This document shows positions 1-34,194 of a stretch of 34,194 nucleotides of DNA, in pieces. Position 1 is the stretch's first letter, and every line of letters begins with the position of its first letter. Position numbers and translations under genes: made by a program. The stretch comes from Verrucomicrobiota bacterium (lineage in GTDB: Bacteria > Verrucomicrobiota > Verrucomicrobiia > Opitutales > Opitutaceae). The stretch is from contig JAQGON010000109.1 of assembly GCA_028293565.1 (NCBI GenBank), positions 1-34,194 on the forward strand, written 5' to 3'. Below the pieces are notes generated by a model. It was not told the DNA's origin, did not search any database, and saw only the letters and a list, made by a program, of their open reading frames with translations.

Positions 1-425
1 TCGACTGGCCCGGGGGCTGGCAGCGGGTGAAGATCGGCGGGCGTCTCGCGAGCCTGGACGCGTCGCACAATCCCGAGGGCGCGCAGGTGCTGGAGACGAA
101 TCTCGCGCACCTCGCCGCCGAAACCGGCCGGCGGCCGGTGGTGATCACGGCGGCGCTGGGCGCGGCCCGCGCGCGTCCGCTGATGGAGACAATCTGCCGC
201 CACGCGAAGGAGGTCCACCTCGTCGTGCCGCATCAGCCGCGGGCCTGCAGCCATGAGGAACTCGAGTCGCTCGTGCCGCGAAGTTTTTCCGGCCGGGTTT
301 TCCGCGCGACCGTGGAGGAACTGTTTCCGACGCCCGACACCTGCGGCGCGGGCCTGCCGGACGACGTGATCGTCGTGACCGGATCGATTTATCTGCTCGG
401 CGAAGTGATGACGCGGATCCGTTGA
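1..425 (+). CDS. folC: Folylpolyglutamate synthase / dihydrofolate synthase, C-terminal part
   Basis: The open frame enters from the left edge (first full codon at 3) and stops at 423-425, so only about 141 C-terminal residues are present. The segment W-P-G-G-W-Q-R followed by LDASHNPEGA matches the region of FolC that carries the conserved D-x-A-H-N-P motif at the start of the C-terminal Mur-ligase-like domain. The end, VVTGSIYLLGEV, is the typical FolC C-terminal signature. The enzyme joins glutamate to dihydropteroate and folates in the cytoplasm. The ATP-binding N-terminal domain lies outside the window. The ATG at 27 is internal and not the start. A long palindrome follows the stop, and the next gene (purA) is convergent. 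Confidence 0.88.
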   Translation, partial: DWPGGWQRVKIGGRLASLDASHNPEGAQVLETNLAHLAAETGRRPVVITAALGAARARPLMETICRHAKEVHLVVPHQPRACSHEELESLVPRSFSGRVFRATVEELFPTPDTCGAGLPDDVIVVTGSIYLLGEVMTRIR

Positions 426-435
426 GCTTCCAAAA

Positions 436-518
436 TTTTACCACGAAGAGCGCAAAGACCGCGAAGGAGATCCTCTGGCTCCGGGCCCTTCGCGGTCTTC
501 GCGCCCTTCGTGGTAAAA
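436..518. repeat. 83-bp palindromic repeat between convergent folC and purA
   Basis: Two 32-bp arms, 436-467 and 487-518, are inverted copies of each other with 30 of 32 positions matching and a 19-base loop. The left arm begins ttttaccacgaag and the right arm ends cttcgtggtaaaa. Inside the arms a short 'gcgaag/gcaaag' unit recurs. The element fills most of the 135-bp gap between the folC stop and the purA stop (561). No T-run follows the stem on either strand, so it is not a classical intrinsic terminator, though such a long hairpin could still help end both transcripts or protect 3' ends. Open frames crossing it are artefacts of the repeat. Confidence 0.85.
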
Positions 519-560
519 TGGCCCCGGCTTCCTGGCGGACACACTTTTGTCTAAAATGTC

Positions 561-2132
561 CTAACTCAGGACGCGTTGCACGGGGACCCGGGCCAGCCGG
601 ATCAGCTCGGCGGTGGGCGGGACGTCCTTGATGATCTGCGAAGGCTCGGGGCCGACGCCGAGGTAGCGGAGGTTTGGCAGTTTTTCCGCCGTCGGAAGCG
701 GCTCTCCGGCGAACGCCACGTCGACGATGCTCGTCATCATCGCGGCGACGTAGCCCTGCGCGTTTTTCGGCAGATCGGCGAAGCGTCGCACGGTGGAGAT
801 GTCTTCCGGCCAGCCGGGATGACGCGTGTAGACCGGCCGCAGGGTTTTCCGGACCGCTTCGTTTCGCGGCACGTGATGGTGGCGGTTTCCGGCGGCGTCC
901 TCGTAGGCGATGCAGATCTGGAGTTCACCCTGCCAGCCGCCGGAGTACGTGAGGGCGTCGGCCTTGTTGATCATCAGGTCCTGGTAGCCGCCATAGCGAA
1001 GGGCGTCGCCCTTTTCCACGGCGTCGAACCAGCCGACCATGCGCTGGCGGCCCGTGCTCGTGCCGAACTCGAGCTGCTTCAGCTTCGCCGTGAGCGGGTC
1101 GGCGTCGTCCATCTGCGTGATGAAGGTATGCGTGCCGACCTTGGTGTCGTAGGCCTTGGCGACGCCCACCGTATGAATGCGCTGCACCGGAATCCCGGCG
1201 CTCTCGAAAAACTCCGGGGTGAACGTGTGCGAGGCGGTCACGTTGGGCGAAAAACCGTGGCGCTTGTCGAGCCAGTAGGCCTGCCCGAATTCGCCGATCA
1301 CGGTCCGCCCGGCGCGGAGTTCGCGCAGGATCAGTTCGCGGACCTCGCCGATGTTCTTCGCGAGGGCGGTGCCCGCCTGCCAGTAGGCCGCGGTGAGCGC
1401 CTCGAGGTTGACCGAGAACGGCGCCGCGCCGCGGAAGCGGGTGAAGTCGAACTCCTCCCGGGCGAACACGCCGAGGTCGAGCGCTTCGGCGTTGGCGCGG
1501 AGCTCGGCGGCGGTGAGCTTGTCGAAGAAGCCGGCAAACGTCTCGGGGCTGACGCGGCAGACGTGCTCGATCGTGCGCAGGGCGCGGTCGGCGCGCTGCG
1601 CGAGCTTGCGCGCGAAAAAATTCGGGCCGGCGTGAAAATCGGAAAAGGTGATCTGCCACTGGCCCGCTTCGTCGAGATAAGCCGGCGTGATCCCGCGGCC
1701 GGTGGAGCCGCGCGGCTCCTCGTGGAGGACGTGGGTGCGGTAGTCCTCCCACGCCAGGTCCAGCAGGCGGTGGGTGAGGTCGGACACCATCGTGCGCTCG
1801 TCGATCACGAGCCGCGAGAGGATGGCGTGCCCCTTTTTTTCCAGGGGGCGCGTCTCCCACCAGATCTTGCGGGGATCGGCGACGACCCCGCTGCCGATGC
1901 ACAGGTGCGCCGCATCGCGGACGACGACGCCGGCGGGCAGGAGGTTGAGCTTGATGCCTCCGGCGGTGTGGCCGGAGTTGGCGCCCCCGTTGACCTTGAG
2001 GACAACGGAGACCGGCGCGGCAGTGCCGCGGAGTTCGTTCGCGATTTCCGGAATGAGCCGGCCCTTGCCTTCGTCGCCGAGGGAAATGCCGACGTCAGCG
2101 ATCAGCTGGCTGGAAAAGGGGATGAGGGACAT
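561..2132 (-). CDS. purA: Adenylosuccinate synthetase, divergent (PurA)
   Basis: 523 residues, against about 430 for most bacterial PurA. The enzyme makes adenylosuccinate from IMP, aspartate and GTP, the first step from IMP to AMP. Visible family motifs are GDEGKGR (19-25, catalytic Asp20), GGANSGHT (49-56, catalytic His55 and the base-contacting Asn52), [37 protein letters not shown] and [10 protein letters not shown]. Differences are marked: the usual EGAQG-T-LLDIDHGTYP segment is [16 protein letters not shown], the SSNTTAGG loop is missing ([10 protein letters not shown] instead), and TKLDVL is NKADAL. The extra length is spread through the middle and the C-terminus. The start at 2132 (MSLIPF) was chosen because the motif region follows at the normal distance; the frame is open to 2303 but that part is repeat-derived. 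It lies downstream of guaB on the same strand, 550 bp away across a tandem repeat. Confidence 0.85.
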
Positions 2133-2213
2133 GGTTGCTGGAAAAATCCGCGGCAACCGAAGCTTGTCCGGGACGGAAACCCCTGTTGCAGAAAAGGAGA
2201 GAGCGGACGGCGA

Positions 2214-2697
2214 GGGGCGGAGCAAACAAAAACCAAAGGCCTTTTGAACAGAAGATAACGAAGGCAACGAAGCACTGTCCTTTGTCCGGAGTCCGCGTTG
2301 CAAGCTGAGTCCGATTTCGCGGAGGGGTTGGGATCCAAAAACAAAAAACAGACCCCGTTTGTAAACCTGGGCGTCTTTGACGGACGGCGCTTCGTTACCT
2401 TTGTTGCCGTCTGTTCAAAATGTCTTGTCCGTCCGTCTGATTCTTCCGGCGTAGACGAGGGGGCGGAGCAAACAAAAACCAAAGGCCTTTTGAACAGAAG
2501 ATAACGAAGGCAACGAAGCGTCGTCCTTTGTTTGGAGCCCGGGTTGCAAGCTGAGTCCGATTTGGCGGAGGGGTTGGGATCCAAAACAAAAATACAGACC
2601 CTGTTTGTAAACCTGGGCGTCTTTGACGGACGGCGCTTTGTTACCCTCGTTGCGTTCTGTTCAAAATGTCTTGGTCGTCCGATTAATTCTTCCGCGT
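2214..2697. repeat. 246-bp imperfect tandem duplication between guaB and purA
   Basis: Two head-to-tail copies with a constant offset of 246 bp: about 2214-2452 and 2459-2697, roughly 90% identical by eye. Each begins ggcggagcaaacaaaaacc and contains a pair of 32-bp inverted arms: 2242-2273 with 2389-2420 in copy 1 (27 of 32 matching), and 2488-2519 with 2635-2666 in copy 2. The arms read ttttgaacag...aacgaagc. The second copy runs over the guaB stop codon (2683-2685), and copy 1 ends with a similar gattcttccg, so the unit seems to have been duplicated with the last bases of guaB. Frames open across the copies repeat the same peptide and are not genes. Apart from the repeats, the 2133-2682 gap holds no recognisable gene. 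Confidence 0.88.
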
Positions 2698-4266
2698 CGA
2701 GACTTCGATCACGTCGTGCGGCGCGGCTTCCTTTTGGCCTGCTGCGCTGACGCTGATGTAACGGGCTTTGGCGCGGAGTTCCGGGAGGTTCGCCGCTCCC
2801 AGATAGCCCATGCCGGACTGCACGCCGCCGATTAACGTGCCGAGGACTTCGTCGACGGAACCCGAAACTTCCTTGAGCGCCTCGATGCCTTCGGCGGCCA
2901 CCTTGCGCGTGTTGTCGGTTTTATCGTGACCGTAGCGGGCGGCGCTGCCCGCTTTCATCGCGGAGAGGCTGCCCATGCCGCGATACTGTTTATAGACCTT
3001 GCCGCTGATCTCCATGATTTCGCCGGGGGCTTCGCGACAGCCGGCGAGGAGACCGCCGCAGATGACCGCGTCGGAGAGCGTCAAGGCCTTCACGATGTCG
3101 CCCGATTTCGTGATCCCGCCGTCGGCGATCATCCGCACGCCGAGTTTCTTCGCCGCCGTGCCGGCGACGTAGAGCGCCGTCAGCTGGGGAATTCCGACCC
3201 CTGCGACGATGCGCGTGGTGCAGATCGAGCCGGGACCCTGGCCGATCTTGATCGCGTCGGCCCCGCAGCCGGCGAGGTAGTCGACCCCGGACGCGCTGGT
3301 GACATTTCCGGCGATCAGCGTCAGGCCGGGGAACGCCCCGCGCACGAGCTTGACGACGTCGCCGACGCCCGAGGTGTGGCCGTGCGCGGTCGAGACCGCC
3401 ACGCAGTCGATGTCCTCGGCGACGAGGTTCGCGATGTGCTCGAGAATTTTGTCGCGATCCAGCGACCCGTCCACCTTGCGCACCGGCGAAAGCGCGGCGC
3501 CGACGACGAGGCGGAACTGCGGGTCGCGGGCGGGCTTGCGCCGGGACTTCGCCTCGCTGGTGATTTTTTCGACGTCCGAGATCGTGACCAGTCCGCGCAG
3601 GTGGCCGGGGCCGTCGACCACGAGCATCTTGTTCAGGCCCACGTTGGCGGAGAAAAAATTATCGGCCGCCTTGATCGGATCCTTGGCCACGGCCGTTTCC
3701 CTCTCGGTGATGAGCTGGGCGCGGGGCGTCATCACCTGCGACACTTTCTTCGACTTGTAGCGGTCCTTGACGACGTTGCCCGACAGCAGCCCGACGAGCC
3801 TGCCGCCGGCGTCCACGACGGGGAACGTGGAAAACGCGAAGCGCTTGGCCTCGATCATGGCGAGGACGTCCCCGATCAGCTGGTCGGGGGACACGGTGAT
3901 CGGGTCCTGGATGAGGCCATGGATGTGGCGTTTGACGCGGGCGACTTCCTTCACCTGCTCCTTCGCGGGCATGTTGTAGTGAATCAGCCCGAGCCCCCCG
4001 TTCAGCGCCATCGCGATGGCCATGCGCGACTCGGTCACGGTGTCCATGTCCGAGGAGATGACCGGGATGTGCAGGCGCAGGCTCTCGGAAAGGGCGGTCG
4101 ACGTGTCGGCGTCCTTCGGCAGGATCTCCGAGTAGAGCGTCGCGAGCGAAACGTCGTCGAACGTGAGCGCGGTCGGCAGGCTCGCGCGGAAAAAAGCGTC
4201 GGCCGGAAGGTAAAATTCGGCGTCCGCGCCGGTGGAGGACTTGGCAACCTTTGTCATGGTTGCCAT
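2683..4266 (-). CDS. guaB: Inosine-5'-monophosphate dehydrogenase
   Basis: 527 residues. It oxidises IMP to XMP with NAD+, the committed step to GMP. The order is TIM-barrel start with SSDMDTVTE (71-79), two CBS domains inserted at about 122-236, then the barrel again with AGNVTSASG, the catalytic loop GPGSICTTR (344-352, nucleophile Cys349), [16 protein letters not shown], the Arg-Tyr pair of the mobile flap (AARYGHD) and the C-terminal PHDV. The Arg-Tyr pair argues for IMPDH rather than GMP reductase. One oddity is that the strand usually reading D-[ST]-[AS]-H-G (a conserved Asp near the NAD site) reads VSTAHG here, with Ser292 at the Asp position. The start at 4266 (MATMTKV) or 4257 (MTKV) cannot be settled; neither has a strong ribosome binding site. 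It is divergent from menC, 80 bp away. Confidence 0.94.
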
Positions 4267-4333
4267 GAACGAAGTAGGCGGCGTGGTGGGAAGCGCAAAC
4301 AGAAAGTCAGGTTGCGCGGGCGCGGCCGTCCGT

Positions 4334-4338
4334 GGAGG
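4334..4338 (+). promoter_or_regulatory. Ribosome binding site deciding the menC start
   Basis: GGAGG at 4334-4338 lies 8 bases before GTG 4347. It would be inside the coding region if the upstream in-frame GTG at 4332 were used, so it favours 4347 as the true start of menC. Confidence 0.6.
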
Positions 4339-4346
4339 ATCGCGGG

Positions 4347-5375
4347 GTGTCCTACCGCTTCGATTTCCGGCGTTACCATCTGCCGTTCCAGGCGCCCCTC
4401 CGCACCGCGCACGGTCCCTGGCGCGAGCGCGAGGGCGTGATGGTGCGGCTGACCGATGCGCAGGGAAATTCCGGCTACGGCGAGGCGGCGCCAATCCCGT
4501 GGTTCGGCACGGAGACCGTCGACGAGGCGGAGTCGGTTTGCCGGGGCCTGGGAGAACACGTGACCCCGGAAACGCTGGCGTCGCTGCCCGATCGCGTCGC
4601 CTGCCTGAAAAACGCCCTGGCGGCGGCCCGGCGGGCCGACGATCCGGAACTGGCGGCGCGGAAGCCCCTCGGCGTAGCGGCGCTGCTGCCGGCGGGACGG
4701 GCGGCGCTCGGGAAAATCGGCGCGAAGGCCGACGCGGGATTTCGGATTTTCAAATGGAAAGTGGGCGTGGGCGATGCGGACGAGGAACTCGGCCTGCTGG
4801 ACGACGTCTGCGCGACGCTTCCCGACGGCGCGAAGCTGCGGCTCGACGCGAACGGAGCATGGGACCGCCGCCAGGCGGAGCGCTGGCTGGAGCGCTGCGC
4901 GGACCGGCCGGTGGAATTCGTCGAGCAGCCGTCCTTCGCCAAGGCGTCGGAAGGCGCGTCCGCCCGCCGAAGGACGGATGACCTGCTGCTCGGCCTCGCC
5001 GGGGATTTTCCCACGCCGCTGGCGCTCGACGAGTCGATCGCGAACGATCAAGACGTGGAGCGGTGGCTGGGCTTGGGCTGGCCGGGGGTTTTTGTGGTGA
5101 AGCCGGCGCTCCTCGCCGACGTGGAGGTCGCGGTGGCGCGGCTGTCGGCGGCGCGGGCCGACGTGGTTTTTTCCTCGGCGCTCGAGACGCTCGTCGGCGC
5201 GCGCGCGGCGCTGGCGGCGGCTTTCACCTGGACCGGGAAACCGCGGGCGCTGGGGTTCGGGGTGTGGCCGCTGTTCGCGGACTCGCGATTCGACGGACCC
5301 TACGAACGGCCCTTTCTTTCCGGCGAGGACGTGGCGCGACTGAACCCCGAGACCGCATGGACCGCGCTGAACTGA
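4347..5375 (+). CDS. menC: o-Succinylbenzoate synthase, with an in-frame palindromic insertion
   Basis: 342 residues from GTG 4347. It belongs to the enolase superfamily and dehydrates SHCHC to o-succinylbenzoate in menaquinone synthesis. The N-terminal capping domain ([19 protein letters not shown]) is followed by the barrel with the K-x-K pair FKWKVG (Lys136/Lys138), metal ligands LDANGAW (Asp167), VEQP (Glu193) and LALDES (Asp228), and the second catalytic Lys in VVKPAL (Lys252). Between EQP and the next helix sits [15 protein letters not shown] (196-210). This stretch has no counterpart in the family as I know it; removing it restores the expected spacing, and its DNA is a palindromic element. 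The gene overlaps menE by 19 bp, suggesting coupled translation. Confidence 0.9.
4929..4977. repeat. Palindromic element inserted in frame in menC
   Basis: Perfect 10-bp inverted ends, ccgtccttcg (4929-4938) and cgaaggacgg (4968-4977), enclose a short GC-rich centre containing a second inverted-looking motif (aaggcgtcggaaggc). It is translated as [15 protein letters not shown]. The type recalls short palindromic elements that insert into reading frames, such as the Rickettsia palindromic elements. The 'SFAKASEG' peptide is one I associate with similar dispersed repeats in other bacteria, from memory and not searched. Confidence 0.72.
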
Positions 5376-6526
5376 AAACGCTGTTGCGCGCCACGGGCTG
5401 CGTTGAGGAGCGGAACGGCATCTTTTTTCTGTGCGATCCCCGGTGGGGTCCGCCTGATCGCGCGGCGATGTCGGCGCTGGAGAATGTGGCGCTGGCCGAC
5501 CTCCGAGGGGATCGCGAGACCGGATGGCTCTGCATCCCGACCGGCGGCACGGGCGGCGGCGTGCGTTTCGCGCGTCACGATGAAAAGACCCTCGGGGCGG
5601 CGGTGCGCGGGTTCTGCGCACACTTTGGAATGGCGCGCGTGAATGCGCTGGATGTGCTGCCGGCGTTTCACGTCAGCGGACTGATGGCGCGCGTGCGTTG
5701 CGCGGCCACCGGCGGCCAGCACGTGGCGTGGCCGTGGAAAGACCTCGAAGCCGGGCGCTGGCCGGCGGCGCGGGCCGACGAAATGGTTTTGTCGCTGGTG
5801 CCCACGCAGCTGCAGCGGTTGCTCGAGTCGCCGGAGGCGGTCGAACGGCTGCGCGGGTTTCGAATCATTTTTGTCGGCGGCGGGCCGATCTGGCCCGGGC
5901 TGGCGGACCGGGCCGCCGCGGCAGGGCTGCGGCTTTCCCCCAGCTACGGCATGACGGAGACGGCGGCGATGGTGGCGGCGCTGCGGCCCGAGGAGTTTCT
6001 GGCCGGAGACCGGACCAGCGGCGCGTCGCTGCCGCATGCGCAAATCTCGATTTCGAACGAAGGCTTGATTCGGGTCGGCGGTGAGTCCCTGTTCCGGGGC
6101 TATTTTCCGGACTGCGCCCAGACCCGGGAATTTCAGACGGAGGATCTGGGCGAGTTTGACGCGAAGGGCCATCTCCGGATCCTGGGGCGGCGCGACGCGG
6201 TGATCATCACGGGCGGGAAAAAAGTGCATCCGTCCGAGGTCGAGGCGGTGTTGCGGGCCTCAGGATCGTTCGCCGACGTGGCGGTCATCGGGCTGTCGGA
6301 CCACGAGTGGGGCGAGATCGTCGTGGCGTGTTTTGTCGCGGTGAACGAGCAGGCGATGACGCGCGAAAAACTGGAATTGATTCACCGCGACCTGGCGCCG
6401 CATCAGCGGCCCAAGCGTTATCTGCCGGTCGCGGAAAAGGACTGGCCGCGCAACGCGCAGGGAAAACTGAACCGAGCGACGCTGCGCAGGCTGGCGATGC
6501 GGGCGCCGGGATCGTCCGCGACGTGA
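5357..6526 (+). CDS. menE: o-Succinylbenzoate-CoA ligase-like acyl-adenylate enzyme (MenE)
   Basis: 389 residues, short for the ANL superfamily, where MenE is usually 450-490; the early N-terminal subdomain is reduced. Visible motifs are the phosphate loop PTGGTGGG (61-68), the adenylate-binding SYGMTETAA, the hinge region LGRRDAVIITGGKKVHPSEVE (cut here into its parts: LGRRD, then GGKKVHP) and the C-terminal catalytic lysine in AQGKLNR (Lys370). The enzyme would activate o-succinylbenzoate with ATP and load CoA. The start at 5357 overlaps the menC end by 19 bp, and the pairing with menC gives the substrate assignment. On sequence alone it could be another short AMP-ligase. The stop is 9 bp from the end of the convergent thioesterase gene. 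Confidence 0.85.
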   Translation: MDRAELKTLLRATGCVEERNGIFFLCDPRWGPPDRAAMSALENVALADLRGDRETGWLCIPTGGTGGGVRFARHDEKTLGAAVRGFCAHFGMARVNALDVLPAFHVSGLMARVRCAATGGQHVAWPWKDLEAGRWPAARADEMVLSLVPTQLQRLLESPEAVERLRGFRIIFVGGGPIWPGLADRAAAAGLRLSPSYGMTETAAMVAALRPEEFLAGDRTSGASLPHAQISISNEGLIRVGGESLFRGYFPDCAQTREFQTEDLGEFDAKGHLRILGRRDAVIITGGKKVHPSEVEAVLRASGSFADVAVIGLSDHEWGEIVVACFVAVNEQAMTREKLELIHRDLAPHQRPKRYLPVAEKDWPRNAQGKLNRATLRRLAMRAPGSSAT

Positions 6527-6535
6527 GAAATGGAA

Positions 6536-6943
6536 TCAACCGGCGTTCACCCAGGCGGCGAGCCCGGCGGGAAGCGGCTGACGGGTGCGTTTGGCGAGCG
6601 AAGTCGCGACGTGCTCGGTCCGGACCCGGGCCGCCGGCTTGTCGGGAGGACCCACCTTCGTGATTTCGAAATCGATCGCGAACGAGGCGGTCGTCAGCGC
6701 CGAAGGCCGCACGGAAACCCGCACGCGGTCTCCGACCGAGAGCGGACGCAGGTACTCCGCCTCGCTTTTGGCGATGGGGACGATCAGGTCGGCGCCTCCG
6801 AAAAACCCTTTCAAATCGAGGCCGGCGCGCGCGAGGGATTCCTCGTAGGCTTCGTGGCAGAGGATGAGCGTCCGCGCAAAAAAAACGACGCCGGCGGCGT
6901 CGGTGTCGGCGAGACGAATCGTGCGGAGGTATTCGAAGGGCAT
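6536..6943 (-). CDS. Hotdog thioesterase, probably 1,4-dihydroxy-2-naphthoyl-CoA hydrolase
   Basis: 135 residues from MPFEYL, a normal length for the 4-hydroxybenzoyl-CoA thioesterase hotdog family. The N-terminal LADTDAAGVVFFARTL followed by CHEAYEESL holds the catalytic Asp of this family and resembles the cyanobacterial and plant DHNA-CoA thioesterase (Slr0204 type), which reads LADTDGAGVVYF...CHEAYE as I recall. That enzyme releases DHNA from DHNA-CoA in vitamin K synthesis, which fits the adjacent menC-menE. The gene is convergent with menE (9 bp between stops), so it is not in the same transcript. The frame is open upstream to 7012, but the family begins at 6943. The alternative is a general acyl-CoA thioesterase of the YbgC type. 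Confidence 0.78.
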   Translation of the reverse strand: MPFEYLRTIRLADTDAAGVVFFARTLILCHEAYEESLARAGLDLKGFFGGADLIVPIAKSEAEYLRPLSVGDRVRVSVRPSALTTASFAIDFEITKVGPPDKPAARVRTEHVATSLAKRTRQPLPAGLAAWVNAG

Positions 6944-7067
6944 GGGCGGGAGGCGGTGACGGGTAGGCTTTAGGCGGCGGGCGACAAGCTCCAGACTCAA
7001 TTTGCCGCGCAACGGAGGCGGCTTGCGCTTGCGAAGGAGCGCTTAAAGGCTGCCGTTGGGAAGACCC

Positions 7068-8822
7068 ATGAACAAGAACCAGATTGCGGACGTGCTGACG
7101 GAGATCGGGATGCTCCTCGAATTGAAGGGCGAGAATCCGTTCAAGGTGAGGGCCTATCAGACCGGCGCGCGGGCGCTCGAGGGAATCGAGGACGCCGAGC
7201 TGGCGCGGCTGGTCGCGGCGGGGGAATTGAAAAGCGTCAAGGGGATCGGCGAGGCGCTCGCGCAGAAGATCACCGAGCTGCACGCCACCGGCCGGCTGGA
7301 TTTTTTGGAAAAGCTGAAGGAGTCGGTCGAACCCGGGCTGGTCGAGCTGGTGCAGATTCCGGGGCTGGGGCCGAAAAAAATCCGCGCGCTGCGCGACAAG
7401 CTGGGGATCTCGAGCATCGCGGCGCTGACGGAGGCGTGCAACGACGGCCGCGTGGCCGAGCTCGACGGCTTCGGGGCGAAGACGCAGGAAAAAATTCTCG
7501 CCGGAATCAAGAACCGCGAGGCCTACGGGCGCAGGCATCTCTGGTGGGATGCCTGGGAAATCGCGGAGCCGATCGTCGCCGGCCTGCGGCGACTGCCGCA
7601 AGTGAAACGCGCGGAGGCGGCGGGAAGCCTGCGCCGCGGCATGGACACGGTCGGGGACCTGGACTTCATTGTGGCGGCGAGCGAGATCGAGCCGGTGGTG
7701 GACTGGTTCACGAAGCTGCCTGGAGTCAGGGAAGTGACGGCGCGCGGCGAGACCAAGGCGAGCGTCCGCTTCGAGTCCGGCCTGCAGGCCGACCTGCGCA
7801 TCGTGCCCGACGACCAGTTTGTCTTCGCGCTGCACCATTTCACGGGCTCGAAGGACCACAACGTCCAGATGCGGCAGCGCGCGCTGGCGCAGGGCCTCAG
7901 CCTGAGCGAATGGGGGCTGGTGTCCGCGGCAGGCGAGGGGACGGCGAAGGAAAAGGCGGAGCGCGCGAAAACGAAGCCGGGCATTTCCACCGAGCCGGAG
8001 CTGTTTGCGGCGCTTGGGATGAGATTTGTGCCGCCGGAATTGCGGGAGGGCATGGGCGAGATCGAAGCCGGCGAGCGGGGCGATTTCCCGAGGCTCGTCG
8101 AGCTCGGCGACCTGCGCGGGGCGTTTCACAACCACACCACCGCCTCGGACGGCAGGAACACGCTCGCCGAAATGACCGCGGCGGCGGCGGCGCTCGGCTG
8201 GGAGTACCTGGGAATCGCGGACCATTCCAAATCCAGCTTTCAGGCCAACGGCCTGAGCGAGGAGCGGCTGCTGAAACAGGTCGGGGAAATCCAGGCGCTG
8301 AACGCCTCGAAGCGCCATGCGGCCCGCGTTTTCGCCGGCGTCGAGTGCGACATCCTGCCCGACGGACGGCTGGATTTCGCGGAGGAGATTCTGGCGAAGC
8401 TCGATTACGTTGTGGCTTCGGTGCACAATGTCTTTTCCCAGGAAGAAGCGGTAATGACGGCGCGGATCATCCGCGCGGTCGAGCACGGCCACACCACGAT
8501 GCTCGGGCACCTCACGGGCCGGCTGCTGCTGCGGCGGGAGGGTTATCGCGTCGATGCGGCGAAGGTGATCGACGCGGCGATCGCGAACGGCGTGATCATC
8601 GAACTGAACGCGAGCCCGTGGCGGCTCGATATGGACTGGCGCCTGTGGCGGAAGGCGGCGGAAAAAGGCCTGCTGTGCTCGATCAACCCGGACGCGCACG
8701 AGACGGCGGGACTCCAGCACGTGCGCGCGGGGATCAATTCCGCGCGCAAGGCGGGGCTGACGAAGGAGAACGTCTTCAACACGCGCCCGCTGGCGGCGGT
8801 GGAGAACTATTTCGCGTCCTGA
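7068..8822 (+). CDS. polX: DNA polymerase/3'-5' exonuclease PolX
   Basis: 584 residues, close to the usual length of about 570-580. Order: 8-kDa-like and helix-hairpin-helix regions ([14 protein letters not shown] at about 55-68, [14 protein letters not shown] at about 95-108), the nucleotidyltransferase core with [14 protein letters not shown] (186-199, metal ligands Asp197 and Asp199) and the third Asp in ADLRIV (Asp242), then a C-terminal PHP phosphoesterase domain with HNHTTASDG (His354, His356, Asp361), GIADHS and NPDAHE. The protein fills short gaps in base-excision repair and its PHP domain supplies exonuclease and AP-end processing. ATG 7068 was preferred over the in-frame TTG 7056 because [10 protein letters not shown] starts where the family starts. 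The gene ends 13 bp from the convergent sugar transferase. Confidence 0.93.
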
Positions 8823-8835
8823 AGGCGCGCTGCCT

Positions 8836-10221
8836 TCACCTCGCGCCGCGGCCGAAGAGGGCGGCGGGAATCGTCGCAACGAGGATCTTGAAATCGAGCC
8901 ACAGGGACCACTGGTCGATGTAGGCGAGGTCGAGGCGAACCCAGTCGGCGAAGTCGGCGATGTCGTTTCGTCCGCTGATCTGCCAGAGGCAGGTCAGCCC
9001 GGGCTTCACGCTCAGCCGGCGGCGGTGCGTGTCCTGATCGAAGCGTTTCACCTCCTCGAATGGCAGCGGCCGGGGTCCGACCAGGCTCATCTCGCCGCGC
9101 ATCACGTTCCAAAGCTGTGGCAGCTCGTCGAGGCTGTGGCGCCGGAGCACCCGGCCGAGCGGCGTGACGCGCGGATCCTTGCTGACCTTGAAGACCGGGC
9201 CGCGCATTTCGTTCTGCCCGGCCAGCGCCGCCTGCTGCTGCTCCGCGCCGGCGGTCATCGAGCGGAACTTGAGCATCCCGAAGGACCGCCCGTTCAGGCC
9301 GCAGCGCACCTGGCGGTAGAAGACCGGGCCGGGCGACGTCAGCTTCACGGCGGCGGCGATCAGCGCGAGCAGCGGCGAAAGGACGACGAGGAGCAGCGTC
9401 GCCGCGATGTAGTCGAAGGTCTGCTTGATCACCAGGTGGCTGAGCGGCGCCGACTGCGCGCGGTAGTAGAAAACCGCCTCGCCGCCGAAGCGGTCGACCG
9501 AAACCTGCGGCGATGGCAGCGAGGTGATGCCGGGGCGGACGACGACTTCCACGCCCTCGTTGGCGCACGCGAGGAGGACGCGCGTGGCGTGGTCGCGGTC
9601 GATGCCCGCGAGGTTGAGGATGACGACGTTGACGGACTGGTCGTGGAGGGCGCGGACGAATTCGTCGACCGGCTGGGTGACGGGATTGAATTCCCCGAGG
9701 TCGGCCAGCGTGTCGCGCTCGATCCGCGTGAGGGCGTCGCGCAGCTGCCGGTTCTCGTGCGGCAGCCCGACCCAGAGCGCGCGGCGCCGCAGCTGCTCCT
9801 GGGCGAACCGCTGCGATTGAAAGTGGAACGCGACCTCGTACCGGATCGAGACGAGAATCCCGGAGATCGTTCCGACGAGGATGACGACCGAGCGCGCGTA
9901 CTGCTGCCGCAGGACGAAGAGGACGAGGATGAGCCCGATGACGGTGAAGCTGCAGCTGCGGAGGATGGCGAAGAGCGCGCGCAACCGGTGCGCGGGCCGG
10001 GGTGATTCATAAAACCCCTGGCCGGCGAGCACGATGGGACCGATCAGGGCCACGACCGGCACGAGCCAAAGGTAGTCCCCGATCGGGGCGAGCGCCTCCC
10101 AGTTGAACCAGCCGACGCAGGCGTCGCGGAGATAGTAGGCCGCGAGGAGCGAGATCGCGAACAGGCAGCCATCCGCCACTTCGAACAGCCGGGTGCGCGT
10201 TCGCTGGAGGTGGGTCAGCAT
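8836..10221 (-). CDS. Undecaprenyl-phosphate sugar-1-phosphate transferase (exopolysaccharide)
   Basis: 461 residues of the bacterial sugar transferase (polyprenol phosphate:hexose-1-P transferase) family. The N-terminal half has several membrane segments (about residues 14-32, 45-68, 85-105, 115-130), then a Rossmann-like CoA-binding-type domain (ALWVGLPHENR, NVVILNLAGID). The catalytic C-terminal domain shows a further membrane segment, then SPGPVFYRQVRCGLNG, FGMLKFRSM, DELPQLWNV, MSLVGPRP and KPGLTCLWQISGR. Such enzymes start the lipid-linked repeat unit of capsule or exopolysaccharide at the inner membrane. It is downstream of the ExeA-like ATPase and GspB-like genes with a 73-bp gap. No Wzx, Wzy or other glycosyltransferase is in the window. 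The start at 10221 (MLTHLQ) is the first ATG before the first membrane segment. Confidence 0.9.
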   Translation of the reverse strand: MLTHLQRTRTRLFEVADGCLFAISLLAAYYLRDACVGWFNWEALAPIGDYLWLVPVVALIGPIVLAGQGFYESPRPAHRLRALFAILRSCSFTVIGLILVLFVLRQQYARSVVILVGTISGILVSIRYEVAFHFQSQRFAQEQLRRRALWVGLPHENRQLRDALTRIERDTLADLGEFNPVTQPVDEFVRALHDQSVNVVILNLAGIDRDHATRVLLACANEGVEVVVRPGITSLPSPQVSVDRFGGEAVFYYRAQSAPLSHLVIKQTFDYIAATLLLVVLSPLLALIAAAVKLTSPGPVFYRQVRCGLNGRSFGMLKFRSMTAGAEQQQAALAGQNEMRGPVFKVSKDPRVTPLGRVLRRHSLDELPQLWNVMRGEMSLVGPRPLPFEEVKRFDQDTHRRRLSVKPGLTCLWQISGRNDIADFADWVRLDLAYIDQWSLWLDFKILVATIPAALFGRGAR

Positions 10222-10294
10222 GCGGCGGATCCTAGGCCGGCGGCGCCGGCATCCCGACTGCGCCACAGCGGGGTGCGCCTCGTGCGTTCATGCG

Positions 10295-10957
10295 CTAGAA
10301 ATTCTTCACGTAGGCCGTGCCGCTGGCATCGACGAAGGTCAGGCCCTCCGCGGAAACCCGGGTGAGGCGGATGCCCAGAGTGTAGTCCACCATGTCGTTC
10401 ACCCGGTAAACGCGGTCGTTCATCAGCACCTTGCTCTCGGTTCCCGAGGCGCGGATGCCGGTCACGCGAAGCGCGTCGATCAACGTCAGGATGCGGATGT
10501 CCTGCGTGCCCTTGGCCGCCGCGGGCGGGAGGGGCGGCGGAGTGGCGATGACGGACGAGGCTGCGGGGGCCGGCGCGGCGACCGCGATCCTGACGGGTTC
10601 CGCCACGGCGGGCTTCTGGACGGCAATCTCGATTTTCGGCGCGGGAAGCGCCGGCGCCACGATGACCGGGCTCGGCGCCGCGGCGGCCGGGGGCGACTCG
10701 CGTTTCACCGCCGGCTGCTGCGCGACGACGGCTCGCGGCGCCGGGGTGCGGGTGACGAGGACGAGCGTGACGACGACCGCGACGATCACGACGGCCGCGA
10801 TTCCACCGACGATCGCCGCCAGGGTTTTCGGAGGAAGGGACGATCCGCGGCCCGCGTTGCCGGCGCCGCGCGAGGCTCCGGGCATCGGCGGCAGGTCTCC
10901 CGGATCGCCGGTGCGCTGGTGCTGCGCCTTCTTGAGCGCGTCGTTGATCAGGCTCAC
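10295..10957 (-). CDS. GspB/ExeB-like secretion accessory protein
   Basis: 220 residues from GTG 10957. The N-terminal MSLINDALKKAQ is the hallmark cytoplasmic start of GspB/ExeB-like proteins. One membrane segment follows (about 45-68, rich in Ala/Val), then a Pro/Ala-rich periplasmic linker (about 70-150). The C-terminal domain (IRILTLIDALRVTGIRASG ... VLMNDRVYRVNDMV) fits the T2SS protein B C-terminal domain. In Aeromonas the ExeA-ExeB pair crosses the peptidoglycan and helps assemble the secretin. Here the gene starts 4 bp after the ATPase gene ends, so the two are clearly one unit. Confidence 0.82.
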   Translation of the reverse strand: MSLINDALKKAQHQRTGDPGDLPPMPGASRGAGNAGRGSSLPPKTLAAIVGGIAAVVIVAVVVTLVLVTRTPAPRAVVAQQPAVKRESPPAAAAPSPVIVAPALPAPKIEIAVQKPAVAEPVRIAVAAPAPAASSVIATPPPLPPAAAKGTQDIRILTLIDALRVTGIRASGTESKVLMNDRVYRVNDMVDYTLGIRLTRVSAEGLTFVDASGTAYVKNF

Positions 10958-10961
10958 GGCT

Positions 10962-11777
10962 TCAGGAGGTGAGGTTGGCCATGTCCTTGACCGCGCGGCG
11001 GGCGTCCCAGTAGGTCACCTCGTCCGATCCGCGGATGAAGGCCGAGAGCATGGATTTGTCGCAGAGGTTGTTCACGATGCGGGGGATTCCCTTGCTCCCG
11101 TGGTGAATGGCGCGCAAGGCCCATCTCGTAAAGCTCGGCCGGCCCATGCCGCCGGCGAGGGTGAGGCGGTGGTGAATGTAGTGCGCGATATCGGTGCGCG
11201 AAAGGGGATGGAGCTCGTAATGGACGAGGATGCGCTGGCGGAGCTGGCGCAGCTCCTCGCGGGCGAGCACCTGCTTCAGCTCGGGCTGGCCCATGAGAAT
11301 GATCTGGAGGAGCTTTTGCTTGTCGGTCTCGAGATTCGAGAGCAGCCGGATCTGCTCGAGCACCTCGAAGGAAAGGTTCTGGGCCTCGTCGATGATCAGC
11401 ACGATGTCGCGCCCGGCCTGGATGCGCGCGAGCAGCACCTGGTTCATTTGGGCGACGAGATCGACCTGGCTCCGCGCCAGCTTGGTTTCGCCGAGGTCGG
11501 TCAGGATGGCCTTGAGCATCTGCGTCTCGGTGACGCGCGGATTGAGGATCAGGGCGGTGTCGTACCGCGCGGGATCGAGATCGTTGAGGAAGCACCGGCA
11601 GAGCGTGGTCTTGCCGCAGCCGACCTCGCCGACGAGCACGATGAAGCCCTTTTTTTCCTTCACACCATATTTGAGGTGCTGGAGCGCTTCCTGGTGGGTG
11701 GGGCTGAGATATAGGAACCGGGGATCGGGGGTGATGTTGAACGGCATCTCCTTGAACCCGTAAAAACTCTGATACAT
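10962..11777 (-). CDS. ExeA/GspA-like AAA ATPase
   Basis: 271 residues. MYQSFYGFKEMPFNITPDPRF is the typical start of ExeA and of the ATPases found in exopolysaccharide/exosortase loci (quoted here in two parts: MYQSFYGF and PFNITPDPRF). Walker A is GEVGCGKTT (about 51-59), Walker B is VLIIDEAQNLS, and the arginine-rich sensor region LRQRI follows. No membrane segment is evident, which differs from full-length ExeA with its periplasmic peptidoglycan-binding domain; this is the short cytoplasmic form. With the GspB-like protein and the sugar transferase it probably energises assembly or export of an envelope structure. It is divergent from the ftsB-like gene across 176 bp. Confidence 0.85.
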   Translation of the reverse strand: MYQSFYGFKEMPFNITPDPRFLYLSPTHQEALQHLKYGVKEKKGFIVLVGEVGCGKTTLCRCFLNDLDPARYDTALILNPRVTETQMLKAILTDLGETKLARSQVDLVAQMNQVLLARIQAGRDIVLIIDEAQNLSFEVLEQIRLLSNLETDKQKLLQIILMGQPELKQVLAREELRQLRQRILVHYELHPLSRTDIAHYIHHRLTLAGGMGRPSFTRWALRAIHHGSKGIPRIVNNLCDKSMLSAFIRGSDEVTYWDARRAVKDMANLTS

Positions 11778-11833
11778 GCGTGCTTCGAGCTAGGGGTGCT
11801 CCCTTGAAAACGCACGCCAAAATCGCGGCGGCG

Positions 11834-11861
11834 CGGGCGTTTGACAGGTTTGAAACGCCCG
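11834..11861. promoter_or_regulatory. Inverted repeat in the divergent exeA / ftsB-like intergenic region
   Basis: Perfect 9-bp arms cgggcgttt (11834-11842) and aaacgcccg (11853-11861) flank a 10-base loop. The position between two divergent genes suits an operator or a transcript-leader hairpin. No regulator can be named from the sequence. Confidence 0.4.
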
Positions 11862-11953
11862 GGCGGGCCGGCCTTCTCCGCCGGTGAAAACCGCACCGAC
11901 AAAAAGCATTGCGTGATGGGAGGGCCGCGCCGTTCATTTTGCGCATCTGATCC

Positions 11954-12235
11954 GTGAACCTGCGCCGCCTCATCGTCTCGCTCTACCTGCTGGTTTTCGT
12001 GGGAGTGGGGGCGGCCTCGGGGGTTTTCCTCTGGCAGGCGAAGGAAGAGTACACGCAGCTGAAACAGCAGGAGGCCGCGAGCCGCCGCCGGCTGGCGGAG
12101 ACGGAGGCCAAGCTGCGGGAGCAGGAAAAGATCATCGAGCGGCTTCGCACGGACCCCGCGTACGTGGAGAAAGTGATCCGGCGCCGGCTGCATTATGCGA
12201 AACCCGACGAATTCGTCTTTCGCTTCGAGGAATGA
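11954..12235 (+). CDS. FtsB/DivIC-like septum formation initiator
   Basis: 93 residues starting at GTG 11954. One membrane segment (about 7-27, IVSLYLLVFVGVGAASG), then a coiled coil (about 30-68, rich in Glu/Arg/Gln), then a short C-terminal tail RRRLHYAKPDEFVFRFEE that matches the 'R-LGYVKPGEIVFRF' end of FtsB/DivIC proteins. These small bitopic proteins form the FtsQLB complex at the division site. The next gene begins 19 bp after the stop, so co-transcription is likely. Confidence 0.82.
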   Translation: MNLRRLIVSLYLLVFVGVGAASGVFLWQAKEEYTQLKQQEAASRRRLAETEAKLREQEKIIERLRTDPAYVEKVIRRRLHYAKPDEFVFRFEE

Positions 12236-12254
12236 CGGTTTCATTGTGAGCCGC

Positions 12255-13688
12255 ATGTCGTCGCCTCCGCTCATCGAGAAATTCCGCCAAGCCGGGCAGG
12301 GACAGGTCTTCGCCTTCCACGACGAGCTCGCGCCCGAGGCGCAGCGTCATCTTCTCTCCGAGGCGGCCGAGATCGACCTCGCCGAGATCGAACGCCTCAC
12401 GGCGAGCCTGCTGGCGCCCGGCGCCAAGGCGTCGGTGAACCTGGAGGGCCTGCAGCCCGCGCCGTTCGAGCCGCTCGTGGCCAGCGGCGGCGACCCCGCC
12501 GCGTGGGCGCGCGCCAAGGCGGCGGGCGAGGCGGCCTTGAAGGCGGGGCGGGTCGCGGCCTTCACCGTGGCGGGAGGACAGGGAACGCGGCTGGGGTTCG
12601 ACGGGCCGAAGGGGACGTTCCCGGTGACGCCGCTCAAGCAGAAGACGCTCTTCCAGGTCTTCGCGGAAAAAATCCACGCGGCCGGGATTCGTCACGGACA
12701 TCCGCTGCACTGGTTCATCATGACGAGCCACCAGAACCACGCGGCGACCGTGGCGTTTTTCGAGGAGCACCGGTATTTCGGGCTGGACCGGGCGCGCGTG
12801 CATTTTTTCCGGCAGGGCCGGATGCCGGCGGTGGATCTCAACGGGAAGATCCTGCTCGAGACAAAGGGCACGATCGCGCTGTCGCCGGATGGACACGGCG
12901 GTTCGCTCCGCGCGCTGGAACGCGCCGGCGCGCTCGACCTGATGCAGCGCGAGGGGATCGACACGCTGAGTTATTTCCAGGTCGACAATCCCCTCGTGCG
13001 CTGCATCGACCCGGCCTTCATCGGCTGGCACCTGAATCGGCGCTCGCAGATGTCGAGCAAGATGGTGCGCAAGGCCTACGCCGAGGAGAAGGTCGGCCAT
13101 TTCTGCGTGCAGGCCGACCGGCTCGTGGTCGTGGAATACTCCGACCTGCCGATGGAATTGCAGTGCCAGAAGGACCTGCGCGGAAAACTCCTTTTCGAGG
13201 CGGGCAGCATCGCGATCCACCTGCTCGACCGGGATTTCATCCGGGACATGACCCGGCCGCAGCCGGGCCGGGCGGTGGCGACGCTGCCGTTTCATCGCGC
13301 GGCCAAGAAAATCCCGACGATCGACACGTCGGGCCGGCCGGTGAAGCCGGAGCAGGCGAACGGCGTGAAGTTCGAGATGTTCGTCTTCGACGCCCAGCCC
13401 TTCGCGCGCAACCCGCTCGTGATCGAGACGAGCCGCCAGGACGATTTTTCGCCGGTGAAAAACGCGGACGGGGTCGATTCGCCGAAGACCGCGCGCGACG
13501 ACCAGCTGCGGCAGTATGCGCGCTGGCTGCTTGCAAACGGCGCGGAGGCCGAGGTCGACGACACCGGGCTGCCGCGGGTGACAATCGAGGTTTCGCCGCT
13601 CTTCGGATATGACGAGGACTCCTTCGCGGAATCCTGGAAAAAGCTCGCGCGGCCGCCCGCGGTGGCGGACGGGCTTTATCTTTCCTGA
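12255..13688 (+). CDS. UTP-dependent sugar-1-phosphate uridylyltransferase (UAP1-like UDPGP family)
   Basis: 477 residues. The nucleotide-binding loop AGGQGTRLGFDGPKGTFPV (106-124) and the signature QVDNPLVRCIDP place it in the eukaryote-like UDPGP family, closest in motif style to UDP-N-acetylhexosamine pyrophosphorylase (UAP1) rather than bacterial GalU or GlmU. It would make UDP-GlcNAc, UDP-GalNAc or UDP-glucose from UTP and sugar-1-phosphate; substrate choice cannot be read here. The phosphohexomutase gene follows 6 bp downstream and could supply the sugar-1-phosphate. The start is ATG 12255; GTG 12246 is also possible. Confidence 0.88.
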   Translation: MSSPPLIEKFRQAGQGQVFAFHDELAPEAQRHLLSEAAEIDLAEIERLTASLLAPGAKASVNLEGLQPAPFEPLVASGGDPAAWARAKAAGEAALKAGRVAAFTVAGGQGTRLGFDGPKGTFPVTPLKQKTLFQVFAEKIHAAGIRHGHPLHWFIMTSHQNHAATVAFFEEHRYFGLDRARVHFFRQGRMPAVDLNGKILLETKGTIALSPDGHGGSLRALERAGALDLMQREGIDTLSYFQVDNPLVRCIDPAFIGWHLNRRSQMSSKMVRKAYAEEKVGHFCVQADRLVVVEYSDLPMELQCQKDLRGKLLFEAGSIAIHLLDRDFIRDMTRPQPGRAVATLPFHRAAKKIPTIDTSGRPVKPEQANGVKFEMFVFDAQPFARNPLVIETSRQDDFSPVKNADGVDSPKTARDDQLRQYARWLLANGAEAEVDDTGLPRVTIEVSPLFGYDEDSFAESWKKLARPPAVADGLYLS

Positions 13689-13694
13689 CTTTCC

Positions 13695-15644
13695 ATGACC
13701 TCGCTCGAGACCATCAAGTCGGCCGCGTCCGCCGGCAAGCTCATGCCCGGCGCGCTCGAAAACCTGAATGCCTTCCTCGGCGCCAGCCTGCCACCATGGG
13801 CGGTGGAGAGCATCGACGAGCTGGCGAAACGCGAGGCCTGGCCCGAGCTGAACGACCGGTTCTACCGCTACCTTGAATTCGGCACGGGCGGCATGCGCGG
13901 GCGCACCATTGGCGTGACGGCTGCCGCCGCGGAAACGGGGAAGGTCAACAGCGCCGGCACGCCCGAGCACGCGGCGATCGGCAGCAACATGCTGAACGAC
14001 TTCACGCTGGTTCGCGCGGTGACGGGGTTGTTTCGCTACACCAAAAAATATCTCGTCTCGCGGCAGGTGACGGCGCGGCCGCGGTTCGTCATCGCGCACG
14101 ACGTGCGGCATTTCTCACGGCACTTCTGCGAGCTGGCCGCGTCGACGTGGACGCGCCTGGGCGGCGAGGCGTTCATCTTCGACGGGCCGCGTCCCACGCC
14201 CCAGCTCAGCTACACCGTCCGCTGGCTCAAGGCGCACGCCGGGGTGGTCATCACCGCGAGCCACAATCCGCCGCACGACAACGGATTCAAGGCGTACTTC
14301 GACGACGGCGCGCAGGTGGTGCCGCCGCACGACCGCGGGATTGTCGCGGAGGTGAATGCGGTGGCGCTTTCCGAGCTCGGGGCGTTCCTCGCAGTGGACC
14401 TGGCCGGCGTCACGACGCTCGGCCGCGAGGCCGACGACGCTTACCTGGCGGTGGCGGCGAAGGCGCTGCTGGACCCGGCGGTCCTGCGCACCACCAAGGT
14501 GAGCGTCGTCTACACGAACATCCACGGGACGGGCGCGGTGCAGACGCTGCCGCTGCTGCGGCACGCGGGGTGCGAGGTCCACGAAGTGCCGGAGCAGATC
14601 AATTTCGACGCGCGTTTTCCGACGGTGAAATCGCCCAACCCCGAGAATCCCGAGGCGCTCGCGCTCGCGATCAGGCTCGCGGACCGGATCGGGGCGGACG
14701 TCGTGCTCGCGACGGACCCGGATGGCGACCGGATGGGCTGCGCCGTGCGCGGCCGGGCCGGGAGGATGGAGCTGATCACGGGCAACCAGATTGGCGCGCT
14801 GCTCGCGGACTATCGCCTGATGAAGTACAAGGAGCTGGGATGGATTCCCGCGGCGGGATCCCCGCGGGCGTGCATCATCAACACGGTGGTGACGACGCAG
14901 CTGCAGGACGCGATCGCGCGCGGCCACGGCGTGAAGGTCGTGAAGACGCTGACCGGCTTCAAATGGATCGCGGAGAAGATGCGGAACTACGAGGAGCAGC
15001 TGCGCCGGGCGATGGGCCCGGGGTTCGACTACGAGGCGCTGCCCTTCGCGGAGCGCGCGCGCCTGCTGCTCCGGCACAGCACCTTCTTTGTCTTCGGCAC
15101 GGAGGAGAGCTACGGGTATCTCCCCAACGACTACCTGCGCGACAAGGACGGCAATTCCGCGTGCCTGATGTTCGCCGAGCTCTGCGCCTGGGTGAAGGGG
15201 CGGGGGCTCACGGTGCCGGAGTATCTCGACGAGATTTTTCTGCGCTATGGCTTCTTCCTCGAGGGCGTAATCAACCTTTATTATGAGGGCGCGACGGGAT
15301 CGGCGAAGATCAGGCGCATCCTCGAAACCTATCGCGCGAAGCCGCCGGCGGCGTTTGGCGGGGTGACGGTGACGACGTTCCAGGATTACGGGCGCGAGCG
15401 GATCGTGGACGCGGACGGCGACGCGCTGCCGTCGCAGGATCTCTACATGGTGAGGCTTTCCAACGGCTACACCTTTGCCGCGCGCGGGAGCGGCACGGAG
15501 CCGAAGATGAAGTTTTACCTGTTCGCAAGCGACCGCGTGACGAACGCCGCGGAGCTGCCGGCGGTGAAGGCCCGGACCAAGGCGACGCTCGATGGCCTGA
15601 TCAAGCTGATCGAAGCCGACGCGAAGCAGCGGGCGGAGAGCTGA
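13695..15644 (+). CDS. Phosphoglucomutase/phosphomannomutase (alpha-D-phosphohexomutase)
   Basis: 649 residues, longer than the usual 550-600 of the Pgm2-like branch. Motifs in order: FGTGGMRGR (62-70, N-terminal domain start), the phosphoserine loop ITASHNPPHDNG (Ser189), the metal-binding loop DPDGDR (about 341-346), the sugar-specificity loop GTEESYGY, and the C-terminal phosphate-binding RGSGTEPK. It interconverts hexose 6- and 1-phosphates in the cytoplasm. It lies 6 bp behind the uridylyltransferase gene and 12 bp before the oxidoreductase gene, forming a tight operon. The pairing suggests nucleotide-sugar supply for cell wall, glycogen or exopolysaccharide. Confidence 0.93.
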   Translation: MTSLETIKSAASAGKLMPGALENLNAFLGASLPPWAVESIDELAKREAWPELNDRFYRYLEFGTGGMRGRTIGVTAAAAETGKVNSAGTPEHAAIGSNMLNDFTLVRAVTGLFRYTKKYLVSRQVTARPRFVIAHDVRHFSRHFCELAASTWTRLGGEAFIFDGPRPTPQLSYTVRWLKAHAGVVITASHNPPHDNGFKAYFDDGAQVVPPHDRGIVAEVNAVALSELGAFLAVDLAGVTTLGREADDAYLAVAAKALLDPAVLRTTKVSVVYTNIHGTGAVQTLPLLRHAGCEVHEVPEQINFDARFPTVKSPNPENPEALALAIRLADRIGADVVLATDPDGDRMGCAVRGRAGRMELITGNQIGALLADYRLMKYKELGWIPAAGSPRACIINTVVTTQLQDAIARGHGVKVVKTLTGFKWIAEKMRNYEEQLRRAMGPGFDYEALPFAERARLLLRHSTFFVFGTEESYGYLPNDYLRDKDGNSACLMFAELCAWVKGRGLTVPEYLDEIFLRYGFFLEGVINLYYEGATGSAKIRRILETYRAKPPAAFGGVTVTTFQDYGRERIVDADGDALPSQDLYMVRLSNGYTFAARGSGTEPKMKFYLFASDRVTNAAELPAVKARTKATLDGLIKLIEADAKQRAES

Positions 15645-15656
15645 GGTTTCGAGACG

Positions 15657-16925
15657 ATGAAACCGCAGCCCCTCAAACTGGCGGCCATCGGCTGCGGCAG
15701 CCGCACGTTCATCTATTTCGAACTGGCGGCGAAGCAGCCTGAGCTTTACGCGATCGTCGCCGCCGCGGACCACAATGCGGCGCGGCGGACGAAGGCCCGC
15801 GAGCTCTCGCGGAATCCGGACTTCCGCGAGTTCGTGGACGACGCCGCGCTCCTCGCCGAGCCGAAGCTGGCGGATGTGATGATCATCGCGACCCAGGACG
15901 CGTTTCATTTCGCGCACGCCTCGGCCGCGCTGCGGAAGGGCTATGACCTGCTCCTCGAGAAGCCGATCTCGACGAGTCTCGCCGACGTCCTCGCGCTCGA
16001 CCGGCTGGCGACCGGGCTCGGCCGGCGCGTGCTCGTCTGCCATGTGCTGCGGTACACGCCATTCTACCGGCGCGTGAAGGAGATCGTGGCGGGCGGCAGG
16101 CTGGGGGAGCTGGTCTCGTTCGAGGCGACGGAGGGCGTCGAGGCGTGGCACCAGGGACATTCCTTTGTGCGCGGGCATTGGGCCGTGGCGGAAAAGGCCA
16201 CGCCGATGATCATCGCGAAGTCTTGCCACGACACGGACATCCTCTCGTGGCTGGTGGATTCGCCGTGCATCTCGCTGAACAGCTTCGGCGGGATCATGCA
16301 TTTTCGTCCGGAGCGGGCGCCGCCCGGCGCGCCCGCGCGCTGCACCGATGGGTGCCCGGTGGGCGACACCTGCCTTTATAACGCGCTGCGCTATCTCGGC
16401 GACCGCCGGAACTGGCTCGGGCTCATCTACGATCGGGCGGGAACCGCCAGCGATGCGGAGATCGTCGACTGGCTGAAGGTGAGCCCGTGGGGCCGCTGCG
16501 TCTACCGCTGCGACAACACGGCGGTCGACCATCAGACGGTGAACATGACGTTTGCGAGCGGCGCGACGGGGACGTTCACGATGACGGCCTTCAGCGAGGG
16601 CCGCGACCTGGCGATCTTCGGCACGAAGGCGCGACTCCTGGCGGGGGAACGCGTCAAGCGCCTCGCGGGCTGCGACATCGTGATCGAGGACCACACGACG
16701 CACGCGCTCGAGCGGATCACGATCGATTTCGACCAGGACGGCGGCCACGGCGGCGGCGATGCGGGCTTGGTGAGGATGCTCTACTCCGAGATGAGCAAGC
16801 CGCAGGCCGCGGACATGGAATCCTCGCTGCAGAAATCGGTCGAGAGCCACCTGATAGGCTTCGCCGCCGAGGAATCGCGCGTGACCGGCCGGACGGTGCA
16901 CCTGGCGGAGATTCGCGCGAGGTAG
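15657..16925 (+). CDS. Gfo/Idh/MocA family oxidoreductase with cysteine cluster
   Basis: 422 residues. The N-terminal Rossmann fold shows LAAIGCGSRT (8-17), and the family's EKP motif is at 101-103 (Lys102 is the usual catalytic residue). The second domain contains GHSFVRGHW and KSCHDTDIL (a probable active-site His). Two cysteine groups stand out: Cys229-x3-Cys233-x5-Cys239 (ARCTDGCPVGDTC) and Cys281-x3-Cys285 (GRCVYRC). I recall similar Cys stretches in other Gfo/Idh members, so they may define a subfamily, perhaps binding a metal. The substrate is unknown, probably a sugar or inositol derivative. It follows the phosphohexomutase by 12 bp. Confidence 0.85.
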   Translation: MKPQPLKLAAIGCGSRTFIYFELAAKQPELYAIVAAADHNAARRTKARELSRNPDFREFVDDAALLAEPKLADVMIIATQDAFHFAHASAALRKGYDLLLEKPISTSLADVLALDRLATGLGRRVLVCHVLRYTPFYRRVKEIVAGGRLGELVSFEATEGVEAWHQGHSFVRGHWAVAEKATPMIIAKSCHDTDILSWLVDSPCISLNSFGGIMHFRPERAPPGAPARCTDGCPVGDTCLYNALRYLGDRRNWLGLIYDRAGTASDAEIVDWLKVSPWGRCVYRCDNTAVDHQTVNMTFASGATGTFTMTAFSEGRDLAIFGTKARLLAGERVKRLAGCDIVIEDHTTHALERITIDFDQDGGHGGGDAGLVRMLYSEMSKPQAADMESSLQKSVESHLIGFAAEESRVTGRTVHLAEIRAR

Positions 16926-17048
16926 CGCCAGGTCTTCGGCCGGCGGCTTCGCCTCTGTCCGCGGGGCAGGTTGCAGGCCCCGACCGCCGGCAGAGATGCG
17001 GCGCGACTGCTTCTTGCGCCGGACGCAGAGGGCCCTTAGCGGTCAGGG

Positions 17049-18071
17049 ATGGCCCGCCCGCTTTCCGCGATCATCGTCTCGCCGGCGTTTGACGGGATCT
17101 GGCCTTGGGCGGCGGATCATGCCCGAAAGATTTGGGAGCGGCAGGGTCCGGTGGAATTTCATCGCCTCGTTTTCGGCGACACTCGCGCCGCGGGTGAGGT
17201 TCTCGCGCGGCCTGGCGAGGTCGGGCGCTTGCTGGTGCTCGGCGCGCGCATCACCCCCGCGTGCGTGGGACGGCTGGGTGCGCTGCGCGAGATCGCGGTC
17301 ACGAACGGCTACGAATTTGGCGGGGCGGAAGCGGCCGGGCTGGCGGCGCGCGGCGTGAAAATGCACGCGCAGGCGTCGGACGGCTTCTGGGGGCAGTCGG
17401 TGGCGGAATTCGGACTTGCCCTGACGCTCTGCGGGCTGCGGCGGATTCCGCAGACGCATCGCGAGGCGCTCACGAGTCACGCCTCTTGGGGCTACGAACC
17501 GCCGCCGGGCGGGGGACAACCGGGCGCGCGCGGCCAGCAGTACGGCGACGACTCGCGGTTCGCCGCCGGCACGATCGCCGGCAAGCGCGTGCGCGTGGTC
17601 GGGGCGGGAAATATCGGGAGCCGCTACGCGAGTTTCTGCCGCATGCTGGGCGCGGACGTTGCGGCGTGGGACCCCTTTGCGCCGGAGCCGTCGTTTCATC
17701 GCGCCGGGGCGCGGCGCGAGTGGCACCTGTCAAACCTCGTGAAAGACGCGGAGATTTTCGCCCCGATGCTTCCCTTGACCGAGACGACGCGGGGTCTGGT
17801 CACGGCCGATCTGATCGACGCGCTGCCGCGGGGGACGCTCGTGGTCCTCGTCACGCGGGCGGGAATCTGCGACATGCCCGCCGTGCGCCGGCGCGTGCTG
17901 GCGGACGAGTTGGCGCTGGCGGCGGACGTCTTCGACGTGGAGCCGCTGCCTTTGAACGATCCATTGCTGGGACGGCACAATGTTGTCCACACCCCGCATA
18001 ATGCCGGCCGCACGCGTCACGCGAACGAGCAGTGGTCGGAGATGCTGCTGGCGAAGTTCGATCCGCAGTAG
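17049..18071 (+). CDS. D-isomer-specific 2-hydroxyacid dehydrogenase
   Basis: 340 residues. The NAD-binding loop is VVGAGNIGSR (183-192). The catalytic Arg-Glu-His set is visible as VTRAGI (Arg270), DVEPLP (Glu298) and TPHNAG (His317). A glycine- and proline-rich segment (PPPGGGQPGARG, about 151-162) is inserted before the nucleotide domain. The family interconverts 2-oxo and D-2-hydroxy acids; members next to Gfo/Idh genes often act in sugar-acid metabolism, but the substrate here is unknown. It lies 123 bp after the oxidoreductase gene. The 80-bp region after its stop separates it from the convergent pdhC. Confidence 0.88.
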   Translation: MARPLSAIIVSPAFDGIWPWAADHARKIWERQGPVEFHRLVFGDTRAAGEVLARPGEVGRLLVLGARITPACVGRLGALREIAVTNGYEFGGAEAAGLAARGVKMHAQASDGFWGQSVAEFGLALTLCGLRRIPQTHREALTSHASWGYEPPPGGGQPGARGQQYGDDSRFAAGTIAGKRVRVVGAGNIGSRYASFCRMLGADVAAWDPFAPEPSFHRAGARREWHLSNLVKDAEIFAPMLPLTETTRGLVTADLIDALPRGTLVVLVTRAGICDMPAVRRRVLADELALAADVFDVEPLPLNDPLLGRHNVVHTPHNAGRTRHANEQWSEMLLAKFDPQ

Positions 18072-18151
18072 CGCCGGGTTCCGTGCGATCCGCGGCTAAC
18101 TGCAGGGTGGGGGCCGCCCTCCGCGCCGGAATTCCTCGCGGACGAAAAACA

Positions 18152-19486
18152 TCAGAGCAGGAGCAGGGCGGGATTCTCGAGATGGTCCTTCAGCGCGTTG
18201 AGGAACTTGGCGCCGAGCGCGCCGTCGACGACGCGGTGGTCGCACGAGAGCGTGAGGGACATGCGTTCGCCGACCACGATCTCGTCGTTCTTCACGACCG
18301 GTTTTTTCACCGTCGCGCCGACGGCCAGGATCGCGGAGTTCGGCGGGTTGATGATCGCGGAGAACCGCTCGATGCCCATCATGCCGAGATTGGAAACGCA
18401 GAAGGTGCCGCCGGTGAATTCGGCGGGCGTGAGCTTCTTCTCCCGCGCGCGCTTGCCGAGATCCTTGGCTTCGGTGCTGATCTGAAAGGCGGTCTTCCTG
18501 TCGGTGTCCTTGATCACGGGAGTGATGAGGCCGTCGTCGATCGCGACAGCGAACGAGACATGGACCGAGCCGTGGAATTTGATTCCGGCCGCGTCCCACG
18601 AACTGTTCACCGCCGGCACGGCGCGGAGGGCGGCGGCGCTGGCCTTGAGGATGAAATCGTTCACCGAGAGGCGCACGGCGTCCTTGGACAGGCCGGCGTT
18701 CAGCGCGACGCGCAGCGCGTTCAACGGCGCGACGTCGACCTCGATCTCGAGGTAGAAATGCGGGATGGTCGTCTTCGACTCGACGAGGCGGCGCGCGATC
18801 GTCGCGCGCATGTTGGAGAGCGCGGCAGTGGATTCGGCCTGCACGGGGGTCTTGTCGAGCACCGAGCGCCAGGGCCACGTCTCGGCGGCGGGCTTGGGCG
18901 TGCCGCCTTTTGCGGCGGGTGCGGGAGGATTTTTCTCCGCGGCCAGGATGTCCGCGCGAACGATGCGTCCGCCGGGGCCGCTGCCGGCGACGCGGGAATA
19001 ATCCAGTCCTTTTTCCTCGGCAAGCTTGCGGGCCAGCGGGGAAATCCGCACGCGTCCGCCGGTGGCGGCAGGAGCAGGAAGGGGAGCAGCCGGCGATGGC
19101 GCCGGGGCGGAAGCGGGAGCGGAGACCGGAGCAGGCGTGCTGACCGGCGAGACCGGAGCGGGCGCGGCCGCCTTGGGAGCCGGCGCCGGGGCTGCGGCGG
19201 GCGGAGCGGCGGGTGCTGCAGGTGCGGCGGGGACGTCGACTTTTTCGCCGGGTTTGCCGATGGCGCACAGCGGGGCGCCGATCGCAATCTGCGAACCGGC
19301 GGGCGAAAAGATTTTCAGCAGCGTGCCGTCAAAGAACGACTCTAGCTCCATCGTGGCCTTGTCCGTCTCGACCTCGGCGAGCATGTCGCCCGACTTGACG
19401 GCATCGCCTTCCTTTTTGAGCCACTTGACCAGCGTGCCCACCGTCATGGTGTCGCTGAGTTTCGGCATATCGATTATTTGGGCCAT
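18152..19486 (-). CDS. pdhC: Pyruvate dehydrogenase E2, dihydrolipoyl acetyltransferase
   Basis: 444 residues. A single N-terminal lipoyl domain carries the lipoylated lysine in ETDKATME (Lys43). A flexible Ala/Pro-rich linker (about 86-145) leads to the E1/E3-binding domain (RISPLARKLAEEKGLD, GSGPGGRI). The catalytic acetyltransferase domain ends in SCDHRVVDG with catalytic His417 and Asp421. It transfers the acetyl group from lipoate to CoA. It is the last gene of the pdhA-pdhB-pdhC run; E3 (lipoamide dehydrogenase) is not in the window. A 2-oxoglutarate or acetoin-type E2 is less likely given the partner E1 subunits. Confidence 0.92.
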   Translation of the reverse strand: MAQIIDMPKLSDTMTVGTLVKWLKKEGDAVKSGDMLAEVETDKATMELESFFDGTLLKIFSPAGSQIAIGAPLCAIGKPGEKVDVPAAPAAPAAPPAAAPAPAPKAAAPAPVSPVSTPAPVSAPASAPAPSPAAPLPAPAATGGRVRISPLARKLAEEKGLDYSRVAGSGPGGRIVRADILAAEKNPPAPAAKGGTPKPAAETWPWRSVLDKTPVQAESTAALSNMRATIARRLVESKTTIPHFYLEIEVDVAPLNALRVALNAGLSKDAVRLSVNDFILKASAAALRAVPAVNSSWDAAGIKFHGSVHVSFAVAIDDGLITPVIKDTDRKTAFQISTEAKDLGKRAREKKLTPAEFTGGTFCVSNLGMMGIERFSAIINPPNSAILAVGATVKKPVVKNDEIVVGERMSLTLSCDHRVVDGALGAKFLNALKDHLENPALLLL

Positions 19487-19499
19487 GGTCGGAGGGGGG

Positions 19500-19590
19500 A
19501 AATCGCAGTTCGCAGTTCGGAGATCGCAGATCGGAGGGCTTTCGGCTGAATGCTGAAGGCTGAGAGCTGAAAGCTGAAGGCTGAAAGCTT
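19500..19590. repeat. Short degenerate direct repeats between pdhB and pdhC
   Basis: Two kinds of short repeats fill the 121-bp gap. One is gcagttcgcagttcgg with agatcgcagatcgg at about 19507-19534. The other is a run of GCTGAA-type units (gctgaatgctgaaggctga...) from about 19545 to 19588, six copies with small changes. They are low-complexity and non-coding, and may be slippage-prone. Confidence 0.7.
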
Positions 19591-19607
19591 ATTCCCGACG
19601 GCGGGAA

Positions 19608-20585
19608 TTATGCCATCAGTTCCAGCGCGGCTTTGAGCACGCGCTGCGGGTTGGGCAGCTGCTCGGCCTCGATCGGCGGGCTGTAGATCGCGGGCGCGTC
19701 GACGGTCGTCAGGCGGTGAATGGGCGCGTCGAGTTCATCGAAGGCCTCGCGCTGGATCATGTAGGCGAGCTGCGAGCCGACGCTGGCGAAGGGCTTCTGC
19801 TCCTCGACGATCAGCACGCGGTGCGTTTTCGCGACCGAGGCGAGGACCGTGTCGATGTCGAGCGGCCGGATCGTGCGGAGGTCGACGACCTCGGCGGAGA
19901 CGTCATGCTCTTTCTGGAGGAGGTCGGCCGCGGCGAGCGAATGAAGGACGGAGCGGCCGTACGTGACAATCGTCAGGTCCGTGCCGGCCCGTTTCACGTC
20001 GGCGACCCCCAGCGGGATCACGTGTTCGCCCTCGGGGACTTCGCCCTTGTCGCCGTAGAGAATGGTGTTCTCGAGGAAGAAAACGGGGTCGTTGTCGCGG
20101 ATCGCCGATTTGAGGAGCCCCTTGGCGTCGGACGGGGTGGAAGGGACGACAACCTTCACGCCCGGATGGTTCGCGAGGACGTTTTCCGGCGTGTGCGAAT
20201 GGGTGGCGCCGACGTTGGTGCCGCCGTTGGCGGGTCCGCGGATGACGATCGGGCAGTTGATCAAGCCGCCCGACATGTAGCGGACGTTGGCGGCGTTGTT
20301 GAGAATCTGGTCGAAGGCCACGGAGTAAAAACTCCAGAACATGAGCTCCATCACCGGACGGATGCCGAGCATCGAGGCGCCGACGCCCATCCCGATGAAC
20401 CCCGCTTCGGAAATCGGAGTGTCGACGATCCGGTTGGGGCCGAACTTGGCGAGCAGGCCCTCCGTGACCTTGTAGGCGCCGTTGAACTGGGCGACTTCCT
20501 CACCGAGGACGACGACGTTGGCATCGCGTTCCAGCTCCTCGGCAAGGGCGTGGCGGATGGCTTCGCGGTAGGAGATGACGGGCAT
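19608..20585 (-). CDS. pdhB: Pyruvate dehydrogenase E1 component, beta subunit
   Basis: 325 residues, the standard length for the E1-beta (transketolase-like pyrimidine-binding plus C-terminal) subunit. It shows SYREAIRHALAEEL, VLGEEVAQFNGAYKVTEGL (the TPP-activating Glu is in this region), DTPISEAGFIGMGVGASM, THSHTPENVLANHPGVKVV, and the C-terminal-domain segments VVDLRTIRPLD and VEEQKPFASVGSQ. It pairs with pdhA as the alpha2-beta2 E1 that decarboxylates pyruvate and acetylates lipoate. It sits 69 bp after pdhA and 121 bp before pdhC. The branched-chain oxoacid E1 is a possible alternative. Confidence 0.92.
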   Translation of the reverse strand: MPVISYREAIRHALAEELERDANVVVLGEEVAQFNGAYKVTEGLLAKFGPNRIVDTPISEAGFIGMGVGASMLGIRPVMELMFWSFYSVAFDQILNNAANVRYMSGGLINCPIVIRGPANGGTNVGATHSHTPENVLANHPGVKVVVPSTPSDAKGLLKSAIRDNDPVFFLENTILYGDKGEVPEGEHVIPLGVADVKRAGTDLTIVTYGRSVLHSLAAADLLQKEHDVSAEVVDLRTIRPLDIDTVLASVAKTHRVLIVEEQKPFASVGSQLAYMIQREAFDELDAPIHRLTTVDAPAIYSPPIEAEQLPNPQRVLKAALELMA

Positions 20586-20654
20586 GGAAAATGACGAATG
20601 ACTAAAGCCTGATGAAGGAGGGCGGATTTGCCGGGTTTGGCTGGGCGGAGGCGG

Positions 20655-21755
20655 TCAATCGAAGAAGAGGCGGCCTTTGGATTTTCGCTCGGAGGGATTG
20701 TCGGCCTCCCAGTAAACGTCCTTCTGGATGTCGTCGACCGTGGGGTACGGGCTGGCCTCAGCGAACTCCGCGGCGGCCTCGGCCTCGGCGCGGGCGGCCT
20801 GGTCGATTTTCTCGATCAGCGCCTCATCGAGCACGCCCTCGGCCACGAGCTGGTGCTGGAAGACCTGGATCGGATCCTTGGTGCGGCGGTATTCCTCGAT
20901 TTCAGCCTTGGCGCGGTAGGTGTTGTCGGGATCGGCGACGGAGTGGCCGCGGTAACGATAGGTGCGGACCTCGACGACCGACGGCTTCGATTCCTCGCGG
21001 GCGGCGCGGAGGAACTTGTCCATCACCGCGCGGACGTCGTAGAGATCGTGCCCGTCGCAGGTGCCCCAGGCCATGTTGTAGCCTTCGGCGCGCTTCGCGA
21101 GTTCGCCGGCCGACGAACGCTCCTGGCTGGTGCCCATCGAGTAGCCGTTGTTCTCGATGACGAAGACGACCGGGAGCTGCCAGAGGGACGCGAGGTTATA
21201 GGCCTCGTGGACGGCGCCCTGGTTCACGGCGCCGTCGCCCATGAACGCCATCGCGGCGCCCTTGATGTTTTTGTATTTGAGCGCATAGGCGAGGCCGGTG
21301 CCGAGCGGGATTTGTCCGCCGACGATGCCGTGGCCGCCCCAGAAATTCCGGTCGGGCGCGAAGTAGTGCATCGAGCCGCCCTTGCCCTTGGAGCAACCGG
21401 TGGCTTTGCCGTAGAGCTCCGCCATCAGCTCGTTCACGCCCATGCCGACGGCGATGGCGTGCCCGTGATCGCGATAGGCGGTGAAGACGTGATCGTTCTT
21501 GCCCATCAGCGAGCAGGACCCGACCGCCACCGCTTCCTGCCCGATATAAAGGTGGAGAAATCCGCCGATTTTCTTCGCCTGGTAGGCCCGCAGCGAACGC
21601 TCTTCGAAGCGGCGAATCCGCATCATCATCCGGAACAGGTCAATCCGGTCGTCCTTCGTCAGCTTCTGGTTGATCCCGACGTTGGCGGCGGGGCTGACGC
21701 TGGCGGCGCTTTCGGCGTCCTTCTTTTCGGCAGTGGCGCTAGGTTTTTTGCTCAC
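20655..21755 (-). CDS. pdhA: Pyruvate dehydrogenase E1 component, alpha subunit
   Basis: 366 residues from GTG 21755. After a low-complexity N-terminal 30 residues, the fold begins at LTKDDRIDLFRMMMRIRRFEE. FTAYRDHGHAI and GKGGSMHYF are family landmarks. The thiamine-diphosphate motif runs from GDGAVNQG (173-180) to IENN (200-203). YRYRGHSVADPD matches the loop that contains the regulatory serine in mitochondrial E1-alpha. It is the first gene of the pdh unit. A 13-bp palindrome lies just before the start codon. The long upstream gap (21756-21932) probably holds the operon promoter, but I could not pick one with confidence. Confidence 0.92.
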   Translation of the reverse strand: MSKKPSATAEKKDAESAASVSPAANVGINQKLTKDDRIDLFRMMMRIRRFEERSLRAYQAKKIGGFLHLYIGQEAVAVGSCSLMGKNDHVFTAYRDHGHAIAVGMGVNELMAELYGKATGCSKGKGGSMHYFAPDRNFWGGHGIVGGQIPLGTGLAYALKYKNIKGAAMAFMGDGAVNQGAVHEAYNLASLWQLPVVFVIENNGYSMGTSQERSSAGELAKRAEGYNMAWGTCDGHDLYDVRAVMDKFLRAAREESKPSVVEVRTYRYRGHSVADPDNTYRAKAEIEEYRRTKDPIQVFQHQLVAEGVLDEALIEKIDQAARAEAEAAAEFAEASPYPTVDDIQKDVYWEADNPSERKSKGRLFFD

Positions 21756-21758
21756 GGG

Positions 21759-21771
21759 AAGAATGATTCTT
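21759..21771. promoter_or_regulatory. 13-bp palindrome at the pdhA start
   Basis: AAGAATGATTCTT (plus strand) is a perfect 6-bp inverted repeat around one base. It ends 3 bases before the pdhA GTG, where the ribosome binding site should be, and no Shine-Dalgarno-like purine run is seen there. It may be a regulator site or a hairpin affecting translation; this is a guess from position only. Confidence 0.35.
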
Positions 21772-21932
21772 TTGGCTAAAGGAAAAGTCTCCGTCGGATG
21801 CCATAGAAATCAAGTGTTTACTCCCGGTTCTTGGAAAACAGCCGGACGGGAACGGCGAATGGACGCGAGTGCACGCGCATAAAATCCGGGGAGAGGAAGG
21901 TTGGGTCACCGCCCCGATGCCGGCATTCATGG

Positions 21933-22448
21933 TCAATCCTGGCTTAACGCGGGGACGATTTCCTCGATCGTGACGGACACCGGGCTGCCGGGCGCGCAGT
22001 CGGCGCGGAGGGCCACGAAGCGATCCCGGTACTGGTCATAGATAGGCCAGAGGGCGCTGCGGTCGGTTTCGGGGATCGCGAGCTGGCGGATGGCGTCACG
22101 GGAGAAAAACCCGAACTGTCCTTCGGCGATATCCGGTGGCCGGTCGCCGATGGGTTTTCGGCAGCGAAAGAGAAACATCAGCCAGTGCGATTCGCCCTCG
22201 TAGGCCTTCTCGGCGATCATCGCGAACAGGTGAAGGTCATCGGGCGAAACCGCGAAGCCGGTTTCCTCCCGCGTTTCCCTCACGGCGCACTCGAACGGAG
22301 ACTCGCCGATTCCGGTTTCAAGTTTTCCGCCGATCGGACTCCACACGCCGAGATTCGGAGGCTTGGCGCGAAGGAGGAGCAGGTGCTCGCCCGCGGAGTT
22401 TTCGAGAAAAACCAGGACCGCGATCTTGTACGAGAGGGCAGGCGTCAT
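21933..22448 (-). CDS. Nudix hydrolase
   Basis: 171 residues from MTPALSYKI. The Nudix box is GGKLETGIGESPFECAVRE followed by TREETGF (residues 40-65), with the metal-binding REtrEE at 57-62. There are two more residues between the first Gly pair and Glu49 than in MutT, a variant I have seen in other Nudix subgroups. Substrate cannot be predicted; dinucleotides, nucleotide sugars or oxidised dNTPs are all possible. An upstream in-frame ATG at 22466 is an alternative start. The gene is divergent from the pilus-like cluster (131 bp) and 177 bp upstream of pdhA on the same strand. Confidence 0.85.
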   Translation of the reverse strand: MTPALSYKIAVLVFLENSAGEHLLLLRAKPPNLGVWSPIGGKLETGIGESPFECAVRETREETGFAVSPDDLHLFAMIAEKAYEGESHWLMFLFRCRKPIGDRPPDIAEGQFGFFSRDAIRQLAIPETDRSALWPIYDQYRDRFVALRADCAPGSPVSVTIEEIVPALSQD

Positions 22449-22579
22449 CGGCGAATTGCCGCGCATGCGAACGCACCCGGCGAGCCGGCGCAACAAGGAT
22501 GCGTTCCCCCCGGATTTTACCGGTTCTCCGGTAGTCGCGGCGGTTGGTCTCAGGTTCGCCCGCCGCCAACATTCCCGAA

Positions 22580-24130
22580 ATGGTTTCAATCGAGATTGGA
22601 GCGCGGCAGGTGGCGGGCGCCGTTTTCTGCCGACGGCTCAATGGCAGCCTGGTACTGCGCTGCTTTGCGATCGAGCGTCACGGCGTCGATCCCGCGCAGC
22701 GGGACGCGTGGCATGAGCAGACGGGTTTGTCTCTCGCGTCCGTGGCGGAGCGGCTGGACGCCCGCGGCCGGATTTCGCTCGTGATTCCGGAACAGCTGAC
22801 GCTGGCCAAATCGATTAGGATCCCCGCGATCGCGGCCGGGAAGCGCCGCGCGGTCATCGAATTCGAGGCGGGGCAGGCGATTCCGTTTCCCCTGGCCGAG
22901 GTTGCATGGGATTATCGGGTGGCGGACGAGGACCAGGTCGGCTTGGAGGTCGCCGTGACGGCCGTGAAACTCGAGGCGATCGAAAAACTTTGCCTCGCGG
23001 CTCATCGAGCAGGCCTAACGGTGGAGCGGGTCTTTTCTTCGGGAGAAGCGATCGCGGCCGGGATCCGGACGGACAAAGCCGCCCTCGCGATTCGCCTCGA
23101 GGAAGACTCGGCGACGCTGGCGCTCGACGACTCGGGGCGTTCGCGCTCGCGGGCGATCGTTCTTCCCAAGGCGCAGGTTCGCGTGGAGCCGGAAGCGTCG
23201 TCCGGTTCGGGCAATGGCGAAACGCAGGTCGATGCGCTGCGCCGCGAAACGAGCCGCTTTCTGGGAAACGCACCTCGAGAAACTTGGCGTTGTTCGCCGA
23301 CGGTGGTCTATTTGATGGGGAATCAGGAAACTCGGGTTGATCTGGCTGAGGCGCTGTCGAAGGCGCTCAATCTTCCCGTCGAATGGCTCGCGACCCTTCC
23401 GCGAGTCGATATGTCCGCGACCGCCCGCCGCGGCGGCGCGTTGGACCAGATTGAGACGCTCGTGTCCCTGGCGGGTGTGGCGCGAATGGACGCGAGCGGA
23501 GTCCGCGGCGGCTCCGGTCTGCTGCCGGCGTGGGTTTGCCGAGCGGCGGTGATTCGTCGGCGGAAGGCGAGATGGGCCGCCGGGCTGGCGGCTGTGGTCG
23601 TTGCGTTGCTGTCGGCCATTTTTTATTTCGATGGCACCCGCCGGACCGCGAGCCGGAACGCCGCTGAAATTGAAGCGCGGCTGCGGGTTCTTCGGCCAAC
23701 GATTCGGGAAAACCGCGAAAATCTCTCCCGCCTGAAGCAGACCTGCGACCGCATTGAAGTGATGAGGGGATTGTTGGCGGAGAAAACGAAGTGGAGCGCT
23801 TTTTTTGCCGACCTTCAGGAGACGTTGACGGCTGTGGAAGACGTCTGGCTCGATGACCTCTCGGTCATCACGCCGAAAAAGCCGGCGACGCCGGGCGTCG
23901 CCGGCAAGGCGAAGCCGCCCATCATGCTGCGAGTCAGCGGCCGGCTGCTCGACCCGGAAAACCCGGAGGCGAAGGTCAGCGCGTTATCCTCTGCGCGCGC
24001 GAAACGCTTGCTGGCCGGCTTTGAAGCATCGCCGTTCGTCTCCGCGGTTCGAGACCAGCGCTTCGATAATTCGGCGCCGGGGATTCTTCGCTTCGACCTG
24101 ACCCTCGTGATGGAAGCGGAGTGGATGTGA
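22580..24130 (+). CDS. PilM/PilN-type fused pilus (or GspL-like) assembly protein
   Basis: 516 residues. The first 320 or so show the actin-like PilM layout: it begins VSIEIGARQVAGAVF, has LVIPEQLTLAKSIRIPA and FEAGQAIPFPLAEVAWDYRV (quoted in part; the 'phenylalanine-pro-leu' loop typical of PilM), and ends its domain near LAGVARMD. A single membrane segment (about 330-350) follows, then a coiled-coil-like stretch and a ferredoxin-like periplasmic domain as in PilN (DLQETLTAVEDVWLDDLSV). The fusion is the arrangement of GspL and, as I remember, of Akkermansia Amuc_1101. It would link cytoplasmic and periplasmic parts of a type IV pilus-like machine. The next gene overlaps its stop. Confidence 0.75.
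   Translation: MVSIEIGARQVAGAVFCRRLNGSLVLRCFAIERHGVDPAQRDAWHEQTGLSLASVAERLDARGRISLVIPEQLTLAKSIRIPAIAAGKRRAVIEFEAGQAIPFPLAEVAWDYRVADEDQVGLEVAVTAVKLEAIEKLCLAAHRAGLTVERVFSSGEAIAAGIRTDKAALAIRLEEDSATLALDDSGRSRSRAIVLPKAQVRVEPEASSGSGNGETQVDALRRETSRFLGNAPRETWRCSPTVVYLMGNQETRVDLAEALSKALNLPVEWLATLPRVDMSATARRGGALDQIETLVSLAGVARMDASGVRGGSGLLPAWVCRAAVIRRRKARWAAGLAAVVVALLSAIFYFDGTRRTASRNAAEIEARLRVLRPTIRENRENLSRLKQTCDRIEVMRGLLAEKTKWSAFFADLQETLTAVEDVWLDDLSVITPKKPATPGVAGKAKPPIMLRVSGRLLDPENPEAKVSALSSARAKRLLAGFEASPFVSAVRDQRFDNSAPGILRFDLTLVMEAEWM
24118..24121 (+). promoter_or_regulatory. Ribosome binding site for the GTG start of the PilO-like gene
   Basis: GGAG at 24118-24121 lies 5 bases before GTG 24127, whose GTGA overlaps the TGA stop of the upstream gene (24128-24130). 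The 4-base overlap indicates translational coupling and favours 24127 over GTG 24121 and ATG 24139. Confidence 0.6.
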
Positions 24131-25017
24131 ACCTTTCGATGAACGCGCGTCACCGTCCTTCTCTGCTTTCGATCGCTCTCGTCGCAGTCGGAATCGTCTG
24201 GGGCATCGAGGTCGCAGTGCTGCTCTGGGTGAAATCACGGGCCCAGGCGGAAAGCGGGCGTTTCGAACGCGTGAACCGCGAGATCAACGCGACTCTGGCG
24301 GAGGAGTCCGGGTCGAGTCCGCAGTCCGCTGTCCCGATGACAGAAAGACAGCGGCGGGCGATGGAACTCCTGGACGATCTCGAAACCCGGCTGGGCTGCG
24401 ACGACGCGGCTGAATGGTGGTCCACCCGGAAAAAACCCCAGCCGTCGGATGCTTTTTTCGACGTCGCGGGTTTTGTCGAGCGCATGCGCGAACTGGCGTC
24501 GAGGCGCCGAATCAAGATCAAGGCGGGCGAATGCTTCGGCTTTGCCGCGTACGTTCGCGACGCATCCGACGAAACACGACTTGGAGCGGTGGTCCGCGAC
24601 CGGCTGGTTCTCGACCGGATACTCGGCGTTTTGATGAACGCGGGTCCGGACGAACTCTTGTCGGTTCAACGCGGGGCTCCGCGGAAAAAGGCCTCATCGT
24701 TGCCAGCCGACGCGAAGGACACCTTTGAAATCGATCCACGCCTGAGCGTGCGAACCACATCAGCCGTCGAGGCCGCTTCATACCGGATTTCGTTCACCGG
24801 GAGAACGGACGTCCTGCGTTCGCTGCTGAACGGGTTGGCGGAACTCGAGTTTCCGCTGTTGGTGCGATCGGTGGAAGCGGCGCGGATTGACGCCGCGGCC
24901 GTCCACGCACCGTCGCTCGTTTCCGGCGAGGTCCGGACGCTGGCTTCGCAGACGACGCGCTTCTGCGTGGTCATCGAAGCCGTCGAGCTCGCACCGCGCG
25001 AAGGGAAGGCGGGCTGA
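24127..25017 (+). CDS. PilO-like membrane protein (Amuc_1100-type position)
   Basis: 296 residues. A short cytoplasmic N-terminus, one membrane segment (about 12-36, SIALVAVGIVWGIEVAVLLW), a helical stretch (SGRFERVNREINATL) and a periplasmic region with two alpha-beta domains. The architecture is that of PilO. Sequence identity to any family is too low for me to name it by motif. Its place between the PilM/N fusion and a PilP-like gene, before a secretin, matches Amuc_1100 of Akkermansia muciniphila, a PilO-like protein known for TLR2 signalling. That comparison is by gene order and shape only. Confidence 0.65.
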   Translation: MNLSMNARHRPSLLSIALVAVGIVWGIEVAVLLWVKSRAQAESGRFERVNREINATLAEESGSSPQSAVPMTERQRRAMELLDDLETRLGCDDAAEWWSTRKKPQPSDAFFDVAGFVERMRELASRRRIKIKAGECFGFAAYVRDASDETRLGAVVRDRLVLDRILGVLMNAGPDELLSVQRGAPRKKASSLPADAKDTFEIDPRLSVRTTSAVEAASYRISFTGRTDVLRSLLNGLAELEFPLLVRSVEAARIDAAAVHAPSLVSGEVRTLASQTTRFCVVIEAVELAPREGKAG

Positions 25018-25018
25018 C

Positions 25019-25891
25019 ATGAAATTCCGGTCCGTCAAAAAAACGGGAGCGCTCTCGGCGATCGCTGCGCTGCTGGGATTGGTGGCCGGCTTCGCACCGC
25101 GCCTGGCATTTCGGCGCAGCCGGCCGTTGGCGGTGGCGAGCACACGCGGAGAAAACTCGGCGCCCGCTTTTCCCGCCGCCGATTTCATTCCTGGTCCGGA
25201 ACGAGGACCGTGGCGCAGGCCAGTGGCGCAGTCGCGCGGCGAAGAATGGCTCTATGATGTGTTCACTCCGCCAAAAATTTATCACGACGTCCCAAGTGGA
25301 CGATTCGCGGTGATTGCGCCGAACCCCGGCGACTCACCCGGAAAGGAGTGGCTGCCCCAGATCAGGCTCGTTGCAGTCAAGCACGCGCCTTTCCGCCTGC
25401 AGCTGCTGGGATGCATCGGGGGAAATGGACACTATATTGGATCGTTTGAAGACGTGGCGACGGGAGACGTGTTCCTCGCCTCCGCGGGCACGGCGCTGGA
25501 GCGGATCGGGCTCAAACTTGAAGACATCCATGTCGAGCAGCAGCCGCTGGTCGTCGGCGAACGGATCTTTGCGAACCAATGGCTGGCCTCCGCGGAAGTG
25601 ACCGATGTCGCGACGGGCCGCTCCTCGATTCTGTGGGCGGGGCGTCGCACTTGCACCGATGAATTGCTCGCCTTGGTGGCGGTCGATGAAGACGGCGACG
25701 AGGAGATGCATGAAGTGAGGCGGGGCGAGGAGTTCGAAGGCGCAGACCGGATCTTCCGCGTCGAGCGCATCGAACTGAATCCTCCCGCCGCCGAATTGAG
25801 CGTCGACGGGTGCGACCCGGCGGAAGCCGTGCGGGTTGAACTGGCCTTGTCCGCAGAGATAGACGCGTCGGAAGGCGAGCCGTCTGACTAA
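25019..25891 (+). CDS. Membrane-anchored PilP-like protein of the pilus-like cluster
   Basis: 290 residues, starting 1 base after the upstream stop (TGAC-ATG, with GGGAAGG upstream). The N-terminal segment KKTGALSAIAALLGLVAGFAP (cut as KKTGALSAIAALL and GLVAGFAP) is a probable membrane anchor or signal. The rest is periplasmic, with beta-rich repeated patterns such as RLQLLGCIGGNGHYIGSFED and GTALERIGLKLEDI (the first quoted in full, 20 residues). No catalytic motif is visible. By position it would link the inner-membrane PilN/PilO platform to the secretin, as PilP or GspC does. Gene order suggests equivalence to Amuc_1099. I do not recognise it from sequence alone. Confidence 0.6.
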   Translation: MKFRSVKKTGALSAIAALLGLVAGFAPRLAFRRSRPLAVASTRGENSAPAFPAADFIPGPERGPWRRPVAQSRGEEWLYDVFTPPKIYHDVPSGRFAVIAPNPGDSPGKEWLPQIRLVAVKHAPFRLQLLGCIGGNGHYIGSFEDVATGDVFLASAGTALERIGLKLEDIHVEQQPLVVGERIFANQWLASAEVTDVATGRSSILWAGRRTCTDELLALVAVDEDGDEEMHEVRRGEEFEGADRIFRVERIELNPPAAELSVDGCDPAEAVRVELALSAEIDASEGEPSD

Positions 25892-25897
25892 ATTTCC

Positions 25898-27793
25898 ATG
25901 ACCATCCTTCGAAACGACACCGGGCCCCGCGTGCTCCGCGCACTGGCCTTCCTTCTCATGCTGCATCTGCCCGCCAGCCGGGCGTTCGCCGAGGAACGCG
26001 ATCCGGGACGCGACCGCGAGCGGACACACGCGCAGCTGATTGAAGAGGTCAACCGGAGCTGGCGGACGCCCCCGGCTTTGTCCGGAGCCTTGGCCGACGC
26101 GAACATTGACGCCGCAGCTGGTCCGATGACGGAAAAGTTAAACACCATTATCCTGCCTACCGTAAGTTTTGCGAAGGTTCCGATCGCGCAGGTCGTGATG
26201 GCGCTGAGCGCGGCGTCGGAGGAGTTCGATCCGGGCGAAGCGCCGCTCAAGGGAGCGAATATTGTCCTGCTGGATCCGGACAACCGGGCGCCCGTTGTCT
26301 CCCTGACGCTGCGCAACACCTCGCTGCGGCGGGTGCTCGATTTTGTGTCCGAAGCGATCGGATACGAATATGAGGTCCAGCCGGACGCGGTGGTCCTTCG
26401 GCCCGTTGGGGACACCCCGAAATTGGAAACCTCATTTTTTCCCGTCGCGCGGGCCACGGTGCTCCGGATGGCGGGGCGGAATCCCGAGGCCCGCGCGGCC
26501 ATTGGCAAGCGGCCGCCACCGCCGGGCCCGGCGGGCGCCGAGGGCGATCCGGTCCTGGGCGATGCGGAGACGGCGGCGCTGAAGCGGTTTCTGCAGCTGG
26601 CGGGCGTGAATTTCGACAGCCTGCCCGGCGCGAGCCTGGCGTACGACGGGTCGGCGATGATCGTCACGCAGACCCGGCAGAATCTGGAGCGGATCCGCAC
26701 GATTCTCTCCCGCTATCACGCGGTGCGCCAGGTCGAGATCGAGGCGAAATTCATGGAGGTCCGCGAAGGCGCGCTGGAAGAGCTCGGATTGAACTGGGGG
26801 GCGGTCACGAAGCAGTCCCAGGCCAGCGCCGGAGCCCAGGCGAACTACGCGACCGGAAACCGGACGTTGTCCGACGCGTTCACCAGCCGCTCGAGCAGCC
26901 AGCAGGGCGGCATTGTCCGGCCGGAAGCCACGACGATTGCGTCGGACGGCACGGTGTTGACGTCGCCGGAACTGAACCTGCCGATCGTCAACCATGCGCC
27001 GCAGATTCCCGGAGCGACGGATCTCGCGGCGCTGGCCGGTCCCTTGGCGTCGGTGACGGCGGCCATCGGGGAGTTCGACGTGAACGCCGTGGTGCGCGCG
27101 CTTGCCCAAAAACAGGGGACGGACCTGTTGAGCGCGCCCAGGGTCACGGTGCTTTCGGGAAATCCGGCGACGATCACCGTGGCGCAGGAAATGCGGTATC
27201 CCCAGAGTTTCGGGCAGACGCAGAGCCAGGTCGGGACCGGCAACGCGAGCGGCGGAGGCTCCGCGGGCGTGGCGATCACCGCGGGGACGCCGCAGGAATT
27301 CACGGCGCGCAATGTCGGCGTCGAGCTGAAAGTCACGCCGACGGTCGAGGAGGACGACTACAGCATCAGCCTCGATTTGAATCCGAGGGTCACGGAATTC
27401 GACGGCTTCGTGGAATACGGCGGACCGAGCATCGCCATCGCGGGGAGCACGACGGTGACGGTGCCGTCGGGCTTTTATCAGCCGATTTTTTCGGTGCGGG
27501 ATATTTCCACGAAGGTGACGGTCTGGGACGGCGCCACGCTCGTGATGGGCGGACTCACGCGCGAGGAAGTGAAGAAGGTGCAGGACAAGGTGCCGGTGCT
27601 GGGCGACCTCCCGTTTCTTGGCCGCCTGTTCCGCTCGAAGGGCACCACGACGCAAAAGCGGAACCTGCTGATCTTTGTCACTGCGAGCCTCGTAGATCCC
27701 GGCGGCGCGCCGAAGCGGCAGGCGGCGTCACGCGAGCTGACGGCGGGCGCGAGCGCCGGGCCGGCGGTCCGTGGCGAGCGTTCGGCTCCGTGA
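25898..27793 (+). CDS. Secretin (type II/III secretion or type IV pilus outer-membrane pore)
   Basis: 631 residues. A signal peptide covers about residues 1-31 (hydrophobic LRALAFLLMLHLPASRAFA). N-domains include a repeated secretin fold (AKVPIAQ... and GPASRYH-like segments around 80-200) with ILSRYHAVRQVEIEAKFMEV as the N-domain to pore transition. The C-terminal secretin domain shows LSAPRVTVLSGNPATI, VGVELKVTPTVEEDDYSI and VPVLGDLPFLGRLFRSK, the classic secretin signature, then LLIFVTASLVDP. The mid-region GVAITAGTPQEFTARN resembles the gate region insertion. It should form a multimeric ring in the outer membrane. It is 6 bp after the PilP-like gene. Confidence 0.9.
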   Translation: MTILRNDTGPRVLRALAFLLMLHLPASRAFAEERDPGRDRERTHAQLIEEVNRSWRTPPALSGALADANIDAAAGPMTEKLNTIILPTVSFAKVPIAQVVMALSAASEEFDPGEAPLKGANIVLLDPDNRAPVVSLTLRNTSLRRVLDFVSEAIGYEYEVQPDAVVLRPVGDTPKLETSFFPVARATVLRMAGRNPEARAAIGKRPPPPGPAGAEGDPVLGDAETAALKRFLQLAGVNFDSLPGASLAYDGSAMIVTQTRQNLERIRTILSRYHAVRQVEIEAKFMEVREGALEELGLNWGAVTKQSQASAGAQANYATGNRTLSDAFTSRSSSQQGGIVRPEATTIASDGTVLTSPELNLPIVNHAPQIPGATDLAALAGPLASVTAAIGEFDVNAVVRALAQKQGTDLLSAPRVTVLSGNPATITVAQEMRYPQSFGQTQSQVGTGNASGGGSAGVAITAGTPQEFTARNVGVELKVTPTVEEDDYSISLDLNPRVTEFDGFVEYGGPSIAIAGSTTVTVPSGFYQPIFSVRDISTKVTVWDGATLVMGGLTREEVKKVQDKVPVLGDLPFLGRLFRSKGTTTQKRNLLIFVTASLVDPGGAPKRQAASRELTAGASAGPAVRGERSAP

Positions 27794-27864
27794 AAAGTGC
27801 TGCCGCCGTCCGCGCCATTTGCCGCGTTCCTTGACCGCTCCGGTGCGGTGGGCTTTTCTCGGAC

Positions 27865-28746
27865 ATGGCGAAATGGCTTCTCGTGGATGGATTCAACCTG
27901 GCGTACCGGTGCTTTTATGCCGTGCCGGAATTGACGCGGGCCGACGGGTTTCCGACCGGCGCGCTGCACGGCTGGGTGAAGTCGCTGTGGCGGCTGGCCG
28001 ACCAGGAGCAGCCCACGGCGACCCTCGTGTTTTTCGACCTGGGCGGATCGAACGACCGGCTGGCGCTGCACGCGGCCTACAAGGCGCAGCGGACGGAAAT
28101 GCCCGAGCCGTTGCAACGGCAGATCGATCCGATCAAGGCGTTCACGCGCGCGATGGGCCTTGTCGGAATCGAGCAGGACGGCGTGGAGTCCGACGACCTG
28201 CTGGCATCGCAGGCCGTCGCGCTGGCCGCGGGCGGGCACGACGTGTTGATCGTGAGCGCCGACAAGGATTTTGCGCAGATCGTGAACGAGCGGATCAAGA
28301 TCCTGCTGCCGCCGCCGACGGCGAATCCGAAGCTTGGCTGGCGCGTGCTCGATGCCGCCGGCGTGGCGGAAAAGTTCGGCGTGCCGCCCGTGAAAATCGC
28401 CGATTACCTGGCGCTGGTCGGCGACACATCGGACAACATCCCGGGCCTGTCCGGAGTGGGGCCGAAGACGGCCGCGAAATGGCTCGCGGATTTCGGAACC
28501 CTGGAAGGCGTGATCGCGCACGCCGGCGAGTTGAAGCCGGAACGTTTCCAGGCGGCGGTGGGCGCCGATGCCGAGCGGCTGCGCCTGAACCTGAAGCTCA
28601 CGACTTTGAACCTCGCGCTCCCGACCGTGGTGGCGGAGCCCACGCCGGTGCAGGCGCTCGAGCTGTACCGTTTGCTCGGCGAAATGGAAATGAGGACGGC
28701 GCTGGTGGAGGCGCAGAGACGGTATGATCAGCCGGAATTGTTTTAG
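27865..28746 (+). CDS. Stand-alone 5'-3' exonuclease (FEN-like, PolA N-terminal domain type)
   Basis: 293 residues, close to the 5'-3' exonuclease domain of DNA polymerase I with no polymerase attached. Key features: LLVDGFNLAYRCFYAVP (metal Asp8), LVFFDLGGSNDR (in place of the usual FD), QDGVESDDLLAS (acidic cluster), IVSADKDFAQIV (the D-K-D motif), then the helix-hairpin-helix region IADYLALVGDTSDNIPGLSGVGPKTAAKWL (quoted only by its core GDTSDNIPGLSGVGPKTAA). It would remove RNA primers or flaps. It follows the secretin by 71 bp and is unlikely to be part of that cluster. Confidence 0.9.
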   Translation: MAKWLLVDGFNLAYRCFYAVPELTRADGFPTGALHGWVKSLWRLADQEQPTATLVFFDLGGSNDRLALHAAYKAQRTEMPEPLQRQIDPIKAFTRAMGLVGIEQDGVESDDLLASQAVALAAGGHDVLIVSADKDFAQIVNERIKILLPPPTANPKLGWRVLDAAGVAEKFGVPPVKIADYLALVGDTSDNIPGLSGVGPKTAAKWLADFGTLEGVIAHAGELKPERFQAAVGADAERLRLNLKLTTLNLALPTVVAEPTPVQALELYRLLGEMEMRTALVEAQRRYDQPELF

Positions 28747-28763
28747 GGCGGATGACGGCGTCT

Positions 28764-28880
28764 GGATAGGATGTTCTGACCGCGTCCGGGCCCGCGCCCG
28801 GACGAACATCGAACGTCCAACATTCAACTCCCAACATTGAATGCCATCGTAGCCGGGGGTGCTATCAGGACATCCTATCC
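28764..28880. repeat. Inverted-repeat element A
   Basis: Arms ggataggatgttctgac (28764-28780) and its inverted copy at 28864-28880 (15 of 17 match) enclose a stretch with the 37-bp sequence that is repeated inverted further on. A third, same-direction copy of the arm lies at 28971-28987. No gene is visible in this element. Confidence 0.65.
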
Positions 28881-29059
28881 ACTTTAGTAGCGATGCGTCT
28901 TCGACTGGCGAACGAGACGTCGGTTAGATCAGGCGCAGCTCGCGTTCCGGCCGATGGGACTTAGGACGCAGGACAGGATGCCCTGATCGCATCTGCCTTG
29001 GTTGCACCGCTCGGAATTCGACGTTGGAAGTTGAATGTTGGACGTTCGATGTTCGTCCG
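28799..29059. repeat. 37-bp inverted repeat pair with 187-bp spacer
   Basis: 28799-28835 (cggacgaacatcgaacgtcc...) and 29023-29059 are inverted copies with 36 of 37 positions matching. The right arm is followed by a run of GTCC-type tetranucleotides (ttcgtccgttcgtccg..., to about 29080). The whole gap 28747-29146 holds no protein-coding gene that I can support, only these repeats. Confidence 0.75.
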
Positions 29060-29146
29060 TTCGTCCGTCCGTCCATCCGTCCGCGTGAAGAAAGCGGACC
29101 TTGCAAATGCCCTCGAAGACGCGGACAACCATGCACCCGCCTCGCC

Positions 29147-29356
29147 ATGGACAAGAAACAATTGATGAAGGCCATTTCGGACAAGATCGGACGAGACAAG
29201 GCGATCGAGATGGTGATGCAGGCCTACAATACGGAGCTGTTGACGACATCCGTGGGGCGCATCGAGGCGAACCGGCCGATTGGCGGGCCGCAGCGGCGCG
29301 ATCATCTCGCCGACGCGCTCGAGCGCGTGTGGGAAGTCTGCCAGCTCGCTCCGTAA
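29147..29356 (+). CDS. Small conserved-looking protein of unknown function
   Basis: 69 residues, starting MDKKQLMKAISDKIGRDKAI, with a predicted all-helical character and no membrane segment. The ATG at 29147 was preferred because the longer upstream frame runs through repeat DNA. I do not recognise a family. The charged amino-terminus and regular helices make it look like a real soluble protein rather than noise, but there is no motif. Neighbours are repeats on both sides. Confidence 0.45.
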   Translation: MDKKQLMKAISDKIGRDKAIEMVMQAYNTELLTTSVGRIEANRPIGGPQRRDHLADALERVWEVCQLAP

Positions 29357-29375
29357 CGCCGGCCCCCGGCCGGAA

Positions 29376-29500
29376 GTAGCACGGGTCTTCGACCCGTGAG
29401 GCGGGACTCAAGCCCCCGGACAGGTCCGCTGCGCCAACACCTCGGGCTCGACGATGGGGTTGGCCGCATCCAGCCACATGGGTCGGGAGACCCATGCTAC
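29376..29500. repeat. Inverted repeat with 'gtagcacgggtc' arms
   Basis: The left arm gtagcacgggtcttcgacccgtg (29376-29398) is matched inverted by the right arm at 29477-29500. Each arm also contains its own small palindrome (acgggtc/gacccgt; atgggtc/gacccat). It lies just beyond the end of the response regulator gene (stop at 29517). No T-run follows, so termination is uncertain. Confidence 0.68.
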
Positions 29501-29516
29501 CCCGGCGTTCGATCGC

Positions 29517-30266
29517 TCAGCGCGTTTCCTTCGCCACGCCTTTGGGATCGAAAATATAACCGATGCCGTGGACGGTGCGGAAAGAATCGAGGTTCAGGCC
29601 GTGAGCCGCATAAAGTTCGCGGACCTTCACAATATACTGGTCAAGCGAGCGGCTCTTGATGTCGGCGTGCACTCCCCAGACCGAATGGATCAGCGCCTGC
29701 CGGGTGATGACGCTGCCCTCGTGCGCATTCAGATACGACAGGATGCCGAGCTCCTTGCGGCCGAGTTTCTGGACGGGATGTCCCGGGAACGTGATCTCCA
29801 GCCGGATGGGGTTGACCTGCGCGCCGCAGAATTCGAACGGCTCGTCGCTCAGGCGGGCGTTCTTCGTGACATTTGAATCGCGGTTCGATTCGGTGCGGCG
29901 CAGCACGGCATGAATGCGCGCGACCAGTTCCGCGTAGCTGAACGGCTTCGTGATGTAATCGTCGCCGCCCATGTCGAGGCCCTTGACCTTGTTCGGCTCG
30001 TCGACGTTGCCGGTCAGGAAAATTGTCGGCACGGAAATGTCCGCGGCCTTGAGTTCATCCAGCAGCTGGAACCCCGACTGGTCGGGCAGGTTGATGTCGA
30101 GCAGCATCAGGTTCGCAAAATTCTTCTTCAGGTACGCCAAGGCGTGCGCGGCCCGGTTGCAGACCTGGGTCTGCATGCCCGCGCGTTCGAGATGAATGGC
30201 GATGAGCTTGGCAAGTTCAGCCTCGTCTTCGACGACTACGACGAGGGGTTTGGGAGCTGCGCGCAT
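29517..30266 (-). CDS. OmpR/PhoB-family response regulator, orphan
   Basis: 249 residues. The receiver domain (about 8-122) has the acidic pair Glu13/Asp14, phospho-acceptor Asp57 in LLDINLPD, Thr85 and Lys107 in TKPF. The winged-helix DNA-binding domain (about 145-240) has LGRKELGILSYLNAHEG, VITRQALIHSVWG and the wing GIGYIFDP. No histidine kinase is adjacent, so its signal is unknown. The start ATG at 30266 (MRAAPKP) follows a promoter-like sequence. The gene is divergent from hisG. Confidence 0.9.
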   Translation of the reverse strand: MRAAPKPLVVVVEDEAELAKLIAIHLERAGMQTQVCNRAAHALAYLKKNFANLMLLDINLPDQSGFQLLDELKAADISVPTIFLTGNVDEPNKVKGLDMGGDDYITKPFSYAELVARIHAVLRRTESNRDSNVTKNARLSDEPFEFCGAQVNPIRLEITFPGHPVQKLGRKELGILSYLNAHEGSVITRQALIHSVWGVHADIKSRSLDQYIVKVRELYAAHGLNLDSFRTVHGIGYIFDPKGVAKETR

Positions 30267-30294
30267 GGGCAAGGAGTTGCTTGTCAACAGGCCT

Positions 30295-30322
30295 TTACTA
30301 GGTTCGCGGCCGGAGTTGTCAA
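30295..30322 (-). promoter_or_regulatory. Sigma70-like promoter of the response regulator
   Basis: On the minus strand TTGACA (30317-30322) is 16 bases from TAGTAA (30295-30300), upstream of the start at 30266. A second TTGACAA copy is at 30281-30287, 35 bp away in the same direction, and could be a binding repeat for the regulator itself. The assignment is by consensus match only. Confidence 0.45.
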
Positions 30323-30379
30323 TAGGACGGCCCGGGTCCGCCAAGGGCCGCGATTTTCCTTGAAGGTTCAAATCGCGCC

Positions 30380-31279
30380 GTGTCCTTTGGCCGCGTGTCC
30401 GACAAGAAGTCATTGCTCATGCTGGGCTTGCCGAAAGGCAGCCTGGAGGAGTCGACGAAAAACCTCTTCGCGAAAGCGGGATGGAAGATCACGACCAGCG
30501 CGCGCTCGTACAAGCCCTCGATCGACGACGACGAGCTCGACGGCCGTTTTATCCGGGCCCAGGAGGTCAGCCGTTATGTGGAGCACGGGTTCTTCGACTG
30601 CGGCCTGACCGGCTACGACTGGATCCAGGAAAACGGTTCGGACGTGGTCGAGGTCTGCGACCTGATCTACAGCCGCGCTTCCGCGCAGAAGTCACGGTGG
30701 GTGCTCTGCGTGCCGGAAGCCTCCGACATCGTGCGCCCCGAGCAGCTGGCGGGAAAACGCGTTGCGACGGAGCTCGTCGGGACGGTGCGGCGTTATTTCG
30801 AGAAGAGGAAAATCGCCGTCGAGGTGGAGTTCTCGTGGGGCGCGACGGAAGTGAAGGTCCCGGACCTGGTCGACGCGATCGTGGACATCACGGAGACGGG
30901 CAATTCGATCCGCGCGAACAAGCTTCGGATCATCGACACGCTGCTGGAGACGAACACCAAGTTCATCGCGAACCGGGAAAGCTGGAAGAATCCCGCGAAG
31001 CGGAAAAAGATCGAGACGATCGCGCTGCTGCTGCGCGGCGCGCTCGAGGCCGAGAGCAAGGTGGGGCTGAAGATGAACCTGCCGAGATCGGCGCTGGACT
31101 CCGTCGTCCGCGCGCTGCCGGCGCTGCGCAACCCGACGATCTCGCAGCTGAGCTCGCCGGACTGGATCGCGCTCGAGACGATCATCGACGAGAGCGTCGC
31201 CCGCGAAATAATCCCCCAGCTCAAGGCATTGGGCGCGGAAGGCATTGTCGAATATCCGCTGAACAAGGTGGTTTACTGA
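30380..31279 (+). CDS. hisG: ATP phosphoribosyltransferase, long form
   Basis: 299 residues, the long form with a C-terminal regulatory ACT-like domain (about 225-299). It catalyses ATP plus PRPP to PR-ATP, the first step of histidine synthesis, inhibited by histidine. Visible are the N-terminal GLPKGSLEEST, the CGLTGYDWI and ELVGTVRRYF segments, and the signature DLVDAIVDITETGNSIRANKL (cited by its core DAIVDITETGNS). GTG 30380 is the longest start; GTG 30395 (VSDKKSLL) is also possible and neither has a strong ribosome site. No other his gene is near. The aguB gene begins 18 bp after the stop. Confidence 0.92.
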   Translation: MSFGRVSDKKSLLMLGLPKGSLEESTKNLFAKAGWKITTSARSYKPSIDDDELDGRFIRAQEVSRYVEHGFFDCGLTGYDWIQENGSDVVEVCDLIYSRASAQKSRWVLCVPEASDIVRPEQLAGKRVATELVGTVRRYFEKRKIAVEVEFSWGATEVKVPDLVDAIVDITETGNSIRANKLRIIDTLLETNTKFIANRESWKNPAKRKKIETIALLLRGALEAESKVGLKMNLPRSALDSVVRALPALRNPTISQLSSPDWIALETIIDESVAREIIPQLKALGAEGIVEYPLNKVVY

Positions 31280-31297
31280 ACCGACCTGGCTCCCGTC

Positions 31298-32173
31298 ATG
31301 AAGGTCACGCTCGGACTCCTCCAGCATGCGTGCGTCGCCAGCCCGGCGGCCAACCTCAGGAAAACGCTGGCCCTCGCCGAGCAGGCGGCGAAGCGCGGCG
31401 CGAAGATCATCTGCACGCAGGAGCTTTTTCGCTCGCAGTATTTCTGCCAGAATGAGGACCACGCGAACTTCCAGCTCGCCGAAAAGATTCCCGGACCCAG
31501 CACGGTGGCGTTCCAGAAGGTCGCGCGAAAGCACAAGGTCGTGATCATCGCGTCGCTCTTCGAAAAGCGCGCGGCGGGGCTGTATCACAACACGGCGGTG
31601 ATCATCGACGCCGACGGAAAGCTCCTGGGAATCTACCGGAAGATGCACATTCCGGATGACCCGCTGTACTACGAAAAATTTTATTTCACGCCGGGCGACA
31701 CCGGCTTTCGCGCGTGGCAGACGAAACACGGGAAGATCGGCGTCCTGATCTGCTGGGACCAGTGGTATCCGGAAGGCGCGCGGCTGACCGCGCTGCAGGG
31801 GGCCGACATTCTGTTTTATCCGACGGCGATCGGCTGGCACCCGCAGGAAAAAACCGAGTACGGCGCGAACCAGCACGGCGCCTGGCAGATCAGCCACCAG
31901 GGCCACGCGGTGGCCAACGGGTGTTATGTCGTCGCGGTGAACCGCGTGGGCGTCGAGACCCCCGTCGGCGGGGACGGCATCCAGTTTTGGGGCCAGAGTT
32001 TTGTCGCGGGAACGAGCGGGCAGATCCTGGCCAAGGCGAGCGCCGATCGGGAGGAGATTCTCCTCGTGCCCGTCGACCTCGCCAAGGTGGACGTGACCCG
32101 CACGCATTGGCCGTTCCTACGGGACCGGCGGATCGACGCGTATGCGGATATGACCCGGCGCTTCGTGGACTGA
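31298..32173 (+). CDS. aguB: N-carbamoylputrescine amidase
   Basis: 291 residues of the nitrilase superfamily. The catalytic triad is visible as Glu42 (CTQELFRSQYFC), Lys115 (YRKMHIPDDP) and Cys152 (LICWDQWYPE). The motifs YRKMHIPDDPLYYEKFYF (in part) and WDQWYPEGAR are characteristic of the AguB/carbamoylputrescine branch. It hydrolyses N-carbamoylputrescine to putrescine, ammonia and CO2. aguA follows after 3 bp, so the two act in one pathway. Confidence 0.94.
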   Translation: MKVTLGLLQHACVASPAANLRKTLALAEQAAKRGAKIICTQELFRSQYFCQNEDHANFQLAEKIPGPSTVAFQKVARKHKVVIIASLFEKRAAGLYHNTAVIIDADGKLLGIYRKMHIPDDPLYYEKFYFTPGDTGFRAWQTKHGKIGVLICWDQWYPEGARLTALQGADILFYPTAIGWHPQEKTEYGANQHGAWQISHQGHAVANGCYVVAVNRVGVETPVGGDGIQFWGQSFVAGTSGQILAKASADREEILLVPVDLAKVDVTRTHWPFLRDRRIDAYADMTRRFVD

Positions 32174-32176
32174 GTC

Positions 32177-33238
32177 ATGGCCGCAGCGAAGGAGACTCCC
32201 GCCGCGCTCGGATTTCGGATGCCGGCGGAGTGGGAGCCGCAGGAAGCGGTCTGGCTTTCGTGGCCGCACAACCGGAAGACGTGGCCGGGATATTTCCAGC
32301 CGATCCCCGCGAAATTCGCGGAAATTGTCGCGACGATCAGCCGCTTCGAGAACGTCCGCATCAACCTGGCCCGTCCGGGACAGGCCCGGGCCTCGTCGCT
32401 GCTCAGGCGGGCGAAGGCCGATCTTGCGAGGGTGCGGTTCTACAATCATCCGACGAACGACGCGTGGTGCCGGGACCATGGCCCGATTTTCGTGCGGAAC
32501 GACCGGACCGGCGAGGTGGCGGTCACCGATTGGGAACACAATGCCTGGGGCGGCAAATATCCGCCGTACGACCTGGACAACGCCGTGCCGCCGCGGATTG
32601 CGCGCGCGCTGGGGTTGAGGCGATTCGTGATCGATCGCGTGCTGGAGGGCGGATCGATCGAGGTGAACGGCGCGGGCTCGCTGCTGACGACGGAGTCGTG
32701 CCTGCTGAATCCGAATCGCAACCCCGCCTTGTCGAAGCACGAGATTGAACGGATGCTGAGGGATAATCTCGGGGTGACGCAGATTCTTTGGCTCGGCGAC
32801 GGGATTGTCGGCGACGACACCGACGGGCACGTCGACGACCTGAGCCGGTTCTTCCGCGCCGATGGAATCCTCACGGCCGTGGAAAAAACCCGCCGCGACG
32901 CGAATCACGCGGTCTTGCGTGAAAATCTCGAACGCCTCCGCGACCTGCGCACACCGGCGGGAAAGAAATTCAAGATCGTCGAACTGCCGATGCCGCGGCC
33001 ATGTTTCCGCGACGGCCAGCGGCTGCCGGCGAGCTATGCAAATTTTTTGGTGATCAACGGCGCGGTGCTGATGCCGGCGTTCGGGCAGCCGGGGCGCGAC
33101 GCCGAAGCCGCCGAAATCCTGGCGGATTGTTTTCCGGGCAGAACGGTGCTTCCCATCGATTGCACGGATCTGGTGTGGGGCTTGGGAACGCTGCATTGTA
33201 TCTCGCAGCAGCAGCCGGCCAGGCTGAATGCCTCGTAG
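32177..33238 (+). CDS. aguA: Agmatine deiminase
   Basis: 353 residues of the peptidyl-arginine/agmatine deiminase fold. Landmarks are MPAEWEPQEAVWLSWPHN near the start, WCRDHGPIFV, LEGGSIEVNG, GDDTDGHVDD (catalytic His218) and the active-site Cys341 in GLGTLHCISQQQP. It converts agmatine to N-carbamoylputrescine and ammonia, feeding aguB. The gene order aguB-aguA is common. A 355-bp non-coding gap follows the stop. Confidence 0.94.
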   Translation: MAAAKETPAALGFRMPAEWEPQEAVWLSWPHNRKTWPGYFQPIPAKFAEIVATISRFENVRINLARPGQARASSLLRRAKADLARVRFYNHPTNDAWCRDHGPIFVRNDRTGEVAVTDWEHNAWGGKYPPYDLDNAVPPRIARALGLRRFVIDRVLEGGSIEVNGAGSLLTTESCLLNPNRNPALSKHEIERMLRDNLGVTQILWLGDGIVGDDTDGHVDDLSRFFRADGILTAVEKTRRDANHAVLRENLERLRDLRTPAGKKFKIVELPMPRPCFRDGQRLPASYANFLVINGAVLMPAFGQPGRDAEAAEILADCFPGRTVLPIDCTDLVWGLGTLHCISQQQPARLNAS

Positions 33239-33593
33239 AGCGGCGCGAAAACGGGGCGAGCAAGCAACGCGGAACAGCCTCCTGACGTCGGCTGCTACGG
33301 GAGGGATAACTGTTTATTGGATAGCGTATTGCTGGAGTGAGAGAACGTGGCGGGCGTTTGTCTTCCGCTTTTTCCGTCTGGCGATTCCCCCGAATTAGTT
33401 CTTGCGGCACCTGCATGCCGTCGGCGATTGTGACCGTTCGCGGCAAAGTTATTGGTCAAGCTGGCGTCGCCGTGATGCTCCCGCCGGCTTTTTACGTCAG
33501 TCAACAGTCAACCCACGGTTTCGCCTCACGGCGGGGCCATCACCGGTGGATTGGTGCTTCTGGAGCAGGGCGCCTGTTTGCCGGTTTCGTCCT
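33239..33593 (+). other. Non-coding gap before rpsA, likely promoter and leader
   Basis: No gene is supported here. Parts (about 33300-33340 and 33420-33460) are noticeably AT-richer than the neighbours. A direct repeat gtcaacagtcaac is seen at about 33500-33512, and a short GCCGGC palindrome followed by five T at about 33484-33494 is too weak to call a terminator. The length suggests a transcribed leader for rpsA, whose translation is self-regulated in other bacteria, but no specific fold was identified. Confidence 0.35.
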
Positions 33594-34194
33594 ATGAGTT
33601 CAGTCATGCAAGAGTTGCTCGCCCAGTCGGCCTTCGATAAATTGAAGGAAGGCGCCATCGTCCCGGGCACCATCACCGAAATCCGCCAGAATGAAGTTGT
33701 CGTCGACATCGGCGGCAAATCCGAAGGCCTGGTCCCCGCCAACGAATTCCTCGACATCGGAGAGCTGCAGATCGGCTCCACGATCGAGGTGCTGGTCCAG
33801 AAGCTCGAGGACAAGAACGGCGCGCCCGTCCTTTCCTTCGACCTGGCCGAGCAGAAGAAAAACTGGGACAACATCCTGACCAAATTCCCCGAAGGCTCCG
33901 TCGTTTCGGGCCGGGTCAAGGCGAAGGTCAAGGGCGGCCTGATCATCAGCATCGGCGTCGATGCCTTCATGCCGGCCTCGCACATCGACGTGCAGCCGCC
34001 GAAGAACCTCGATCAGTACGTGGGCCAGACCTACGACTTCAAGGTTCTCAAAATCACTCTCGACCGGAAGAACATCGTCCTCTCCCGCCGCGAGCTCATC
34101 GAGGAGCAGCGCACCAGCAAGCGCCGCAACCTGCTCGAGAGCATCCAGCCCGGCCAGGTCCGCAAGGGCGTCGTCAAGAACATCACCGATTTCG
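33594..34194 (+). CDS. rpsA: 30S ribosomal protein S1, N-terminal part
   Basis: About 200 residues are present and the frame runs off the right edge. It starts MSSVMQELLAQSAFDKL at ATG 33594 (ATG 33606 is a second possibility). The first S1 RNA-binding repeat reads GAIVPGTITEIRQNEVVVDIG with KSEGLVPANEF; the second reads GSVVSGRVKAKVKGGLIISIG with DAFMPASHID; a third begins at GQVRKGVVKNITDF. Successive S1 repeats of this kind are diagnostic of RpsA, which helps bind mRNA to the 30S subunit. Confidence 0.93.
   Translation, partial: MSSVMQELLAQSAFDKLKEGAIVPGTITEIRQNEVVVDIGGKSEGLVPANEFLDIGELQIGSTIEVLVQKLEDKNGAPVLSFDLAEQKKNWDNILTKFPEGSVVSGRVKAKVKGGLIISIGVDAFMPASHIDVQPPKNLDQYVGQTYDFKVLKITLDRKNIVLSRRELIEEQRTSKRRNLLESIQPGQVRKGVVKNITDF

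Follow-up and report, generated by a model that had tools for sequence, protein, structure and literature searches.

A mobile palindrome lies within menC, the o-succinylbenzoate synthase gene, of an Opitutaceae bacterium in the Verrucomicrobiota (assembly GCA_028293565.1, contig JAQGON010000109.1; the whole stretch of 34,194 nucleotides analysed is called the window), and this palindrome is old or recurrent, smaller than 49 bp and of a kind that is spread across phyla. Bases 4929-4954 are very probably a slightly decayed, non-autonomous copy of a dispersed REP-like hairpin that inserted in frame in menC and was tolerated (Table 1). An earlier note on this DNA had read a 49-bp block with perfect 10-bp inverted ends (CCGTCCTTCG and CGAAGGACGG), placed between two metal-ligand strands of MenC and in frame within an open gene. 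This is borne out: the block follows the strand with EFVEQP and precedes that with LALDES, the gene is unbroken, and its product passes the curated NCBIfam model NF002739 (o-succinylbenzoate synthase) at 288.8 bits against a cut-off of 259. The mobile-type repeat and the peptide segment stand as described, but the unit is a 26-nt hairpin with a short tail rather than a 49-bp block, and the supposed addition of about 15 residues shrinks to 7 against the commonest short form (15 versus 8) and to about 10 when 2OZT and 3H7V, the closest enzymes of solved structure, serve as the reference. Four observations carry the main reading, namely homology to a dispersed family, a common register in relatives, a nested second insertion and in-frame copies in other conserved genes; against it, the genome itself has only four matches to the family model R1 described below, and the loop varies in length in any case.

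Table 1. Positions of the hairpin, the inverted repeat and the enclosing gene in the window
Feature	Position	Strand	Remark
menC (o-succinylbenzoate synthase) ORF	4332..5375	+	347 codons
15-residue loop peptide	4932..4976	+	residues 197-211 counted from 4344; leads into model helix 201-221
5' arm of 10-bp inverted repeat	4929..4938	+	
3' arm of 10-bp inverted repeat	4968..4977	+	mainly native RRT-D codons; compare L262 RRKTDE, L047 RRRTDD
26-nt REP-like hairpin, whole	4929..4954	+	CCGTCC-TTC-GCC-AA-GGC-GTC-GGAAGG; R1 match 4929-4961; best of 4 in genome
Hairpin outer 5' arm CCGTCC	4929-4934	+	
Hairpin TTC	4935-4937	+	between outer arm and inner hairpin
Inner hairpin GCC-AA-GGC	4938-4945	+	
Hairpin GTC	4946-4948	+	between inner hairpin and outer arm
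Hairpin outer 3' arm GGAAGG	4949-4954	+	pairs at 5 of 6 positions with CCGTCC
Tail CGCGTCC	4955..4961	+	occupies the place of the CARG/CACG/CGCG tail in other copies

The enzyme appears intact. Residues K137, K139, D168, E194, D229 and K253, which we take to be the catalytic set of MenC, are invariant in a 26-row alignment, and the earlier statement that all catalytic residues remain holds as to this invariance. In an AlphaFold model (26 sequences; mean pLDDT 95.3), loop residues 201-211 start one long helix that follows the strand 190-194 and, because the loop is shorter in the solved enzymes, the inserted peptide is best described in this confident model as the extension of a helix; the insert may be neutral for the enzyme. 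Two neighbours of menC at 5063-7012, an AMP-binding enzyme that fits MenE and shares its strand, and a 4HBT thioesterase on the opposite strand, are those expected in a menaquinone cluster.

The palindrome by itself was rejected as evidence. Perfect inverted arms of at least 10 bp with a spacer of at most 40 occur five times in the GC-rich window against an expected 3.37 ± 1.76, and 23 of 100 dinucleotide shuffles hold at least as many, so that a 10-bp palindrome alone is no more than chance. Folded as RNA, the 49-bp block is somewhat more stable than shuffled versions of it, of which 3 in 200 do equally well (z = −2.46), and its most stable fold pairs the arms of the block rather than those of the 26-nt hairpin. 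Chance is exceeded by far, however, in the match between R1, a covariance model of a dispersed hairpin family, and the hairpin with its tail (37.1 bits, E = 9.4e-8; the second-best match in the window reaches 14.9 bits, E = 0.075). The homologous locus L262 belongs to another genus (65.6% identity outside the loop); its hairpin is followed by the 3' stretch GTCCGCCCGGAGAAAGACGGATGA without a perfect arm, where the window has GTCCGCCCGCCGAAGGACGGATGA; the 3' arm therefore consists mainly of native RR(K)T-D codons, and its perfect fit to the 5' arm may be due to chance or to templated repair between the arms. A search of positions 4850-5050 against Rfam 15 gave nothing at the gathering score (best match 20.1 bits against a cut-off of 70), and the same search of six sources with hairpin copies returned tRNA matches only.

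R1 was built with menC left out: 71 hairpin copies were extracted from outside the gene, and the 62 distinct ones with at least five of six outer pairs were aligned. They share a 6-bp outer stem, TTC, the inner hairpin GCC-AA-GGC, TTC or TAC, the returning outer stem and a tail, which is CAGG in 19 copies, CAAG in 7, CGCG in 7, CACG in 6 and others in fewer; among 83 copies from across phyla the tails are led by CATC (15), CAGG (14) and CAAG (9). The outer stem is variable (CCCTCC/GGAGGG, CCATCC/GGATGG, CCCGCC/GGCGGG, TCCTCC/GGAGGA and others) and covaries, with a score of 0.180 against 0.060 when shuffled (reached in 0 of 500) and at most 0.045 in slid versions. Since copies were chosen by their core and by pairing at five or more of six positions, the invariance of that core, and some of the high pairing percentage, arise by construction. 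A CTAC/CTTC motif, the complement of GTAG/GAAG, sits inside the element between inner and outer stem. None of the six reading frames of the consensus 30-mer (CCCTCC...GGAGGGCAGG) contains a stop; in the TAC form one frame does.

The family is widespread. Among 200 genomes of the bacterial family, 54 contain the pattern TCCTTCGCCAAGGCNTCGGAAGG with up to two mismatches and none contains the reversed pattern; the core TTCGCCAAGGCTWCGG with one mismatch was found in 10 of 12 genomes of the genus, again with no hit to the reversed control. R1 at E up to 0.001 has matches in 116 of the 200 genomes and 36 of 49 genera (35 candidates were scored per genome, so that high counts are lower bounds). Beyond the bacterial family, the exact 23-mer TCCTTCGCCAAGGCTTCGGAGGG is present in at least 116 stretches of genome contigs from many phyla; among the matches listed are Alphaproteobacteria, Parcubacteria and other candidate phyla, Opitutaceae, Omnitrophota, Bacteroidetes and Elusimicrobia, and also isolates of Mesorhizobium, Bradyrhizobium and Plastoroseomonas, in which mobility could therefore be tested in culture.

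Within its own genome (4.16 Mb, 99.58% complete, 4% contamination) the menC copy scores best of four R1 matches; in the remaining three the stem reads CCATCC/GGATGG and the inner hairpin differs as well. A near-exact second copy of the block was sought there and not found: a 17-mer with three mismatches matched 59 times against 53 for its reversed control, and a 22-mer with three mismatches had one other match. Two candidates were set aside, one on contig C50 that covers query bases 66-89 and touches the palindrome only at its last bases, and one (C148:82) with the core present and the stem absent (L233, 4 of 6 pairs). Counts in the 12 genomes of the genus (E up to 0.1; 150 candidates scored per genome) were 62 in G009, 33 in G011, 31 in G010, 30 in G005, 24 each in G003 and G002, 8 each in G004, G007 and G008, 4 in the own genome (G000) and 1 each in G001 and G006. 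Copies with the CCATCC/GGATGG stem abut the 3' ends of tRNA genes, in the own genome too (L386, G000:C112, 1001-1034; L388, G000:C52, 1001-1037) and further in L214 (G009:C8, 998-1023), L226 and L229; the tRNA end is perhaps a preferred site, or the hairpin perhaps a tRNA trailer.

MenC was matched in 187 of the 200 genomes of the bacterial family, and 126 menC loci were collected (30, the window included, plus 16 and 80, with genome G220 twice). The loop could be read in 124 of these: L329 and L341, short by eye, were left out, and L273 was set to 15 residues by hand. Seventy-one loops are short (57 of 8 residues, 13 of 5 and one of 7), and 53, including that in the window, are long at the same codon (41 of 15 residues, L273 included, and 12 of 11 or of 16-25); among the 12 genus rows, 8 are long and 4 short. 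At E < 0.01, R1 finds 21 matches in the menC loci, of which 18 fall in the loop, all of them in long loops (18 of 53, against 0 of 71 short ones) and 17 beginning at the same codon, the remaining one being a nested copy. The other three mark a further family copy near menC but outside the gene in three congeners (L039, 1343-1375, equivalent to G003:C29:32544-32576; L040, 1343-1375; L036, 1080-1112). Loop hairpins differ among relatives in family fashion, as in L263 (CCCTGC-TTC-GCCAAGGC-TTC-GCAGGG), L276 (CCCGCC-TTC-GCCAAGCC-TAC-GGCGGG), L267 (CCTGCC...GGCAGG) and L268, which has a longer inner stem. The earlier note had proposed two checks, and had named as evidence against itself relatives that share the residues without the palindrome, and a genome without further copies; both turned out half true. 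Alignment shows a short loop in 71 of 124 sequences, and also relatives that share the loop without a perfect palindrome; the search for copies yields nothing near-exact in this genome, but it does yield three weaker ones, and a congener has as many as 62.

Against the main reading, 35 of the 53 long loops lack an R1 match at E < 0.01. Over the 41 loops of 15 residues the outer arms pair at 4.51 of 6 positions within a sequence against 4.01 across sequences (0 of 10,000 shuffles), while the short-loop control gives 2.58 against 2.75; in the 28 of them without an R1 match, this register again gives the best pairing, 3.93 of 6 where other offsets reach 1.3 to 3.2, as would be expected of decayed copies. 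Genomes with a hairpin in the loop carry a median of 20 copies elsewhere (n = 18), those with a long loop and no match 8.5 (n = 34) and those with a short loop 0 (n = 71), the own menC copy being subtracted and G006, which lies outside the 200 genomes, left out. A quick tree made with the loop left out, in which 41 of 121 inner branches are open, requires at least 16 changes of the long state against a shuffled mean of 40.3, and well-supported branches force only four. We caution that the copy-number, pairing and tree tests are not free of kinship because all rows come from one bacterial family.

Traces of movement are visible at this site and elsewhere. Two loci of genus g65, L294 and L315, have 30 nt more than their relatives at the same place, inside the older hairpin; in L294 these 30 nt (TCCGCCTTCGCCAAGGCTATGGCGGACAAG) make up a second element in full, CAAG tail included (R1 E = 4.9e-8), and in L315 they have diverged and are missed by R1 at any E up to 1. 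L334 and L351 are 96.7% identical over 1,002 positions outside the loop, yet one of the two has a 15-residue hairpin loop and the other a 5-residue loop with different neighbours, which is local replacement and not clean excision. In genome G014 a few copies (L412, L413 and L415; also L423 and L424) are lodged in the loop of another hairpin, in some cases one of GTAG type, and 3 of 23 copies there lie within stems of at least 7, compared with 0.8% of cross-pairings; among the other 71 copies the figure is 1 of 71 (L066) against 0.9%, not beyond chance, and insertion into palindromes as a general rule was accordingly rejected, being above chance in G014 only.

Copies also occur in other conserved genes. 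Twenty open reading frames were chosen from the 62 copies for reaching far on both sides of the hairpin, so they are not a random sample, and 15 have Pfam matches. The hairpin falls inside the match in eight (LytB, HI0933, FixG 4Fe-4S, GGT, CobW, OB_NTP_bind, FtsJ and TatD) and between two domains in four (MetH, E2, PUA-methyltransferase and MutL). Placement here refers to the position of the hairpin relative to the match as a whole rather than residue by residue, and for FtsJ (L217) the lengths of the match are such that additional residues would not fit.

An alternative interpretation would make the loop a variable surface segment native to MenC, with GC-rich codons for SFAKASEG that resemble the repeat by accident and a palindrome that is likewise coincidental. 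The loop does range from 5 to 25 residues, 10-bp inverted repeats are not rare in the window, and long loops with hardly any hairpin exist (L055, L272 and L324), but we consider this highly improbable: coincidence fits poorly with an E of 9.4e-8 from a model made of copies elsewhere only, with reversed-pattern controls that are empty in 200 genomes and with arms that differ between sequences yet stay self-complementary in the same register, and the second family member nested in L294, together with the covariation of the stem, largely refutes it. That the hairpin is retained as a regulatory RNA structure in the menC mRNA, acting for example on pausing or stability, is improbable as well. Stems that stay complementary through two-sided changes (L263, L267, L276 and L268) and folds better than shuffles in the window and L268 would suit such a role, yet 71 of 124 sequences have a short loop and do without a hairpin, three of four relatives tested fold no better than shuffles, the same family occurs in unrelated genes and beside tRNA genes, and the stems vary just as dispersed members vary. 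We likewise give little credence to the whole 49-bp block as one mobile unit, perhaps a REP dimer in opposite orientation with its second hairpin decayed. The perfect outer arms, the z of −2.46 and the possibility of drawing bases 4957-4976 as a hairpin CGTCC...GGACG all suit a dimer, and REP dimers within genes are reported for Opitutus terrae (PMC3733652); against this, the own genome has no other 49-bp copy, R1 finds no second hairpin in the block, and in L262 an almost identical 3' stretch occurs although perfect arms are absent, consistent with native RRT-D codons.

A closer question concerns a variant of the main reading, in which a single ancestral insertion was followed by many later losses, as against repeated insertion at a hot spot; we put the single event at not quite an even chance. 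A common codon register (17 of 18 matches), a length of exactly 15 residues in 41 of 53 long loops and decayed hairpins in loops that the model misses speak for it, whereas the minimum of 16 changes on the tree (tempered by the four that are forced), the different family stem variants within one supported clade (L263, L266, L267, L276 and L289) and the local replacement between L334 and L351 speak against it.

Under the favoured reading of a dispersed, tolerated hairpin, the element would measure about 30 nt and comprise a variable 6-bp outer stem, a TTC/TWC internal loop, a GCC-NN-GGC inner hairpin and a 3' tail that is often CARG. It would have entered menC in frame right behind the EQ codons, the site having been struck either once, early in the bacterial family, with frequent later loss or rewriting, or repeatedly, and the coded peptide would be tolerated as an extension of the helix that follows barrel strand four. 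As is the case for REPs and IS200/IS605, a transposase acting in trans would move the element, perhaps as single-stranded DNA. A bolder version, which we regard as possible but doubtful, is that a 30-nt hairpin open in six frames crosses phyla as single-stranded DNA and recolonizes one menC codon, supplying the loop peptide anew.

Comparison with known systems was made against literature on the known kinds of such elements (PMC3733652, PMC2229807 and PMC6006769). Protein-coding palindromes are chiefly described there from Rickettsia and Wolbachia, with intragenic REPs in some free-living bacteria. The palindromic elements of Rickettsia measure 105-146 bp, and a gmk product that contains one keeps its enzyme activity, according to PMC2229807. 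The menC hairpin is like them in being palindromic, mobile-type DNA that lies in frame in conserved genes, leaves the gene open and is tolerated as extra peptide, but it is unlike them in its length of about 30 nt, its architecture and its occurrence in many phyla rather than in Rickettsia. The likeness to Rickettsia drawn in the earlier note therefore survives in so far as an in-frame palindrome codes a peptide, but the case is not private to this genome, since the long loop occurs in 53 of the 124 sequences compared within the bacterial family.

With the GTAG/CGTC REPs the family shares small, dispersed stem-loops that also lie within genes, but its free end is mostly CARG (26 of 62; CYTG on the other strand) rather than an unpaired GTAG or CGTC, and its outer stem encloses a TTC/TWC internal loop; it would thus stand apart from those families, to judge by their descriptions. 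Di Nocera 2013 (PMC3733652) reports that GTAG repeats within genes are most numerous in Opitutus terrae and that both uvrA genes of that species contain a double REP insertion, and the uvrA frames of G014, one of 1,040 codons and one of double length with 2,007 codons (G014:C1:3465854-3471709), carry GTAG and GTGG hairpins and fit that description. R1 has no match to these uvrA hairpins at E up to 1 and 26 matches elsewhere in G014 at E up to 0.01; the menC family therefore differs from the uvrA repeats.

As an imperfect palindrome of 20-40 nt with many dispersed copies, here a 26-nt hairpin with a covarying stem, the element is a REP in form. REPs usually exceed 100 copies per genome, according to the abstract of PMC2817692, whereas at most 62 were found in the genus, although R1 may miss diverged copies. 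A hairpin with a short unpaired end recalls the REPs of TnpA-REP (RAYT) systems and IS200/IS605, and copies in hairpin loops, as in G014, are what the single-strand targets of IS200/IS605 would predict. Unlike in RAYT systems, no Y1 transposase gene of the genus adjoins a copy: none of 19 Y1 (PF01797) loci has a hairpin in the examined flanks (about 1.5 kb or less on each side), and a REPtron arrangement was not found. Searches of the literature by motif, peptide or kind of element, with figures and subscription journals outside their scope, returned no description of this hairpin family.

Because one site shows empty, clear, nested and decayed states over 124 sequences, whether inserted peptides are tolerated, rewritten or lost is traceable here, and their fates can be followed directly at one site of one enzyme in one bacterial family. 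The window holds other repeats as well. A direct repeat at 2214-2694 consists of two 235-nt copies that are 91% alike and contain inverted repeats of about 45 nt, and an inverted repeat at 28799-29059 has 47-nt arms, 91% complementary and 167 nt apart. A further inverted repeat at 435-519 (ATTTTACCACGAAG...), with 33-nt arms that are 94% complementary and 19 nt apart, is possibly another dispersed palindrome.
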